64,000 bases of DNA, taken from assembly GCF_001693275.1 (NCBI RefSeq), contig NZ_CP016477.1:1550001-1614000 (forward strand), in the 5' to 3' direction. The notes under the pieces were generated by a model. It made no database searches and had not been told where the DNA came from. It saw nothing but the letters and a program-made list of their open reading frames with translations. Both the position numbers and the translations under genes were made by a program. This document shows positions 1 through 64,000 of the stretch, piece by piece. The stretch's first letter is position 1. Each line of letters starts with the position of its first letter. The stretch is from Picosynechococcus sp. PCC 7117 (GTDB lineage Bacteria; Cyanobacteriota; Cyanobacteriia; Cyanobacteriales; MRBY01).

Positions 1-2
1 TT

Positions 3-812
3 TTAGAAGTGAATGCGCCCCTAATTGAAGAACAGGCCACCCACCGGGGTTTAATTGACCGGGATTTAGCGTTGCAGGTCGCAGCGACAGCCTTTGGGAA
101 AGCAACAGCTTTAATCGCCGTGTCCGAGGGGGTGAAGGCCTATTTACAGCAATGGGTGCCGGGCGATCGCCTTTTTGTGCTGCCCAATGGCGTGAATCCA
201 GACCGATTTTCGGAGGTTTTCAAGCCGTCCGCCGCAAAGCCGTTTACGGTGGGTTTTGTGGGTTCCCTCAAGCCTTGGCATGGCCTAGATTGCCTCATTG
301 AAGCCTTTGCTCAACTGCGACAAACTGTCCCGGAAGCGCGTTTGTTGATCGTCGGCGATGGCCCCCAACGGCAAGCCCTTGAACAGGCGATCGCCCAGCG
401 CAAGTTAACGGCCCAGGTGCAATGGACAGGGGCTGTGGCTCCAGAGGCAGTTCCGCACTGGTTAAGCCAGATGAGCGTGGCTGTGGCCCCCTATCCCGCC
501 AGTGAAAATTTTTATTTTTCCCCCCTCAAGGTGGTGGAATACATGGCAGCAGGCTTGCCTGTGGTGGCGAGTCACATCGGTCAACTGCTGGACATTATTG
601 ACGATGGGGTGACGGGGATTTTGTATCCACCAGGGGAAGTAACAGCCCTGGCCCAGGCCCTCGAATATCTCTGGCGATCGCCCCAGTACCGGGAACAGTT
701 AGGTCTGGCTGCCCGTGGTTTCGTGCTTAAACACCATACCTGGGATCACATTGCCACCCAAATTTTGGCGATCGCCAAAGCCTCATTTTTTAACGTTGAG
801 GTTAAAAGTTAG
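3..812 (+). CDS. Glycosyltransferase family 4 (GT-B), 5' end outside window
   Basis: Transfers a sugar from a nucleotide-sugar donor to a polysaccharide, lipid or protein acceptor; the acceptor cannot be told. The C-terminal GT-B donor domain is complete: VLPNGVNPDRF, a strand-turn GFVGSLKPWHG, LLIVGDGPQR and the donor-binding stretch FSPLKVVEYMAAGLPVVAS. The first in-frame start is a GTG at 9, but the reading frame is open to the window edge and gives LEVNAPLIEEQ; EVNAPL is a usual internal motif of these enzymes. The true start therefore lies upstream and most of the N-terminal domain is missing here. The ABC exporter follows after 6 bases, so they are probably co-transcribed. Family assignment is secure, substrate unknown. 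Confidence 0.9.
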   Translation, partial: LEVNAPLIEEQATHRGLIDRDLALQVAATAFGKATALIAVSEGVKAYLQQWVPGDRLFVLPNGVNPDRFSEVFKPSAAKPFTVGFVGSLKPWHGLDCLIEAFAQLRQTVPEARLLIVGDGPQRQALEQAIAQRKLTAQVQWTGAVAPEAVPHWLSQMSVAVAPYPASENFYFSPLKVVEYMAAGLPVVASHIGQLLDIIDDGVTGILYPPGEVTALAQALEYLWRSPQYREQLGLAARGFVLKHHTWDHIATQILAIAKASFFNVEVKS

Positions 813-818
813 AAAAAT

Positions 819-2651
819 ATGCACCGTGCCTCCCCCATGACCCAAGCTGTCCCTGGCCTCTGGGCTGTAATCACCACCTTTTGGCCCCAAATTCGTGTCC
901 AGTGGCGACTCTTGCTAGTGGCGATGGTGACTTTACTGGCGGATGTGGGGTTACGGCTATTGGAACCCTGGCCCCTCAAGCTGCTCATTGATGGGGTGCT
1001 GATTCCCGCTCAAACCCAACCGACCCTGGCTTTTTTCGGTTTTACAAATCTCGATCCCGCCTGGCTATTAGTTTTAATTGCGGCTGGAGTCATTGTGGTT
1101 GCTGTGAGTCGGGCGATCGCCACCTATTGGAATACCGTTAGTTTGGCGATCGTCGGTAGTCGCGTCATGGCCCAGGTGCGGGATCAACTGTACAGTCATC
1201 TGCAACGGCTTTCCCTGCGCTACCACTACCAAGCCCGCAGCGGCGATCTAATTATCCGCGTCAGTAGCGATGCAAATCGTCTCCAGGAAATTTTGCTCAC
1301 GGCGGCGTTGCCCCTGGTGGTTAGCCTGTTAACCCTGGGGGGAATGCTTGGGATCATGGCCTGGCTTGACTTAAAACTCACCCTCTTATCCCTCGTGACT
1401 TTTCCGCTGTTTTGGTTTGCTGCCAGCCGTTTAAGTGCCAAAATTCGCCGTGCTTCCCTCACCCAACGCCACCGGGAAGGGGCCGTCGCCGCCACCGCCG
1501 CCGAATCCCTCGCCGCGATTAAACTGGTGCAAGCCCTTTCCCTAGAGCAAGCCTTTGCGGATCTTTTTAGTCGCCAGAACCAACAGAGCCTCCAGGAAAG
1601 CATTGAAACCAAACGATTGGCCGCAAACCTGGAGCGGGTGGTGGATGTGTTGATTGCCCTGGGAACAGCCTTGGTGATGGGCTACGGGGCACATCTGGTG
1701 ATCGAAGATGCCCTCACGCCAGGAACAGTTTTGGTGTTTTTAACCTATCTGCGCAACGCCTACAAACCCGTGCAGAATTTTGCGAAATACACAGGCCGTC
1801 TAGCAAAGGCGGCGGCATCAGGGGAACGGATTTTAAATATTTTGGCGGAAACCCCCGATATTCAAGACAAACCAGGGGCGATCGTCGCGCCGTCTCTCCG
1901 GGGGGTGATTGAATTTAAAAATGTCTCCTTTGGCTATCATCCCGACCAAGGAATTCTTAAGGGGCTAAATTTAACGGTGCAACCCGGCGAAAAAATTGCC
2001 CTCGTTGGTGCTTCCGGCAGTGGAAAATCGACCTTTCTCAGTTTGTTGTTGCGCCTCTATGACCCAACAGCGGGGAAAATTCTGATTGATGATCAGGATC
2101 TGCGGGATTATCAACTGACGAGCCTCCGGAACCAAATGGCGGTGGTGCTGCAGGAGAGTTTACTGTTTGCGGCAACGATCCGGGAAAATATCGCCTATGG
2201 CATCGAGAACGCAACGATGGCCAAGATCGAAGCGGCGGCCCGTTTAGCCAATGCCCATGACTTTATCTTGCAACTGCCCCAGGGCTACGACACGGTGGTG
2301 GGGGAACGGGGCACAACCCTTTCTGGTGGGCAACGGCAACGGTTGGCGATCGCCAGGGCCGCGATGCGACAAACCCCCATTTTGATCCTGGATGAACCCA
2401 CCAGCGGCTTGGATAAAGTCAATGAACAGTTGGTTTTTGAAGCCCTAGAACGGTTAGCGGAAAATCGCACCACCTTTCTCGTCACCCATAATCTCCAGTT
2501 GGCGATCGCCGCCGACCAAATCCTTTACCTCGATCAGGGGCAAATCCGAGAACAGGGCACCCACGCCGAATTACTGGCTCGTCAGGGCGTCTATGCCGAC
2601 CTTTTCCAACGGCAAACCCTCGCAACCGTCACCAAATCCTTGGGGCGTTAA
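819..2651 (+). CDS. ABC half-exporter, fused membrane and ATPase domains
   Basis: A type-I (MsbA/lipid A exporter-like) half-transporter of 610 residues that should work as a homodimer in the inner membrane, exporting a lipid-linked or amphipathic substrate. The first ~320 residues carry about six membrane segments. The ATPase domain has Walker [10 protein letters not shown] near residue 397, signature LSGGQRQR near 500, Walker B ILILDEPTSGLD and the switch histidine in VTHN. All ATPase residues look intact. The start may be the ATG at 819 or the internal Met at residue 7. It lies 6 bases after a glycosyltransferase and 2 bases before an APH-fold kinase, so export of a glycosylated product is a reasonable inference. 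The substrate is not determinable. Confidence 0.92.
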   Translation: MHRASPMTQAVPGLWAVITTFWPQIRVQWRLLLVAMVTLLADVGLRLLEPWPLKLLIDGVLIPAQTQPTLAFFGFTNLDPAWLLVLIAAGVIVVAVSRAIATYWNTVSLAIVGSRVMAQVRDQLYSHLQRLSLRYHYQARSGDLIIRVSSDANRLQEILLTAALPLVVSLLTLGGMLGIMAWLDLKLTLLSLVTFPLFWFAASRLSAKIRRASLTQRHREGAVAATAAESLAAIKLVQALSLEQAFADLFSRQNQQSLQESIETKRLAANLERVVDVLIALGTALVMGYGAHLVIEDALTPGTVLVFLTYLRNAYKPVQNFAKYTGRLAKAAASGERILNILAETPDIQDKPGAIVAPSLRGVIEFKNVSFGYHPDQGILKGLNLTVQPGEKIALVGASGSGKSTFLSLLLRLYDPTAGKILIDDQDLRDYQLTSLRNQMAVVLQESLLFAATIRENIAYGIENATMAKIEAAARLANAHDFILQLPQGYDTVVGERGTTLSGGQRQRLAIARAAMRQTPILILDEPTSGLDKVNEQLVFEALERLAENRTTFLVTHNLQLAIAADQILYLDQGQIREQGTHAELLARQGVYADLFQRQTLATVTKSLGR

Positions 2652-2653
2652 CC

Positions 2654-3646
2654 ATGGCAGAAATTTCCTCTGATCCAAAAATGCCCTGGCTACCGTTTGT
2701 CCTCGATCCCCAGTTAGCCCAGCCGCATTTCACTACCATTTTTCCCACTGTGCGGAGGGTGATCAAGGCCGAACTGCTACGCCATAAAATCGGACGCCGG
2801 GCCTTGATTGCCTACCACCTGGAAACCGACGCAGGGGAACAGATTATTCTTGGCAAAATTCGCGCCAAGGGCACAGATCACAAAAGTTATGGCTACCAGC
2901 GAACGTTATGGGAAAACGGCTTCCACGGGGATAGTGAAGATGGCTTATCGGTGCCAGAACCCCTCGGTATTGTTGAACCCTGGCGGATGTGGCTGCAGCG
3001 GTGGGTGCCTGGTCAACCCGCAACCCATTTATTGATCACCCAGCCAGATTTACCCGAAAAAATTGCTGCCCTTGCCCACAAAATTCATACCTATTCCGTA
3101 CCCACCCCAAAGACCCATACCATTGCTGACGAATTACAGATCTTAGGCGATCGCCTCCGGGATTTTGCCCACCAACAACCCCAATGGCAAACACAAATTC
3201 AGCACTTTATTGCCCAGAGTGAACGGCTAGGACAAAGCTTAGAACAGCATCCCCGCCCCTCAACAACAATTCACCGGGATTTTTACCCTGACCAAATTTT
3301 GGTAGATGGCGATCGCCTCTGGTTGGTGGATCTCGACCTCTATTGTCAGGGAGATCCCGCCGTTGATCTGGGGAATTTCATCGCCCACATGACCGAGCAG
3401 AGCCTCCGCACCTGGGGTGATCCCAATGCCATGGTCAGTCAGGAACACGCTTTAAAGGCCGCTTTTTTAGCAAAACAACCCCCAGAAAGCTCCCATCTCA
3501 GTCAGGCTATTGATGTCTACGCTAATCTTACTCTCCTGCGGCATATTGCCATTAGTTGGCGTATTCCAGAGCGTCGCCCGAATATTCCCACCCTGATCGA
3601 ACTCTGTGGCGATCGCCTTGCCGAACAACTGCAACAGGTTAGATGA
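2654..3646 (+). CDS. APH-fold phosphotransferase
   Basis: A 330-residue aminoglycoside phosphotransferase/choline kinase-fold protein. The catalytic loop is HRDFYPDQ (near residue 205), where the classical family has HGDxxxxN, so the metal-binding Asn is replaced by Gln. The second metal Asp follows in LVDLDLYCQGDP with the usual VDLGNFIAH helix. The family phosphorylates small molecules such as aminoglycosides, choline, sugars or maltose. The substrate here is unknown, and the link to the preceding glycosyltransferase and exporter (2-base gap) suggests a sugar or glycolipid rather than an antibiotic. It ends this operon: the next gene starts 107 bases later. Confidence 0.82.
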   Translation: MAEISSDPKMPWLPFVLDPQLAQPHFTTIFPTVRRVIKAELLRHKIGRRALIAYHLETDAGEQIILGKIRAKGTDHKSYGYQRTLWENGFHGDSEDGLSVPEPLGIVEPWRMWLQRWVPGQPATHLLITQPDLPEKIAALAHKIHTYSVPTPKTHTIADELQILGDRLRDFAHQQPQWQTQIQHFIAQSERLGQSLEQHPRPSTTIHRDFYPDQILVDGDRLWLVDLDLYCQGDPAVDLGNFIAHMTEQSLRTWGDPNAMVSQEHALKAAFLAKQPPESSHLSQAIDVYANLTLLRHIAISWRIPERRPNIPTLIELCGDRLAEQLQQVR

Positions 3647-3753
3647 GAAACTTCTCATGGAATTTTCAATGTTGTTTCATTGCTCTAGGTCATCCTTAGA
3701 ATTGAAGCAATCTGCCCGACAATCCCTATCCTTTAAAAGTTAGCTATTTTCCC

Positions 3754-4116
3754 ATGGGTCAGTATCAGCATTATTTACAATCCCCATTTTGCCGACTGGG
3801 ACTGGGCGTGGCCTTTGCCATGGGGGTTTTCGGACTCTTCCCCGTGCTCGCCCAAGCGACCCAATGTAAAGGAAGTTTAGGGGCGATCGCCATTGGGGAT
3901 CTCGAAGTCCCTTCCGGAGCCACCTGCATTCTCCGGCAAACTACCGTACGGGGTGATGTCGTCGTCCAACCTAGGGGAACCCTCATTGCCAATGGCGCAG
4001 TGATTCAAGGTAATATTTGGGCAAAACAAGCCCTGAGTCTTAATCTCAATGCCGCGACCCAAGTGGCCGGTATTATTGAACGCCCCCTACCCCAACGCTC
4101 CCTATTCCAGCGTTAA
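3754..4116 (+). CDS. Secreted small beta-repeat (bactofilin/polymer-like) protein
   Basis: A 120-residue protein with an N-terminal hydrophobic segment ending ...FPVLAQATQ, consistent with a signal peptide cleaved after about residue 35. The rest has short hydrophobic beta steps (IAIGDLEVPSGATC, TVRGDVVVQPRGTLIANG, VIQGNIWAKQAL) like the right-handed beta-helix turns of bactofilins and 'polymer-forming' proteins. Two cysteines could form a disulfide. Its stop codon TAATG overlaps the ATG of the following histidine kinase, so the two are translationally coupled. A role as an envelope partner of that sensor is inference only. Confidence 0.75.
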   Translation: MGQYQHYLQSPFCRLGLGVAFAMGVFGLFPVLAQATQCKGSLGAIAIGDLEVPSGATCILRQTTVRGDVVVQPRGTLIANGAVIQGNIWAKQALSLNLNAATQVAGIIERPLPQRSLFQR

Positions 4117-5627
4117 TGGTCGTCTTTTCCCCCAAACAATGGCTTAAACTGCTGCGAATCCATTTTCTCTCGGTTCGGGGTCGCGTTTTTTTCTGGTATT
4201 TGCTGTTGTTATCGGGGTTCCTGGCCATTTCCTTTCCCCTGATGTTGCACTTGGTATTTAGCAACATTAACCAGCGGGTGAGAAATGATCTCAAGGAAGA
4301 TGTGTATTTGTTTGAGGGGTTACTTAACAATGACCCCCAAGTGAAACAACGGCTTGCCCTCCGAGAAACCGAGATTTTGCCCCTCTCTACCCCGGCGGAT
4401 TTGATTTCTTTGTTTAATCTGTATCTGGCCCGTCGGGTACCGGAGGACGACACTTTTATCGTTGGCGTGATTGCCGAGGAATTTTATCGCTCTAGCCCCG
4501 AAGCACTACCGCCGACCCTCCAGGCAGATTCTTCTCTTCTGCAACGCTTGGCCCAGGTAAACCGCTGGGAAGAGGGAGTTGATCCGCGTCCCAATTCGGA
4601 AACGGGGGACATTTTGTATGTGGCGCTCCCCATCGAAAATGGGGCAGGGGATATTCTGGGGCGCTTTATTGCTGTCCATGCTGTGGCGGGGGAACACAAT
4701 GAAACTCTCACGTCTTTAAAAATTGTTTTTGCGACGTTGATCGGGGTTTTTTGTTTGTCCATTGCGGTGAGTGCCGTGATTGCAGGGCGGGTTTTAGCGC
4801 CCCTAACTTTAATTTTGAAAACGGCAACAAGCATTAATGAATCCAACCTGACGCGGCGGATTCCCATTACCACCCAGGGGGAATTGGCCAATTTAGCCCA
4901 GGCTTTTAACTCGATGCTAGACCGACTGGAAACGGCCTTTGAAAATCAGCGGCAGTTTCTCAATGATGTGGGCCATGAACTGCGTACGCCGATCACGATT
5001 ATTCGGGGTCATTTGGAACTGATGGCGATCGCCAATCTTCCCTTCGAAGAACAAAAAACGGTGGAATTGGTTGTAGATGAACTAGATCGCATGGGCCGAC
5101 TGGTGCAGGAGTTGATCCTGTTGGCGAAGTTGGAGCGGCCTAATTTTTTGCATTATGAACCGATTGACTTAGAGTCGTTTTTAGAAGAGCTCTACACGAA
5201 AATTACGGCTTTAACGCCTAGTCCTCGCCAATGGCAACGGCAGGGAATGGTGACGGGTATTCTCTGGGGCGATCGCCAACGTCTCACCCAAGCACTGATT
5301 AACCTCGCCCAAAACGCTGTTCAACACACCCAACCCCATGACGAAATTTGCCTAGGGGTCACTCGCACCGGGAAAAATTTACAATTTTGGTTACAAGATA
5401 GTGGGCAGGGAATTGCCGCCGCTGACCAAACACGGATTTTTGAACGGTTTGCCCGGGGCCGCCAAGTACGGGGCACAGAAGGCTCAGGCCTGGGGTTAGC
5501 CATCGTTAAACAGGTGGCGATCGCCCATGGCGGCAGCATTACCGTCGAAAGCGAACTCAACAAAGGCAGTACATTTACCCTGACGATTCCCTATGACCCA
5601 GATTCTGATTATCGAAGACGAACCTAG
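4116..5627 (+). CDS. Membrane sensor histidine kinase
   Basis: A 503-residue transmembrane sensor kinase. One membrane segment lies near residues 22-45, an extracytoplasmic sensor region follows to about 200, and a second membrane segment lies near 203-225. A HAMP linker leads to the HisKA domain, with the phospho-acceptor His in GHELRTPITIIRGH near residue 287. The HATPase domain follows, with N box NLAQNAVQHT, G1 DSGQGIA and G2 GSGLGLAIVKQ. It should autophosphorylate and pass the phosphate to the regulator whose gene overlaps its last 35 bases. The ATG overlaps the stop of the upstream secreted protein. The signal is unknown. Domain calls are secure. Confidence 0.95.
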   Translation: MVVFSPKQWLKLLRIHFLSVRGRVFFWYLLLLSGFLAISFPLMLHLVFSNINQRVRNDLKEDVYLFEGLLNNDPQVKQRLALRETEILPLSTPADLISLFNLYLARRVPEDDTFIVGVIAEEFYRSSPEALPPTLQADSSLLQRLAQVNRWEEGVDPRPNSETGDILYVALPIENGAGDILGRFIAVHAVAGEHNETLTSLKIVFATLIGVFCLSIAVSAVIAGRVLAPLTLILKTATSINESNLTRRIPITTQGELANLAQAFNSMLDRLETAFENQRQFLNDVGHELRTPITIIRGHLELMAIANLPFEEQKTVELVVDELDRMGRLVQELILLAKLERPNFLHYEPIDLESFLEELYTKITALTPSPRQWQRQGMVTGILWGDRQRLTQALINLAQNAVQHTQPHDEICLGVTRTGKNLQFWLQDSGQGIAAADQTRIFERFARGRQVRGTEGSGLGLAIVKQVAIAHGGSITVESELNKGSTFTLTIPYDPDSDYRRRT

Positions 5628-6261
5628 AATCGCTGCCTTCCTCGAAAAGGGGTTTAAGAGCGAAGGCTTTACGGTGACCATCGCCAGCACCGCCAAAGAA
5701 GCCCTAGACTGGGCCTTGCAATATCCCTTTGCCCTGTTGATCTTAGATTTAGGCTTGCCCGATGCCGATGGTTTAGAGGTGCTCCATGATCTTCGCGGTC
5801 AGGGGGTTACGGCCCCAATTATTATCCTCACGGCCCGCGACGACCTCGACGACAAAGTAACTGGCTTAAACCTTGGTGCCGACGATTACTTGGGTAAACC
5901 GTTTAGTTTTAAAGAACTCCTGGCCCGTGTCCAAGCGCGGTTACGCACCTTTACCCCAAGGGCGACCCCGGAACCGATGTGTCTGAAAACCCAGACGTTG
6001 GAGCTAGATCTCAAGGCGCGGCGGGTCAGGCAAGGGGATGTTTGGTTAGAGTTGCCCACCCGTGAATTTATCCTATTAGAAACGTTGCTCCGCCATCCCG
6101 ACCAAGTCCTCAGTCGTCAGCAGCTCTTGGATCAGGTGTGGGGCTATGATTACGATCCAGGCTCGAATATCGTCGATGTGTACATTGGCTATCTCCGTAA
6201 AAAGTTGGGCAGTGATCTCATCGAGACGGTGCGGGGCATTGGTTATCGCCTCAAGACCTAA
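5593..6261 (+). CDS. OmpR/PhoB-family response regulator
   Basis: A 222-residue two-component regulator. The receiver domain (about 1-120) has the acidic pair E8-D9, phospho-acceptor D52 in LLILDLGLPD, T80 and K102 in YLGKPFSFKEL. The C-terminal domain is a winged helix of the OmpR type, ending VRGIGYRLKT. The ATG lies 35 bases inside the kinase gene, a typical overlap for a cognate pair, so the kinase is the inferred partner. Its targets are not visible; the coupled secreted protein may be part of the regulon. Confidence 0.95.
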   Translation: MTQILIIEDEPRIAAFLEKGFKSEGFTVTIASTAKEALDWALQYPFALLILDLGLPDADGLEVLHDLRGQGVTAPIIILTARDDLDDKVTGLNLGADDYLGKPFSFKELLARVQARLRTFTPRATPEPMCLKTQTLELDLKARRVRQGDVWLELPTREFILLETLLRHPDQVLSRQQLLDQVWGYDYDPGSNIVDVYIGYLRKKLGSDLIETVRGIGYRLKT

Positions 6262-6312
6262 ATGTCAGGGCGATCGCCTGGTACAGTTGAAAAATTCCGT
6301 CGTGGGCAATGT

Positions 6313-6900
6313 ATGATCAGCCGTTTTAATCTGCCAGCAATTTTAGAAGGATATTCCCAGGGCTATTTTCTGATGGCGGATGAGCAACAGCATTTGGGTT
6401 GGTATTCGAGTCGGCAACGGACTTTGATTCCCCTAGATGGTCGGTTTCGTTATCCCAAATCCCTGAGGCGATCGCTCAATCAACAGATTTTTACCCCCAA
6501 AATTAACCAAGCCTTTGAGGCGGTGTGTGCCGGCTGTGCCAACCGGGATGTGACCTGGATTTCGCCGGAATTGCTAGACATTTATCGGGCGTTGCACCGG
6601 GCGGGGTGGGCCCACAGTTTTGAAACCTGGCGGGGGGATCAATTAGCTGGGGGGATTTTAGGCATCGCCATTGGTGGGGCCTTTATCGGGGAGTCGATGT
6701 TTTTTCAAATTCCCAATGGTTCAAAGGTGGCAATGGTTCTTTTGGTCGAACATCTGCGGCGGCAAGGCTTTATTCTGTTTGATGCCCAGTTGCAAAATCC
6801 GCACCTAGAGCGATTTGGTTCCTACGTTATTGATAATCAGGATTATCGACGGTTGTTGGCCCAGGCAGTGCGTTTGCGGTGTCAGTTTGCACCGGATTAA
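6313..6900 (+). CDS. aat: Leucyl/phenylalanyl-tRNA--protein transferase
   Basis: Adds Leu or Phe from aminoacyl-tRNA to proteins with N-terminal Arg or Lys, marking them for ClpS/ClpAP degradation (N-end rule). The family core is visible: [14 protein letters not shown] (family AAYxxGIFPW region), [31 protein letters not shown] and [12 protein letters not shown]. The frame is open to an ATG at 6262 directly after the response-regulator stop, but residues before 6313 ([11 protein letters not shown]) do not look like the family, so 6313 is preferred, giving 195 residues, similar to other cyanobacterial copies. It may be transcribed with the two-component pair. Confidence 0.88.
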
Positions 6901-6958
6901 AGAAGGGGAAAGATCTTTTTATAATTAAGGTGAGATTTCTTCGGCAATGGATTGAACG

Positions 6959-7453
6959 ATGGCTTCCCTTGATGATTTGCTACGGGATTTAGAAAATCAA
7001 CATCGCGCGGCAGCACCACAGCCACCGGACAATGGCCTGGATCAAACCCTAGCGGCCCTCCAGCAGGAATACCAAGCCCGCCCGCAGCCGACTGGGGAAA
7101 AGTCATCCCAGGGCGATCGCCTTTCGTCCATGTTGCAGGCCCTCGAACAGGAAACGACCGCCAACAAACTCAAAGATTGTGAAAAAAATCACCGTCTGTA
7201 CCAAGACATTAACCAACTAATCGCCGAACAGCAAAAGCAAGCCCAGCAGCCCCTCCCGGAAACAGACCTCAAGGCGATCGCCGCCGCTGAAAAGCAAAAA
7301 CAGGCCCAGGCTAAATATTGGCGTACCAAAGCCGAAACTTGGCTTAAGCAACTAGATCCCCTCTCCAATGAAGGGCTCTGGTTTATGGACTTTGCCGAGG
7401 GCTATGACTCCCAGTTTGCCGCCGCGATCGAGTATCTGCAGGCATTAGAATGA
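6959..7453 (+). CDS. Conserved cyanobacterial protein, coiled-coil (Slr1339-like)
   Basis: A 164-residue soluble protein that begins MASLDDLLRDLENQ. It has a Gln/Ala/Lys-rich charged middle (about 60-125), probably helical, and a tryptophan-containing C-terminal segment (KAETWLKQLDPLSNEGLWFMDFAEGY). No catalytic motif or signal peptide is seen. It resembles a conserved cyanobacterial family annotated as salt-stress protein Slr1339; I recall this and cannot verify it. Function unknown. It sits alone between aat and an ABC permease, with 58 bases upstream. Confidence 0.75.
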   Translation: MASLDDLLRDLENQHRAAAPQPPDNGLDQTLAALQQEYQARPQPTGEKSSQGDRLSSMLQALEQETTANKLKDCEKNHRLYQDINQLIAEQQKQAQQPLPETDLKAIAAAEKQKQAQAKYWRTKAETWLKQLDPLSNEGLWFMDFAEGYDSQFAAAIEYLQALE

Positions 7454-7490
7454 GGGGACACAATTATTTTTGGCAACCCTGGCAGTAACT

Positions 7491-8600
7491 ATGGATTGGT
7501 GGCGCAAACTTCGAAATAATACCCTGGCGCGTTTGGGCGCAATTATCCTGATCACCTTTTATGTCCTCGTCATTGGTGCTGACTTTTTTGCCCCCTATGA
7601 CCCCTATGTGTCCCAGGCCGATGGCTCTTTGATGCCGCCCACAGCGATCCACTGGCGCAATGGCACCCCCCATGTTTATCCCACCAGCCAGGGGCCGACG
7701 GATCTCGACACGGGCGATCGCCAACTGATTGTTGATACCGATAACCCCCAACCGCTGCGCCTCTTTGTGAAAGGCGATCCTTACCAACTGTTCCAGATCA
7801 AATTGCCCGTGCCCCCGACCTTCGAGGAAAAAATTATCTTTCCGGGCATCCGGGGCGATCGCCATTTATTTGGGGTGGTCGGCGAGGCCCGCTTTAATCT
7901 CCTCGGCACCGACGAACAGGGGCGCGATCAATTTAGCCGCTTACTCCATGGGGGCCGCATTAGCCTGTTCATTGGCCTGGTGGGGATTGTTATTTCCTTT
8001 CCCTTGGGGATGCTCATCGGTGGCATTTCTGGCTATTTTGGCGGCTGGATCGATGCGGTCTTGATGCGCTTTGTGGAAGTGTTGATGACCATTCCGGGGA
8101 TTTATCTCCTCGTTTCCCTGGCGGCAATTCTGCCCGCGAGTTTAACCAGTGCCCAGCGATTCCTCTTGATCGTATTGATTACCTCGTTCATTAGCTGGTC
8201 TGGCCTGGCGCGGGTGATCCGGGGTCAAGTGCTCTCGATTAAAAACCAAGAATTTGTTCAGGCGGCCCAAGCAACGGGGGGGCGATCACTCTACATCATC
8301 ACCAAACATATCCTGCCCCAAACGGCGAGCTATGCGATTATCTCCGCAACCCTCGCCGTACCAGGATTTATCATTGCCGAATCGGTATTGAGCTTGATTG
8401 GCCTCGGCATTCAACAGCCCGACCCCAGTTGGGGCAATCTACTCTCTTTGAGTACCAATGCGTCTATTTTGGTCTTGCAACCCTGGCTAGTGTGGTCACC
8501 CGCAATTTTGATTATCGTGACGGTGCTGGCCTTTAACCTGCTCGGTGACGGGCTACGGGATGCCCTCGATCCGAAGAGCCTTCAAAACCGCCAAGACTGA
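7491..8600 (+). CDS. Dipeptide/oligopeptide-type ABC transporter permease (DppC/OppC family)
   Basis: An inner-membrane permease of the BPD transporter family. Near the N-terminus a membrane segment (LGAIILITFYVLVIGADFF) is followed by a ~110-residue extracytoplasmic stretch. From about residue 150 five further segments carry the EAA-type loop (QAAQATGGRSLYIITKHILP) that contacts the ATPase. The frame opens at a TTG at 7470, but the ATG at 7491 (MDWWRKL) is the natural start, giving 369 residues. The partner DppB permease, ATPases and binding protein are not adjacent, as is common in cyanobacteria. Substrate probably peptides or nickel; not determinable. Confidence 0.9.
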   Translation: MDWWRKLRNNTLARLGAIILITFYVLVIGADFFAPYDPYVSQADGSLMPPTAIHWRNGTPHVYPTSQGPTDLDTGDRQLIVDTDNPQPLRLFVKGDPYQLFQIKLPVPPTFEEKIIFPGIRGDRHLFGVVGEARFNLLGTDEQGRDQFSRLLHGGRISLFIGLVGIVISFPLGMLIGGISGYFGGWIDAVLMRFVEVLMTIPGIYLLVSLAAILPASLTSAQRFLLIVLITSFISWSGLARVIRGQVLSIKNQEFVQAAQATGGRSLYIITKHILPQTASYAIISATLAVPGFIIAESVLSLIGLGIQQPDPSWGNLLSLSTNASILVLQPWLVWSPAILIIVTVLAFNLLGDGLRDALDPKSLQNRQD

Positions 8601-8714
8601 ACCCTGTTGCGACTAGCCGCTAGGGTGTGTTGATTTAAGAAAACTAAAGACTATTGTGAATCCTGGGGTGATTGTTCGTGGCGATGTAACCCTGGGATAT
8701 TTTTGTGTTGGGCA

Positions 8715-8800
8715 CAGAAAAAAGACCGGCGACTTTCCGTGTTTCGTCTCGGTCTTCTTTCTGGTTCGCTCCTCACACACCTGTAAGTGTAGACCATCTT
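8715..8800 (+). ncRNA. yfr1: Candidate Yfr1-type small RNA
   Basis: In an otherwise empty spacer, a stem with perfect 7-base arms AAGACCG (8722-8728) and CGGTCTT (8750-8756) is followed by an unpaired pyrimidine-rich stretch. That stretch contains CTCCTCACAC (8769-8778), then a small hairpin ACAC-CTGTAA-GTGT (8777-8790) and a T-rich tract. Two stem-loops flanking an unpaired CUCCUCACAC core is the published architecture of Yfr1, an abundant cyanobacterial sRNA that pairs with outer-membrane porin mRNAs. The first core base is G where the consensus has A, and the 3' stem is weak, so this stays a candidate. Confidence 0.55.
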
Positions 8801-8905
8801 TTCTCAAACTGCCATGTTTTTTTCAAGTTTTGTGTCGAAAATTTTAAATAGACCAATCAAAAAAAGCGTGAAAGCTAACGTCACACTGCCTTTGAGTCTT
8901 GTGAA

Positions 8906-9649
8906 TTAATTTTCTAATTGTGGGAGATAATGGGCTAAAAATTGGGCGAGATAGGCAAACCACTGCCAATAATGATGGCCTTGGGTGGGATTTTCACGGA
9001 GAAAATAAAATAGAGGGCAACGGCGCTGTACTTCCCAGAGAGTTTGTTCGAGGGCGGCAAAAAAGTGAGGTTTGGGTGAGCGATGGAAACTCCCTAGGGC
9101 GCAACGGGCGATCGCCTCTAGGAGAGCTTGCTCCCAGGCGGGCAAAAGAGTTTTTTCAAAATTCCATTGGGGCGTATCAGTGGTGTAGTCAGTGGCGAGG
9201 CAACTGAGGTCTTGGAAGCGTTGCTGTAGGTAATGACAAGAGAATAAAAGATCTGAGGGCAACTGAGGGAAAATCAGATTTTCTCGCTGTAATATTTGAT
9301 CTAGCCAGCGGCCGATCTCCGTCGGCATCAAAAAAAATTCTAACCAACCCTGGGGGGTGGCGATCGCCTCATAGGTGAATACCGCCGTTGCAGTTCGGTG
9401 TTTTGAATCTGATTGCGGCGTTGGGGCAGTGAGCCGAGCGAGATATGCCTGGGCAATGGTCTGGGGAGGCTGGTGGCTGTGGGCGGCCAATTTTAAGGCG
9501 ATCGCCGACCGAAAACCGATGCTTTGCCGTTGGAAACAGAGCTGGAGCGGAATTTCACTGGCGTTGGCAAGATCTTCCGCCTGGGCGAGGTGTACGCGAA
9601 GATCGTTGGTTAAATTGCCATCCTGGGTTATGACTGAAATGGACGCCAT
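8906..9649 (-). CDS. Conserved protein, possibly DALR/ArgRS-like
   Basis: A 247-residue soluble protein that I do not firmly recognise. It begins MASISVITQDGNLTND. The region IGFRSAIALKLAAHSHQPPQTIAQAYLARL is loosely like the N-terminal region of arginyl-tRNA synthetases. The C-terminal half is rich in aromatic and leucine residues (LFYFLREN, HYWQWFAYLAQFLAHYLPQ), which could be a DALR-type helical bundle. No HIGH or KMSKS motif is present, so it is not an active synthetase. It stands alone, divergent from a CRP/FNR regulator 145 bases away. The gene looks real; the function is a guess. Confidence 0.65.
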   Translation of the reverse strand: MASISVITQDGNLTNDLRVHLAQAEDLANASEIPLQLCFQRQSIGFRSAIALKLAAHSHQPPQTIAQAYLARLTAPTPQSDSKHRTATAVFTYEAIATPQGWLEFFLMPTEIGRWLDQILQRENLIFPQLPSDLLFSCHYLQQRFQDLSCLATDYTTDTPQWNFEKTLLPAWEQALLEAIARCALGSFHRSPKPHFFAALEQTLWEVQRRCPLFYFLRENPTQGHHYWQWFAYLAQFLAHYLPQLEN

Positions 9650-9794
9650 TGCAGCTTGCCTGGACTAGGAGGATCTTTTAGGATGATAGAGCTTTCCGCA
9701 GCTTTTGCCCGTATTAATGGCCCCTAAAACTGACCCAAGATCAGCTCACTCATATTCACTCTTTTTTTGCGTATTTTTGTGTATCTATTAAGTA

Positions 9795-10457
9795 ATGTCT
9801 CAGTTCTTTGCCCTTGACGAAATTAAGCCCCACTCGCCTTTAATCACAGAGTTTTTGCAAGAATGGGCGATCGCCCACTGTCGGAGTCGGACGTTTTTCC
9901 AGGAAGAAACCATTCCCACCCGACCCGGTTTGCTCTACTTTGTCACGAAAGGATTTGTGCGCCTTGAAAGTCGTCTCCGGCATTTCCAACCTTCCCTTTC
10001 CCTAGATGGGCAGCCGGTAATTTTGGCGTTTATTGGGGCCGATCAACCCATTGATATCTACCGCAGTTCGATGATCTCGTTCCAGGCGATCGCCCAGGTG
10101 GATCAAACAGAAGTCTTTTGGCTCTACTGGGAAGATCTCGACCAGTGGCCCACCCTAAAAAACAACGTATTACAAGCGCTCCGGCACCAGCAGCAACACC
10201 AGCGCCTAGAGCAGACCCTCCTGTGCCAACGTAAAACTATTGATCGGCTGTGGCTATACCTAGAAATGTTGGGGCGGACCCACGGCAACCCTTCCCCGGA
10301 AGGAATGATGATTCCATTTCCCCTCACCAGCAAGCAATTGTCTGAGGTTCTGGGGGCCACTCAGGTAACGGTCAATCGCCTCCTCAAACAACTCATGCAA
10401 GCGGATAAAATTCAACTCACCCAGGCGGATCGGTTTCAGGTTCGCCTCAGCCACTGA
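9795..10457 (+). CDS. CRP/FNR-family transcription regulator
   Basis: A 220-residue regulator. The N-terminal ~125 residues form a cNMP-type beta-roll (RPGLLYFVTKGFVRLES). The C-terminal winged helix (about 150-220) has the recognition region TSKQLSEVLGATQVTVNRLLKQL. There is no FNR cysteine cluster, and the phosphate-binding RxS motif of true cAMP receptors is not obvious, so the ligand is unknown. It is convergent with opcA (17-base gap), so it could monitor or control the adjacent pentose phosphate genes; that link is inference from position only. Confidence 0.88.
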   Translation: MSQFFALDEIKPHSPLITEFLQEWAIAHCRSRTFFQEETIPTRPGLLYFVTKGFVRLESRLRHFQPSLSLDGQPVILAFIGADQPIDIYRSSMISFQAIAQVDQTEVFWLYWEDLDQWPTLKNNVLQALRHQQQHQRLEQTLLCQRKTIDRLWLYLEMLGRTHGNPSPEGMMIPFPLTSKQLSEVLGATQVTVNRLLKQLMQADKIQLTQADRFQVRLSH

Positions 10458-10474
10458 CCATAAAATTGGAAGGG

Positions 10475-11809
10475 TTAAAGGGCGAGGATTTGACGCACCT
10501 GTTCCATGGTTTCGGTGTAGAGAACATCTTTGCCCCAGCGTTGGAGCTGTTGCCCCAGGAGATGCTCGGTTGCTTGATCGGCCAAGGGGGTGACCTGTTC
10601 AATGCGGCAGGATTGCGCACCACCACCCGATTCCATGTGCATACAGCCAGAGGTTTCTGAACAAATCACGGTGCAACAATCGGCATCAAGGTTATTGGAG
10701 GTGAGTTTGAGGCTCACGAGATCGCCGACGATATCCCCCACATCGGCCATGGGTAGACCTACTAGTTCAGCCGTAATTGCTTTTTTGTGGCGATCGCCAA
10801 AACGAATGCGGTGAATCTCATAATCCCCTGATTCCCGTTCGATGTCTGTCGGATTCCAGCCGAGGCGACTGGCGAGCCAGCCTAAAAACAAAATCGCTTG
10901 GGTGGCATTCCCTTTTTCGTAGTTGAGGGTCACATGGTCTACATCCCAGATGGCTTCCCGTCGTTCTGGGGGGTCAAAGGCAGCGGCGGTTAACTCTTGC
11001 CAAGCTGCTAAACGACTCCAATTGAGATCGGCGGTGTTGGTGCCCTGCTGCAACAGTTCGCACACAACCTTGAGATCCGCTTCGGCATCCCGGAAGCCAC
11101 TGGAATCGAGGATGAGGGTATCTGCTTCGGCCATCAACCGTTGAAAAAGGCCATAGTTGCTATCTGGCACTGCCTTCCACCAGATGAATTTTGGCAAATC
11201 CCGCACCATCAAAGCTGTAATTAGGCCCCCAATGCGCTCTAGGGCTGCCGCTGTGCCACTCAGGGTAATGTACTCGCAACAAACAAGGGTGCTACCGCCC
11301 CGTTTATTAATCGGACAATAGGCCGAGACCTGGGCGGAAACGCCTTCATCTTCACCGGTGGTGGGACAAAGGGTAATGATTCGACAGGGATTCGCAGCGG
11401 CGATCGCATCAGCAACCCCAGAACTACTCAGATCGGCTGAATAGGTCAACGGTTGACAGCCTTGGTCCTGACTCTGGCACTCCCACATTTCCCGGAGCTT
11501 CGCAAGTAATTCCGGTGAAATCTTACCGGTTTCCTCAAAACCATAGGCTTTTTGGGCAGCGCGAATCGCCGCCACCGTGCGCGAACCAGCGATCCCATCA
11601 ATTGGCCCCGAATAAAATCCTAAACTTGCCAACAATGCTTGGGAATCGTCCGGCTCATAGACCAAAAAACTAAAGGTGGTGGCCCGGGTGGCACTCATGC
11701 CCTCATCGGAGCGGTAATTTTGCCAGAGTTGTGCCAGTTCCGCTTCAATCTCCTCAATCGAGACATCCTTCGGAGCTTGCAAAGAAACAAGGGGTGCTGA
11801 AATAGTCAT
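10475..11809 (-). CDS. opcA: Glucose-6-phosphate dehydrogenase assembly protein OpcA
   Basis: OpcA (444 residues here) promotes oligomerisation and redox-dependent activation of glucose-6-phosphate dehydrogenase in cyanobacteria. The usual N-terminus is seen (VSIEEIEAELAQLW), then a peptidoglycan-binding-like helical region (ALLASLGFYSGPIDGIAGSRT), then the large OpcA domain with scattered cysteines (CPTTGED, CCEYI, ADCCTVICSETSGCMHME). It is the last gene of tal-zwf-opcA on this strand, 121 bases after zwf. Order and content match the conserved cyanobacterial cluster. Confidence 0.96.
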   Translation of the reverse strand: MTISAPLVSLQAPKDVSIEEIEAELAQLWQNYRSDEGMSATRATTFSFLVYEPDDSQALLASLGFYSGPIDGIAGSRTVAAIRAAQKAYGFEETGKISPELLAKLREMWECQSQDQGCQPLTYSADLSSSGVADAIAAANPCRIITLCPTTGEDEGVSAQVSAYCPINKRGGSTLVCCEYITLSGTAAALERIGGLITALMVRDLPKFIWWKAVPDSNYGLFQRLMAEADTLILDSSGFRDAEADLKVVCELLQQGTNTADLNWSRLAAWQELTAAAFDPPERREAIWDVDHVTLNYEKGNATQAILFLGWLASRLGWNPTDIERESGDYEIHRIRFGDRHKKAITAELVGLPMADVGDIVGDLVSLKLTSNNLDADCCTVICSETSGCMHMESGGGAQSCRIEQVTPLADQATEHLLGQQLQRWGKDVLYTETMEQVRQILAL

Positions 11810-11930
11810 AATTTTTCCAGAGATTGCTTAGAGAGTTTTTTGCAAAATTTGCGTGCGAAAAGAATTAAGAAATCAAAAATAAACAAACACTGAGAGCCGA
11901 TATTTGTTCCCTAAAATTGGAAATTCGCCT

Positions 11931-13460
11931 CTACAACCGACGCCAACGGCGACCATCCCGATTAATCAAAAATTCCGCTTCTGTCGGTTCCCAAGTCCCC
12001 GCCTCATATTGGGGCACATTGCTAGGATCCGCTGGCCCATCCCACGCCGCTAGAGCTGGTGTCACCACGCGCCAAGCCTCCTCCACCTCATCGGCCCGGG
12101 TAAAGAGAGTTTGATCACCGACCATACAATCCAAAAGCAGTCGGGTGTAAGCATCCTGGGTAGCCATGGCAAAGGATGTTCCATAGCTAAAATCCATATC
12201 CACGCTGCGGGTTCTAATATCTGCGCCGGGCATCTTGGCCTCAAAGCGTAGGGAAATGCCCTCATTGGGTTGAATCCGCAGGGCCAGGGTATTGGGATTC
12301 GCCTGTTTTGCTGCCGATGGGAAGATCGCCAGGGGCACCTGCTTAAATTGAATCGCAATTTCTGAAACTTTCTTGGGCAAACGCTTACCGGTACGCAGAT
12401 AGAAAGGTACCCCTTGCCAGCGCCAATTATCTACCATAAATTTCATCGCCACATAGGTGGGCGTCGTTGATTCGGGATTGACGCCGGATTCTTCCCGGTA
12501 ACCGGGAATGGGTTTGCCTTTCATCCAACCTGCTTTGTATTGTCCTCGAATCGCTGATTTATCAAGATTATGGATATCGGCGAGGTGGGTAGCCTGTAAT
12601 ACCTTGGTTTTTTCGCTGCGAATACTGTCGGCATTTAGAGCATTGGGCGCTTCCATCGCCGTTAAACAAAACAGTTGCATCAGGTGATTTTGCAACATAT
12701 CCCGCAGGGCGCCGGAGGTTTCGTAATAACCTGCACGATCTTCGACACCCACCGTCTCGGCGACGGTAATTTGCACGTGATCGACGTAATGGCGATTCCA
12801 GAGGGGTTCAAAGATGGCGTTGGCAAAGCGAAAGACCAACAGGTTTTGGACAGTTTCTTTACCGAGGTAGTGGTCGATGCGATAAACCTGTTCTTCGCGG
12901 CAGACATTTTTAACGACATTATTTAAAACTTGGGCGGAACTGAGATCTTTGCCAAAAGGTTTCTCAATGACGAGGCGGTGCTTGAGGGGATCATTGAGCA
13001 TCCCAGCCGCCCCCAGATTTTTGATGCCAGGCGGGAAAAATTTCGGAGAGACCGCAAGGTAAAAGACACGATTACCCCTGGTACCTCGTTTTTGATCGAG
13101 TTCGTCTAAAAAGGTTTTAAGTTTCTGGTAACTGTCGGGGTCGTCCATATTGCCGGAACAATAAAAAAGCCCTTCGGCAAAGTTGTTCCAGAGGTCTTCG
13201 CTGCCGATGCCGTCGGAAAATTCCTCAATGCCCTGGCGCATTTGTTCGCGGAAGTAATCGTGGCTCCAGTCCCGCCGAGCGACACCGACGATGGTGATCT
13301 CCGGTGGCAATAAATTATCTTTTTTGAGGGCGTAGAGGGAGGGAACGAGTTTACGCTGGGTGAGATCGCCGGAAGCACCAAAGATAACGATGATCAGGGG
13401 GTCTGGGGTGCGTTCTTGGCGGAGTCCGACTCTGAGGGGATTTTCTTGTAAGGCAACCAT
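11931..13460 (-). CDS. zwf: Glucose-6-phosphate 1-dehydrogenase
   Basis: Oxidises glucose 6-phosphate to 6-phosphogluconolactone with NADP+, the entry step of the oxidative pentose phosphate pathway and the main dark NADPH source in cyanobacteria. Its 509 residues show the nucleotide-binding [18 protein letters not shown] near residue 25, the catalytic [13 protein letters not shown], and EKPFG. The C-terminus ([17 protein letters not shown]) is typical. It lies between tal and opcA. In this lineage the enzyme is redox-regulated through thioredoxin and OpcA (family knowledge). Confidence 0.97.
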
Positions 13461-13500
13461 AGGGCTGGGTTTGAAGGAGCAATGGGGTAATCAGAAAGGG

Positions 13501-13552
13501 ATTTTTGACATCTCCCTAAAATCCCCTATGGAGGAGACTTTAGGGGGGGGTT
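13501..13552. repeat. Intergenic inverted repeat of the cyanobacterial CCCTAAA type
   Basis: Between tal and zwf the sequence CCCTAAA (13514-13520) is matched by TTTAGGG (13539-13545) inside a C-rich/G-rich context ending in a run of eight Gs. This resembles the dispersed AAATCCCC...GGGGACTTTAGGGGG palindromes scattered through cyanobacterial spacers. In the minus-strand transcript it would fold between two cistrons and could tune zwf expression relative to tal. There is no T-run on that strand, so it is not a classic terminator. Confidence 0.55.
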
Positions 13553-13554
13553 GG

Positions 13555-14700
13555 TTAGACAGTGGCCAATTGTTTGACTTTGGTTTCGAGGGAGTCCATG
13601 AGGGATTCGAAGGGCTTGATGAATTTTTCGATCCCTTCTTCGAGGAGTTCGGCCATTACAGCGTCAAGATCGATCGCCACATCTGCGTCACCGAGGGCGG
13701 CAATGATTTGTTTGGCTTGGGCGACGTTGGCAGTAATGCGGTTGGCGGGGTCGCAGTGGTCGGCACAGGCTTCGATGGTGTCGGGGGGCAGGGTATTGAC
13801 GGTGTCAGCGCCGACGAGTTCATCGACATACATCACGTCACTGTAGTCAGGATTTTTCGTGCCGGTGCTGGCCCAGAGGAGTCGTTGGGGTTTCGCGCCT
13901 TTTGCGGCGAGGGCTTGCCAACGGTCGCTACTGAAAATCTCAAGGTAATGTTGGTAGGCAATTTTCGCGTTGGCGATCGCCACTTTTCCTTTAAGACCGA
14001 TCAGCTTGCTGGCGACATCTTCGTTGACCCCGGATTTAATTTTGGCATCGAGTTGATTGTCGATGTTGACGTCAATGCGGCTGAGGAAAAAGCTGGCAAC
14101 GGAGGCAATGTTGCTGATATCTTCCCCGGCAGCGGCGCGTTTTTCGAGTCCTTCGATGTAGGCCCAAGCGGTGTCGATGTAGGCTTGTACAGAAAATAGC
14201 AGGGTGACGTTGACGTTAATCCCTTCGGCGATCGCCTTGGTGACGGCGGGCAAGCCTTCGGGGGTACCGGGGATTTTGATCATTACGTTGGGACGACCAA
14301 TTTCCTTGAAATAGCGGCGGGCTTCTTTGATCGTGCTTTCGGTGTCTTTGGCAATGTTGGGGGGAACTTCGATGCTCACATAGCCATCGAGGGCGTCGGT
14401 TTTTTCGTAGACCCCCGCAAAAATATCGCAGGCGTTACCGATATCCTCAAACACAATGGATTCGTAGATTTCGAGGGTGGATTTTCCGGCCGCAATGCCC
14501 TGCTTGATCGCCTCGTCGTAAATTTCGTTGCCGGCGATCGCCTTTTCAAAAATTGCTGGATTAGAGGTAATCCCATGGATCCCCCGACTGTCGATCAATT
14601 GTGCCAATTCCCCAGAGGTGATTAAATCCCGACTGAGGTTATCCATCCAGATACTTTGACCATAGTCTTCAATATCAATAATCGGGTTTGCGGTAGCCAT
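13555..14700 (-). CDS. tal: Transaldolase
   Basis: Transfers a dihydroxyacetone unit between sedoheptulose 7-phosphate and erythrose 4-phosphate donors and acceptors in the pentose phosphate pathway. The 381-residue length matches the long cyanobacterial/actinobacterial type. Visible motifs are IHGITSNPAIFEKAI near the N-terminus, the lysine region NVMIKIPGTPEGLPA (Schiff-base Lys), VNVTLLFSVQAY, and ASTGTKNPDYSDVMYVDELVG. It is the first gene of the minus-strand tal-zwf-opcA group, with a 437-base leader region upstream. Confidence 0.96.
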   Translation of the reverse strand: MATANPIIDIEDYGQSIWMDNLSRDLITSGELAQLIDSRGIHGITSNPAIFEKAIAGNEIYDEAIKQGIAAGKSTLEIYESIVFEDIGNACDIFAGVYEKTDALDGYVSIEVPPNIAKDTESTIKEARRYFKEIGRPNVMIKIPGTPEGLPAVTKAIAEGINVNVTLLFSVQAYIDTAWAYIEGLEKRAAAGEDISNIASVASFFLSRIDVNIDNQLDAKIKSGVNEDVASKLIGLKGKVAIANAKIAYQHYLEIFSSDRWQALAAKGAKPQRLLWASTGTKNPDYSDVMYVDELVGADTVNTLPPDTIEACADHCDPANRITANVAQAKQIIAALGDADVAIDLDAVMAELLEEGIEKFIKPFESLMDSLETKVKQLATV

Positions 14701-15137
14701 AGGTCATTACTCCTTTTGTGTGCGGCGATCGCCCCCAAGCAGTGGGTATTAATGTTTTGACACAGTGCGTGGGGGCACTACTCTCAACTTACAAGATCTT
14801 TTTAAAAGTGGCCGGGGATTGTTGAGGAAGTTTTCACTTTTTGAAAAAAATCTTGACCTGATTTGTGAGGATTACCTCACCTCAAGGGCCGGGGTCTGGA
14901 TTACCGGGACGAAAGAATTATTTTAAAGGCTGTTTTTAAACAGGTTAAATTTTCCCTAAAGCGCTGCTTTGCTCAGTGTTGTGACCATAGAAAAGCTCTT
15001 TTTGGCGGCTAATCTCTCCCAACCCTTGGCATTTCTTAAACAAATATAAAATTACGTCTCCAGTGAAAATTTTTCTTTAGAAAAAAACATTAAAACTTAA
15101 GATTTCACCACCTTGATTTTCGCTAGCTAAAAAATGC
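14701..15137. other. Spacer upstream of tal, promoter region
   Basis: No coding frame is credible here. One HIP1 site lies close to the tal start. The spacer must hold the tal promoter and the 3' end of the divergently placed but same-strand adaptor gene's transcript. The part around 15040-15110 is AT-rich. The only clear element is the inverted repeat listed separately at 14865-14880. Confidence 0.6.
14865..14880. promoter_or_regulatory. Inverted repeat GTGAGG-ATTA-CCTCAC, possible operator
   Basis: Perfect 6-base arms with a 4-base spacer, about 165 bases upstream of the tal ATG, in non-coding DNA. The spacing suits a dimeric DNA-binding protein or a short hairpin. No known cyanobacterial consensus (NtcA GTA-N8-TAC, LexA, Fur) fits exactly. 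Confidence 0.35.
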
Positions 15138-16520
15138 CTATTGGAAGGGTTGGATCTCGATGGCGTCCCCGTCTTTAAGATAGGGGGCTCCTTTTACCAC
15201 CAGGCGATCGCCCGCTTGCAACCCCCCTAACACTTCGATCTGGTCATTGTCTAAAAGCTCCCCAAGTTGGACAGTTACGGCGGTAACAGTGTCGTCCGCA
15301 TTCACCCGGAAAACCGTTGCTTGCTCGCCATCCTGGGGAATCACAGCCTCCGTGGGCACCCCTAAACCCTGGGCCTGGGCCAGAATGATATTGCCCCGCA
15401 AAAACATCCCTGGCTTGAGGTCTGTCCCTGGGGGCAAACTAATTTTTAGGGTCGCCTGGCGGGATTGTCGGTCAACGGTGGGGACAATCTCTTGGATCTG
15501 CCCCGTGAGCTGAAGATTGGGATCGCGATCGCTGGTAATTTCAACGGTTTGACCAATTTCGACCTGATTCAGTTGGGTTTCGGGAATGTTTGCTTCGAGT
15601 TCTAATTGCCCTGCTTCTAAAAGATTAAATAACGGCTCATTGGCGGTACTGAGATCACCGAGTTGGGCGAATTTTTCGAGGATTTTACCGGAGCGCGGTG
15701 CCCGGACTTGGGTCTCCCGCAACCGGGTGGTCACTAGGCTAACCTGGGCCTGGGCCTGTTGTAGTTGGGCTTCTGCCTGGGCCAGGGTTTCGAGGCGGGG
15801 GCCACGGCGCAATTCTTGCAAGCGTTGTTCGGCTTCCCGTAATGTGGCCTGATTTTGACTGACACTGGCGGCGGCACCATCGCGACGGGTGCGGGTCTCA
15901 TCGAGGGTATCGGCGGCGATCGCCCCAGCTTCAAATAATTCTTGGTTCCGTTGTAGGCGTTGTTCGCTCAGTTGGAGATCTGCTTGGCTCCGACCCAGGG
16001 CAGCCCTGGCTTGGTTCACTTGTTCCTGGGCACGGGCAAGTTCTTCGGAGCGGGCTCCGGCTCTGAGTTCGGCGAGGCGGGCTTGGGCTTGGGCGACCTG
16101 GGCTTGGGCTTGACGGAGTTCTGCCTGGAGGGTGGCATTATCCAATTGGGCCAGCAGTTGACCGGCTTGGACATTGTCCCCTTCATCCACCAGGAGATTA
16201 GTAATCTGGAGACCCGAACGGGCTGCCGTAACCGCCACAATCTCAGCAGGGGTAACGGTGCCCACAATTGCCATGGTTTTGGCGATCGCCTGGGGTTCGA
16301 GGGTCAAGGTCGTGACAGCTCGCCCAGGGGCTTGATTGGGATTTGTCGTTGGGGCGGATGAGGTTTCTTCCGGTTGGGAGCTGGAAAATTGCCCCCCCAC
16401 ATAGGTGGCGATCGCCCCGATCAAAATTCCGACCACCAAACCAAGCCAGGGTAGCCGCTTCGATTGAGAGGCGATCGCTGGATTATCAGTCGGATCCGGT
16501 TTCGGGGCGAGTTGGGTCAC
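15138..16520 (-). CDS. RND/ABC efflux periplasmic adaptor (HlyD/AcrA family)
   Basis: A membrane-fusion protein linking an inner-membrane pump to an outer-membrane channel. After a short cytoplasmic N-terminus a single anchor helix (LGLVVGILIGAIATYVGG) leads to the lipoyl/barrel domain (IVAVTAARSGLQITNLLVDEGDNVQAG). A long Gln/Ala/Arg-rich coiled-coil hairpin (about 130-270) follows, then the second lipoyl half (VRAPRSGKILEKFAQLGD) and the C-terminal beta-barrel. The frame extends to 16616, but the extra residues (SGESHQISPKFFKIII) are unlike the family. A GTG at 16520 (VTQLAPKPDPTDN) is the better start, giving about 460 residues. No pump gene is adjacent. Confidence 0.88.
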   Translation of the reverse strand: MTQLAPKPDPTDNPAIASQSKRLPWLGLVVGILIGAIATYVGGQFSSSQPEETSSAPTTNPNQAPGRAVTTLTLEPQAIAKTMAIVGTVTPAEIVAVTAARSGLQITNLLVDEGDNVQAGQLLAQLDNATLQAELRQAQAQVAQAQARLAELRAGARSEELARAQEQVNQARAALGRSQADLQLSEQRLQRNQELFEAGAIAADTLDETRTRRDGAAASVSQNQATLREAEQRLQELRRGPRLETLAQAEAQLQQAQAQVSLVTTRLRETQVRAPRSGKILEKFAQLGDLSTANEPLFNLLEAGQLELEANIPETQLNQVEIGQTVEITSDRDPNLQLTGQIQEIVPTVDRQSRQATLKISLPPGTDLKPGMFLRGNIILAQAQGLGVPTEAVIPQDGEQATVFRVNADDTVTAVTVQLGELLDNDQIEVLGGLQAGDRLVVKGAPYLKDGDAIEIQPFQ

Positions 16521-16696
16521 GATGGGATATTTGTAATATTGCTTAATAATTATCTTAAAAAATTTTGGGCTGATTTGGTGGCTTTCGCCAGAAGTCCCTG
16601 GCAACTTGGGTGACAACCTACCCCGAAAGTTACAGCTACGGCCCCCGTCCGCCGAAAAGGAGTGTCAAAATATAAACATTGTCTTAAATTTTCTCC

Positions 16697-17323
16697 ATGA
16701 CCCTTGAGTTGATTTCCCTAGAAACCCTGCAAACCCTCGTCACAGAATATGGCTATTGGTCTGTTTTTATCGGCATCGGCCTGGAAAATATGGGCATCCC
16801 CCTCCCCGGAGAAGCGTTAACCCTGCTGGGGGGCTTTTTTGCCGGGAGTGGCGAGCTGCAATACCGCTGGGTTTTGTGTGGGGCGATCGCCGGATCATTC
16901 ATCGGCAATAATATCGGCTACCTAGCAGGGAAGTGGGGTGGGTTGCCGTTGCTCCAGAAAGTGGCCCATTTTTTTAAAATTAGTGACGAAAAGCTCGCCG
17001 AAACTAAACAAAAGTTTTTAGAAAATGCCCCTAAAGCTGTTTTTATTGGTCGGTTTATCACCTTTTTTCGGATTTTTGCCGCTCCCTTCGCCGGCATTGT
17101 GGGGATGGCCTGGCCGATCTTTCTGCTGTGCAATTTAGCGGGGGCGATCGCCTGGGGAACAGTGACGGTGACACTCCCCTATTTTCTCGGACGCATTATG
17201 CCCCTGGCGGATGTGTTGCGGTTCATGGCGAAATTCGGTCTCCTTGTTTTTGCCCTCGTCGCGGCCTGGATTATTGTTCCCCTGTGGTTGGAGTATCACC
17301 CCCGCAACCAACCAGAAAAATAA
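16697..17323 (+). CDS. DedA/VTT-domain membrane protein
   Basis: A 208-residue integral membrane protein of the DedA family, now linked to undecaprenyl-phosphate or phospholipid flipping (family knowledge). It shows the N-terminal VFIGIGLENMGIPLPGE motif with the conserved E and P-GE, a GxxxG-rich reentrant segment (GSFIGNNIGYLAGKWGG), and FIGRFITFFRIFAAPFAGIVGM with the conserved R. Several membrane helices follow. It is transcribed alone, 177 bases from the divergent adaptor gene's likely start. Confidence 0.92.
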   Translation: MTLELISLETLQTLVTEYGYWSVFIGIGLENMGIPLPGEALTLLGGFFAGSGELQYRWVLCGAIAGSFIGNNIGYLAGKWGGLPLLQKVAHFFKISDEKLAETKQKFLENAPKAVFIGRFITFFRIFAAPFAGIVGMAWPIFLLCNLAGAIAWGTVTVTLPYFLGRIMPLADVLRFMAKFGLLVFALVAAWIIVPLWLEYHPRNQPEK

Positions 17324-17432
17324 GCCGCGATAAGCAAGTTTTCGCGTTTACCCCAGCAAGCCGCAATCTGACCGGATTAATTAGCAGAAAAATTGCGCGC
17401 TAGTCACCCCTAATGATTCAGTGGATAGTCTC

Positions 17433-18431
17433 TTAGCTCAACGCACCACCACAACTCGAGCCACTTCCCGCTGTGCAACCATAGCAATAGGGTTTCGTCG
17501 CCACCGTTTCAATGATATCTAAAGATTCTGCCTCTAGGAGGTGCCGCACCGTTACCGGTTGGCCGTCGGGAGTGCGGGCTGGTAGAGCTTCCATCTGGTT
17601 AAAATCACAATCGAAAATATTGCCTTCATAATCCACAGAAAGCTGACTACGACACATGAGATTAGGCACTGTCGTCCCGTTGTGATGTGCCGCCAAAAAG
17701 CTGAGATAGGGTTTATAGAGCGCATGGGCCTGGAGATAATTTTTTACGCGGCCAATGGGTAAATTTGTGATCGTAAACAGGTGATTAAACTGAATTTGAA
17801 AATGGCGTGCTAAATAAGCTTTGTAATCCTGCTCTAGGTTCGCTTGATTGGGCGTGAGGGAAAAGTCTTGGTTCCGGGGCACGGGCGGATTGTAAACCAA
17901 ATCCAAGACTAGGGCGGGATCTCGGCCATAACCCAAGGCATTTAATCGTTGTAGGGCCGCAATACAATCTTGGTACACTCCCGCACCCCGTTGGCGATCG
18001 ACGTTATCTTCTAAATAACAGGGCAGGGACGCGACTACCCGGACCTGATTTTCCGCAAAATAGGCGGGTAAATCTTCGTACCCAGGCACGAAAAAAATGG
18101 TTAGGTTTGAGCGCACAATCACATCTTTCTCTGTTTCCCGTGCTGCAGCCACCAGTTGCCTAAACCCATCGTGCATTTCCGGCGCTCCCCCCGTGAGATC
18201 CACCGTTTGAATTTGGGGGAAGGTGCGAATTAGTTGGATCAATTGGGCACAAATCTCTGGGCTGAGTGCCTCGGTACGCTTCGGGCCGGCCTCAACGTGG
18301 CAATGGGTGCAGGCGAGGTTACATTTTTTGCCGAGGTTAATTTGGAGAGTGCTGATGGGGGTTTTGCTTAGGGGTTGACCCAAGGTTTTCTGAAAAGCTG
18401 GGATTGCAGTTTGGGTTGGGGTTTGAACCAT
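17433..18431 (-). CDS. arsS: Arsenosugar biosynthesis radical SAM protein ArsS
   Basis: A radical SAM enzyme that adds a 5'-deoxyadenosyl group to dimethylarsenite on the way to arsenosugars. The cluster motif is LGKKCNLACTHCHVEAGP (CxxxCxxC), and the typical C-terminus PYCYGCTAGSGSSCGGA carries a cysteine where some homologues have selenocysteine. The frame opens with a TTG at 18470, but the ATG at 18431 (MVQTPTQT) is preferred. It follows arsM by about 40 bases on the same strand, and the pair forms the known arsM-arsS module. About 332 residues, apparently complete. Confidence 0.93.
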   Translation of the reverse strand: MVQTPTQTAIPAFQKTLGQPLSKTPISTLQINLGKKCNLACTHCHVEAGPKRTEALSPEICAQLIQLIRTFPQIQTVDLTGGAPEMHDGFRQLVAAARETEKDVIVRSNLTIFFVPGYEDLPAYFAENQVRVVASLPCYLEDNVDRQRGAGVYQDCIAALQRLNALGYGRDPALVLDLVYNPPVPRNQDFSLTPNQANLEQDYKAYLARHFQIQFNHLFTITNLPIGRVKNYLQAHALYKPYLSFLAAHHNGTTVPNLMCRSQLSVDYEGNIFDCDFNQMEALPARTPDGQPVTVRHLLEAESLDIIETVATKPYCYGCTAGSGSSCGGALS

Positions 18432-18471
18432 GGTGATTGGGATAACAGAACAGGGATGAGTTTTGAGCAAT

Positions 18472-19659
18472 TTAGCAACAACTTTCAGTGCGACAACAGG
18501 CGTCGTCTTCGGTCAGTTGGGTGAGCTGGTAATCTGCGCCCTTGGTCTCCTGGGGATCACGGCGGGCCTCTGGGTGACAGTTAAATGGGGCAGCTGTTTC
18601 CAGAGGAATTGCTTGGTAGGGGGCAACGGGGATAAATTGCCCAGCATAGGGGCCATCGGGATTCGTCAGGCGCTGAAAGGTTTGATCACAAACGGCCATT
18701 CTTTCACCTCGAAAATAGGTGCGACCCGCATCATCTTGGATCTGCTTCCAGGGGCCTTTGTAAATGACGGCTTGGTGCCGTTCGCGACCAATTGCTTTTT
18801 TGCCTTTATAGGCCCGGACGGTCATAGAGCGAAATTCGATGCCATCAATGGTCTGCCAGGGTTCAGCCCCGTAATTAAGGATTTCAACGCTAGAAAAACC
18901 CGCCGCCTCAAACATTTGCAAAAATTCGGCTTCCAGAAAAGCGCCAGCAATGCAACCACTCCATAACTCTGGATCATTGAGGATTTTTTCGGTGGGTGGC
19001 TCATCACAGATGATATCCGAGATGACGGCGCGGCCCCCTTTTTTCAGAACCCGGTGGATTTCTTGGAATAGTTGTTGTTTATCACTGGGTTTGACGAGGT
19101 TTAAAACACAGTTGGAGATCACGAGGTCAATGCTCTCGTCGGCAATTAGGGGGGACTCTGCCCGGAGGCGATCGCCTTCTGTTTCATAGCGGGCAATATC
19201 TTCTAGGGTGGTAATAGGATGTGCCTGGAGCCAAGCCTGGAGCAGATCAAGGGGAAGTCTGAGGTCTTGGATTTTCCCTTTGACAAATTTGGTATTCTGG
19301 AAGCTAATTTTCGTGGCGATCGCCCCTTGATATTTGCGGGCGAGATTTAACATCACATCATTAAAATCAACGCCAATCACCTTCCCTGTCGGCCCCACTT
19401 TTTGGACCACCATGTAGCAATTTTTGCCAGCTCCACACCCCAGATCAAGGACGGTATCCCCTGGGATTGCATAGCGAGTCGGATCACCACAACCGTAATC
19501 CTTCGTCAAAATTTCATCGGGAATCACATCCAGATAATGGACATCCTGGTATTCCGTCGGGCAACAGAGACTGGGTTCGTGGGTCTGGGCTCCCGCTTGG
19601 TAGCGACTGAGAACCGCATTCTCCACATCGTAAGTCGGTGTAATACTTTGTTCGGGCAT
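18472..19659 (-). CDS. arsM: Arsenite methyltransferase ArsM
   Basis: Methylates trivalent arsenic with SAM to mono-, di- and trimethyl species. The SAM site is TVLDLGCGAGKNCYM followed by GVDFNDVML. The arsenic-binding cysteines are visible in KDYGCGDP, ISNCVLNLV and WSGCIAGAF. A cysteine-rich tail DDACCRTESCC, also seen in ArsM homologues, may bind or deliver As(III). The frame extends to an ATG at 19704, but the Met at 19659 (MPEQSITPTYD) fits the family better. First gene of arsM-arsS. No arsR or arsenite pump is next to it. Confidence 0.92.
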   Translation of the reverse strand: MPEQSITPTYDVENAVLSRYQAGAQTHEPSLCCPTEYQDVHYLDVIPDEILTKDYGCGDPTRYAIPGDTVLDLGCGAGKNCYMVVQKVGPTGKVIGVDFNDVMLNLARKYQGAIATKISFQNTKFVKGKIQDLRLPLDLLQAWLQAHPITTLEDIARYETEGDRLRAESPLIADESIDLVISNCVLNLVKPSDKQQLFQEIHRVLKKGGRAVISDIICDEPPTEKILNDPELWSGCIAGAFLEAEFLQMFEAAGFSSVEILNYGAEPWQTIDGIEFRSMTVRAYKGKKAIGRERHQAVIYKGPWKQIQDDAGRTYFRGERMAVCDQTFQRLTNPDGPYAGQFIPVAPYQAIPLETAAPFNCHPEARRDPQETKGADYQLTQLTEDDACCRTESCC

Positions 19660-19696
19660 TGGTGAGTTTCGACCCCAGATCAGCGCGTATGTGTTG

Positions 19697-19762
19697 ATCA
19701 TCATATCGATGATTTATGAAAATCACCTGAGTCAATGGCGCAAATACAGCTAAATCACCTGA
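19697..19762. promoter_or_regulatory. Palindrome and paired direct repeats between arsM and ribD
   Basis: The divergent arsM/ribD spacer contains a palindrome ATCATC-ATATC-GATGAT (19697-19713). It also contains two copies of the 11-mer AAATCACCTGA (19720-19730 and 19752-19762), 32 bases apart, close to three helical turns. Same-face repeats like this suit a cooperatively binding regulator. Which gene they serve is not decided by the sequence; arsM is the closer one. Confidence 0.45.
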
Positions 19763-19859
19763 ATTTCTCCACCATCGGTTAACCTTTGACCCTATGTTTG
19801 CCCCTCGGTTCTTGCCTACAATGGGAAAGAATTTTTAAGTTTAAATGTTGCCTTCCCCC

Positions 19860-20975
19860 ATGACCTCAAACGCTGCCCCCGTTGGAACTGACTTTGATCG
19901 TGCCATGATGCAACGCTGTATTACGTTAGCAAAGCAGGCAGCCGGAAAAACCGCCCCAAACCCAATGGTGGGCGCTGTGGTCGTTCAAGATCAAAACATT
20001 ATTGGTGAAGGATTTCATCCAGGGGCAGGTCAACCTCATGCAGAGGTGTTTGCACTCCGGGAGGCAGGGGCAGCCGCCCAAGGAGCAACGCTCTATGTCA
20101 GCCTAGAACCCTGTAATCACCACGGTAGAACGCCCCCCTGTAGTCAAGCTGTGGTCAAAGCGGGCATCTCTAAGGTCGTAGTCGGCATGGTCGATCCAAA
20201 TCCTTTAGTGGCGGGGGGCGGTTTAAAAACCCTCACGGATGCGGGCATCGAAGTCGTCACGGGTGTCGAAGAGGCTGCTTGTCGAGAGTTAAATGCAGGT
20301 TTTATTTGGCGGATGTTGCATCAGCGTCCCCTTGGTATTTTGAAATATGCCATGACCCTCGATGGAAAAATTGCCACGACCACGGGCCACAGTGCTTGGA
20401 TTACTCACCAGGAAACCCGCAACCAGGTCTATGACCTCCGTTCCCAGTGTGATGCGGTGGTTGTCGGGGGCAATACAGTACGCCTTGATAATCCCTATTT
20501 AACGACCCACGGTACCGCTGACCATAATCCTTTGCGCATTGTTGTGAGCCAAACTTTAACCCTGCCCCGCGATCGCCATTTGTGGGATGTGACCGCTGCC
20601 CCGACGGTGGTTTTGACCCAGGCCACAGCGAATCCAGAAATGCAGGCTTTCCTCCAGCAACGGCGCGTGGAAGTGGTACACCTCGATCCGGTTTCCCCTG
20701 AAGGCGTGATGCAATATCTCTATGATCGGGGTTGTTTGCAGGTGTTGTGGGAATGCGGCGGCACCCTCGCGGCGGCGGCGATCGCCTCTGGCAGTATCCA
20801 AAAGGTGATGGCTTTTATCGCCCCGAAAATTATTGGTGGCCAAGGGGCACCGACGCCCGTGGGGAATTTGGGTTTGACGCTCATGGACGAGGCGATCGCC
20901 CTCGAAAATGTCCAGCTTCAATCCATCGGCCACGATTTTCTGTTAACTGGTGATCTCCCCAATTTGAAGGAATAA
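19860..20975 (+). CDS. ribD: Bifunctional riboflavin biosynthesis protein RibD
   Basis: Catalyses deamination of the diaminohydroxyphosphoribosyl pyrimidine and then NADPH reduction of its ribose in riboflavin synthesis. The N-terminal deaminase has the zinc motif HAEVFALREAG and PCNHHGRTPPC. The reductase domain starts near residue 155 with GILKYAMTLDGKIATTTGHSAWI and has VVGGNTVRLDNP. About 371 residues from the Met at 19860 (MTSNAAPVG); an alternative start is the ATG at 19845. It is transcribed divergently from arsM and stands alone. Confidence 0.95.
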   Translation: MTSNAAPVGTDFDRAMMQRCITLAKQAAGKTAPNPMVGAVVVQDQNIIGEGFHPGAGQPHAEVFALREAGAAAQGATLYVSLEPCNHHGRTPPCSQAVVKAGISKVVVGMVDPNPLVAGGGLKTLTDAGIEVVTGVEEAACRELNAGFIWRMLHQRPLGILKYAMTLDGKIATTTGHSAWITHQETRNQVYDLRSQCDAVVVGGNTVRLDNPYLTTHGTADHNPLRIVVSQTLTLPRDRHLWDVTAAPTVVLTQATANPEMQAFLQQRRVEVVHLDPVSPEGVMQYLYDRGCLQVLWECGGTLAAAAIASGSIQKVMAFIAPKIIGGQGAPTPVGNLGLTLMDEAIALENVQLQSIGHDFLLTGDLPNLKE

Positions 20976-20991
20976 TTTGTCGCACTAGGCT

Positions 20992-21561
20992 TCAGATGAG
21001 GCGTAACCAGGAAAATAGCTCTGTGGCGGTGAGTTGCCAAGGGGCGATCGCTGGCAAAACGGGAAGCGGATCATCCTGTTCTTTAAATTCAGCAAGTTTA
21101 TCGGGGTAAAAAATGGTAACTGAGTAGTCCTCTGGGGCAATGAGCCAACCGAGTTTTGTCCCCTGTTGCAAAGAGAAAAGAATTTTTTCGATGACTCTGG
21201 GGGGATTTTGTTCTGGAGAGAGAATTTCAATCACCCAATCTGGGGCAACAGAAAACCGATTTTGGATTTCGCCATTTTCGTCTACAGGAATATTGGCCCA
21301 CTCGAACACCGCAATATCAGGTACAAGGGAGCGATCGCCGAAGGTACAACGTAATTCAGGAAAAGCATAGGCTAATTTTTCAGGCTGTCCAACGCGATTA
21401 ATTTCCGCCACTAAACGACCTTGCAATGTACTGTGCTTTCCTTGGGGCATCGGTTTTTGATGAATTTTCCCGTTGATATATTCGCTTGCTGGTTTGGTTT
21501 CAGGTAACTCCAAAAATTCAGCTAGGGAAGATTCCTGGGAAACTGCTGTGACCATCGCCAT
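20992..21561 (-). CDS. Uma2-family (DUF820) putative endonuclease
   Basis: A 189-residue member of the Uma2/DUF820 family, which has a PD-(D/E)xK nuclease-like fold and is greatly expanded in cyanobacteria. Family marks are PASEYINGKIHQKPMP, VPDIAVFEW (catalytic Asp), PDWVIEILSPEQN (E-x-x-S-P) and KLGWLIAPEDYSVTIF. The cellular role of these proteins is not established. Converges on ribD (16-base gap). Confidence 0.88.
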   Translation of the reverse strand: MAMVTAVSQESSLAEFLELPETKPASEYINGKIHQKPMPQGKHSTLQGRLVAEINRVGQPEKLAYAFPELRCTFGDRSLVPDIAVFEWANIPVDENGEIQNRFSVAPDWVIEILSPEQNPPRVIEKILFSLQQGTKLGWLIAPEDYSVTIFYPDKLAEFKEQDDPLPVLPAIAPWQLTATELFSWLRLI

Positions 21562-21654
21562 TACAACTGCTCCTGTTCACTATGAAACCATTTTAGACTT
21601 CATTCTCAGTGCGTTAGTGTCAATGGTATCGACAAAAAAGGCGATCGCCGTTTA

Positions 21655-24480
21655 TTATTTCTTCGTTAATAGCGGTTTGAGGAATTTACCTGTGTAGGAT
21701 TCTTTGACTTTAATTAAATCCTCTGGTGTACCCGTCGCAATAATCTCGCCGCCGCGATCGCCACCCTCTGGCCCCAGATCAATCAACCAATCACTACAGC
21801 GAATCACATCCAAATTATGCTCAATCACCAGCACCGAATTTCCTTTATCCACCAGCCGTTGCAACACATTTAACAGGTGATGCACATCGTAAAACGATAA
21901 ACCCGTCGTCGGTTCATCAATTAGATAAAGGGTTTTACCCGTTGCCCGCCGCGACAATTCTGAAGCCAGTTTCACCCGTTGTGCTTCTCCACCGGAGAGG
22001 GTCGGTGCTGGTTGTCCCAAACGAATATAACCCAAACCCACATCCACCAAAGTTTGCAAGCGATTTGCCGCCGTCGTAATGTTTTCAAAAACTTCCAAGG
22101 CTTCCTCCACCGTCATATTCAACACATCCGAAATGGAATAGCCCTTAAATTTCACCTGAAGCGTTTCACGGTTATAGCGTGCCCCCTTGCACACCTCACA
22201 TTGCACATAGACATCCGGCAAGAAATTCATCTCAATCACATTCACCCCTTGACCACCACAAGCCTCACACCGTCCCCCTTTCACGTTGAACGAAAACCGA
22301 CCTTTTTTATACCCTCTCGTTTTCGCCTCTACCGTCTCCGCAAATAAATTCCGAATCGGGTCGAAAATACCCGTGTAGGTCGCTGGATTGGAACGGGGGG
22401 TTCTGCCGATGGGAGATTGGTCAATGACGATCACCTTATCGATGGATTTTAAGCCTTTGACATCGCCCAACTCCTTCGGAAAAGGTACATTTCGATTCAA
22501 GCTATGTTGTAACGCTGGATAGAGCAGTTCATTCATCAGGGTCGATTTACCGGAACCGGAAACCCCCGTCACTGACACCAATTTGCCGAGGGGAATTTCT
22601 ACGGTGATATTTTTGAGATTATTTTTCGTGCAATTTTCGAGGCGTAATCTGCCGCCGTTGCCTTCCCGTCGCTCTGGGGGCGTGGCGATTGCCCGTCTGC
22701 CGGACAGATAAGCGCTGGTGAGGGATTTTTTGTTCTTCAGAAACTTGTCAAAGCTGCCCTGAAAGATGATTTCGCCGCCATGGACACCCGCTTTTGGCCC
22801 AATATCAACGATGTGATCGGCGGTGCGGATCGTGTCCTCGTCATGTTCGACCACAATTAAAGTATTGCCGAGATCCCGCAATTTTTTGAGGGTTTGTAAC
22901 AGTCGCTCATTGTCCCGCTGGTGCAGGCCGATACTGGGTTCGTCGAGTACATACAACACCCCCGTTAGCCCTGCGCCGATCTGGGTGGCAAGGCGGATGC
23001 GCTGGGCTTCACCACCGGAGAGGGTCATCGCCGCCCGATCAAGGGTGAGGTAATCTAAACCAACATCCAGCAGGAATTGTAACCGTGCCCGAATTTCCTT
23101 TAGGGCTAATTCCCCGATCAATTTTTGGCGATCGCTTAACTGTAAATTTTCGACCCGTTCGAGACAGTCCCGAATGGCAACGCTGGTCAATTCGTCGATA
23201 TTGTATTGTCCTAAACGGACAGATAATGCTTCTGGTTTAAGGCGTTTTCCGTGGCAAACTTCACAGGGTTGATTAATTAAATATTTTTCCAATTTATCTT
23301 TGATCGCATCGGAATTTGTATCTTCATAATTGCGTTCTAATAGTTTTAAAATTCCCGAATAATGACGATAGTAACCTTTGCCGCCCCCATAGCGGGATTC
23401 CTCCTCAAACCAAATCGGTTCTTCGGTGCCATGTAGCAAAATTTCTTGGTGTTCTTTTTTTAGTTTTTCCCAAGGCGTTTGGATCTCAAAACCGAAGTTT
23501 TGCCCAAGGTTATACAGCAACGATAAATAATAGGTATTTTCCTTTTCCGACCAAGGGGCGATCGCCGCATAGAGGGGTTGTTTTGGGTCAGGAATGACGA
23601 GATCAGGAGAAAAACGGCGATGACTGCCTAACCCATGGCAAGCGGGACAAGCGCCATAGGGGGAGTTGAAAGAAAACAAACGGGGGGATAACTCTTCCAT
23701 TACTGCGCCATGTTCAGGGCAAGCAAAATTTTCGGAAAAAATAATCTGTTCACCTGTCTCGATTAAATCAACAATTGCTGTTCCTTCGGAGTGTTTTAAA
23801 CAGGTACTCAAAGAGTCCACTAAACGCTCCTGAATCCCCTCTTTTTTCACCAGACGATCCACCACAATTTCAATGGTATGGTAGTGATTTTTATTGAGAG
23901 AAATATTGTCACTGAGTTCGCGGGTTTCGCCATTAATTCTCACCCTTGCAAACCCTTCGGCGGCAATACTAGAAAGGGTCTTTTTATGGGTTCCCTTTTG
24001 GTGGCGCACAATCGGTGCAAGCAATTGAAATTTCGTTCGATCCGGCAATGTCAACACCCGATCACACATCTCATCGATGGTCTGAGGCGCAATCGGGCGA
24101 TCGCAGTGGGGACAGTGGGGTTCACCCGCCCGCCCGAAGAGTAACCGCAGATAATCGGCAATTTCCGTGACCGTGCCGACGGTGGAGCGGGGGTTATGGG
24201 AGGTGGATTTTTGGTCAATGGAGATCGCCGGACTTAAACCTTCAATCGCGTCCACATCGGGCTTGTCCAACTGCCCCAAAAACTGCCGGGCGTAAGCACT
24301 AAGGGATTCCACATAACGGCGCTGTCCCTCCGCAAAAATCGTGTCAAACGCCAAGGATGATTTTCCCGAACCCGACACCCCCGTAAACACAATCAACTGG
24401 TTACGCGGCAAATCGAGATCCACATTTTTTAGGTTGTGCTGTCTTGCGCCACGGATGCGGATTTGGTCGGATTTGCTCAT
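21655..24480 (-). CDS. uvrA: Excinuclease ABC subunit UvrA
   Basis: DNA-damage recognition ATPase of nucleotide excision repair. The first ATPase has Walker [14 protein letters not shown], zinc-binding CPHCD, and signature [13 protein letters not shown] with [13 protein letters not shown]. The second ATPase has [13 protein letters not shown], a zinc finger CEACGGQG...[10 protein letters not shown], and [13 protein letters not shown] with [13 protein letters not shown]. The frame extends to 24519, but the Met at 24480 ([19 protein letters not shown]) is the family start, giving 941 residues. Complete, no defects seen. Confidence 0.98.
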
Positions 24481-24602
24481 GGGGGGCGATCGCCAATTTC
24501 GAGAAAAGTGCCTAAACATTATAAATAGACCTGTCGAGAATTTCAGAACCCTTTCCAGGCCAGATCCTCAGCGGCAAAACCACAGTTGGGTTTTAAATGA
24601 GT

Positions 24603-24635
24603 CAAAAAGAAAACCACAGCCCGATGCCGTGGTTT
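24603..24635 (-). terminator. Rho-independent terminator after the fasciclin gene
   Basis: Read on the minus strand, AAACCAC-GGC is paired with GC-TGTGGTTT around a short ATCGG loop and followed by TTTCTTTTT (plus-strand 24604-24635). It lies about 50 bases beyond the fasciclin stop and before uvrA, so it separates those two transcripts. Confidence 0.8.
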
Positions 24636-24685
24636 CACAGATAACCTAAATAGTTGTGGCGTTAAATCCCTTTGCTGAGATCAAC

Positions 24686-25291
24686 CTAGAGATTCTCGCT
24701 AGTTTCACTAGATGTTTCCAATTCTGCCATTAATGCAGGGGGCACAATCACGGTATCGATCACATGGACAACGCCATTGCTAGCTTCGATATCTGCCATA
24801 ACAACATTTGCATTGTTGACTTTCACGCCATCATCGAGGGAGATCACCACATCACTACCTTCAACGGTGGTGACAGCCCCAGCACTGAGATCAGTGGACA
24901 TGACATTACCGCTGACCACGTGGTAGGTCAAAATTTGAGTGAGGATTTCCTTATTTTCAGGGAGTAAAAGGCTTTCGAGCACGCCATCGGGCAGGGCTGC
25001 AAAAGCATCATTGGTGGGAGCAAAAACAGTAAAAGGGCCTTCGCCAGCAAGGGTCTCGGCGAGGTCAGCCGCAGAAACTGCCGCCACAAGGGTCGAAAAA
25101 GCATCGTTGCTAGCAGCAATGTCCACAATGGTCGGTGCTGTCATTGCCGCTGCGGGTGCAGGCGCTTCGGCTTCGGTCATGGGCTTGGTTTTGTCTCCGT
25201 AGCTGCCATAGTCCCCTGCTTGGGCAACGGTACTAAAGCCAAGGGTGCTACCAAGGGCTAGACTGAGGGCGAGGGTTTTTGTAAAACGCAT
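24686..25291 (-). CDS. Secreted fasciclin (FAS1) domain protein
   Basis: A secreted or surface protein of about 201 residues. From the Met at 25291 there is a signal peptide ([20 protein letters not shown], cleaved near AQA-GD), an Ala/Pro linker ([15 protein letters not shown]), and one FAS1 domain. The domain has its two conserved blocks, [15 protein letters not shown] and [14 protein letters not shown], with TYHVV between. FAS1 domains mediate adhesion. The frame extends to 25354, but those residues are not family-like. Single-gene unit with its own terminator. Confidence 0.93.
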
Positions 25292-25531
25292 AGATACTTC
25301 CTGTCTGTGAGCGAACAATAAAGTTGTTTCTTTTCGTAGTGTTTTGTAAAGCAAACTTTACAATCCTCCTCACTGTAGCAAGTATTTTTCGTTTTGGCAG
25401 GAATTGTCTGGAAAGGTCTATTTATCGGGAAATGGCGGAACTTTCTGGGGGAAACGACAGTCTAAGAACAGCTATTTTTGAAATTTGTTGGCGATACCAC
25501 AGGCCACAAAGCTTAGAGCAGACTTGACTTT

Positions 25532-25882
25532 TTAAGAAAGAACACGCAGGGGATAAATCGTCCACATTTGTCCCGTAACCGTGGGGAGATGAATTTTAAA
25601 ATTACGGCCAGCGGTTGCCAGTTTGGTCACAACTGCAAACAAATCGTTCACAAAGGGAGAGACATGGCGGAGGCGATCGCAACCACTTTGTACCAACTTT
25701 AAACACCAGTGGCGCAGCATATCATACAAAACTTCGAGGCCAATGTAGATGGCGACTTGCTGGAGTTGACTAAGGTTGAGGGTCAGGGGCGAAAGGCAAT
25801 AAAGCCAGCATAAGAAACCAAAGATTGCGAAGGTAAGGGCGAGTTTGAGGGAGTGGTGACGGAGAAAAGTAGTGATAATCAT
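25532..25882 (-). CDS. Small hypothetical protein, possible membrane anchor
   Basis: A 116-residue frame that I do not recognise. It has one clear hydrophobic segment (LALTFAIFGFLCWLYCLSPLTLNL, about residues 12-35) and then an amphipathic region with cysteines. No good Shine-Dalgarno precedes the ATG. Composition resembles the neighbours but there is no family support, so it may be spurious. Confidence 0.4.
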   Translation of the reverse strand: MIITTFLRHHSLKLALTFAIFGFLCWLYCLSPLTLNLSQLQQVAIYIGLEVLYDMLRHWCLKLVQSGCDRLRHVSPFVNDLFAVVTKLATAGRNFKIHLPTVTGQMWTIYPLRVLS

Positions 25883-26078
25883 CGGACTGGCCTGCTCTGT
25901 TGTGGTACTGCTTGATAGTTGCCACGTCCCAGAACAGATGCAGTATTTTATTTATCTACTCACCGCAAAAGCCCCCTAACAGATTAGCCATGTTAGGGAG
26001 AAGATTGTGCTGGCAGGTTTTGACCAAGGCAATGATGTGCTTTGTTCCATCACACCACCACCTTGGCGATCGCCTTTT

Positions 26079-26558
26079 TTAAAAAGAGAAGAGAGAGCTC
26101 TGGTTTTGGAAACTGTTCTGGAAGCTGCTGTTGCTAACGTTGTTGCCGAAACCAATTCCCGCACCTGTTTGGCTTGCACCCACCTGGGCAACACTGGCAT
26201 TATTGCCAAACCCAAAGGCATCGGATTGGAGCTGGGTGCTGGATTGACCGAGGTTGTTATTGACATTGTTGAAAAAGCCATCAGCCACGGCAGTCTGGGA
26301 ACCGACAATCGTTGACTGGGAACCGTTGTTACCACCACTAAAGAAACCGCTTTGGTTTTGGAAATTCGATTGGCCCATGGTGTTAGAAGTAGAGTTGCCG
26401 ACGCCAACAGCGGCACTGGTCTGTTCAGAAATCATTGTGCTGCTAGAAACATTATCGGCTTTAGCGGGTTGAGCGATACTTAGGACACCGAGGGCAAGGA
26501 AAGCACCAGCGGCAGCAAGTTTGAGGGACTGGGGGCGGGAGAAAGCGAAAGTAGTCAT
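26079..26558 (-). CDS. Secreted Asn/Gln/Ser/Gly-rich repeat protein
   Basis: 159 residues with a clean signal peptide (LKLAAAGAFLALGVLSIAQPAKA-DN). The mature part is low-complexity, with recurring FQNQS and GFGNN motifs: SNFQNQSGFF, SSFQNSFQNQSSLF, AFGFGNN, GIGFGNNVSN. It ends in SLFSF, with a terminal aromatic as in some outer-membrane or secreted fibre proteins. The composition is like functional-amyloid or curlin-type subunits, but no curlin consensus is proven. No export partner is nearby. Function unknown. Confidence 0.8.
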   Translation of the reverse strand: MTTFAFSRPQSLKLAAAGAFLALGVLSIAQPAKADNVSSSTMISEQTSAAVGVGNSTSNTMGQSNFQNQSGFFSGGNNGSQSTIVGSQTAVADGFFNNVNNNLGQSSTQLQSDAFGFGNNASVAQVGASQTGAGIGFGNNVSNSSFQNSFQNQSSLFSF

Positions 26559-26670
26559 GGGTCAGTTACCTGTTGATTGATTGTTGTGTGTTGCCAGGTG
26601 ATAGTGACCGAAAATTTTGCTTATGCAGTTTTTGAGCGCAACTTTTTTGAAAATTCTTCACCATCAAGGG

Positions 26671-27858
26671 TTACAGCGTTCTTGGTAAAAGCTGGCCATC
26701 TGCTTGAATCGTTAAAGGCGTCTCCGGAAAATCCCGCTGGGTCAACTGTTGCATTCGCTTAATCGCTGTCCCCGTGGCATCGTAAAACGGAAATCCCTGA
26801 CCGTTGAGGCGCACAGGATGAAGTTTCCCCTTTAGAAAACGCCCCTCACTACTCATCGAAACCTCTAAAATGACGCTTTCGGCGAGGGTACTGGCCACTG
26901 ACAGAGCACCATCGGCGACAAAATTACCGAGGGAATAGGCGATCAAACGACCCTGGTAAAGTTCTACTGCCCGGAGCACATGGGGGCCATGGCCAACAAT
27001 TAAATCTGCTCCGGCATCAATCAGAGTCCTGGAAAATTTGTGGAGGTCGCCACGGTTTTCCCCAAACAACCATTCCGTACCAGGCCGGACGCGATTTGCC
27101 CCCGTACCTTCGGCACCAGCATGGACAGAGATAACGATAATATCGGCTTTGGCATCGGCTTCCTTGACTAGAGCGACAGCAGCATCTAGGCCTTGAACCG
27201 TATTGTGATATTGGTAAGTGCTAAAACCGATGAGGGCGACGGTGAGGTCTTTGTGTTGGTGGTAATGGATTTGGTTTTTAACGCCAATGGGGGCAATGCC
27301 AGTGTCTGTAAGAGTCGTTTGGGTATCTTGAAAGCCTGTTTGTCCGTAGTCGAAGGTGTGGTTATTTGCAATACTGAGGGCTTGGAACCCTGCATCCTTG
27401 AGGAGATTGGCGTAGCTAGGGGCCGTCCGAAAAGCAAAGACATTGGGGCGACTGATATCTTTTGCGGCGTAGGGATGATTGGTAAGGGTGGTTTCTAGGT
27501 TGCCGATAAGGAGGTCGCTCCAACCGAGCTGGCCTTCGACCCCGGCAAACATTTGCATTTTCTGTTCGACTTGGGGCGTTTTCGAGTAGCGAGTCCCTGG
27601 GGCCATATCCCCAACGGCCTTGAGGGTGACGACGGTCGTTTTTGTTTGGGGGACGGGGGCGATCGCCTTGGCCGCATCAGTGGCAATTGTGGCGAGGGTG
27701 CTGTTGCTAATGGCGACGGAAGTGCTGATAAAAGAGACTTGTTGGCGTTGATAATGCCTAAATCCGAGGATGCCAAGGGAAGTGATAATTGTTAGGCTAC
27801 CTAAACCCCAGGGCAACCAACGGCGCAGGGAAACAGTAGACAAAGGAAACTGTGCCAT
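26671..27858 (-). CDS. CapA-family metallophosphatase-like protein
   Basis: A 395-residue protein with an N-terminal anchor or signal helix (WLPWGLGSLTIITSLGILGF) and a CapA/PgsA-like calcineurin-fold domain. Visible metal and active-site motifs are LKAVGDMAPGTRY, LIGNLETTLT, LSIANNHTFDYG, VISVHAGAEG and VGHGPHVLRAVELYQGRLIAYSLGNFV. The family is named from poly-gamma-glutamate synthesis, but most members stand alone, as here, and their substrate is unknown. It acts outside the inner membrane. It ends in the canonical C-terminus without truncation. Confidence 0.9.
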   Translation of the reverse strand: MAQFPLSTVSLRRWLPWGLGSLTIITSLGILGFRHYQRQQVSFISTSVAISNSTLATIATDAAKAIAPVPQTKTTVVTLKAVGDMAPGTRYSKTPQVEQKMQMFAGVEGQLGWSDLLIGNLETTLTNHPYAAKDISRPNVFAFRTAPSYANLLKDAGFQALSIANNHTFDYGQTGFQDTQTTLTDTGIAPIGVKNQIHYHQHKDLTVALIGFSTYQYHNTVQGLDAAVALVKEADAKADIIVISVHAGAEGTGANRVRPGTEWLFGENRGDLHKFSRTLIDAGADLIVGHGPHVLRAVELYQGRLIAYSLGNFVADGALSVASTLAESVILEVSMSSEGRFLKGKLHPVRLNGQGFPFYDATGTAIKRMQQLTQRDFPETPLTIQADGQLLPRTL

Positions 27859-28015
27859 AGCAACGGACGCAAAAGTACCGCTTTATCGTACTGGATTTTT
27901 GGTGCTTCGATGTTTAGGAGACACAGAAAATAAATCACCGGTGGCGATCGCCTTTTTTTTGCCCTGATTCTTAACTCTTATTATTGGCGAACTTTTAGGG
28001 CCGTTAAAAGTTTAT

Positions 28016-28483
28016 TTACCAGCGGGTGTCGAGGTAGATATTTTGGTCGTTGTGGTAGGTGGGCCGTTGCCAGGGGTTGCGCTGCCAATAGGTGCTGAAT
28101 TGGGGTGATGAACTAGGCTCTTTTTTCCAAGGCTGTTGCCAATAGGGTTCATATTGCCAAGGGCGACTTTTCTTGCTTTTGAAAGTATTACTAAAAGAAT
28201 AAGTATGGTGGCTAGTCGGCCGTCGGTAGTGGGCTGGTTTCCAGGGGCGATCGCCTGGTCGTCGATAGGCGCTAGACCCAGGGTAGCTATGGTAATAGGG
28301 CGAGCGGGAGTAGTAGGAATTGCCGTTGATAAAGGTATTGGGGCCAAAGGTCTGGATACTGTATTGATTGCCTCGACCATCTTGGCAGGTGGTATAAAAA
28401 TCGCTAATCCGAAGACAGGTTCCCTGGGCCGCGACGGGGATCGCCAGACAGGAAATCCCCAGGGCCAAAATTAAAGCTTTCAT
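28016..28483 (-). CDS. Small secreted Tyr/Arg/Pro-rich protein
   Basis: 155 residues with a signal peptide (MKALILALGISCLAIPVAAQG). A short ordered part carries two cysteines (GTCLRISDFYTTCQDGRGNQYSIQTFGP). The tail is rich in Tyr, Trp, Arg, His and Pro (SYYSRSPYYHSYPGSSAYRR, then WQYEPYWQQPWKKEP). No family is recognised. The disulfide-closed head and basic aromatic tail suggest a cell-wall or polysaccharide contact role, which is inference. Confidence 0.75.
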   Translation of the reverse strand: MKALILALGISCLAIPVAAQGTCLRISDFYTTCQDGRGNQYSIQTFGPNTFINGNSYYSRSPYYHSYPGSSAYRRPGDRPWKPAHYRRPTSHHTYSFSNTFKSKKSRPWQYEPYWQQPWKKEPSSSPQFSTYWQRNPWQRPTYHNDQNIYLDTRW

Positions 28484-28548
28484 TGGGTTGATGCAGAGCG
28501 CTGAAACTTGCCTTCAGTATAGCCAACGGAATTTGAATTTCTTGGTGC

Positions 28549-29511
28549 TTACCAGTTCCATAGGAGCGGATTTTCGTCTAAAGGATCAGTCACGGTTTGC
28601 CCGATATGGTCAATGGCTTCGAGATCTTTAGCCGTTAACTCGACATCGATGGCCTGGGCATTGGCGATCGCCTGTTGGGCATTGCGCGCGCCGACGATGG
28701 CATTGGTTTGGGGCTGCCGAATCAGCCAGGCGATCGCCAGTTGAGCTAAGGTGCAATTTTTTGTCGTGGCGATCGGTTTCAGGAGTCCGAGGGCCGTTTG
28801 TACCCGTTGATAATTTTCTGGGTCAGCATAGAGACGGTTGTGGGAGCGGTGATCCCCCGCCGCAAACTGGTGATCGGGGCCAAATTTCCCCGTGAGCAGA
28901 CCCTGGGCCAAGGAAGAGTAGGCGAGGATCGAAATCTGCTGGGCCGCACAAAAAGGTTGAATCTCCCGTTCAATGGCTCGCCAGAATAAAGAATAGGGCG
29001 GTTGAATGCTATCGATTTGGCCGTGTTCCATGGCTTCCTGGAGTTGCGCCAAGGAAAAATTAGACACACCAATGGCGCGAATTTTGCCCTGTTCTTTCAA
29101 TTGGTTCAGGGCGGCCATGGTTTCACCGATGGGCACCAGGTCAGAATTCCACGTTCCCGCTGGCCAGTGGATTTGATACAGATCGATGTAGTCTGTCTGG
29201 AGTCTGTTGAGGGAATTTTCGCAGGCGGTGATCACCTGGTCGTGGTGGAGGTGATTGGCAAAGACTTTCGTTAATAGGGTCACTTGATCCCGTTGGGGGG
29301 CGATCGCCTCGGCGACCCGATGTTCAGAATCCCCATCGCCATAAATTTCAGCGGTATCGATGGTCGTAATGCCTGCATCTACGGCGGCACGGATCCCGGC
29401 CACAATTTCTTGGTCGTCAATATCCGCCCAATTGCGCTTGCCCGCTTGCCAAGTACCGAGAATAATCGGGGTGATTTGAACGGCACTTTGGCCTAGTTGT
29501 CTTGTTTTCAT
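28549..29511 (-). CDS. Aldo/keto reductase
   Basis: NADPH-dependent carbonyl reductase, (beta/alpha)8 barrel, 320 residues from the Met at 29511 (MKTRQLGQSAVQITPI). The catalytic tetrad can be followed: Asp and Tyr in TIDTAEIYGDGDSE, Lys in VTLLTKVFANH, His in DLYQIHWPAG. The cofactor region IAWLIRQPQTNAIVGARNAQQ is present. The substrate is unknown. The longer frame to 29544 adds residues unlike the family. It is divergent from the large fusion gene. Confidence 0.93.
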   Translation of the reverse strand: MKTRQLGQSAVQITPIILGTWQAGKRNWADIDDQEIVAGIRAAVDAGITTIDTAEIYGDGDSEHRVAEAIAPQRDQVTLLTKVFANHLHHDQVITACENSLNRLQTDYIDLYQIHWPAGTWNSDLVPIGETMAALNQLKEQGKIRAIGVSNFSLAQLQEAMEHGQIDSIQPPYSLFWRAIEREIQPFCAAQQISILAYSSLAQGLLTGKFGPDHQFAAGDHRSHNRLYADPENYQRVQTALGLLKPIATTKNCTLAQLAIAWLIRQPQTNAIVGARNAQQAIANAQAIDVELTAKDLEAIDHIGQTVTDPLDENPLLWNW

Positions 29512-29624
29512 AAGCTCGTTTTTCTGGCGGGTCATTGGTTCCACTGTAGCTTGTTCCGCTGGGGAATTAATCTACTCCGTCAGATTCGATAAGCTGGGGG
29601 AGCAAGGGTTGGAGGAAAATAAAC

Positions 29625-32147
29625 ATGACCATCCAGGAACGTTTGATTTGGTTGCAGGAACGCACCAGTCTCGGTTGTCTGTCGCTGGAAACCCTAGGGG
29701 CGATCGCCACGGCACTCCAAAGACAGACCCTCCCTCCCCAACAGGCCCTCAGCGAGATCGACCAACATCCCCAAGGTTTGTATATCCTGATTTCCGGGGA
29801 GGTGATCAGCCACAAAAGCGTGGCTGCACCAGAGACCAACCCCCTAACCAGAGGCAGTACGATCAATCTGCGGCCTTTACTCCTTAATGAAGCTTCCCAA
29901 GAGGCGATCGCCACCGTCACCGACACAGAAGTGTGGTTTATGCCGCGCCAACAGTGGCAAGACCTAATCCAAAACTATCCTGAAATTACCCAGGCCTTTT
30001 CCCAGGATCTCGCCCAGGAGCTGGCAGAAGTCGCCCAAGCTCTCCAACAGGAACAGCAACAGCAGGAAATTTTGCGCCCCTACCTCGTCACCAAAGCGAA
30101 ACGGGGGGTTGTGGGGAAAAGTCGCTACGCTAAACGCCTGCGGCAACAAATTCGTGAGGCGGGTACTCATGATCGATCCATTTACATTTTTGGGGAACCG
30201 GGTTTAGAAAAAGATAATTTAGCCGCCCTGATCCACTACGGTTCGCCCCGACGCCGACAGCCGATTATTAAAATCGATTGCAGCATTCTCCAAAAAAGTG
30301 GCGCTGAACTCTTTGGCCGCACCGATGGCAAAAAAGGTCTCTTGGCATGGCTGGGAAAAGGTACCCTAATCCTCAACAAAATTGAAGAATTGCCCCCGGA
30401 ACTGATCGATAAAGTCGCCACGTTAATCGAAACCCAGACCTATACCCCCATCAGTCGCCCCGGTGATCCAGAACCTGTCCCCCAACAAACGGCGGCAAAA
30501 TTGGTGGCGATCGCCGAACGACAACTCCCCGCCGTGGCCCGCCATTTTTCCGAAACGATCAAGGTGCCGCCGCTGCGGGTGCGCAAAGCAGATCTCGCGG
30601 CCCAGGTAGAATATTACACCAGCTTATTTTGCCGGGCGAAGGGCCTCGATAAACCGACCCTCACCCCCGAAGCCCTCCGTCGCCTCCAGTCCTACGACTT
30701 CCCGAACAATATCCGCGAACTGCAAAACCTGGTAGAACGAGCCATTGTTCAATCAGATCAAGGGTCAATACTCACCGAAGAAATTTTTTGGTCAGCCCAG
30801 GGGAAACAAAAACGCTTTCGCCTCAATTTACTCAATGCCTACCCTGCCTTCCGCCGCTTTCTCCGGAGTGCTTGGTGGCCCGACCGCATTAACTATGGTT
30901 TTACGGCGATCGCCTTTCCATTAATTATTGCTGTTCTATTTCTCGCCCCCCAAACCCGCGACCAAAATTTTGCGCTGAATTTCTTTTGGGCTTGGTGGTG
31001 GCCCCTGGTGCTCCTCGCCTTTCCCTTTGTCGGTCGTCTTTGGTGTGCCGTTTGTCCGTTTATGATCTACGGGGAAATTACCCAGAAAATCACCACCGAA
31101 CTCCTAAAGCGCGACCTCAAACCCTGGCCCCGTCAGCAGGCAGAAAAATGGGGCGGTTGGTTTCTCTTTGGCTTATTTGCCCTGATTTTCCTCTGGGAAG
31201 AACTGTGGGATTTACAAAATACGGCTTATCTCTCGGCTTGGTTGCTGATTATTATTACTGCCGGGGCGATGATCTGCTCGGCGATCTTTGAGCGGCGGTT
31301 TTGGTGTCGCTATCTTTGTCCCATCGGCGGCATGAATGGCCTCTTTGCAAAACTGTCGATGACAGAACTACGGGCGCAACAGGGCACTTGTTCGGCGGAA
31401 TGTAGCACCTATCAATGTTATAAAGGCGGCCCCCAAAAGGGTGAAGGCTTAGAAACGGCGGGCTGTCCCCTCTATTCCCACCCGGCCCAACTAGAGGACA
31501 ACCGCGATTGTGTACTGTGCATGACCTGTCTTAAGGCTTGCCCCCATCGATCGGTAGCGGTAAATCTACGCCCCCCAGCCATTGAACTGTGGACAACCCA
31601 CCGCCCCCGCACCTATGAAGTTGCCCTTTTACTGTTGCTGCTGGGGGGAATCTTTCTCCATCGGCTGCCAGAAATTAATCAAGTCCTGGGTTTAAATTTA
31701 GACCTCAGTCAATTTTGGCCCCACCTGGGATTGGCGATCGCCGCCTTGGGAGTACCCGCTGGAGTAGTCCTATTAACAGGGGCTGTGGTGCAATTTTTAA
31801 ACTCTCCCCCCAAGGCAAAACCCTTTTTACAATTGGCCTATGGTTATCTGCCCTTGGTTTTGGGGGGGAGCCTCGCCCATTATCTCCGTCTCGGTTTAGG
31901 GGAAGCTGGTCAAATTTTACCCGTAACCATGGCCACCTTCGGTCTCCAGGGCAGCACCTTGCCGATTGTTGTCGCCCATCCTGCCGTGATTGCCTTTCTC
32001 CAGGGTTCAACTCTAATCTTTGCAACGCTCTGTACTTTTGTGCTCACGAAAAAAATGAGTAAACAATCCTGGCGATCGCTGTTGCCCCAGTACCTAACAA
32101 GTCTTGGTCTCGCCTGGGCGATGGCTCAGATCATTGTCGGTTTGTAA
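29625..32147 (+). CDS. cNMP-like / degenerate sigma54-type AAA+ / NosR-NapH-like membrane Fe-S fusion
   Basis: An 840-residue three-part protein. Residues ~10-140 are a cNMP-type beta-roll (GLYILISGEV). Residues ~160-395 align with sigma54-activator AAA+ domains. There Walker A is GEPGLEKD (190-197) instead of GESGTGKE, Walker B is LILNKIEELP (N251-K252 instead of D-E), and the GAFTGA segment after ELFG (228-231) is deleted. NNIRELQNLVERAIV (361-375) is retained. From ~420 come several membrane helices with cysteine motifs of the NosR/NapH/CcoG type: WCAVCP (473-478), WCRYLCP (560-566), CSAECSTYQC, and one [4Fe-4S] motif CVLCMTCLKACP (629-640). ATP hydrolysis and sigma54 contact look lost. 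I infer a ligand-sensing membrane electron-transfer protein. No HTH is seen. Confidence 0.9.
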   Translation: MTIQERLIWLQERTSLGCLSLETLGAIATALQRQTLPPQQALSEIDQHPQGLYILISGEVISHKSVAAPETNPLTRGSTINLRPLLLNEASQEAIATVTDTEVWFMPRQQWQDLIQNYPEITQAFSQDLAQELAEVAQALQQEQQQQEILRPYLVTKAKRGVVGKSRYAKRLRQQIREAGTHDRSIYIFGEPGLEKDNLAALIHYGSPRRRQPIIKIDCSILQKSGAELFGRTDGKKGLLAWLGKGTLILNKIEELPPELIDKVATLIETQTYTPISRPGDPEPVPQQTAAKLVAIAERQLPAVARHFSETIKVPPLRVRKADLAAQVEYYTSLFCRAKGLDKPTLTPEALRRLQSYDFPNNIRELQNLVERAIVQSDQGSILTEEIFWSAQGKQKRFRLNLLNAYPAFRRFLRSAWWPDRINYGFTAIAFPLIIAVLFLAPQTRDQNFALNFFWAWWWPLVLLAFPFVGRLWCAVCPFMIYGEITQKITTELLKRDLKPWPRQQAEKWGGWFLFGLFALIFLWEELWDLQNTAYLSAWLLIIITAGAMICSAIFERRFWCRYLCPIGGMNGLFAKLSMTELRAQQGTCSAECSTYQCYKGGPQKGEGLETAGCPLYSHPAQLEDNRDCVLCMTCLKACPHRSVAVNLRPPAIELWTTHRPRTYEVALLLLLLGGIFLHRLPEINQVLGLNLDLSQFWPHLGLAIAALGVPAGVVLLTGAVVQFLNSPPKAKPFLQLAYGYLPLVLGGSLAHYLRLGLGEAGQILPVTMATFGLQGSTLPIVVAHPAVIAFLQGSTLIFATLCTFVLTKKMSKQSWRSLLPQYLTSLGLAWAMAQIIVGL

Positions 32148-32300
32148 CAGAGTTTTGTTACAAAACCCCAGGGCTTAACATCGTTTTTTCAACCGTTATT
32201 GCTCTACCCCGATCCCCTGAAAGGATTGGGGTTACTGCTGTTTGGGGTGAATAAGGGGACAGAAAATTGCATTGCAGAAAAATATTTTTCAGTCAATAGC

Positions 32301-32337
32301 TTGCAATATTTGTTTACATTCTGTTATATTTATTCAT
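32301..32337 (+). promoter_or_regulatory. Promoter with HLR1-like (RpaB) element upstream of hli
   Basis: A -35-like TTGCAA (32301-32306) and -10 TATATT (32325-32330) are separated by 18 bases, placing the transcript start near 32337, about 25 bases before the hli ATG. The segment TTTACATT-CT-GTTATATT (32313-32330) fits the HLR1 direct repeat (G/T)TTACA(T/A)(T/A)-NN-(G/T)TTACA(T/A)(T/A) with one mismatch in the second copy. HLR1 is the binding site of the high-light regulator RpaB and is common at hli genes. Confidence 0.65.
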
Positions 32338-32361
32338 GTAAGCAAGCACGAGGTTCCCCCA

Positions 32362-32571
32362 ATGGCTACTGGTTATACTTCCAACGAATTCGGTCAACTC
32401 AACAGCTTTGCAATCGAGCCTGAAGTCTACGTTGATACAGAACATACCGCCGGCTGGACAGCCTACGCCGAAAAGTTAAATGGCCGCCTGGCAATGATTG
32501 GTTTTGTGGCGCTCATCGCAACGGAATTGATTGGTGGCGATACCCTGATCAATCTCTTGTTCCAACTCTAA
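32362..32571 (+). CDS. hli: High-light-inducible (Hli/SCP) chlorophyll-binding protein
   Basis: A 69-residue single-helix relative of plant LHC proteins. The helix has the chlorophyll-binding motif [22 protein letters not shown] (E-x-x-N-x-R). Hli proteins bind chlorophyll and carotenoid, protect photosystem II assembly intermediates and quench excess energy (family knowledge). The frame is open further upstream, but the ATG at 32362 ([11 protein letters not shown]) lies just after the purine-rich GAGG and the promoter. First gene of an apparent operon with pgr5 and a small membrane protein. Confidence 0.94.
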
Positions 32572-32619
32572 TTTTTTAGTTTTTTCCCAGTTATTTGTCG
32601 TTTTACGAGGCTAGTTGCA

Positions 32620-32817
32620 ATGTTTGGTTCCCTGGTTATCTTGATTCGCAAAGTCATGGGTACAGCCCGTTTTAACAAAACCCGTGGTAAGGTCATTGGT
32701 CTTCATTGCAAGACAATCACCAACTTTTGCAACACCGTCGGCCTCGACGCAAAAACGCGACAAAATCTAATTCGCCTCGCGAAATCCAATGGCCACCGCC
32801 TAGGTTTCATGGCCTAA
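32620..32817 (+). CDS. pgr5: PGR5 homologue, cyclic electron transport around PSI
   Basis: 65 residues matching the mature part of plant PGR5: RFNKTRGKVIGLHCKTITNF near the middle and a C-terminus DAKTRQNLIRLAKSNGHRLG. PGR5 is needed for antimycin-sensitive ferredoxin-dependent cyclic electron flow and acts at the thylakoid membrane surface (established in plants and Synechocystis Ssr2016). A conserved cysteine is present in LHCKTITNFCN. It lies 48 bases after hli and 27 before the next gene, without a terminator between them, so it should share the high-light promoter. Confidence 0.88.
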   Translation: MFGSLVILIRKVMGTARFNKTRGKVIGLHCKTITNFCNTVGLDAKTRQNLIRLAKSNGHRLGFMA

Positions 32818-32844
32818 CCTCCGTTGCATTCTTAGGTACTCACT

Positions 32845-33057
32845 ATGTCCCGTCAACCGATCACCAAAAAACAAACCCCAGCTTCTCAAAATGCGGGTAT
32901 TGTTGCGATTCTCTTTTTCCTAGCTGGTGCGCCTCACATCTACAGTTTTCTCAAACGACGTTCCCAGCAGGGGGCAAGTCTTGGGGCCTTAGGGATGAAG
33001 ATCTTAGGGTTGCTCGGGACGGGTACCATCGGGGCGATCGCCGTGAATGCCCTCTAG
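32845..33057 (+). CDS. Small two-segment membrane protein downstream of pgr5
   Basis: 70 residues with a basic N-terminus (MSRQPITKKQTP), hydrophobic segment 1 (AGIVAILFFLAGAPHIYSFL), a basic turn (KRRSQQGAS) and segment 2 (LGMKILGLLGTGTIGAIAV). No family is recognised. It is the third gene of the hli-pgr5 unit and is followed by a strong terminator. A thylakoid role with PGR5, for example as its membrane anchor, is a hypothesis from position and topology. It is not PGRL1, which is larger and cysteine-rich. Confidence 0.72.
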   Translation: MSRQPITKKQTPASQNAGIVAILFFLAGAPHIYSFLKRRSQQGASLGALGMKILGLLGTGTIGAIAVNAL

Positions 33058-33129
33058 GGTTATCTATAGTTTTCTACAAGTTTGTCCAAGTTTTATTCTC
33101 CTCTACACGAGCAATCGTGATCATCAACT

Positions 33130-33166
33130 CTAAAACTCCGGTGGGATGGGGTTTTAGGGTTTTTTT
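33130..33166 (+). terminator. Rho-independent terminator of the hli-pgr5 unit
   Basis: Arms CTAAAACTCC (33130-33139) and GGGGTTTTAG (33148-33157) pair over ten positions with one T-G wobble, then GG and seven Ts. It sits about 70 bases after the third gene and marks the end of the operon. Confidence 0.85.
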
Positions 33167-33206
33167 ATGGGAGAGATTAAAAGGCGTTCTCAATGAATAT
33201 GGAGAG

Positions 33207-33506
33207 TTATGCCTTGAACTGGGCGATCGCCTTTTGCACCGCACTTTGAAACTCATGCCATGACTTCTGACATCCTTCTGCGAGTTCTTGCCAAGCATTA
33301 TCTGTACTGTGTTTCAGGTGATTGACCTGTTCTTGCAACTTAACTTTCTGGGATTCGAGGGCGGCAATGTTCGCCTCAAAAGCAGATCTCGCTTCCGCCT
33401 TCGCAAGATTAGCTTGGAGCTTTAATTCATCGATATTGCGAGAGGCTTCGTCAATTTGCTGGTGCAGTTGGGTGACTAGCTCGTCTTTATTGCTGGGTAA
33501 ATTCAT
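33207..33506 (-). CDS. Small coiled-coil protein
   Basis: A 99-residue, highly charged, almost wholly helical protein. Heptad-like segments run through IDEASRNIDELKLQANLAKA, EANIAALESQKVKLQEQVN and WQELAEGCQKSWHEFQSAV. There is no signal or membrane segment. It has a strong Shine-Dalgarno (GAGGAG, 6 bases before the ATG). Similar small coiled-coil proteins are common in cyanobacteria and often stress-induced, but no function can be given. It converges on the hli operon. Confidence 0.75.
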   Translation of the reverse strand: MNLPSNKDELVTQLHQQIDEASRNIDELKLQANLAKAEARSAFEANIAALESQKVKLQEQVNHLKHSTDNAWQELAEGCQKSWHEFQSAVQKAIAQFKA

Positions 33507-34062
33507 CGTTTTCTCCTCTTGTTCGACTGCGCTTCAATTGTTGATCAAGGCCGGGTAAACAAAGTCCGCTTATTTGCTGAAATTTGTTACGTCGTGGTCA
33601 GATAGCATTGTGCAGATCGCTCCACACTAAATCAAGTATAGAAAAAATATTGAAGTTTTTGGTTGTTCTGAGCCAAATTTTCATGTCAGGCTGATTCGTT
33701 TTAAATATGACTCCAGGAAGTGCGCCAGGTCTGCATTTTTTCTAGGGGTTAATTGTGTAGTTGCAGGGGAGAAATTCATAAAAAATCGATAAATTTAGGT
33801 TAACAACTTGTCATCGAAGTCTTCAATGCGCCAGAAAATGGTCTTAAAAAATCTTAATCTTGTCTTTTGGATTTTTGTAGGCAATTGCCTTGCGGCTTTC
33901 GAATTTATGTCACAAAAAATGTAACCATCGTTGAGGCCAGAAAAATCCTGTTTAAGCTGGGGGCATTAGTAAACGAGAAAAACTTTTTTGGCTTGGGATC
34001 GTCGGTGTAGATAAATCTCCGAATTTTAAATCTGTTGAAGTCAGAAGGTTATCGGCAAAGGT
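33507..34062. other. AT-rich spacer of about 550 bases
   Basis: This separates two divergent genes and should hold both promoters. It is clearly AT-richer than its neighbours. It contains a 32-codon hydrophobic frame (33826-33924) without a ribosome binding site that I do not accept as a gene. I see no tRNA, riboswitch or long repeat. Confidence 0.6.
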
Positions 34063-34968
34063 GTGATGATGAACAAAAAATTAGTTGGCAATTGTTTAAT
34101 GATCGCTGGGGCGATCGCCCTTGGGGGAATTGGCATTTCACGACAGCTACCACCGGCCACCAGCCAAGGGGTTTGTCGGAATACGAATGATTTAAGCGCC
34201 GTTGATGCAACCCGTATTGTTAAGTTCGAGCAATTTGGTATCCAACTGGAAATTCCCCGAAATTTTCGGACGATGCTCCGCAATGATGGCAGCATTTCAA
34301 TCCTCAGGCCAGGAGATTTTAACTTGATTCGTTGCCTTACCCAAGGAACCCCTGTGCTAGGGACAGATGCGATTTATCCCCAGACCCTCCGGCGGCAACC
34401 CAACCCCCAAAATTTAACCCTCCAAGAATTTGCCCAGGGGCGCACCGTGGGGCCAAATCCGAAGCTCAGTCGGGCATCAATTAATGGCATTGATGTGGTT
34501 TTTGCAGAGATTCAAAGCCAGTTTGATGTGGCCTATGGTTGGTACGAAGCGCCGGATGTGCCGGGGATCGTTGAGGTGCAAAGCGTGAACAAGGCGTCTT
34601 TGGTGAATTTATTTGATCAGGCGACGTTATTGGCCCAGGTGAGCGAGCCACTTTTACTGGCGAATAACCAGGGGGCAGCCCAGGATCCGCTCATGGTGGC
34701 TTTGGCAACGGCAAAAGGCCTTGGTTACACTCCAGAGAGTTTTCGGGTCAGCATCGACCGACAAAACGATACGGTGGAAAACCCCCAACGCTCTACGGTG
34801 ACGATCACCCAAGAAGGTCTGTTGGATGATTCGGTGCGGGGGCAACGGTTTACGATTTCCCTCAATAAAAATGCCAATGGCACCTGGACGGTCAGCGATC
34901 GCCAAGTGACCTGGCGCTGTCAACCGGGTCGGGGTTCCCAGACCTATTCAGCGCAACTCTGTCTCTAG
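34063..34968 (+). CDS. Secreted protein of unknown function
   Basis: 301 residues with an N-terminal signal or anchor (LVGNCLMIAGAIALGGIGIS). A mature domain (about 45-190) contains FEQFGIQLEIPRNFRTM and VAYGWYEAPDVPGIVEVQS, reminiscent of small lipocalin-like or 'fimbrial' cyanobacterial proteins. A second C-terminal part (about 205-301) ends RQVTWRCQPGRGSQTYSAQLC, a two-cysteine finish suggesting a disulfide. I do not recognise the family. The following secreted protein starts 63 bases later on the same strand and may be co-transcribed. Confidence 0.78.
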   Translation: MMMNKKLVGNCLMIAGAIALGGIGISRQLPPATSQGVCRNTNDLSAVDATRIVKFEQFGIQLEIPRNFRTMLRNDGSISILRPGDFNLIRCLTQGTPVLGTDAIYPQTLRRQPNPQNLTLQEFAQGRTVGPNPKLSRASINGIDVVFAEIQSQFDVAYGWYEAPDVPGIVEVQSVNKASLVNLFDQATLLAQVSEPLLLANNQGAAQDPLMVALATAKGLGYTPESFRVSIDRQNDTVENPQRSTVTITQEGLLDDSVRGQRFTISLNKNANGTWTVSDRQVTWRCQPGRGSQTYSAQLCL

Positions 34969-35031
34969 CGTTTTTTTTGGCTGGAATGTTTGACTGAAAT
35001 TTAAAGTGATTACCCAGGAGCCCTGCCCACC

Positions 35032-36213
35032 ATGCAAAAATTTTACTATTACACCCTCCCCGCCACGGCCTTTGTTTTTAGTACGATCGCCGCCTATCAG
35101 TTTTTTGGGAACCGCACCACCGCCAGTATTCAGCCCTCGCCGTCCCAACCGGGTTTTGGTGCTGTTTTAAAACAGACCCCAACTGAACCTGAGCCGAGTC
35201 TTCCTACCCCAGAGCCGGGGATCACCCCACCAATCCCCGTGGCGATCGCCCGCACGGTGACCGGATCAGAAAAAGCCAGTATTTTTCAGCGGGTGGTGGA
35301 TCAGCAAGCCAGCCTTGGTCTCTGCCTGGACAACGATAATTTGGCTGCGAATCTCGATGATGCGGCGGTGTATCAACAGGGCGAAGATCAATATTTGGTG
35401 AGTGTGCTGTGCTTTATGGCGGCCTACCAAGGGGCCTATGAATTTGTTTACGTTGACGGTGAAACCATCACCCATTCCCGCTTGGCCCTCGCTGGTTTTC
35501 CCACCTTTGACCCAGAAACCAGCGTTCTCAGCAATGGCTATAAATTTAACGGCGCAGGGACTTGCCTAGAGGACTCGGAATATTATTGGGATGGCTATAG
35601 CCTGCGACTTATCTCTGCTAGTTTGATCGATGGCGTCCCCAATGGCTGTGCAGATCTCGGTGTGCGATCGCCCAGTGCAGATTATCTAATTACCGCCGAG
35701 GGGGTTGGGCCTGCCCGTCTAGGAATGACTTTTAGGGAGTTCAAAGCTCAACTTCCCGAAGCGGCCACCTTGGAAGCCGTGCCTTTGGGGGTTGATCTGC
35801 CCACCGGCTGGCAAGTAAATCTCTACGGTGCAGCCCAGTTTGTGGTGGCCTTTGATGGGGACAGTGGTGACAATCTTCCCAGCGACCAGGACAAAATTAT
35901 TCGGATTATGGTGGACAATCCCAGTTACCGTACCGCTGCAGGGGTTGGCCCTGGCACTCCCCTATCCGAGGCGATCGCCGCCTATGGCCCTGCAACCCTC
36001 AGCTACAGCACAGAAAATGAAAGTCGAGAATTGATTCAATTTGCCGATTCCCCTTTCAGCACTGACCAAACATCCTGGCTCTTCTTCCGCTCGAATCAAT
36101 GGACCCTAAGCGATTACGCAGGTATTTATCCTGATCGCCAAGACAGCTATCAAACGACCACCCAATACGAAGACCATGCCGCCATCGGCTCCATTTGGCT
36201 GACCCAATATTGA
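35032..36213 (+). CDS. Membrane-anchored extracytoplasmic protein of unknown function
   Basis: 393 residues. An N-terminal anchor helix (TLPATAFVFSTIAAYQFFG) is followed by a Pro-rich linker (PTEPEPSLPTPEPGITPP) and two domains. The first (about 85-220) has paired cysteines. The second (about 222-393) carries a repeat-like motif EGVGPARLGMTFREFKAQL, echoed by AAGVGPGTPLSEAIAAYGPA. The latter resembles the small beta/alpha modules found in many uncharacterised secreted proteins. No enzyme motif is seen. It pairs in orientation with the upstream secreted gene. Confidence 0.78.
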   Translation: MQKFYYYTLPATAFVFSTIAAYQFFGNRTTASIQPSPSQPGFGAVLKQTPTEPEPSLPTPEPGITPPIPVAIARTVTGSEKASIFQRVVDQQASLGLCLDNDNLAANLDDAAVYQQGEDQYLVSVLCFMAAYQGAYEFVYVDGETITHSRLALAGFPTFDPETSVLSNGYKFNGAGTCLEDSEYYWDGYSLRLISASLIDGVPNGCADLGVRSPSADYLITAEGVGPARLGMTFREFKAQLPEAATLEAVPLGVDLPTGWQVNLYGAAQFVVAFDGDSGDNLPSDQDKIIRIMVDNPSYRTAAGVGPGTPLSEAIAAYGPATLSYSTENESRELIQFADSPFSTDQTSWLFFRSNQWTLSDYAGIYPDRQDSYQTTTQYEDHAAIGSIWLTQY

Positions 36214-36221
36214 TCAAAAGA

Positions 36222-38600
36222 TTACTCTTGAATTTTTAAGACGGTCACTAAATTCAGGGCCTGAAGCTGGGAATAAATGAGCAGATTGGAGATGAGAGAC
36301 GTGACAATGACGATCAAAGCCGTCAGCCCATAGATACCGGAATTTAGGGTTAACGGTAGACGATAAAGCTCCGTATTGTAAGCTTGCACCAGTAGCCAGA
36401 GCAGCAGCACCCCCAGCCCCAAACCCAAGGGAACGGCGATGAATGTGAGCAGAGTTTGTTCCCCCAGGAGGATAAAAGCAATTTCGGTTTGGGTAAATCC
36501 CATCACCCTCAGAGTGGCTAACTCGTGGTTTCTTTCGGACAGGGCAAGGCGCGCTGAATTGTAAACCACACTGAAAGTGATAATGCAGGCAAACAGGACA
36601 ATAATGCCAGTCATAATCTGGAGGCTTTCGCCGCTAATGGCTTGGAAACTTTCTAACAGAGCTTCCCGAAACGCAATTCCTTCAATGGCTGGTAGTTGTT
36701 TTAAGGCTTGGTAAAGTTGTTCTTTCACGTGGGAGTCAATGAGAACATAGGCCCCGGAAATAACTTGCCCTTCACCCAGCATTTGATTCAGCGCTGCTAA
36801 ATTCATGTAGGCCGATAGGCCAATCGGTTCATCCACTAAGCCCATCACCCAGGTTTGTGTTTGTTGGCGTTTCCCCTCAAGGACTTCGACTCCGAGGCGA
36901 TCGCCGGGTTGAATATGGAGGATTTCCCCCAACTTTGTGCCCAAGACGAGGCCCCCTGGCGGTAAAGATACAGGTTGCAGTTGACGGTTAACGAGTTGTC
37001 GTAATTCCCCTTGGGGTTCGAGGCCGGTAATCGCCAGGCGATATTGATAGTGGCCGTGGCGTAACCGCACTGGCACCGACCGAAAAACCTCTGTCTTGAG
37101 AATGCCTGGTAAATGACGTAGGTGATAGCGGCTGCGGTAGGGCAACAGTTGATTAAACGTTAAGGTCATGTCTTCGCGCTGCACGATTTGGAATTGGATA
37201 TCCATCAGAGCCGTCATGGATCCTTGCAGGCCAAACCCCGTTAGTAAAATAGCCACAGCCACAGCAATGCCGAGGATTGATAAGCTAGCGCGGAGGGGAC
37301 GACGTTCGAGATTGCGGAGAATAATCCGTCCGGCTGGCGAAAAAAACCGTTGTAAGCCCAATCTTTCGACTATGGTGGCGCGAAATGTCACGGGTTGTTT
37401 GGGTCGCATGCCCTCGGCTGGGGGCAAGAGAATCGCTTCCCGTACCGCCATCAATCCGCCAATACAGGCCGCACCACCACTAATAAGCAAAGCGGTGATG
37501 ATAAGCAGGGCACTGGCCTCGTAACGCAGGAAGGGAAAATGGAAAAAGTCTGCGTATAGTTGGGTTAAACCTTGTCCGAGCCAAAGTCCGCAGGATAATC
37601 CCAAAACAGCACCACCACTAAAAACCAGCAACATGAATTTGAGGTAATGCCAGCCCACTTGGACATTGGTATAGCCAAAGGCCTTGAGCACGGCAATTTG
37701 TCCCCTTTGGATGGCAATCAGGCGGGAGATTAAAATATGCAGCAAAAAAGCGGCGATCGCCAAAAAGATTGTCGGTAGGATCGTGGCAGAGACTTCTAAA
37801 CTCTGAATCTCATCGCTCACAATCCGGTGGGAGAACTGATCCCGGCGACCATAGGCCCCCAAGCCACCATAGCCTTCGAGGAGGTGATCTAACTGGGTAA
37901 TCACGGCCCGTTCATTGGCCCCAGGAGTCAACGTGAGCACCACGCTATTAAAAGCACCATCAAGGCCAAAAGCATGACTTAAGGCGGTTTCGTTGGCCCA
38001 GAGAATGCCAAAACGTTTGTCGTCTGGGTAAATATTTCCCCCGGAAACCGCATAGATATATTCAGGGCTGAGGGCAATGCCCGTGACCCGGAGGTTTTGC
38101 CAGCGACCATTGAGAATTGCCCCCAGGCGATCGCCCACTTGGATCTGATTGGCTTTGGCAAAGGCCTCACTGATGAGCACTTCCTCTGGTTGTTGAGGAT
38201 CGGGAAAAGTGCCTGGACTGCGCAAAAACAAACCATTGAGCATCCCCTCGCGTTTAGGAGGCAGGGAAATTAACCGCGCTGTGGCCGGTTCTAAGAGTCC
38301 TGGTACATTGAGGGTGATATCAGCGACAATTCGGGTTTGTACTTCCTGAACTGCGTTGATGGCGGCAATTTGCGATTGTAGGTTTTGGGGCGCACGCTTC
38401 AGTTCCGCAAACACTTCCCCAAACCGATAGCGTTCATAGTAGGCCATCTGGGTCAGCACCAGGGAATGGTAAGCACTGAGCATCATCACAAAACAAGCAA
38501 TGCCACAGGCCACCACGAGGGCGATCGCCAAAAGTTGACCCCACTGGGCCTGTAGGTCTCGCCATAACTTTCGATCCAGCGGTGCAACCATCCCTACCAC
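36222..38600 (-). CDS. ABC exporter permease with two FtsX domains
   Basis: A 792-residue permease of the MacB/LolCE-like superfamily. It has an N-terminal membrane helix, a large extracytoplasmic domain (about 50-270), three helices of a first FtsX domain (about 275-420), a second anchor and extracytoplasmic domain (about 440-660), and a C-terminal FtsX domain with [20 protein letters not shown]. The last gene of a three-gene exporter: its start overlaps the ATPase stop by 7 bases, indicating translational coupling. Probably a lipid, glycolipid or peptide exporter working with the adaptor two genes upstream. Confidence 0.92.
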
Positions 38601-39310
38601 TCCAAAAGCAATGGTGATTGTTTAATCGCGTTCGTTTCGATGGCGACAATTTCCCCACTACGCATCCGCAAGACCCGGTCGGCCATGGCCGCAATCCCGG
38701 CATTATGGGTAATTACGGCGACGGTGGTGCCCAGGTCTCGATTAATCTGTTCGAGCACTTGCAGCACCCGTTTCCCGGTTTGAAAATCTAAGGCTCCCGT
38801 CGGTTCATCGCAGAGCAAAACCTCCGGTTGTTTGGCGATCGCCCGGGCGATCGCGACCCGTTGTTGCTCGCCCCCCGATAGTTGAGCCGGGAAATGATCG
38901 AGGCGATTCTCTAAACCCACTAAGGTCAAAGCCTCCGTTGGTGCCATGGCATGGGCCACCAGATCCGTTACGAGGGCCACGTTTTCGGCGGCGGTCAGAC
39001 TTGGGATCAAATTATAAAATTGGAACACAAAGCCCACATGGTTGCGGCGGTAACGGGTGAGTTGCGCTTCATTAGCGGTGGTGAGACTTTGGCCCCGAAA
39101 AAAAATTTCGCCCGTACTCGGAATATCTAAACCCCCCAAAATATTTAGCAAGGTTGATTTGCCGCTCCCCGAAGCGCCCAACAGCACGACAAATTCCCCC
39201 TCGTATAATTCTAAATCGATATTTTTTAGGGCTTGTACGGCCACATCGCCGATGTAATAGGTCTTGGAAAGGTGTTGAATCCAAAAAAGAACAATGGGTG
39301 AGTCGGTCAT
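38594..39310 (-). CDS. ABC exporter ATPase (MacB/LolD/DevA type)
   Basis: A 238-residue ATPase from the Met at 39310 ([22 protein letters not shown]). Walker [14 protein letters not shown]-loop [18 protein letters not shown], signature [15 protein letters not shown] and Walker [13 protein letters not shown] are all intact. It powers the double-FtsX permease encoded immediately downstream. The extended frame to 39343 would overlap the adaptor gene by 20 bases; the 39310 start leaves 13 bases after the adaptor stop. Confidence 0.94.
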
Positions 39311-39323
39311 AATTATTGCCCCC

Positions 39324-40706
39324 CTAGTTTGTCGGCGCTGCACGGTCTGCTTGGGGCTGTACTCGACGCCCAGTTTGAATATCTCCAGAGGGATAAAGGA
39401 TCACTTGATCATTGGCAGCTAAACCGCTTTTGACTTGGGCATTTTGTTCCGTTTTGTGGCCAATCTCCACCGCCACCGCTTGGGCCTGTCCCGCTTCCAT
39501 GAGAAACACACACCATTGCTCATCGCAGCGAAATAGGGCGCTAAGGGGCACCTGCAATACATCTTCGGCTTGCCAAACCACGATCTGAGTTTCGACCCGA
39601 TATTGATCGCCCAGGTTGGCGGGAATGTCATCGAGGCTAACCACCACATTCACCCGTTGTTCTTCGACGCCGAGGGCCGACACTTTTGTAAAAGCCGCTG
39701 GTTCAAGGCGTTTCACTTGGCCCGTCAAAGGGCGATCGCCACCCCATTGGTCGATGATGACGGGATTTCCGGGTTGAATCTGGGTCGCTTCACTAGAGAG
39801 TACATCCACCATCACCGCTAAATTTTGTAGATCTCCAAGCTCTAGCAGGGGCTGTCCCGCCTCCAGATATTGGTAATTTTTTTGGTAGAGACGCAGCACT
39901 TGACCACTGATGGGCGCTTTGATCGCGGTGCGTTGGACTTGGTCGGTGCGGTTGGCAAGCTCTGCCTCTAAACTGCGAATTTGGGCATCATAAACTTCGA
40001 GCAAATAATCTGGATCCTGTTGGGCGGCCCGCAGTTCATCCCGTGCGGCGATCGCCTCTTGCAGATTCGCCTGGGCTTGGTTCAGTCTTTGTTGCGCCAC
40101 TTCTGAATTTTGGGCGATCGCCTTGGTATTCAGTGCCAATGTTTCCAGCGCTTGTTTCGAGATGGCCCCATTGCGGTAGAGAAATTCCCCCCGTTGTTGT
40201 TCCTGTTGCGCTTGGATGAAACGAATTCTCAATTCCGTGGCGATCGCCTGATCTGCTCCAATTTCCGCTTCAACCGCCTTGATCTTGGCTTCTGCTTGGG
40301 TCAAACTTTCTGTCTTCGGTCGGAGGGTGGCAACGCCTGTTTTTTCGGCTTGGAGGGCATTGATTTGGGCCAAGATTGCCGACACATCATTATCAAATTC
40401 GAGGGGATCAATCTGGACGATTATTTGATCCTGACTCACCGGATCACCGACCTCAAGATCCAGCCGGGGCACATAACCTGCAACGGAGGTAGACACCAGG
40501 TAGCGCTCCTCAAGGTAGGTCTGTCCTTCCTCAATGACCATCACTTGCAAAGGCCCCGGTTTAATGGTCACCACTTCTACCAGAATCGGTTTTGGGCGGA
40601 AGAGGACAACACAAATTCCAGCAACGGCGATAATCCCCAAACCATACAGCCATGGTTTGAGCTGAAGGTCTAAAACTTTTGAGGATGTGACAGCGTTTGT
40701 GGCCAC
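39324..40706 (-). CDS. HlyD-family membrane-fusion protein of the ABC exporter
   Basis: A 460-residue adaptor. The N-terminal anchor ([18 protein letters not shown]) is followed by a first lipoyl half ([20 protein letters not shown]), a long Gln/Ala/Glu-rich coiled-coil hairpin (about 120-260), a second lipoyl half ([19 protein letters not shown]) and beta-barrel domains. It should bridge the inner-membrane ABC complex to an outer-membrane factor of the TolC kind, which is not encoded nearby. First gene of the adaptor-ATPase-permease operon. The gene order is like DevBCA of heterocystous cyanobacteria, although the permease here has two FtsX domains. Confidence 0.93.
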
Positions 40707-41173
40707 GACGCAATGAAACCGATGGAGTCAGGTTATAAGTCTGGGAGCCTACTTCCATGGTAGCCATTGCCACTTACATCAGCCCGGGATAGTAATGTTT
40801 CGCTAAATCATACTGCGATCAATTATTTGGCGATCGCCTGATTCTGAGCCGGATTCTCTTTGCAAAACCTGAGGACGACAATCATTGCTGCTCCCTAGTA
40901 AAACCCTATTGGCTTTAATTTAAAATTATCAACACAAGTTAATATTTATTGACCAAAAAATTAAACTCTAAAGTAAAGTCTAAAACATTACCTATGGCCC
41001 TGAAATTCCTTTGATACAATGAAAATAAGGAGAGATCTAGAAAAAAAGCAACAATTCAATTGTTAAAGTCGCAACGAATTTAGCCAGTGATCAAATAGAT
41101 TGACTATTCCTAAAAAAAGCCTTTTTCTAAATCTCAAAGCAATGTCCCCATTCTCAGCACAGGGGGAAGGCAA
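40707..41173. other. AT-rich divergent promoter region
   Basis: A 467-base non-coding spacer between the exporter operon (minus) and the PPC-domain gene (plus). It becomes strongly AT-rich after 40900. A -10-like TACAAT sits in CTTTGATACAATG near 41015, about 160 bases before the plus-strand gene, which implies a long leader. No RNA gene recognised. Confidence 0.5.
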
Positions 41174-42631
41174 ATGAAGATTCAACAGGTTGCTAATTTT
41201 AGTAGTCGGACTGTTTTTCTCGGAGTCCTACTGATGTTCCAAGGGGCGACCCTCACCGCAGCCAACCCCTTCGATAATCTCGAAAATCGCTGTTTTGATG
41301 AAGTTTGTGACCAGTACAACTGTCGCCTTGTGGAAGTTCCCTGTAGTCAGTCCGGCTCCCAAAATACGTCCCAGGAAGATGGCGGTGATGTGGCCCTTTC
41401 CTGTGGGAACTATGGTTTACCGTTTCAGGGGCCTTTAGAATGGACGCCATACCAAGAAGCTCTCAATGATGGCCCCCAAAACCCTGGGCCTGTGTACGTC
41501 ATTTTTTCAATGATCACCTCAGAAATGCGGCCTAACTGGACTCAAAATAATGGGATCTGGGAAGTTACTGGCCCCTTTGATCTCAGGGCGGGCAAGGGTT
41601 ATCTGCTAGAATTTGGCCCCCAAACGCGCCAAATGCGGATGATCGAAGGCCCGCTGCCCTACTATGTCGAAGGAACTGCCAGTTGGGTACAGGTGCGAAA
41701 CACCGACACGTTCCGCAACAGCTACGCCTATTGCATCGTTTCAGCAAATAAATATAACAGCGCCACCCAGTCATCTACACCGAGCCAGACCCAAACAGGT
41801 GCAAATTCAAGGCAATGGCGAGGCACCTTAACGAGGAATAGTCGGGTTTTTGATGATGGGACATTTTACAATGCGCATCTATTTACGGGGCAAGCCGGAG
41901 ATACGATTCAAATTACCCTTGAAACCCAAGCTTTTGATGGATTGTTGATTTTGGTTGATCCCCAAGGAGAAGCAATCGCACAAATTGATGACAACTGGAA
42001 AGGCGAAAAGGAAACATTAGTCATTAAACTACCCGATACGGGGGAATATACCATCGTTGTTAATAGCTATGAAGCCGGCGAAACAGGGGACTATCTTCTC
42101 AGTCTCAATCAAAATAATTCCGCTGCCCAAGCACCAACAGCCTCCCCAGAAGTGGCCCTTCAAGAAGTAACTCTTTTTGATAACAATAATATTTATGGTG
42201 TTCGTAATAGCCCAAGCGGTGCCACACAGTTTTCTTTACCGAATGCGGCACTGTTGACCTATTTCATGAACTACCATTGGAACGATGCCCGGGGTCAAGC
42301 TCCTGGAACAATGTGGCTGACCCATCAGGACGGCACCACCTATGGCCCCTGGCAAGCAACGACACAACCGGGTCAAGGGGGCGTGCCCAATGCCTATTGG
42401 ATTGTGCGCCCGAATGTCACCTTAAAAGCAGGCAACTATACCATTGGCGACAGTCATCCGAGCAGTTGGGCGAATAATCAACAATCGGGATTTAAGGGTA
42501 TGTCTCTGCTCAAAGGCGTTTCGCTCGGTAGTGCCAATGGTTCTACTGGGAATGCTGGGAACGGCACAATCGATTGCAGTCAACTGGAAGGACTAGACCG
42601 CATTTTATGCGAGCATGACCCACGGAACTGA
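41174..42631 (+). CDS. Secreted protein with pre-peptidase C-terminal (PPC)-like domain
   Basis: 485 residues with a signal peptide (TVFLGVLLMFQGATLTAANP). A cysteine-containing N-terminal part runs to about 200. A central PPC-like beta domain runs from about 205 to 315 (VFDDGTFYNAHLFTGQAGD, FDGLLILVDPQGEAIAQIDD, DTGEYTIVVNSYEAGETGDY). A C-terminal beta region (about 330-460) has NYHWNDARGQAPGTMWLTHQ. PPC domains usually sit beside secreted peptidases, but no protease motif is present here, so a binding or structural role is likelier. Single-gene unit. Confidence 0.85.
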   Translation: MKIQQVANFSSRTVFLGVLLMFQGATLTAANPFDNLENRCFDEVCDQYNCRLVEVPCSQSGSQNTSQEDGGDVALSCGNYGLPFQGPLEWTPYQEALNDGPQNPGPVYVIFSMITSEMRPNWTQNNGIWEVTGPFDLRAGKGYLLEFGPQTRQMRMIEGPLPYYVEGTASWVQVRNTDTFRNSYAYCIVSANKYNSATQSSTPSQTQTGANSRQWRGTLTRNSRVFDDGTFYNAHLFTGQAGDTIQITLETQAFDGLLILVDPQGEAIAQIDDNWKGEKETLVIKLPDTGEYTIVVNSYEAGETGDYLLSLNQNNSAAQAPTASPEVALQEVTLFDNNNIYGVRNSPSGATQFSLPNAALLTYFMNYHWNDARGQAPGTMWLTHQDGTTYGPWQATTQPGQGGVPNAYWIVRPNVTLKAGNYTIGDSHPSSWANNQQSGFKGMSLLKGVSLGSANGSTGNAGNGTIDCSQLEGLDRILCEHDPRN

Positions 42632-42640
42632 TCATCGTCG

Positions 42641-43558
42641 TTAGTCTGGGATCGTCAATGGACAGTTGATCAGCGTTTCAGAAGTCTCCCATAATTGCTT
42701 GGCGATCGCCTCGTCTTTGGCTTGGTCTGATTTCTCAACGCGTCCTGGTTTGCCGGACATCTCCCCAAAGCCCTGGGGGCCAAAATAGTCGCCTCCGGTT
42801 GCCGTGGGTTCGAGGGCGGCCATCAGGGTGGGTAATGCGCCTTGTTCGACGGAATTTGCGAAGAAAGGCACAAAAATCAAACGGATTAGGCCCGCTAAAA
42901 ATGCCGGAATGTAGCGGCCAAGTTCCGTGGGGGCGATGCCTGGGTGAGCCGCCACCGAGAGAATGTTTTTATTTTTTGCTGCTAGCCGCCGTTGCAACTC
43001 CACCGCAAACAGTAAGCAAGCCAACTTGCTCTGGCCATAGGCCGCTGTTGCCGAATAGTCTTGCTCGGACTGTAGATCTTGAAAATTAATTTTGCCGAAT
43101 TTATGGGCGTTGCTACTGAGCGAAACAACCCGTGATTCTGCGGTGTCGGGCATCAGATCAATTAAGAGCGCCGTTAAGAGGAAATGGCCTAAATAATTCA
43201 CACAAAACTGACTTTCAAAACCATCTACCGTTTGGCTATAGGGAGGGAACATAATGCCCGCATTGTTGATGAGGAGATTTAAAGTTTGATGCCGTTGACG
43301 GTAGGCTGTCGCAAATTCTTTAACAGAGGCTAATTGACTCAGATCTAACGCCATTGTCTCCACGTTAGCGTCGGGGATCTGCTGACGGATCTCAGTTGCG
43401 GCCGCTGCTGCTTTGTCCATGTCCCGACAGGCCAAAATCACATGACAGCCTGTTTTTGCCAAACCGATGGCTGTTTCAAAGCCAAGCCCTGTATTTGCGC
43501 CGGTAACGATGGCTTTTTTGCCTTGTTGTGAAGGCAGGCTATCGAGCTTAAAGGTCAT
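42641..43558 (-). CDS. Short-chain dehydrogenase/reductase (retinol dehydrogenase/POR-like)
   Basis: A 305-residue SDR oxidoreductase. The NAD(P) motif is VTGANTGLGFETA. Other marks are NLLINNAGIMFPPY, the catalytic Ser in VVSLSSNAHKFG and the Y-x-x-x-K pair in AAYGQSKLACLLFAVEL. The C-terminal half resembles the retinol-dehydrogenase/protochlorophyllide-reductase-like branch (SVAAHPGIAPTELGRYI). Substrate unknown. Its start overlaps the stop region of the upstream gene by 11 bases (43548-43558), indicating coupling with the phospholipase-C-like gene. Confidence 0.92.
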   Translation of the reverse strand: MTFKLDSLPSQQGKKAIVTGANTGLGFETAIGLAKTGCHVILACRDMDKAAAAATEIRQQIPDANVETMALDLSQLASVKEFATAYRQRHQTLNLLINNAGIMFPPYSQTVDGFESQFCVNYLGHFLLTALLIDLMPDTAESRVVSLSSNAHKFGKINFQDLQSEQDYSATAAYGQSKLACLLFAVELQRRLAAKNKNILSVAAHPGIAPTELGRYIPAFLAGLIRLIFVPFFANSVEQGALPTLMAALEPTATGGDYFGPQGFGEMSGKPGRVEKSDQAKDEAIAKQLWETSETLINCPLTIPD

Positions 43559-44720
43559 TCAAAAATATCTCCATTAAATTTTGCTGGAACGGCACTGGTT
43601 CAAAGTCGATTGTAACGGGTTGAATTGCTGGGGGGTGGGCATCGAAACGGGTGTGGGGTGAAAAATTCACCAGGCGATCGCAGCTCATAATCCCCTGGTC
43701 GGCTGCCCTTAACACCGGGTCTGGGTGATAAGTCTGCAAAAAATCCATCAAGGTCGTTTCTAGCTCAGTCTGTAAAACCTCTTGGTGCCAGAGGGCGTGG
43801 TTCAAAAAAGGCACTAATAATGCCAGCAAATCCCGCGTGACCACCACGGCCATCTTGGTCTCATCCTTTAGGCAAGCAAAACTTTTGATCAATTGACCGT
43901 CTGTTCCTATTTCACAGCCCGTTTGACCCCGGTCCCACACCTGATCATCGATTAATAACGACCCACCACCAAAATCTTCCTCAAAGGGAAAATGGGTGTG
44001 GACACAGCCCACCGAATAGCCAGAAGGTTCATGGCGGCCAAAGTAGGCAAAGCGATAACTACAAATATCTTCGATGAGCCATGTGTCCGGGTGTCTTTGG
44101 GTATGGGCCTTAGAAAAAGAGTCTTGCAGAGTATGGAGGGCGGCCCCGATAAATTTGAGACCCGTCATTTTTCGGTGTCGCTGCTCGAAACTTTCGGAGT
44201 CTGGCGGCGGAGACAATGGCCCGGCCATGGAAGCAACGCCATGGATAATGGTGTCTTTGATGAAATTATGGGATAACCCACAGGATTCATGGGCGCTGAC
44301 GGATTCTTCTTGGGCGTTCCCCAGATAATTTCGCGTGAAGTTTGTAATTTGGGAGCGATTGTCATCGTGGCGAATCATGCCCGCTAATAATTCATCCCGT
44401 TCCGCTTCAGATAGAACTTCCCAATCTTCTGGCCCGACTAAAATTTGCATCAACTGCTCGGCAAAGGGACGATCTAGCCCCGGAAAATCCACCAGGGTAT
44501 TGCCATTAAATAAAGGATGGGCTTGACGATCAATGGAGCCGACGGGCGTGCCATAGAAGTTGCGCGTTAGGGGATCGGGGCTTGTTTGTAATTGTTCAAG
44601 GGCAAAAAGGGTGAGGTATTCGTGGCCGGGAATTAAGTGGGTCATAAAGGCTGCGGCTTTGGTCCCCTGGGCAAGCCAGACTAGCACCAGACCCCCAATG
44701 AATCGATTCAATAATTTCAT
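43548..44720 (-). CDS. Secreted phospholipase C/nuclease P1-like (HET-C type) protein
   Basis: A 390-residue protein with a signal peptide (MKLLNRFIGGLVLVWLAQGT). Histidine/aspartate signatures reminiscent of zinc-dependent phospholipase C or P1 nuclease folds are AFMTHLIPGHEYLTLFALEQ, IRHDDNRSQI, SAHESCGLSHNFI, and GAALHTLQDSFSKAHTQRHPD, whose H-x3-D-x4-H helix is the strongest mark. Similar helical zinc proteins include the fungal HET-C family. Cysteines in the second half may form disulfides. This is a fold-level inference; the substrate is unknown. Coupled by overlap to the SDR gene. Confidence 0.72.
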   Translation of the reverse strand: MKLLNRFIGGLVLVWLAQGTKAAAFMTHLIPGHEYLTLFALEQLQTSPDPLTRNFYGTPVGSIDRQAHPLFNGNTLVDFPGLDRPFAEQLMQILVGPEDWEVLSEAERDELLAGMIRHDDNRSQITNFTRNYLGNAQEESVSAHESCGLSHNFIKDTIIHGVASMAGPLSPPPDSESFEQRHRKMTGLKFIGAALHTLQDSFSKAHTQRHPDTWLIEDICSYRFAYFGRHEPSGYSVGCVHTHFPFEEDFGGGSLLIDDQVWDRGQTGCEIGTDGQLIKSFACLKDETKMAVVVTRDLLALLVPFLNHALWHQEVLQTELETTLMDFLQTYHPDPVLRAADQGIMSCDRLVNFSPHTRFDAHPPAIQPVTIDFEPVPFQQNLMEIFLNDL

Positions 44721-44754
44721 TATCTCAAGCTATTTTTGCCCCTGGATGGAGAAC

Positions 44755-45228
44755 TTATTCTTCACTTTCTACTAGGATACGCTCTGGCTCTCCTTTTACA
44801 TGCACCCGAAAGACAATAGCTCGCCCACCTTCTGGGCCTCCTTGGGGAGCGTGCTGGGCATAGGGCGGGATCACATAGGTATCGCCTGCTACAAGAATTT
44901 GGTTGGGTTTTCCGGTTTCGATATGAATCACAGAGCCTTCGAGCAGATAGATAAATTCTTCACCGGGATGGTAATGGAGGGGCAAGCTTCCCCCCGGCGG
45001 AATAATCACGTCTGAGATAATCACTTCGAGGTTTTCTGCCATGCTCACCGGTGCCCGTAACATTGTATTTGGCCCCGGTGGTAAATCTACACCAGTGCTT
45101 TGTTGGGCAATCTCAGATGGATGGGAGAAATGTTCAGGGGGATGGGCTTTGACTAGAGCTTGCTGGGTGAGCACACTGGCGATCGCCAAGGCAAAACCGG
45201 CACAAACTTTTCCACGAATTGTCGCCAT
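44755..45228 (-). CDS. Secreted cupin-domain protein
   Basis: 157 residues from the Met at 45228 (MATIRGKVCAGFALAIASVL), with a signal peptide ending near VKA. One cupin domain carries the metal-binding motif PLHYHPGEEFIYLLEG (H-x-H-x3-4-E) and the second histidine in YVIPPYAQHAPQGG. Such proteins are dioxygenase-like or ligand-binding. The frame opens at 45351, but the added residues are not signal-like. 35 bases separate it from the phospholipase-like gene, which starts just upstream of its stop. Confidence 0.88.
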   Translation of the reverse strand: MATIRGKVCAGFALAIASVLTQQALVKAHPPEHFSHPSEIAQQSTGVDLPPGPNTMLRAPVSMAENLEVIISDVIIPPGGSLPLHYHPGEEFIYLLEGSVIHIETGKPNQILVAGDTYVIPPYAQHAPQGGPEGGRAIVFRVHVKGEPERILVESEE

Positions 45229-45534
45229 CGAATTTTTCTCCCAAGCATTAGGACTTATGGCCAAAGGATAGAAGAAAAAACTTTTCCCAGTAGCAAACTG
45301 CAACAACAATTTAACGTTGAGTTGCAAAGCGCCCAGAAACAGACGCCCCATTAGTGCTTTTCCTGTCGGTTATGATCGAAACAGACCCACACCAGATATC
45401 ATCAAGCAGTTCTTTTCACTTGACGGCTCCCTTGAAGCCACTTGTCGCTGGGTCATACTGCATCGGGATTAATACGCCGCAACTAATCCCCAGTATCGAC
45501 TGTTTTACAACTGAATAAAAAGAGGTAGCCTCTG
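45229..45534. other. Divergent spacer of about 300 bases
   Basis: Non-coding DNA between the cupin gene and the small secreted protein gene, holding both promoters. The only structured element seen is the ribosome-binding-site hairpin at its right end, listed separately. Confidence 0.55.
45521..45533 (+). promoter_or_regulatory. Hairpin sequestering the Shine-Dalgarno
   Basis: AGAGG-TAG-CCTCT forms a perfect five-pair stem with a three-base loop, ending one base before the ATG at 45535. The AGAGG arm is the likely ribosome binding site, so folding would hide it. This arrangement decides translation of the small secreted protein and could act like a simple thermometer or ribosome-access switch. 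Confidence 0.45.
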
Positions 45535-45885
45535 ATGAAAACACTCACTTTCCTAATGATTCCGGCAATGGCCTTGTCCTTAATGCCGCAGTCTGCTTTA
45601 GCCTGGAACGCTTATCATCTCTATAACAAAGATGGGAGAGATATCTGGGCCATTGAATGCGCAGACGGCACACTCCACAGCTATGCAGGCAGCTCCAGTG
45701 GCCTCGGCACCGTGGGGCCAGCCCTTTGTGAGGATCATGGCGGCATTGCCAATCCTGGTGGTGACCCACAACCAGTCCCCGCAACAGTTCACGAAGTAGA
45801 TTCTTCCTTGGGTGATCCAAAACCAGAACCGACTACCCCCAATTCCCGACTCCAAACCTTTGAAAACTGGCACTTTACACCATAA
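45535..45885 (+). CDS. Small secreted hypothetical protein
   Basis: 116 residues with a clear signal peptide (TLTFLMIPAMALSLMPQSALA-WN). The mature protein begins WNAYHLYNKDGRDIWAIECADGT, has two cysteines (IECADG, ALCEDHGG), and a Pro/acidic unstructured tail (PQPVPATVHEVD, DPKPEPTTPN). No family recognised. It has its own terminator immediately downstream. Confidence 0.72.
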   Translation: MKTLTFLMIPAMALSLMPQSALAWNAYHLYNKDGRDIWAIECADGTLHSYAGSSSGLGTVGPALCEDHGGIANPGGDPQPVPATVHEVDSSLGDPKPEPTTPNSRLQTFENWHFTP

Positions 45886-45918
45886 TCAATAGGACATTTC
45901 TGAAGTTTTTTTAACTCA

Positions 45919-45958
45919 ACTATCCACCTTCTCATCATGCGTGGATAGTCTGTTTTTT
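45919..45958 (+). terminator. Rho-independent terminator
   Basis: A perfect nine-base stem ACTATCCAC (45919-45927) / GTGGATAGT (45941-45949) followed by CTGTTTTTT. It ends the transcript of the small secreted protein that stops at 45885. Confidence 0.88.
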
Positions 45959-45994
45959 AGAGGGCAATTCACCATTTCAAAGATATATCAACCA

Positions 45995-46027
45995 TAAAAA
46001 ACCGCCCTCAAGGGACGGCGCTTTTTT
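45995..46027. terminator. Bidirectional terminator between convergent genes
   Basis: A-run, CCG-CCCT ... AGGG-A-CGG stem with one bulged A, then CTTTTTT on the plus strand; the A-run gives a T-run on the minus strand. It lies just beyond the stop of the minus-strand gene at 46048 and probably serves it, backing up the plus-strand terminator at 45919. Confidence 0.75.
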
Positions 46028-46047
46028 ATTACCTAGATGACCGAACT

Positions 46048-46410
46048 CTATCTAAGCCGAGGCGGAATATTTTGTCGGGTATCTGCACTCTGAACAGGAT
46101 TAGCACACTCAGGATTTGGATTATTCAAACAAAGATGGTTTTCAGACAAATGACGATGCTTGCCTGGCCCATGTTGTTCTGCGGCTTGTTCCCTGTCTAA
46201 GGCATGCATTTGCCCTCCCATACCCATTGTCAGAGCTTCCATGGTGAAAGCACATTGTGGACTGGGATTGTTTACACAAACATAACCAGCAGGCTGCATA
46301 TACAGGAGTTTCCCCTTTGCCTCTTTTGTCCGTGACATCTCGTTAGCTTGTGCCATATTTCCCAAAAGAACAAAAATACTAGCGCCGACAAATAAGAACA
46401 TTTTATTCAT
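46048..46410 (-). CDS. Small secreted protein with duplicated Cys-NNP motif
   Basis: 120 residues with a signal peptide (MFLFVGASIFVLLGNMAQA-NE). The mature protein carries two copies of an 11-residue motif: VCVNNPSPQCA and LCLNNPNPECA, about 45 residues apart, with a His/Met/Gln-rich stretch between (MGMGGQMHALDREQAAEQHG, then PGKHRHL). Each copy has two cysteines eight apart, suiting a disulfide or metal clip. His/Met richness hints at metal binding. No family recognised. Confidence 0.7.
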   Translation of the reverse strand: MNKMFLFVGASIFVLLGNMAQANEMSRTKEAKGKLLYMQPAGYVCVNNPSPQCAFTMEALTMGMGGQMHALDREQAAEQHGPGKHRHLSENHLCLNNPNPECANPVQSADTRQNIPPRLR

Positions 46411-46904
46411 GTCAATTCTCCTTTATTTGTACTCGAACCAATAAGCTGCATCTAAAAAAAATGCATTGCATAAAGAGTAATCAAGTCAATTAATTTTGGA
46501 GACGCAGCAAAGTATGGACGTAACAAGCTACCTTCGTTTTTTCTTTCACTTAACTTCAGAATACAGATTAGTTCAAAGATTAAGTGAGATCCCCAAAAAC
46601 GAAATATTAATTTTTTAACTGTACCAAGGGACTGGCCTTTGCATACATTCATTTTACAGGCTAAATTTCAAAAAAAAGAGAATCCAATATTAAAAAAAAA
46701 AGTAATTTTTTGTTGAATTAATAAGTCTTGAATAAAGTTTTGGTTAGATATCTGAGCCATAGCATCTTTAGGTATATAAATAAAATACTTTATAGCTATG
46801 TAAAATAAGCGGTTTTTTAACTTTAAGTAATGATGATCTAACCTCTTGTGGAGATGATCGTCGTCATTGAGATGAGAAACGTGGCGATCGCCTTAGAAAG
46901 GGTC
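46411..46904. other. Strongly AT-rich spacer
   Basis: About 490 bases without a convincing gene, much AT-richer than the rest of the window, with long A and T runs (46670-46710, 46780-46820). A minus-strand frame at 46452-46652 has no supporting signals. It may be a foreign or nucleoid-protein-bound patch, or simply a long promoter region for the minus-strand secreted protein gene. Confidence 0.5.
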
Positions 46905-47438
46905 CTAGGTAGAACAGGTCGCATAGAAATCGCGGAGCCAAAGTTTAACGGCTTGGCCCACGGAACCTCGGGACGCATCACGGGGAGGGTTAGCTGGTTG
47001 GCTAGGATCAGGATTGGCAAGGCTAGAAACGACATTGGCGATCGCCCAACCATTGTTCGTAGGGGTTAGAAACAACCAATAGTAGTTTTCAAAGCTGATT
47101 TTTTGACTGTTGTTGTATTGGGTTTCTAAGGTGGTGAAAAAAATCTGCTCCGTAGTATCAGGCACCGTAGGCGTATATTGACGATTTTTGAGGGGTAGAG
47201 GAGTTAAATTTCCTGGACTGGCGATGACAATATAACTAAAACTATCTTCAGTACGGTCTAAATTACGCGCCCGTTGAATGACCCGATTACCATAGCTGGG
47301 TAAATCTCCCAGGAGTTGGGGCACAATTTCTGTTAAGGGGGCGTTGCACTGGGGTTGGGCGATCGCCTTCGTGGAGCAGATCCCGAAACTGCCGCAAATT
47401 AATGTGAAATAAATGGCGAAGGAGCGATTGAACATCAT
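46905..47438 (-). CDS. Secreted conserved hypothetical protein
   Basis: 177 residues with a signal peptide (IYFTLICGSFGICSTKAIA-QP). The mature domain starts with a cysteine (PQCNAPLTEIVPQLLGDLPSYGNRV), has an aromatic middle (KISFENYYWLFLTPTNNGWAI) and ends with a cysteine (WLRDFYATCST), so a single head-to-tail disulfide is likely. I recall similar proteins as conserved in cyanobacteria, but no function can be stated. Confidence 0.78.
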   Translation of the reverse strand: MMFNRSFAIYFTLICGSFGICSTKAIAQPQCNAPLTEIVPQLLGDLPSYGNRVIQRARNLDRTEDSFSYIVIASPGNLTPLPLKNRQYTPTVPDTTEQIFFTTLETQYNNSQKISFENYYWLFLTPTNNGWAIANVVSSLANPDPSQPANPPRDASRGSVGQAVKLWLRDFYATCST

Positions 47439-47522
47439 ATTTTCAGTAGTGCGAAGGCGTTAGCTCGGCAGTGAACCCAGACAGAGCAGGGAGAAATATT
47501 TCATCTTCCCTGTCTGTTTAGT

Positions 47523-48989
47523 CTAACCTTCGGCTTGGTCGGCAGCCTCAGCCCAGGTTTTCGCCCAGGTCAGGATTTCTTGTACGGCTTCAGGATTGGC
47601 CGCTTCACTATATAACCGCAGTACAGGCTCGGTACCACTGAAGCGAATCAGCAACCAACTTTGATCAGCAAGGCGGAATTTATAGCCATCTTTGGGGTCG
47701 CTGTGAATTACGTCATGGTTGGCGATCGCCTTGGGGGGATTTGTCGCGAGGATTTTTAATAGGCGATCGCGACTGGAAAAGTCCCGCAAATGTAAATCAA
47801 TGCGGTCATAGGCGCCATAAAAATTAGCTTTGGTTTGCAGAGAATGGTAAATCTCGCCGAGGTCTTGATCAAAAATGGCGATCGCCTCTAGGAGATACAA
47901 TGCCGCCAGCAGCGCATCCCGTTCGGGAATGTGGTGGCCGTAGCCAATGCCGCCGGATTCTTCGCCACCAAGAAGCACCTGGGTCTGTTGCATTCGTTCG
48001 GCAATGTATTTGTAGCCGATGGGTGTTTCAAAGACTGGCAAACCGTAGTATTCGCTCAAACGGGGGATTAAATCAGAGCCGCTGACGGTTTTTACCACTT
48101 CCCCTTGATATTGGCGATTTTGGGACAAATGGGCCAGCAAAATTGGGATTAGCTTTTGGGAACTGAAAAACTCACCATCCCCAGCCACAGCAGCAATGCG
48201 ATCGCCATCACCATCAAAGACAAATCCCACCTGAATTGCCTCTGAATCTTGATTATGGGCGGCGCGAATGGTGCGTTGCAGTTGAGACAAATGTTTTTCT
48301 AAAGGCTCTGGTGGGCGGCCGCCAAACAAAGGATCTGGTTCACAATGGATTTCTTGGATCGCCGCATTGAGCAGTTGGGTCAAACCGCCCGCCGCTGCGC
48401 CATACATTACATCGGCAAAGACCTGGAGACGACCAGCGGCGATCGCCTGGCGAATTTTTTCTAAATCAACCAGTTGCTGTAGTCCGGCGCAATAGTCCTG
48501 CCACGGATCGAAATAATCTAAACTGCCCGTCGTTGAATGTTGAGGATCAATCCCGGCTTCCAGTCGCGCTTCAATCTGAGCCGTAATTTCTTCGGAAACC
48601 GAGCCGCCAAAAGCCCCTTTCACTTTTAATCCTAAATAACCCGCTGGATTATGGCTGGCCGTTAAGGCGATCGCCCCTAGAGCCTTGTGGTGGTGGGCGG
48701 CATAGCTCAGGGCCGGGGTTGGCGCAAAACTATTGGCTAGAAGTACGTGAAATCCTTCCCCCTGGATCGCTTCGGCGGCGGCGAGGGCAAATTCGTCTGC
48801 GAGAAACCGCCGATCATAGCCGACGATTATCGTGTTATCAATGGCTTGTTCTGCGAAATTTTCTTTTAAAACATGGGCTGTGGCGATCGCCACCCGTTGT
48901 ACCCGTTCAAAGGTGAAATTCGCCGCAATAATGCCACGCCAACCGTCTGTGCCGAACCGAATCGGCTGTTGATTCCCAAACGCCAACAC
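47523..48989 (-). CDS. Phosphoglucomutase/phosphomannomutase family enzyme
   Basis: Interconverts hexose 1- and 6-phosphates through a phosphoserine, feeding sugar nucleotide or glycogen synthesis. 488 residues with RFGTDGWRGIIAANFTFERV, the phosphoserine loop ALTASHNPAGYLGLKVKG, metal-binding FDGDGDRIAAV, sugar-specificity GGEESGGIGYG and the phosphate-binding RFSGTEPVLRLYSEA. The specific sugar (glucose or mannose) cannot be fixed. All active-site blocks are present. Separate from its neighbours. Confidence 0.95.
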   Translation of the reverse strand: MLAFGNQQPIRFGTDGWRGIIAANFTFERVQRVAIATAHVLKENFAEQAIDNTIIVGYDRRFLADEFALAAAEAIQGEGFHVLLANSFAPTPALSYAAHHHKALGAIALTASHNPAGYLGLKVKGAFGGSVSEEITAQIEARLEAGIDPQHSTTGSLDYFDPWQDYCAGLQQLVDLEKIRQAIAAGRLQVFADVMYGAAAGGLTQLLNAAIQEIHCEPDPLFGGRPPEPLEKHLSQLQRTIRAAHNQDSEAIQVGFVFDGDGDRIAAVAGDGEFFSSQKLIPILLAHLSQNRQYQGEVVKTVSGSDLIPRLSEYYGLPVFETPIGYKYIAERMQQTQVLLGGEESGGIGYGHHIPERDALLAALYLLEAIAIFDQDLGEIYHSLQTKANFYGAYDRIDLHLRDFSSRDRLLKILATNPPKAIANHDVIHSDPKDGYKFRLADQSWLLIRFSGTEPVLRLYSEAANPEAVQEILTWAKTWAEAADQAEG

Positions 48990-49028
48990 AATCTCTGCCT
49001 CAAAAACTTAAAAACGTCCTTTAGCAGT

Positions 49029-50015
49029 TTAATTGCTGGGGAAGTCTTGACCAACATAAACAGTGCGCGTCTGACCAGCCCGCTCCAGGATGACTTGGTT
49101 ACTCTGGGCACCAATCAGCTTCCAACTGCCACTGCCCAACTCTTCACCGAGACGGAACCGTTGGGTGGTGCCATTGATTTTGAATAAAGCTTCGGAGCGA
49201 TCGCCCGCTTCTAAAACCCCCACGAGGCTATACATCGTCTTTGGCGCTGTGGGGGGCGCAGGTACATCGTTGACGGTTGGGGTCACCGCACGGGGTGCAG
49301 GGGGCGGCACGATGGCTAAGGGATCTGAATTTTGTTTTGGTGGCGGTGGGGGGGCGATCGCCACGGGGGGTTCCACACTGGGCGGTGGTGGTAAGAGGGC
49401 TAAACCCTGGGATAAGTTTGCACTGCCATTGGTGCCCGCATTCGGTGGATAGACCGGAATATAAATGCGTTCAATGACCTGTGGCCCGGAATTTGCTTCT
49501 GATGCTGGTGCTTCTGTATCTGCTTGGCGGTCAATATTGTCGAGCGCTCGCTGAATATAGTTCGCAAATTCTGTCCCCGGCTCTGGGCTTTCTGGGGGGA
49601 CTGTCTCCGTCGCCGGAGGGGTAGAACGACTGAGGAATTGCGGCATTTTTAACTGATCATTCGCCGCTAACCACAGAATACCGCCCACCAAAGAAGCACA
49701 GGAGCAGATAAATAGAAGTCGCTCTGTGTAATAGCCCCAGCCTCGTTTGACCACCAATTCTGCGTCGATCTCTTCTGGTGGAAAGGGGGGTTCCTCTGGC
49801 GGAGGCCCCATGAGGTCTCCCTGGGTGACTAATACCGATTGCATTGGTCTGATTTCTGGCTCTGGCGATCGCCTAAAAGATTGGGGCGGCTGGCGATCGC
49901 CTAAGAGCTGATCGATATCCGCAAACACATCATCCATGAGACGGTTAGCCTCTGCTTCAGCAGACCAAGAATCAGATTCTAGGGAATCCAAGGAAGTTGT
50001 GCGCAGTTCGTTCAT
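49029..50015 (-). CDS. Membrane protein with Pro-rich linker and GspC/PilP-like C-terminal domain
   Basis: 328 residues. The cytoplasmic N-terminus is acidic (about 1-105), followed by one membrane helix (RLLFICSCASLVGGILWLAA, about 110-130) and a long Pro-rich periplasmic linker (VEPPVAIAPPPPPKQNSDPL). The C-terminal domain (about 260-325) has YSLVGVLEAGDRSEALFKIN, RFRLGEELGSGSWKLI and QVILERAGQTRTVYVGQ. That last domain reads like the homology region of GspC/PilP, which links inner and outer membrane parts of type II secretion or type IV pilus machines. The assignment is by pattern only. Confidence 0.75.
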   Translation of the reverse strand: MNELRTTSLDSLESDSWSAEAEANRLMDDVFADIDQLLGDRQPPQSFRRSPEPEIRPMQSVLVTQGDLMGPPPEEPPFPPEEIDAELVVKRGWGYYTERLLFICSCASLVGGILWLAANDQLKMPQFLSRSTPPATETVPPESPEPGTEFANYIQRALDNIDRQADTEAPASEANSGPQVIERIYIPVYPPNAGTNGSANLSQGLALLPPPPSVEPPVAIAPPPPPKQNSDPLAIVPPPAPRAVTPTVNDVPAPPTAPKTMYSLVGVLEAGDRSEALFKINGTTQRFRLGEELGSGSWKLIGAQSNQVILERAGQTRTVYVGQDFPSN

Positions 50016-50358
50016 ATCACCAAGAGGGGGGCAGAAAAATTGCTTTTAATTGTAATCAGGATCTCGCCACCTAACCGTGCCGAAATTAGCGATCAGCCCA
50101 TGGTGCAGCGTCGAGATTGATGCCACATGCTCAAGATGTGGAAATATCTCTACAATCCTAATGCCCTTTGGCCAGGACGCAACCCCAAGCTTGCTTTTTT
50201 TCACAATTAACAGACGCGGGACTTTAACAGCAACAAAAGACAATCCTGAAAAAAGCGGCTGATCTGGTTCAGAACGCGCCACAGTGGGGAGATAAATTTC
50301 AAAAAAACCCTTCTCCCATTAAACTGTTTATGTTTTGTTTCTGAGGGAAAAAAGTCAC
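50016..50358. other. Divergent spacer upstream of cysC
   Basis: About 340 bases, no credible gene. GGGGAGA near 50285 and TCTCCC near 50312 could pair around a long loop in the cysC leader; no riboswitch consensus is recognised. Confidence 0.45.
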
Positions 50359-50892
50359 ATGGAGCATCGTGGCGTCACAGTTTGGTTCACCGGTCTAAGT
50401 GGTGCAGGGAAAACCACCATTAGCCATGCCCTAGCGGAACGTTTAAAAGCGGCTGGCTGTAAGTTAGAAATTCTGGATGGCGACATTGTCCGGACAAATC
50501 TCACCAAGGGCCTAGGCTTTAGCAAAAAAGACCGCGATGAAAATATTCGTCGGATTGGCTTTGTTTCCCATCTGCTCACCCGTAATGGTGTGATTGTCTT
50601 TGTTTCTGCCATTTCTCCTTACCGGGAAATTCGCGAAGAAGTGCGGCAACGAATTGGTGATTTCGTCGAGATTTTCGTCAATGCCCCCCTCGAAGAATGT
50701 GAACGACGAGACGTTAAAGGTCTTTATCAACGGGCAAGAGCGGGTGAAATTAAAGGTTTTACCGGGATTGACGATCCCTATGAAGCCCCCACCAATCCTG
50801 AAGTGGAGTGCCGCACTGACCTTGAAGAACTCGAAGAAAGTATCGAAAAAGTGATGGCGAAGCTCACTGAACTGGGCTACATCACCCCTTAA
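50359..50892 (+). CDS. cysC: Adenylyl-sulfate kinase
   Basis: Phosphorylates APS to PAPS in assimilatory sulfate reduction. 177 residues from the ATG at 50359 (MEHRGVTVWFTGLSGAGKTT); the longer frame from 50335 lacks family similarity. The P-loop GLSGAGKTT, LDGDIVRTNLTKGLGFSKKDRDENIRRIG, SAISPYREIREEVR and FTGIDDPYEAPTNPEV are all canonical. The product is the substrate of the PAPS reductase encoded 4 kb downstream. Confidence 0.96.
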   Translation: MEHRGVTVWFTGLSGAGKTTISHALAERLKAAGCKLEILDGDIVRTNLTKGLGFSKKDRDENIRRIGFVSHLLTRNGVIVFVSAISPYREIREEVRQRIGDFVEIFVNAPLEECERRDVKGLYQRARAGEIKGFTGIDDPYEAPTNPEVECRTDLEELEESIEKVMAKLTELGYITP

Positions 50893-50973
50893 TTTTGATT
50901 GCCGTCCCACAATTTCATAATCTAAAGGTGCAGTCCAGAATGATGCTTGGCTGCATTTTTTTGTGTTTCGTGG

Positions 50974-52206
50974 CTAGTGCAGTTGCGATCGCCCCCACTC
51001 GATCGCTTCGGCTTTGGTGTGAATTTTTCCTTCGACATGGGCCACTTGAATTTCGGTGAGTAGATGACCGATTTGGGGACTGGGGGAAAGGTGCAATTCA
51101 CGGATGAGATCCTTCCCTGATAAAAGCGAAACCGGATGGGCGACGGGATCGTGGGCGGTGAAATACCGTTGCAGTAATGGCGCTAACGAGGCACTGCTGA
51201 GGCCAAAACTCCGGGCAACCAGGGCAAGGATCGGAAAAGTACCCTTAACCGTTTGGAAGAAAAAGTATTGTTCCCGCAGGCTCAGGGGTTGTGCTTGGCT
51301 GGCCAACAGTTGGGGGAGCATCTCGATGACGGTGCTGACGGTGCGTAGTTCGTACCGGGGATATTTCAAGCGGGCGATCGCCTGTTGGGCTTTTTCGGGA
51401 TCGCTGCCCACCAAACAGGCCAATTTCCCCAGGGCGAGCCAAGCTGTCTCCGTGGCAAATTCGGGGTAGACTGCGGCGAATTCCTGACCAATGGCCGTTA
51501 ACCGTTGCATGCGGTCTAAGCTCGTCTGATCCGCTGCGGGCAACCAATGGGCCAACAAGCCATCCTGGAAGGCCAACTCTAGCCAGCGATCGCCTTGTGG
51601 GTGGTGCAACAAATAGTTCAACTCATGCTGAATTCGTTCCGCTGCAATATTTTTAATTAAAGGGGCCAATTCCCGGATTTGTGCCCTGGTGGCCGCATCT
51701 AAGGTAAAGCCCAACTGCGCCGCCTGGCGATAGGCCCGCAATAACCGCAGGGGGTCGTCGGCCAAATTTTCCGGCGTCACCATCCGCAACACCTTATTTT
51801 CCAAATCAGCGAGGCCATTGAGGGGATCGACTAAGCAATCAGAACGGATATGGTAGGCGATCGCATTTACGCAATAATCCCGCCGCCGCAAATCCCGCTC
51901 TAGGCTGTCCCCTTCCTGTTGGGCAAAATCCAACGTTCCCTGCCGGAAGACCACCCGGGCAATTTGGCGCATCTCATCGAGTACCACAAAACCCGCTTGA
52001 TATTTTTTTGCAATGGCACGGGCCGTTTCCACTGCCTTTTTGGGAACGACGAAATCAAAATCAATATAATCACTTTGGCGCTGCAAGAGGGCATCCCGCA
52101 CGGCACCGCCCACCAAGCAAGCCTCCGCTGGCAATTCCGCCACAGAAAATGGCAAAAGGCGTAAAAATTCAGCTAAACGCTCCTTGGGAGAGTCCAAAAC
52201 CATCAA
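50974..52206 (-). CDS. cca: CCA tRNA nucleotidyltransferase / poly(A) polymerase family
   Basis: A class II nucleotidyltransferase of 410 residues that adds or repairs the 3' CCA of tRNA (or only part of it). The head domain shows CLVGGAVRDALLQRQSDYIDFDFVV (G-G-x-V-R-D and D-x-D) and the neck RRDYCVNAIAYH. NLADDPLRLLRAYRQAAQLGF, with the base-selecting region, follows. The body extends to the C-terminus without an obvious HD phosphohydrolase. Whether it adds CC, A or all three bases is not decidable by eye. Confidence 0.88.
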   Translation of the reverse strand: MMVLDSPKERLAEFLRLLPFSVAELPAEACLVGGAVRDALLQRQSDYIDFDFVVPKKAVETARAIAKKYQAGFVVLDEMRQIARVVFRQGTLDFAQQEGDSLERDLRRRDYCVNAIAYHIRSDCLVDPLNGLADLENKVLRMVTPENLADDPLRLLRAYRQAAQLGFTLDAATRAQIRELAPLIKNIAAERIQHELNYLLHHPQGDRWLELAFQDGLLAHWLPAADQTSLDRMQRLTAIGQEFAAVYPEFATETAWLALGKLACLVGSDPEKAQQAIARLKYPRYELRTVSTVIEMLPQLLASQAQPLSLREQYFFFQTVKGTFPILALVARSFGLSSASLAPLLQRYFTAHDPVAHPVSLLSGKDLIRELHLSPSPQIGHLLTEIQVAHVEGKIHTKAEAIEWGRSQLH

Positions 52207-52291
52207 TGACGAAACCCGATTAGAATAAGCACGATTAATGAGAATATCATTCCCCCTCCGATTATGGGTGGGGAAAATGAACTACTCCAGT

Positions 52292-53545
52292 CTAAGAGGC
52301 ATGGAGTTTCCGTCGTTTCATCGTCCCAAGTTGCCTCATGCTTCCACAATCAGTAGTTCTTGGCGGCTCCGCGACTAAAGAGGCCAGTTCCTGACCCCTT
52401 GCCCAGGCTAAATTGACCTGAGCAGCATTGATATCTCTATCTTCTACATGGCCACATTTCGGGTTTGAGCAAATATGTACCCTATTCGCCAATGTCTTTG
52501 GCGTTAACTCCCAACATTTAGCGCAACGCTGTGAGGGCTTTAGTTTCCGGGTAGGAGACTCTACATAGAATCCACCCGCCTCTGCCAGCTTGTATTCCAG
52601 CATTGAACCAATCATGCCGAAGCCAACCGAGAGAATGGAGCGGTTAAGCCCTGTTTTTTGAGCTTTCCGTTTGCTGCCTTTTTTGGCTTTGCGGGTCATG
52701 TTTTTGACGTTTAACTGCTCACCTGCAACTAGGCTATTACCGCTGACTATGTTGCTTGTGATTTGATGCAACCAATCTTCGCGCTGACGGGTAATTTTGC
52801 GTTGCCGCATTGACACTTGTCGTCTCGCTTTCCGCCACCGCCGCGATGCTTTAACTCGCTTATTTCGGTTTGGTGCACGCTTCCGTCTGAGTTGCTTGGA
52901 TGCTTGCTTTACGGCAATCTCACCGACTTTGATAAAGTCAGGCTTTGATATTTGCTCCCCTGTAGAAAGGGTAATCGCTTCCTTGCAACCCAAATCAATG
53001 CCAACAGACCCACCCTCGGTTTCCCGCTTGGGTTCACATTTGACGGTGATTGAGGCATACCATTTCCCCTGACGGCAAAATATCGTACAGGTTGTTGGTT
53101 TCCCCCAGGTACGCGCTTTTCCTCTCATCGGCATTCTGCCTAAGTTGCTTAACTTGAGGAAGCCATGCTCACCGTCTGTTTCTACCTGCCAACCTGCTCC
53201 ACAAGGATATGTCCACCCCGAATATCTCCGAGATGCCTTGAACTTTGGATATCCCCCCAATCCCTTGAAAAATCGGTTGAACGCAAAGTCCACTCGCTTT
53301 AACGTTGCCTGCAACGCATGGGAACCTAGTTCCTTAAACTCTGGCCACACTTTCTTGAACTCCGGCAGACTATTTTGCTGCTCAAAGTAATCGACTGCAT
53401 GGTGGAACTTTTGGTACTGGGTTTTTCGATTGGCAATTGCTGCGTTGTACAAACTGCAATGTAAACGCCGCCAATAATGCAGCTTCTTTTCCTGCTGGCG
53501 ATTTGGGTAGATTTTGTAAGTGACGCGGCGTGTTAGCATGCTCAT
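52292..53545 (-). CDS. tnpB: RNA-guided endonuclease TnpB
   Basis: A compact RuvC nuclease, ancestor of Cas12, guided by an omega RNA transcribed from the element's right end (family knowledge). Counted from the upstream Met at 53557, the N-terminal helical/WED region (about 1-180) leads to the split RuvC: D188 in GIDLGCKEAI, E280 in VAGEQLNVKNM and D375 in EDRDINAAQVN. A zinc finger has C345, C348, C363 and C368. The arginine-rich stretch 222-256 suits nucleic-acid binding. No catalytic residue is lost, so it should be active. Start is probably the Met at 53545 or 53539. tnpA is absent. Confidence 0.93.
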   Translation of the reverse strand: MSMLTRRVTYKIYPNRQQEKKLHYWRRLHCSLYNAAIANRKTQYQKFHHAVDYFEQQNSLPEFKKVWPEFKELGSHALQATLKRVDFAFNRFFKGLGGYPKFKASRRYSGWTYPCGAGWQVETDGEHGFLKLSNLGRMPMRGKARTWGKPTTCTIFCRQGKWYASITVKCEPKRETEGGSVGIDLGCKEAITLSTGEQISKPDFIKVGEIAVKQASKQLRRKRAPNRNKRVKASRRWRKARRQVSMRQRKITRQREDWLHQITSNIVSGNSLVAGEQLNVKNMTRKAKKGSKRKAQKTGLNRSILSVGFGMIGSMLEYKLAEAGGFYVESPTRKLKPSQRCAKCWELTPKTLANRVHICSNPKCGHVEDRDINAAQVNLAWARGQELASLVAEPPRTTDCGSMRQLGTMKRRKLHAS

Positions 53546-53567
53546 ACTGTAATGCAAACGTCATTAT

Positions 53568-53700
53568 ATGACTACCAAAAACCTAAATGTCCGAATTAGT
53601 GATCGCGAATGGCAACTGTTGGAGCAATACTGCAAAAAACATCAAAGAAGCAAGACTGACGTAATCAGGGAATTTATTCGTTCTCTAAGTTCGCATTGAT
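53568..53700 (+). pseudogene. Frameshifted ribbon-helix-helix (CopG-like) regulator
   Basis: From the ATG at 53568 the frame reads MTTKNLNVRISDREWQLLEQ then YCKK and meets a stop soon after. From 53641 in the next frame it continues HQRSKTDVIREFIRSLSSH and a TGA at 53700. Together these make a textbook RHH protein of about 42 residues. The break falls in the six-A run TGCAAAAAACC (53631-53641); one A fewer restores the frame. Too short for usual gene calling. Divergent from tnpB with starts about 25 bases apart. Either a decayed gene, a slippage-dependent gene or a sequencing error. Confidence 0.6.
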
Positions 53701-53833
53701 AGACTGTTTCCGCTACACTTCAACAGTCGCGCTATCCTTCCCCACCCTAAGAAGATAGAGACTGCCGCACTTTAGTTCAAAAGCGCAAAAACACAGGCTA
53801 AAATAGGGTCTGCTGTTTGAGGGCACCGACCAA

Positions 53834-54730
53834 ATGAAAGACTTTGTTGTCATCACCTTTTATAAATTTTTCGACTTTCCTGACTACAAAGAACGGCAAC
53901 AACCTATTTTTAACTTTGCCGACGAACAAAACATCATTGGCACTATTCTGTTGGCCCACGAAGGCATCAATGCCACCATTGCAGGGACCCAAACAGCCCT
54001 CGATGCCATGGTGAACTTTCTGCATCAAGATCCTCGCCTCGCAGATCTCACCTACAAAGTTTCGACGGCCCCCAAGCAGCCCTTTAAACGTCTCAAGGTC
54101 AAACTCAAACAAGAAATTGTCACCCTAGGCCAGCCGAACGTTGATCCAAACAATACCGTCGGCACCTACATTGACCCCAAGGATTGGAATGACTTGATCC
54201 AAAATCCCGATGTGACCCTCGTGGATACCCGCAATGATTATGAAGTGGGCATCGGTACGTTTAAAGGGGCCATTAACCCCAATACCAAATCCTTCCGCGA
54301 ATTTCCCGATTATGTCGCCGAAAATCTAGACCCCCAGAAAAATGCGAAGGTGGCGATGTTTTGCACAGGGGGGATTCGTTGTGAAAAGGCAACTTCCTAC
54401 CTTTTAAACCAAGGGTTTCAGGAGGTTTACCATCTCAAGGGCGGTATTTTAAAATATCTCGAAGAAATCCCCGTCGAAGAAAGCCTCTGGGAAGGGGAAT
54501 GCTTTGTGTTTGATGAGCGGGTCACGGTCAAACATGGTCTAGAAACGGGTCACTATGAACTGTGCTATGCCTGTGGCCATCCCATTGATGCTGAGGATAA
54601 AACGTCGGTGGATTATGAGATTGGCGTGTCTTGTCCCTACTGTATTGAAGCTCTGACCCCGGAACGGCGATCGCGCTTTGAGGCAAAATGGCAACAACGG
54701 CAACAGATGAAAGCCTGCCAAGCCAGTTAG
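53834..54730 (+). CDS. trhO: tRNA uridine(34) hydroxylase TrhO (rhodanese domain)
   Basis: Hydroxylates U34 of tRNAs (ho5U) with oxygen, formerly YceA. 298 residues: an N-terminal acylphosphatase-like domain ([30 protein letters not shown]), then a rhodanese domain ([21 protein letters not shown]) with the catalytic Cys in [18 protein letters not shown]-terminal zinc-like tail has cysteines ([19 protein letters not shown]). Complete. Single gene between the tnpB element and cysH. Confidence 0.94.
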
Positions 54731-54918
54731 ATCGTCAGGGAATCCACAGCAGAATTGGGGAACTTCTCGACTACAATGGGGCTAATTCTTTGCCAGCATT
54801 CATGACGTAACGACATTACCGCGTTGATTTTTGGTAATTCCCAAAGGATCGAATCTTTGGCGATCGCCCCTAATCAACCGCACCATTTACTAAATCACCC
54901 TTACTTACCCGTAAAAGT

Positions 54919-55755
54919 ATGCCACAACTGCATCTTTCCCACCTCGACCCCCGCGCGCAAACCGCCAACCCCCAAGCACAATCAATGCCAATGGGAGATG
55001 TTCAAATGGGTGGGATGATGCCAGATCTTGATTTAGCGACCGTTAACGAAAAACTCAGCGAAGCTAATGCCGTTGAAGTCGTCCAGTGGGCGTCCCAGAC
55101 CTTTCCCGAAGGGCTGATCATGAGCACCAGTTTCGGGATTCAGTCGGCGGTAATGCTCCACCTCGTCACCCAGGTCATCCCTGATATTCCCGTCGTTTGG
55201 ATTGACACTGGCTATCTCCCAGAGGCCACCTATCGCTTTGCTGAAGAATTAGGCGATCGCCTCAACCTCAACCTCAAAGTCTATCAGTCCCCCCTCAGTC
55301 CCGCGCGCATGGAAGCCCTCTACGGCAAACTGTGGGAACAGGACAATATTGAAGCCTTTAACCGCTACGATTACATCCGCAAAGTCGAACCCATGCAACG
55401 AGCCCTCAAGGAGTTAAACGCTAAAGCCTGGCTCGCCGGACTCCGCAAAGGCCAAACTGACCACCGCAAGACCCTCGGTTACGTCGCCAAACAAGGCAAG
55501 CAGTACAAAATTCACCCAATTTTGACCTGGACTTCTAAGGACGTTTATGAGTATCTAATAGCCCACGATCTCCCCTACCATCCCTATTTTGATAAAGGCT
55601 ATGTCACCGTTGGGGATTGGCACTCTAGTCGGCCCTTGATGGCAGGCGATGAAAGCGAACGGGATACCCGTTTCCGGGGCCTAAAACAAGAATGTGGCTT
55701 ACACCTTCCCAGCACCTCTGAAGAAGCCCAGAGTTTAGACTCCAGCGGCCTCTAG
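54919..55755 (+). CDS. cysH: Phosphoadenylyl-sulfate reductase
   Basis: Reduces PAPS (or APS) to sulfite with thioredoxin in sulfate assimilation. 278 residues with the PP-motif region [67 protein letters not shown] and the catalytic ECGLH near the C-terminus. The extra cysteine pairs of [4Fe-4S] APS reductases are missing, so PAPS is the expected substrate, matching cysC 4 kb upstream. The first ~35 residues are unlike the family, so the start may be the Met in [10 protein letters not shown] near 55015. Confidence 0.93.
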
Positions 55756-55817
55756 ACGGTAGTCGAGTTTGCCATGGCAAGCCCTAGACAACAGAGCAAT
55801 TGTCCATCCCAAAGACT

Positions 55818-55847
55818 AAAAAAAAGGCGAATCACTATTGATTCGCC
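55818..55847 (-). terminator. Rho-independent terminator of rplI
   Basis: A perfect nine-base stem GGCGAATCA (55826-55834) / TGATTCGCC (55839-55847) with a CTAT loop, followed on the minus strand by a run of Ts (plus-strand A-run 55818-55825). It lies 66 bases beyond the rplI stop. Confidence 0.9.
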
Positions 55848-55912
55848 CCTGGGGTTAACAATTTGATTGAATGACAAAAAATAAATGCCGCAATCCTTTG
55901 GTTTAAAGCTAT

Positions 55913-56371
55913 CTAGAGGGGGATTACGTCGAATTGAACCGTTGCGGTCACTTCGGGGTGCAATTTAACCTGGGCTTCGTAGCTACCAGTTTTGCCAATT
56001 TCAGGGAGCGTAATGCCACGACGATCCACATCTTGGCCTGCTCTTTCTTTGATGGCGTCGGCCACATCCTGGGTGGTTACGGTACCGAAAATTTGATTTT
56101 CTTCACCAACTTGCTTGCGGATAATGAGTTTACCCACGGTTTTGAGGGCAACTTTACGCGCTTCGGCGTCCTGGAGTTCTGCAAGCAGACGTTGACGTTC
56201 TTTTTCGCGGCGCTGTTCAACTTGGCGAAGAATGCCGGGGGTGGCGAGGGAGGCAATGCCTTGGGGGAGGAGGTAGTTACGGGCATAGCCGGGGGCAACT
56301 TCAACGAGGTCACCATTGTTGCCTAGCTTGCGCACGTCCTGATTTAGGACTACCTGTAAACGCTTACTCAT
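55913..56371 (-). CDS. rplI: 50S ribosomal protein L9
   Basis: A 152-residue large-subunit protein that binds 23S rRNA and restrains slippage between neighbouring ribosomes. The N-terminal rRNA-binding part has [34 protein letters not shown], shown here only as its parts [11 protein letters not shown] and [10 protein letters not shown]. The long connecting helix ([20 protein letters not shown]) and the C-terminal domain ([31 protein letters not shown]) follow. Single gene with a strong terminator. Confidence 0.97.
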
Positions 56372-56428
56372 AATATTGACAGAATAATTTTTTCTATAGA
56401 AATCTGTTAGCTTCCAGAACTTTAAATT

Positions 56429-57988
56429 CTACAAGTTAAGGGATTGTTTAGGCAAATAGTCCGGATCTGTGTTCTGTTTTGTGGTATTGGGGCGGGGGTT
56501 GTCGTCACAGGCAGATTGTCGCCCTTGTTTCCGCTGCCGCTTATTCCGATACATTTTCTCGTCAGCCTGTTTCAACAGGGTGCGTAGGGAAGCATTGGCT
56601 GGAAATTCGGTATAACTGGTGTAACCAGTACTAATAGAAAGTTGGTAGGGGCGCTGTTGTTGTTGGTTGAAGTTGGCGATCGCCGTTTGGAGACGTTGGC
56701 AAATCAGATCCGCTTCTGCCTGGTTTACCGGCGCAAAACAGGTAAATTCATCGCCCCCCAGCCGGGCCAGAATATCTGCCCTCCGGAAGCTGTCCCGCAG
56801 AATCTGGGCTGCATCGACAATGACGCGATCGCCTACCCCATGGCCCAGGTGATCATTAATCATCTTTAGATTATCCACATCGAAGAAAAAGAGCGAAAAA
56901 GGCAACTTTTGGCGCTCCAGCAAGGATAATTCCTGTTCGACGAGCATAAAGAAACCCCGACGATTGTAAACGCCTGTCAATTCATCCGTAAGAGACAGTT
57001 GACGAATGCGATTTTCAGCTTTTTTCCGTTCCTGCACCTCTTGACGAAGTTTTTGATTGAGGCGGTCTAGTTCCTGGGTACGCTCTTTGATCTGCTGTTC
57101 TAAAAAACTCACAAGCCCGTACATCTCATTTTGGTTCATCGCCTCCAGCAAATTCGATTGGGTCACCAACCCCAGGAGCTCGTGGTGCTCCCCAACCACA
57201 ATCAAGCGGTGGGTTTGGTGCCGTTCCATCAGTTGTTTAGCCTCGATCAAAGAACGGTGCACCGCAATTTTGGTCGGCCGGGTCATGGTCTGTTCCGCTG
57301 TGATTTTTTTCAAATCCACATCCAGGGAACGTAAATGTAAAATATCCTGTTCCGTGACAATTCCCAGGGGAAACCAAGCCTGTTCGAGGGTCGGATGGGG
57401 TTTAACAATGACAATTGAACCCACACGACATTCCATCATCACCTTAGCCAAGTGCCACATGGATTGTTGGGGGGCACCATAAACCACGCGACTCACCATC
57501 ACTTCTGTGACAAATCGCAGGCGCAGCAAATGCACCGGTTCAATGACACCGCGCAGTAAGCGGTGGGTGATTAAACCAAATAGCTTACCTTCTGTGTCTA
57601 GAACTGGTAAGTGACGAATCCGATGTTTTTGCAACAGTTGAGAAATATGCAGAGGCGTTAAAGACTGATCCCAAGTTAGGGAGATGACAGAGGTCGTCAT
57701 AATTTGCTTTAGGGTGATCTGCTGCCAATTTTGATCTAGGATGACCCATTTCAAGAGGTCGCGTTCGGTCACAATCCCCTGTAATTGTTGGCCTGCCATC
57801 ACGAGAATACAACTGGCGCGGCTACTATTGACCTCTAGGGCATCGCTTGTTTTGTCTTGTAACTCACAGGTGCGCTTTAAACTCGCCATGGTGTTTGCCG
57901 CTTCAAGCAAGGTGGTCTCCGCCGCGAGCATAATTGGGTCTTTAATGAGGCATTTTTCAACGGATTTGTAGGAAGTGAGATCAAGCAT
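56429..57988 (-). CDS. Diguanylate cyclase with CBS-domain sensor region
   Basis: 519 residues from the Met at 57988 (MLDLTSYKSVEK). Two tandem CBS pairs fill about residues 10-290 (CILVMAGQQLQGIVTERDLLKW, HLPVLDTEGKLFGLITH, GSIVIVKPHPTL, HRLIVVGEHHELLGLVTQ) and may bind adenine nucleotides. A coiled coil (FLEQQIKERTQELDRLNQKL) leads to a GGDEF domain. The active site LARLGGDEFTCF is intact, and the inhibitory I-site RRAD lies five residues before it. It makes c-di-GMP, which commonly controls exopolysaccharide. It is adjacent to Wzc/Wza-like genes. The frame extends to 58048 without family support. Confidence 0.93.
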   Translation of the reverse strand: MLDLTSYKSVEKCLIKDPIMLAAETTLLEAANTMASLKRTCELQDKTSDALEVNSSRASCILVMAGQQLQGIVTERDLLKWVILDQNWQQITLKQIMTTSVISLTWDQSLTPLHISQLLQKHRIRHLPVLDTEGKLFGLITHRLLRGVIEPVHLLRLRFVTEVMVSRVVYGAPQQSMWHLAKVMMECRVGSIVIVKPHPTLEQAWFPLGIVTEQDILHLRSLDVDLKKITAEQTMTRPTKIAVHRSLIEAKQLMERHQTHRLIVVGEHHELLGLVTQSNLLEAMNQNEMYGLVSFLEQQIKERTQELDRLNQKLRQEVQERKKAENRIRQLSLTDELTGVYNRRGFFMLVEQELSLLERQKLPFSLFFFDVDNLKMINDHLGHGVGDRVIVDAAQILRDSFRRADILARLGGDEFTCFAPVNQAEADLICQRLQTAIANFNQQQQRPYQLSISTGYTSYTEFPANASLRTLLKQADEKMYRNKRQRKQGRQSACDDNPRPNTTKQNTDPDYLPKQSLNL

Positions 57989-58342
57989 AGGTAAAACGCG
58001 ACAAAAGTTTGCCCTGAAGAAAAAATGACCTGTTGCAATGGGCCACAACGACTAAAGCAACTGGAATGAAGATGCCTAGAAGTATTTATGACTCTTTTGT
58101 CCATCATAGGCGGGCCATGGATCAGTTGGGGGTTTTCAGCAACGAATCTTGAGCGCTGTTGAGTAGTACCCTGTTTTGTGAATTGCTCTGCTTGGGTGTT
58201 GCTCAAGTGTAAGTGTAGAACTTTCCTCGGTCCAAACTGTTCCCTAGAAAAAAGCTGGAAATATAAATTTCCCTCCTGGTGCGAGAGGGTTAATGCAGAA
58301 ATCAAACGATCAGTGGGCGATCGCCTACTAACCATTTAATAA
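57989..58342. other. Spacer between the diguanylate cyclase and wzc-like genes
   Basis: About 350 bases with no credible gene. It must carry the promoter of the cyclase and the 3' end of the wzc-like transcript. It has one HIP1 palindrome next to the wzc-like stop. Confidence 0.5.
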
Positions 58343-60604
58343 TTAACTGTTTTTGGACTTGTAGCCGTAGTAGGAGTAGGAATTACCGGACGTCCCTTTG
58401 GTTTGACTATTGGCAACGAGTCCTAAAATTGGAATATTGGCTTGCTTAAAGGTGGCGATCGCCTGGGAAACGGCTGAACGCGTAGTTTTATTCAAAGTGA
58501 CCACTAAAATCACACCATCAGTATGTGAGGCCAACAGACTGGCATCCGCAAGTCCAAGCACTGGCGGCGTATCGTAGACAACGAGGTCGAAGGTGCGCTC
58601 AAAGTCCTTAACCAAATGCTGCATCTTTTGAGAGGCGAGTAATTTTGCCGGATCAGGAGGCAGATCTCCCGCTGGCAGCACCGAAAAATCCACCAAAGGC
58701 ATCGGTTTCTGTAAATAGTTATCAATTTCAGTCTCGTTGCTATTGTTTGTAATTACAGTGCTGAGACCCCGCTTTTGATTTAAATTGAGACGTTGAGCAA
58801 CCTGGGGACGCCGCATATCAGAATCAACGAGCAATACTTTCTGACCGAGAATCGCCGCCGTTGGTGCCAAGTTCAGGGCAATTGTTGATTTGCCATCCCC
58901 CGGCAAAGCCGAAGCAATAATCACCGAACGTAAAGGGCGATCGGCACTCAGTAATTTTAGATTGGTATGTAGCACCCGTAGGGATTCAGAAAAGGCAGAC
59001 GCACCATAATAGCCATAGCCATAGGGCTGATCTCCACCGGTCATTTTTTGCCATGTCCGAGTCGTTGAAGCCGGAATCAAAGAAGCTAGCCAACGTTGGA
59101 CACGCAGCATTGGTTGCAAAGATGATGCCGCTGTCCCGGCCATTCCATGTTGTTCTTCGTAGGGAATATTGGCTAAGAGTGGTAGCTTTGTTCGATTCTT
59201 CAGATCATCTGGAGAGTAATAAACATCAGTGAGCTTGTCGAGCAGCAAAGCAGCGCCAACACCCAAGACCGAACTAGCAATAAAGCCCAGCATCAAGCTC
59301 CGTTGAATATTGGGGGAGATCGGCAAGTTAGGACGGGTGGCATCTTCAATGACTTCCCATGGAATCTCCGTTTGTGCCGCTTGTACTTGTAGAGCTTGGC
59401 GTCTTGCTAGGAGCTCTGTCAGTGCTTCCGTTGAAATTCCGAGTCGCCGCTGGAGATCGGTATATAGCCGATTTAGGACAGCGAGATTCTGAAAAGATTG
59501 CTCGACTTCGGCTTGGGCTTGATTAAGGGATGGAATCCGAGCTTGTAAGATGCGGAGTTGATTGGCGGCATTTGTCACTTGGGTTGCCCCCACCCGTTCC
59601 GCCTCCTGTTGCAGAATCGGCAGTAAATTCTGGCGTTCTTCCCTCAACACTTGAATATTTAAGCTCCCCTCTTGGAAACGTGTCGATTCTTTGGCAATGT
59701 TCGCCTCGATCGACCGCAGTTGACCAAGAACCTGCTGATAGGCTGGTGAATCTTCTAGGGCCGCTAAAGCTCCACTGTCCCCTTGGAGGGATTGGAGGCG
59801 GGTTTGGGCCTGGGCCATCTCTTGTTGCAACTGGAAGCGCTGCTGCTCTAAGGTTGCTGCTTTCTGGGCAAGCTGATTGAAATGAATTTCCGGCTCGGTG
59901 AAATTGTAGTTTTGACGAAACTGTTGAAGCTCTGCCTGCAGAGTATCCACTTCCTGTTGGAGGTCGGGTAATTGTTCATCGATGAACTGCAGACCTTGTC
60001 TAACGTTGGTTTGGCGATCGGCCAAGCTGTACTCCAGGTACACCGAGCTAAGCTGTTCTAACACTGCTTCAATTTGATCAGGGTCTGGATTTTGATAGCT
60101 GACTTCGAGAATTTTTGTCTCTCCCGGTCGGGTAATACTGAGATTACTGAGTAGAGTATTGTAGTTAAGGTTAGGATATTGTTGCTGCAGTGGTTGAATC
60201 ACTTTTTGCAGTAATTCGGGACTGCGTAAAACCTGAATTTGAGTGGCGTAGTCTAATTCACCGGATCCGCTACCAAAGTTTCCGGGCAGGCTCCGGGCTA
60301 GGTCAGAAACACTATTGTCGGAATTGACGGGTTCAACTAACAAACGAAACTTCGATAAGTAGATTTTTTCTTGGGAAAATGTGTTGAAGGTAACTGCCCC
60401 CATGCCAACGGTTATCACCCCCAGAATTAACCAAGCTCGCCGCCGCATCACGGATAAAAATTGGCGGAAATCGAAGTCATCGCCGTAGTCTACTGGTTGC
60501 AATAGAGGAGAGACAGGATACGGTATTGGGGCGACTGCGCCATTTTTTTTATGGCCGTTATTTTGATATTCGAGAACAGCGTTATTGGTATCTTGTTTAT
60601 CCAT
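58343..60604 (-). CDS. Wzc-like polysaccharide co-polymerase / BY-kinase
   Basis: A 753-residue inner-membrane protein controlling polysaccharide chain length and export. The N-terminal Wzz domain starts near 45 with a membrane helix (WLILGVITVGMGAVTFNTF). A long periplasmic coiled coil (about 200-410) follows, then a second membrane helix (SLMLGFIASSVLGVGAALLL) and a cytoplasmic kinase. That kinase has Walker A ASALPGDGKSTIALNLA, Walker A' LLVDSDMRRPQVAQRL and Walker B FDLVVYDTPP. The C-terminal tyrosine cluster is SYSYYGYKSKNS, the autophosphorylation tail. Partner of the Wza-like protein upstream. Confidence 0.95.
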   Translation of the reverse strand: MDKQDTNNAVLEYQNNGHKKNGAVAPIPYPVSPLLQPVDYGDDFDFRQFLSVMRRRAWLILGVITVGMGAVTFNTFSQEKIYLSKFRLLVEPVNSDNSVSDLARSLPGNFGSGSGELDYATQIQVLRSPELLQKVIQPLQQQYPNLNYNTLLSNLSITRPGETKILEVSYQNPDPDQIEAVLEQLSSVYLEYSLADRQTNVRQGLQFIDEQLPDLQQEVDTLQAELQQFRQNYNFTEPEIHFNQLAQKAATLEQQRFQLQQEMAQAQTRLQSLQGDSGALAALEDSPAYQQVLGQLRSIEANIAKESTRFQEGSLNIQVLREERQNLLPILQQEAERVGATQVTNAANQLRILQARIPSLNQAQAEVEQSFQNLAVLNRLYTDLQRRLGISTEALTELLARRQALQVQAAQTEIPWEVIEDATRPNLPISPNIQRSLMLGFIASSVLGVGAALLLDKLTDVYYSPDDLKNRTKLPLLANIPYEEQHGMAGTAASSLQPMLRVQRWLASLIPASTTRTWQKMTGGDQPYGYGYYGASAFSESLRVLHTNLKLLSADRPLRSVIIASALPGDGKSTIALNLAPTAAILGQKVLLVDSDMRRPQVAQRLNLNQKRGLSTVITNNSNETEIDNYLQKPMPLVDFSVLPAGDLPPDPAKLLASQKMQHLVKDFERTFDLVVYDTPPVLGLADASLLASHTDGVILVVTLNKTTRSAVSQAIATFKQANIPILGLVANSQTKGTSGNSYSYYGYKSKNS

Positions 60605-60651
60605 GGTAGTTTCGCGCTTAATTTATAAATTTAATTCTTAAAAATTCATCC

Positions 60652-62049
60652 TTAAAATAAGAAACCGAAAGGCAGAAGATTACGCAGTGGACTTAAAATG
60701 CGTGAGAGTCCATCTGTAAAGCTAGCCGTTGCATTACGATCCACGATGATGACATCGTTGTTCCAAAGAATTGGGTTGGATTCGGCATTGACGTTTTGAG
60801 AAAAATCAATTTCAAACTGCTGCTGGACAATGGTGCCATTGGGATTGAGACGGATTAATTCCACATCGTTGCGGGCGCGATCTGTCAGTCCTCCAGCGGC
60901 CAGCACGGCTTGGTTTAATGTTGTATTTGCAGGAACGCGAACAGCACCAGGACTCTCGATTTCACCGACCACATTAACGAGAATTTGATCGGGGGACAAG
61001 TTAGTGGCCACAATTTGGGCCGCCTCGGCATCGGATGGGGCCGCAGCGGTGGCGATAGAAATGGTATCCCCCTGTTGGAGGGCTAAGTCTTGGGTCAAAT
61101 CCCCCGATTGAAACAGTTCCCAAAAATCAATGTCAATGGTTTGGGATGTGCCACTGCGGGTCAGACGTCGCACTTGAATTTGACGAATATCAGCGGAGGG
61201 CTTGATCCCACCCGCTTCCCGAATGGCTTGGGAGACGGTGGGGTTGGTTTGGGATGCGCCGCCCGTTAATCGATAGATACCTGGACGAAATACTTCGCCA
61301 ACAACACCAATGTCTAAGGTTTCAGGGGTACCAATTAGATTTGAGGCTGCTAGTTGAGCCGACTCGGTTAAGTTCACCGTTTCTACTGCGGGTACAAAAA
61401 CTGCATCCCCATCTCGCAGGGCGATGTTTTGGCTTGCATCGCCGTTTTGTAACAGTTCCCAGAGGTCAACGGCGACGGTCTGCCTTGCGCCAGATGGGTT
61501 GAGGCGACGAATTTGCACTTGTCGTAAATTGGCGGCATAGGTGAGCCCTCCCGAAGCCTGAATGGCTTGCACCAGGGTGGGAAACTGGCCTCCGTCTAGG
61601 GTATAGGCACCGGGACTATTGACTTCTCCGGAGAGGGTCACTTGGAAAGAACGGGGTTGCTGCAGGACAAGGGTAATTCTGGGATAGCGTAATTCTGACT
61701 GGTAGCGGGTGGCGATCGCCGTTTCTGCTGCTTCGATGGTTAAACCCGCAACCGGCACCTTACCAATGGCCGGGAGATTAAGGGAGCCATCGGCCAGCAC
61801 CCGTTGACTACCGCTATATTCAGGCACATTAAAGACTTCAACCTCTAACTGATCGCCCACACCGAGAATGTAGTTTCGATCAACGCCCATTGCCGGCAAA
61901 GCACTCGACAATAGGTTGATCCGTTGTGGAGTTTGCGCTTGCATCGCCCCATCTTCTGAAAAATCAGACCTGTCGGCAGCAACGGCAGCGCTGAAACTAC
62001 CAGGAATTAGGATGAAGACTGACGTACAAAACAGGATAAAAAATTGCAT
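60652..62049 (-). CDS. Wza-like outer-membrane polysaccharide export protein
   Basis: A 465-residue secreted protein with a signal peptide (FILFCTSVFILIPGSFSAAVA-AD). The Poly_export domain begins near 55 (YILGVGDQLEVEVFNVPEYSG, LNLPAIGKVPVAGLTIEAAE). Three SLBB-type repeats follow: VTLSGEVNSPGAYTL, IGVVGEVFRPGIYRL, VNVVGEIESPGAVRV. Each repeat segment carries a similar 'RLNPSGARQTVAVDLWELLQ'-like stretch, so the repeats are internal duplications. It should form the outer-membrane channel for the exopolysaccharide exported with the downstream Wzc-like protein. Confidence 0.94.
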   Translation of the reverse strand: MQFFILFCTSVFILIPGSFSAAVAADRSDFSEDGAMQAQTPQRINLLSSALPAMGVDRNYILGVGDQLEVEVFNVPEYSGSQRVLADGSLNLPAIGKVPVAGLTIEAAETAIATRYQSELRYPRITLVLQQPRSFQVTLSGEVNSPGAYTLDGGQFPTLVQAIQASGGLTYAANLRQVQIRRLNPSGARQTVAVDLWELLQNGDASQNIALRDGDAVFVPAVETVNLTESAQLAASNLIGTPETLDIGVVGEVFRPGIYRLTGGASQTNPTVSQAIREAGGIKPSADIRQIQVRRLTRSGTSQTIDIDFWELFQSGDLTQDLALQQGDTISIATAAAPSDAEAAQIVATNLSPDQILVNVVGEIESPGAVRVPANTTLNQAVLAAGGLTDRARNDVELIRLNPNGTIVQQQFEIDFSQNVNAESNPILWNNDVIIVDRNATASFTDGLSRILSPLRNLLPFGFLF

Positions 62050-62495
62050 TGAGCAAGGCTCCTGGAATTTATATTCTGACCCAAGGATTCAGAACCTACT
62101 AACAACACAGCTATCTACAGACGACCCCAAATTAGGGGCAGGCTAATGCTGATCGATTCAAAAGGGAGAAAATTTATTTAAATCCTATTGTAAAGTTACC
62201 GTAAAGTGTCACTACCATAGGGCACAGGTTTAAAAGTGAGCAACCGATGACAAAAAGAAAGCAAATTCAATCCAGACGCCAGACATTATAGGTGCTTATT
62301 CTAAAATTGTCAGTATAACAGTTAGATGAGCCAGGCTAATGTTAATGGTTGAGACTGATACCAATCTCTAAATTAGACACTTAGGAATAGTGTCGATGAG
62401 TAGTATGTGTTAAGTGGCAAGCAATCACTATCCTTTTAGCGTTTTGTTTACCAATCAAGTTGTCTCGGCAATTGGGTCTACATTCATTCTGCGTC
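62050..62495. other. Divergent promoter region of the exopolysaccharide genes
   Basis: A spacer of about 445 bases between the Wza-like gene and the basic small protein. It is AT-rich from 62160 to 62440 with no credible gene. Both promoters should lie here. No operator consensus recognised. Confidence 0.5.
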
Positions 62496-62987
62496 ATGAA
62501 ACCAATCAACCGGAATTCTCATCCTGTCTCCCCAGACAATAGAAGTTCAGGCAAACAATCATCGACCAAGCGCCGCGATCGCCACCGTAAGCGTTCCAAG
62601 CGCCGTGCTATCTTTTGCCCCATTCACCAGTGCTACTTAGATAGTGTGAGTCAGAAACACCGAATTTACGCCGACCAACCGGATCATCTCCAGAGCCGGG
62701 GGCTAAGTCGGCGCAAGGCACTTTTACTCGTTGCAACAAAAACGACTGTGCCCTTAGATGGGGAGTGGCTAGAAGCCTTTTGGTGTAAGTGTTGTCAAGA
62801 AACGAAATGGTACCATGTCCGCAAATGCGATCGCGAATATCAGTTATCGTTGGCCTCCCCTGAACTGTGGCAACAGGCAACTGGCGTAATTTCTGTTCAA
62901 GGCAATCCTTCTGTCAGCGAGTTTACGCGCCGTCAATCGCAATGTCAGGGTTCTACCACAATCAAAGATTTCCGCTTCGTAAATTGA
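62496..62987 (+). CDS. Small basic protein with Cys clusters, possible zinc ribbon
   Basis: 163 residues from the Met at 62496 (MKPINRNSHPVS). The N-terminus is very basic (STKRRDRHRKRSKRRA). Cysteines are arranged as FCPIHQCYLDS and FWCKCCQETKWYHVRKC, which could bind one zinc. The helix LQSRGLSRRKALLLVATKTT lies between. No family is recognised, though I think it is a cyanobacterial orphan. It is divergent from the Wza-like gene and 416 bases upstream of the edge glycosyltransferase. Confidence 0.65.
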   Translation: MKPINRNSHPVSPDNRSSGKQSSTKRRDRHRKRSKRRAIFCPIHQCYLDSVSQKHRIYADQPDHLQSRGLSRRKALLLVATKTTVPLDGEWLEAFWCKCCQETKWYHVRKCDREYQLSLASPELWQQATGVISVQGNPSVSEFTRRQSQCQGSTTIKDFRFVN

Positions 62988-63403
62988 CCTCGACCAATTA
63001 GCGTAGATAGGATACAGTTTGAAGAAATTATGAAGAAAGCATGAGGGAGCGATGAAGGCTTCCCACCGTAGAGTGAGCTTCGATGGTCTATTTGATCTCA
63101 GTTTCTCTACCCTGCTTCTACTACTAGCAATGCCATCAGTTCGGCATCCAGGGTAGAACAGTCCCAGGATTCGTCTGTCTATTTTTTTCACAACCCAAGC
63201 TTGCTGCATTGCCGCGCAACGATCTCCCAGCTACAAGGGGATCACTAAAAGCGTTGCCTAGAAAGCTTTGCGTGTAGGGCGATCGCCTTTTTGGTTAACG
63301 GTTCAGCGATCACCGAATGGTGAAGATGAAGCAAAAGTGCATGGGTTCATTGCTTCGCCGATCCAAATCTTTAGCTTTATCTCCCCTTTAAAAAAGTTTA
63401 TCT
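62988..63403. other. Spacer upstream of the edge glycosyltransferase
   Basis: About 415 bases. It holds a 34-codon frame with a good ribosome binding site (listed separately) and a HIP1 palindrome followed by five Ts (63279-63293), which may be a weak terminator. Otherwise nothing recognised. Confidence 0.45.
63052..63156 (+). CDS. Possible 34-residue hydrophobic small protein
   Basis: ATG at 63052 preceded by GAGGGAGC, a strong Shine-Dalgarno. The product reads MKASHRRVSFDGLFDLSFST then LLLLLAMPSVRHPG: a basic start and a short leucine-rich segment. Below the size of routine gene calls. It might be a leader peptide or a chance frame. No homologue is known to me. Confidence 0.25.
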   Translation: MKASHRRVSFDGLFDLSFSTLLLLLAMPSVRHPG

Positions 63404-64000
63404 ATGTTGTTTGTTCATTACCTCAAGCGCTTGGTTTCTAGCCGTTCCCAGCCAACTATTGATCAGTCTTCTGGGGCTACGAATGAACCGCAACTCCGCT
63501 TAATGGTGCTTACCCAGTTTTTCCCCCCTGATTTTGCCCCGACAGGTCAGCTCATCGAGGAATTGACGCGGCACCTAAGCCAGCAAGGTTTAGATGTTGA
63601 TATCTTTACGGGGCAACCCGGATACGCCTTTCAAGCGACAGATGCTCCACGCCTTGAGCAAGTAGATAGTCTGAAAGTCAGGCGATCGCGGACAGCCCAG
63701 CTCTGGCCCCAGCGGATTCGCGGCAAAGCGATCAATGGCATTTTGTTCCTATTGCGGACAGTGCTCCATCTCGTCGGATGTGGGCGCAAAACAGAACTGC
63801 TGTTGATTACGACGGCCCCTCCCTTTTTACCCGTCGTGGGTTACTTTGCGAACCTGATTTTCCGAGTGCCCTATGTTTGTCTGCTTTATGATCTCTACCC
63901 CGATATTGCCGTTAAGCTTGGCGTGATCCCAGAACAGCACTGGTTAGCGCGATTTTGGCAAAATATGAACCTCAGGGTGTGGCGACGGGCGAAGGGCATT
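63404..64000 (+). CDS. Glycosyltransferase family 4, WcaI-like, 3' end outside window
   Basis: The open frame runs off the right edge (199 codons seen). After ~30 variable residues the GT-B N-terminal domain begins: RLMVLTQFFPPDFAPTGQLI, IEELTRHLSQQGLDVDIFTG, LLLITTAPPFLPVVGYFANL and VCLLYDLYPDIAVKLGVIPE. This pattern is that of WcaI/WbuB-type exopolysaccharide glycosyltransferases acting at the cytoplasmic membrane. With Wza/Wzc-like genes nearby it is assigned to exopolysaccharide assembly. The C-terminal donor domain is outside the window. Confidence 0.9.
   Translation, partial: MLFVHYLKRLVSSRSQPTIDQSSGATNEPQLRLMVLTQFFPPDFAPTGQLIEELTRHLSQQGLDVDIFTGQPGYAFQATDAPRLEQVDSLKVRRSRTAQLWPQRIRGKAINGILFLLRTVLHLVGCGRKTELLLITTAPPFLPVVGYFANLIFRVPYVCLLYDLYPDIAVKLGVIPEQHWLARFWQNMNLRVWRRAKGI

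Follow-up and report, generated by a model that had tools for sequence, protein, structure and literature searches.

What would a domain of the sigma54-activator type do at the head of a membrane iron-sulfur protein? The question is raised by a gene in the genome of Picosynechococcus sp. PCC 7117, within an analysed stretch of 64,000 nucleotides (contig NZ_CP016477.1, positions 1,550,001 to 1,614,000; hereafter, the window). The initial annotation had described one 840-residue frame uniting cyclic-nucleotide-type, sigma54-activator AAA+ and [4Fe-4S] membrane parts, and this architecture is borne out by the open reading frame, by Pfam and by fold matches (Table 1). The Pfam matches were cNMP_binding (E 2.9e-9), Sigma54_activat (E 7e-14), AAA_lid_14 (E 8e-14) and Fer4_5 in two stretches, the best of which spans residues 538-577 (E 5e-9). 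No functional paper on the fusion family was found in open-access PMC text, and the accessible portions of PMC10957091 and PMC7522525 hold nothing on it.

Table 1. Features of the fusion gene, in window coordinates
Feature	Position	Strand	Basis
840-aa fusion protein, single ORF	29625..32147	+	ATG start
CAP/cNMP-binding-fold domain, residues 34-118; CRP cAMP-contact residues missing	29724..29978	+	Pfam, fold match, motif loss
Long helix, residues 120-153, between the cNMP-fold and AAA+ domains	29982..30083	+	AlphaFold2 secondary structure
bEBP-type AAA+ alpha/beta domain, residues 163-302	30111..30530	+	Pfam; fold match to NtrC1, FleQ, PspF
Degenerate Walker A GEPGLEKD, residues 190-197; K196 family-invariant	30192..30215	+	Alignments
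Position of the deleted L1 loop (PspF GAFTGA), residues 232-238	30318..30338	+	PspF alignment
Degenerate Walker B LILNK, residues 248-252, replacing LFLDE	30366..30380	+	PspF alignment
AAA+ lid, residues 318-388; D323, N362, E365 invariant	30576..30788	+	Pfam, alignment
NapH-like four-helix membrane core, TM1-TM4, about 417-554 (predicted topology)	30873..31286	+	Helices, K/R distribution
First membrane-edge motif CAVCP (C474, C477)	31044..31058	+	Conserved in 129/129
Second membrane-edge motif CRYLCP (C561, C565)	31305..31322	+	Conserved in 129/129
Bi-cluster ferredoxin-like segment, cysteines C589-C639	31389..31544	+	Conservation; low model confidence
Additional C-terminal TM bundle, TM5-TM9, residues 663-838	31611..32138	+	Model, conservation, aligning Deinococcus relative

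Distribution of the fusion family

Strong matches (E≤1e-100) to the fusion protein were present in 71 of the 291 sampled cyanobacterial genomes. From 155 loci, 151 of them with a tblastn match, we obtained 129 aligned proteins, the one from the window included, after removal of L001/L006, of identical sequences and of proteins shorter than 640 aa. Motifs were counted in 131 proteins, namely these 129 and two plasmid proteins, distributed over clades A (112), B (12) and C (7); aligned rows are related by descent, so that the family counts are not independent events. A two-protein reading, which the initial annotation had named as a possible refutation, and a frameshift were rejected, because in 129/129 proteins (frames of at least 640 aa) a single frame contains the P-loop lysine together with Fe-S cysteines one to eight. 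Split or damaged copies occur in three genomes (G205, G255 and G282) and are outside this set by design.

In a tree of 26 of the 112 clade A proteins, all 12 of clade B, all 7 of clade C and one Deinococcus protein, clades B and C each formed one group (support 100/100), and a single clade A row (L133) grouped with clade B; the Deinococcus branch is too long for reliable rooting. Clade B represents a sister clade that has retained the P-loop GKT (12/12). Only two of 72,556 plasmid records cover at least 80% of the protein, and both are cyanobacterial. A scan of genome contigs, which reaches close relatives only, kept 80 loci of 107 relatives, all with cyanobacterial names. A plasmid member from Aulosira bears the database label 'nitrogen assimilation regulatory protein', which the fusion-family reading corrects.

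A bEBP-type AAA+ domain stripped of its motor parts

The AAA+ domain has the fold of bacterial enhancer-binding proteins (bEBPs), as judged from Pfam and from fold matches to NtrC1, FleQ and PspF. Its model superimposes on FleQ with a Z score of 24.1 (rmsd 2.5, 227 aligned residues) and on 3m0e, an ATP-bound Walker B mutant of NtrC1, with a TM score of 0.81. The PF00158 search is loose, since it also matched in all 14 control genomes and, more weakly, in four other frames of the own genome (24.7-32.4 bits).

Alignment with Escherichia coli PspF recovered every motif loss that had been annotated: Walker A reads GEPGLEKD, with glutamate for G41, Walker B has LNK in place of LDE, and the GAFTGA loop is deleted together with the R162 region. 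Extending the survey to the orthologues, as the annotation had proposed, showed that the GAFTGA sigma54-contact loop and the Walker B glutamate are missing from 131/131 proteins, an aspartate standing at the glutamate position in 4/112 clade A members. The first arginine finger (PspF R162 region) is likewise deleted in 131/131; an arginine aligns at PspF R168 in 46/112 clade A and 1/7 clade C proteins, in a region of uncertain alignment. The Walker B aspartate is kept in 0/112 proteins of clade A, 9/12 of clade B and 5/7 of clade C, and the position of D107 is asparagine in 110/112 clade A members. Degeneration of the Walker motifs holds for the family except at the last Walker A glycine, the residue before the lysine, which is glutamate in the window protein: this glycine is kept in 12/12 clade B and 16/112 clade A proteins (0/7 in clade C) and replaced in the other 96 of clade A. 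The Walker A lysine itself (PspF K42, here K196) is kept in 131/131.

The description of the domain as 'dead' needs correcting: hydrolysis is unlikely judging from these motifs, but nucleotide binding is possible, given the invariant lysine and, in clade B, the intact GKT and the Walker B aspartate of 9 of the 12 proteins. Conservation of the lysine alone is no proof of binding.

No helix-turn-helix (HTH) or other DNA-binding family was detected by Pfam (E 0.01) in 50/50 scanned members (47 of clade A, 3 of clade B and 0 of clade C among the 129), nor by Pfam in eight further proteins, four from clade B (one encoded on a plasmid) and four from clade C. Together, the loss of GAFTGA and of the Walker B glutamate and the lack of a DNA-binding domain give good support to the proposal that a sigma54-activator ATPase was reused outside sigma54 transcription.

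The accompanying statement that Cyanobacteria have no RpoN holds for the own genome, with 0 matches to PF04552 (Sigma54_DBD); in the phylum, 9/284 genomes match at E≤0.001 and 2/284 exceed the Pfam cut-off. In the stronger of these (G123), a 207-aa frame covers profile positions 33-159 of 160 of this DNA-binding domain. The annotation had named, as a refutation, orthologues with intact ATPase motifs in a genome with an rpoN gene; the orthologue of the G123 genome is equally degenerate (GEPGLEKD, LVLNNI).

The cNMP-fold domain

Residues 1-129 superimpose on 5v4s (Z 16.8, rmsd 2.1, 127 aligned residues), in agreement with a cyclic-nucleotide-type fold. Of the CRP cAMP contacts Glu72 and Arg82, neither is conserved: glutamate at 72 and arginine at 82 were each found in 0/108 aligned proteins, so that the designation 'cyclic-nucleotide-type' applies to the fold and not to these contacts. 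Judged by sequence, clade C has lost the domain (no Pfam match in 4/4 proteins), and 6/50 other members also gave no Pfam match to it. The domain is thus dispensable, as the AAA+ and Fe-S parts remain in these proteins.

The Fe-S membrane module

The membrane module consists of a polytopic core with two CX2-3CP motifs, borne out by the two Fer4_5 stretches; C474, C477, C561 and C565 are present in 129/129 proteins. Two [4Fe-4S]-type cysteine sets follow, the first (C589, C593, C598 and C614) conserved in 129/129 and the second (C629, C632, C635 and C639) in 128/129, so that all 12 cysteines of the core are conserved in 128-129 of 129. In the C-terminal bundle, E760 is found in 125/129, H679 in 120/129 and H752 in 108/129. 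Within clade A, mean pairwise identity falls from 80% in the Fe-S core (residues 395-665) to 59-62% in the AAA+ parts and 41% in the cNMP domain, and 50 invariant positions lie in 395-665, eight in 1-394 (K196 among them) and none after 665. The Fe-S core is the most constrained part of the protein. The module is probably loaded with Fe-S clusters, and both cysteine sets are predicted to face the cytoplasm.

The NCBIfam NapH/MauN model (TIGR02163) matches residues 466-645 (E 6e-13) but, at 48.8 bits, the match stays far below the model's cut-off of 213, and the NapH model NF007013 gives 35.4 bits against 234; by both cut-offs the protein does not belong to NapH, the periplasmic nitrate reductase subunit. 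Of the 281 PDB matches (up to E 10) that Foldseek gave for the module alone, none reached E≤0.001 (best E 0.12), and the ferredoxin-like segment of the AlphaFold2 model has a pLDDT of about 40. The fusion protein is the sole protein with a PF12801 match in its genome. That genome has no FMN_bind match, so an extracytoplasmic flavin route of the NosR/PceC kind is not evident in it.

A Deinococcus ficus protein (WP_027463891.1) consists of the membrane module alone; it is 28% identical across 422 residues (E 1e-36) and aligns with the C-terminal TM bundle too. The module can therefore exist without the head. A gene that encodes a His-rich protein overlaps the start of the Deinococcus gene.

Gene neighbourhoods

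Clustering of the ORFs around 107 loci and the window revealed no widely shared operon partner for clade A. Clusters 0-2 resemble, by inspection, generic ABC, TPR and signalling families. The most recurrent other cluster (3, glycosyltransferase-like by inspection) lies 1-2 ORFs away in 10/108 loci. Six of these have one kind of member upstream; the remaining four, which are Pseudanabaena-type loci, have a second kind, encoded on the opposite strand. We read this as lineage synteny. ArsR-type regulators (cluster 17) occur near L043, L050, L114, L126 and L129, at varying distances and with no evident link. Across the phylum, co-occurrence was analysed for one candidate partner family, cytochrome bd, which was rejected: CydA is present in 42/71 gene-bearing genomes and absent from the own genome, and 32/74 CydA-bearing genomes have no strong match to the fusion protein.

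Clade B differs from clade A in that cysK lies downstream of the gene, on the same strand and within 600 bp, in 6/11 loci (4/9 genomic and 2/2 plasmid loci), as against 0/74 in clade A (Fisher p 1e-6). Other genes at single clade B loci encode DsrE, rhodanese, MerR-type, Rrf2 and TauE proteins; a Cu/Zn-efflux-like gene scoring below its model cut-off and further psbA and petC genes occur there as well. In clade C, zur directly follows the gene at three loci (L125, L127 and L130) and lies 584 bp on at a fourth (L132), all in one genus; the Zur of L127 matches SynZur 7NE9 (E 9e-66), and those of the other three are 75-92% like it. In another genus, znuBC lies beside the gene at L126, L129 and L182. 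Among 30 clade C loci with flanks of up to 1.5 kb (L177-L206), Zur was found at three and ZnuB/C at three, L177-L179 having the same genes as three of the zur loci and L180 and L181 repeating two of the znuBC loci; the remaining 24 have neither, several with flanks shortened by contig ends. A zinc link of clade C is a lead only, and the neighbourhoods of clades B and C may reflect hitch-hiking within lineages.

Function of the fusion protein

We consider it about an even chance (probability of roughly 0.5) that the gene encodes an Fe-S protein that transfers electrons at the membrane under the control of a pseudo-AAA+ domain, which binds nucleotide without hydrolysing it. The protein would reside in the inner or thylakoid membrane, be of the NapH/NosR/CcoG type and carry a large cytoplasmic regulatory head. 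Its core, which has both CX2-3CP motifs and, at the cytoplasmic face, would have a pair of [4Fe-4S] clusters, would pass electrons from a cytoplasmic or quinone donor to an acceptor located at the membrane or on its far side. The head would combine a CAP-fold sensor, the long helix and the bEBP-derived domain, which, with its sigma54-contact loop and catalytic residues gone and its P-loop lysine kept, could bind nucleotide without turnover. Depending on energy, redox or ligand state, nucleotide occupancy, oligomerisation or both might then switch or scaffold the redox module, the head presumably controlling electron transfer. Weighing against this reading are the missing shared neighbour of clade A, the poor PDB and NapH scores of the module, the low confidence of the ferredoxin segment, the failure of cytochrome bd to track the gene and the missing FMN_bind match.

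The protein might instead be a membrane-tethered regulator acting on sigma70 promoters, with the Fe-S module as its redox sensor. Action on sigma70 promoters is described for some bEBPs that lack GAFTGA (PMC10274813), and VpsR is the best PDB sequence match of the fusion protein; such bEBPs regulate transcription by binding DNA (PMC10274813), whereas no DNA-binding family was found in any of the 58 proteins scanned. The Fe-S core is, moreover, far more constrained than the head, and the AAA+ lid is followed by a membrane segment, where bEBPs carry the HTH. We regard a transcriptional role as distinctly improbable. Nearly as improbable is a purely structural head, an oligomerisation platform that binds no nucleotide and keeps the P-loop lysine for folding: the substitutions of the last Walker A glycine and of D107 in clade A would fit it, but K196 is invariant while most of the head drifts, and clade B keeps GKT throughout.

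A CcoG-like reductase in metal or thiol homeostasis (reducing, for example, Cu(II) or a persulfide/disulfide), with a head that senses metal or sulfur status, is unlikely. It would account for cysK and the individual sulfur- and metal-related genes beside clade B members, for zur and znuBC at clade C loci and for the His-rich protein encoded next to the Deinococcus module; yet 24/30 clade C loci show neither zur nor znu in flanks of up to 1.5 kb, clade A is generally devoid of such context, hitch-hiking may explain the neighbourhoods, and the protein showed no metal-binding site. For the regulated electron-transfer protein that we prefer, a connection with thiol, sulfide or metal chemistry is conjectural. 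A broader version of this preferred reading, which we hold tentatively and as possible rather than probable, is that a bEBP-type motor became the nucleotide-gated, non-hydrolysing head of a transmembrane Fe-S protein and serves as an energy-status switch (ATP/ADP or a signalling nucleotide) on cyanobacterial membrane electron flow; a paralogue, carried in part on plasmids, would be tuned to sulfide or low oxygen.

Here a bEBP AAA+ fold persists in a phylum essentially without sigma54, joined to a membrane redox protein, its catalytic and sigma-contact parts gone and its nucleotide lysine fixed. Should the head gate the redox module, nucleotide or energy status would be directly linked to cyanobacterial membrane electron flow; we know of no NapH, NosR or CcoG system with such a link. 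The fusion is a single, testable gene.

Relation to known systems

NapH (PMC5928378) and NosR (PMC8238504) are described as electron-transfer proteins and CcoG (PMC8267372) as a cupric reductase. The fusion protein resembles NapH/MauN (PF12801, TIGR02163), NosR, PceC and CcoG in having a core of four helices that bears two CX2-3CP motifs and is followed by two [4Fe-4S]-type cysteine sets, which are predicted to be cytoplasmic. It differs from them in the added C-terminal TM bundle and cytoplasmic cNMP-fold/AAA+ head, in a widened first cluster motif (CX3CX4CX15CP), in the lack of an FMN_bind match in its genome and, from NapH, in falling below the equivalog and subfamily cut-offs.

With the bEBPs (NtrC, PspF, NifA, FleQ and VpsR), it shares the AAA+ fold and lid, the P-loop lysine and N362 and E365 of the GN..EL region; unlike them, it is membrane-anchored, lacks GAFTGA, the Walker B glutamate, the first arginine finger and the HTH, and is encoded in a genome without an RpoN match. 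The L1 loop deletion recalls the GAFTGA-less bEBPs (NtrC of Caulobacter and Rhodobacter, and VpsR), from which it is set apart by the lack of a DNA-binding domain and by the additional loss of the Walker B pair. The D. ficus protein, which is without the regulatory head, aligns with the whole membrane module, the C-terminal bundle included.

A cyclic-nucleotide-type and AAA+ head fused to a conserved Fe-S membrane module

The fusion gene is a single open reading frame with Pfam or NCBIfam matches for its cNMP-type, AAA+ and Fe-S membrane parts, as the initial annotation had proposed. In an AlphaFold2 model built from 62 sequences (mean pLDDT 82; relative domain placement is not reliable because pTM is 0.54), residues 157-391 superpose on the AAA+ domains of FleQ, NtrC1 and PspF (FleQ: Z 24.1, rmsd 2.5, 227 aligned), and residues 1-129 on the cyclic-nucleotide-gated channel 5v4s (Z 16.8, rmsd 2.1, 127 aligned). 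A Foldseek search against the PDB gave no significant match for the membrane module.

Features of the fusion protein and its surroundings in the window
Feature	Position	Strand	Remark
Fusion gene	29625-32147	+	Single ORF, 840 codons
cNMP-fold domain	Residues 34-118		Pfam
Sigma54-activator AAA+ domain with lid	Residues 163-388		Pfam
NapH-like Fe-S membrane match	Residues 466-645		NCBIfam
Small chlorophyll-binding-type (HLIP-like) gene	32362-32571	+	3' of fusion gene
FtsX/MacB-type permease, ABC ATPase, upstream ORF	36222-39899	-	

Matches at E<=0.001 occur in 128 of the 291 sampled genomes of the phylum (71 at E<=1e-100); a one-genome-per-species contig scan yielded 107 relatives, and all 80 retained ones carry cyanobacterial names. 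The alignment of 129 proteins, with short and identical ones left out (131 once two plasmid proteins are added), comprises three groups: A (n=112, including the window protein), B (n=12, ~36-42% identical to it) and C (n=7, all from family f25, cNMP domain absent). A scan of 50 members found six outside clade C that likewise give no cNMP match. When the membrane module is analysed by maximum likelihood, B and C each form one group (support 100/100), and some genomes, such as G114 and G076, hold both A and B. Split or frameshifted copies in two genomes (G205:C175:3177-5713, clade B; G255:C1:2174894-2176853, clade C) are either pseudogenes or sequencing errors.

The membrane-module region is the most conserved, with mean identities of 80% in A, 58% for A versus B and 54% for A versus C. 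It holds 50 of the protein's 58 invariant positions, and its 12 cysteines are all kept, in 128-129 of 129 proteins. Hydropathy, predicted helices and K/R distribution are consistent with nine transmembrane helices and would place the head on the cytoplasmic side, together with the two CX2-3CP motifs and the ferredoxin-like cysteines. Nowhere else in the window's genome does PF12801 match. A Deinococcus protein consists of the module alone, without the head; the start of its gene is overlapped by a gene for a His-rich 308-aa protein with no Pfam match (L163:5042-5968, Deinococcus ficus).

Conserved motif losses in the head and the search for RpoN

Among 131 proteins aligned with E. coli PspF, all have lost GAFTGA residues F85 and T86, R162 and Walker B E108, the last replaced by N in 104/112 A and 12/12 B members. 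Walker B D107 is lost in 112/112 A proteins (N in 110) but kept in 9/12 B and 5/7 C. In Walker A, the final glycine is gone from 96/112 A (kept in 16) and all 7 C proteins but kept in 12/12 B, and the P-loop lysine is kept in 131/131. In bEBPs the residues lost here serve ATP hydrolysis and sigma54 contact, both of which their loss should stop. Since the degenerate pattern is itself conserved (GEPGLEKD in 79/112 A; N at D107 as above), it does not reflect free decay. The cNMP fold is present, but because other residues replace CRP Glu72 and Arg82 in 108/108 proteins, cAMP is an unlikely ligand; the domain could bind another, or none.

The supposed absence of RpoN from cyanobacteria applies to the window's genome, with zero matches to PF04552 (positive in E. 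coli, B. subtilis, Caulobacter and Bacteroides controls), but the profile exceeds its cut-off in 2/284 genomes of the phylum. The stronger case, a 207-aa frame with a DNA-binding-domain match, is not long enough to encode a complete RpoN; it lies at L157 (G123 C1:411956-412339, minus) and covers sigma54 DNA-binding-domain profile positions 33-159 (E 2e-16). An earlier survey reported sigma54 and its activators missing from 29 cyanobacteria (PMC3162934).

Gene neighbourhoods

No neighbour is widely shared in clade A. Of the specific neighbours, a glycosyltransferase-like cluster, recognized by inspection, recurs most often: it lies near 10/108 loci and looks like lineage synteny; at six loci (L068:4699-5886, L059, L064, L070, L110, L150) such a gene lies one or two ORFs upstream. 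In the window, the fusion gene is flanked by an aldo/keto reductase gene (opposite strand) and the HLIP-like gene. The permease and ATPase genes further on presumably encode a DevBCA-type exporter, whose upstream ORF may be the membrane-fusion subunit.

A same-strand cysK follows within 600 bp at 4/9 genome and 2/2 plasmid loci of clade B, versus 0/74 in A and 0/6 in C (B versus A: p 1e-6, or 7e-5 when the plasmid loci are left out). Single clade B neighbourhoods variously hold DsrE, rhodanese, glutaredoxin-type, TauE, Rrf2 and MerR-type genes, a Cu/Zn-efflux-like gene that scores under its model's cut-off, and additional copies of petC and psbA; by sequence inspection, L121 has HdrABC-like and L115 HemN-like genes. 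These neighbours suggest sulfur, low-oxygen or metal conditions. Plasmid islands of Pseudanabaena galeata pPg_03 (L161:8887-12524) and Aulosira laxa plasmid2 (L162:8902-12593) each combine the gene for a clade B protein with cysK, extra copies of psbA and petC, and sulfur/redox genes, possibly for sulfide or low-oxygen photosynthesis.

The clade C gene lies just before zur in four examined genomes of one genus; the zur product at L127 matches PDB 7NE9 (E 9e-66), the WH8102 Zur (PMC9337993). At L127:4675-7961, and similarly at L125 and L130 (one picocyanobacterial genus), it abuts zur after a short-chain dehydrogenase gene in an operon-like layout. In another genus znuBC adjoins it; 24/30 clade C loci have neither zur nor znu beside them.

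Proposed function and relation to known proteins

We favour, at a probability of about 0.5, an electron-transferring Fe-S protein of the membrane with a head that would bind nucleotide without hydrolysing it, as a switch or scaffold. The analysis shows the domains and the motif losses; from these we infer that the protein carries Fe-S clusters, binds nucleotide and is subject to regulation. Published work describes NapH-like proteins as likely conduits for electrons, which in some cases come from quinol (PMC8238504, PMC5928378). A less probable alternative, partly compatible with this reading, is a reductase of metals or thiols resembling CcoG, with the head as its sensor; CcoG is described as a cupric reductase (PMC8267372). 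That the head is inert and structural seems improbable beside its invariant P-loop lysine. Slightly more doubtful still is a sigma70-type membrane transcription factor: no DNA-binding family was found in 50/50 scanned members.

The single parts of this protein are all known already, and databases list the fusion under names that are generic or misleading; searches of open-access full text on the family and related topics found no functional paper on it. bEBPs without GAFTGA have been described as DNA-binding regulators (PMC10274813). We class the fusion protein with the NapH-type membrane Fe-S proteins, as a variant of them, rather than with the bEBPs.
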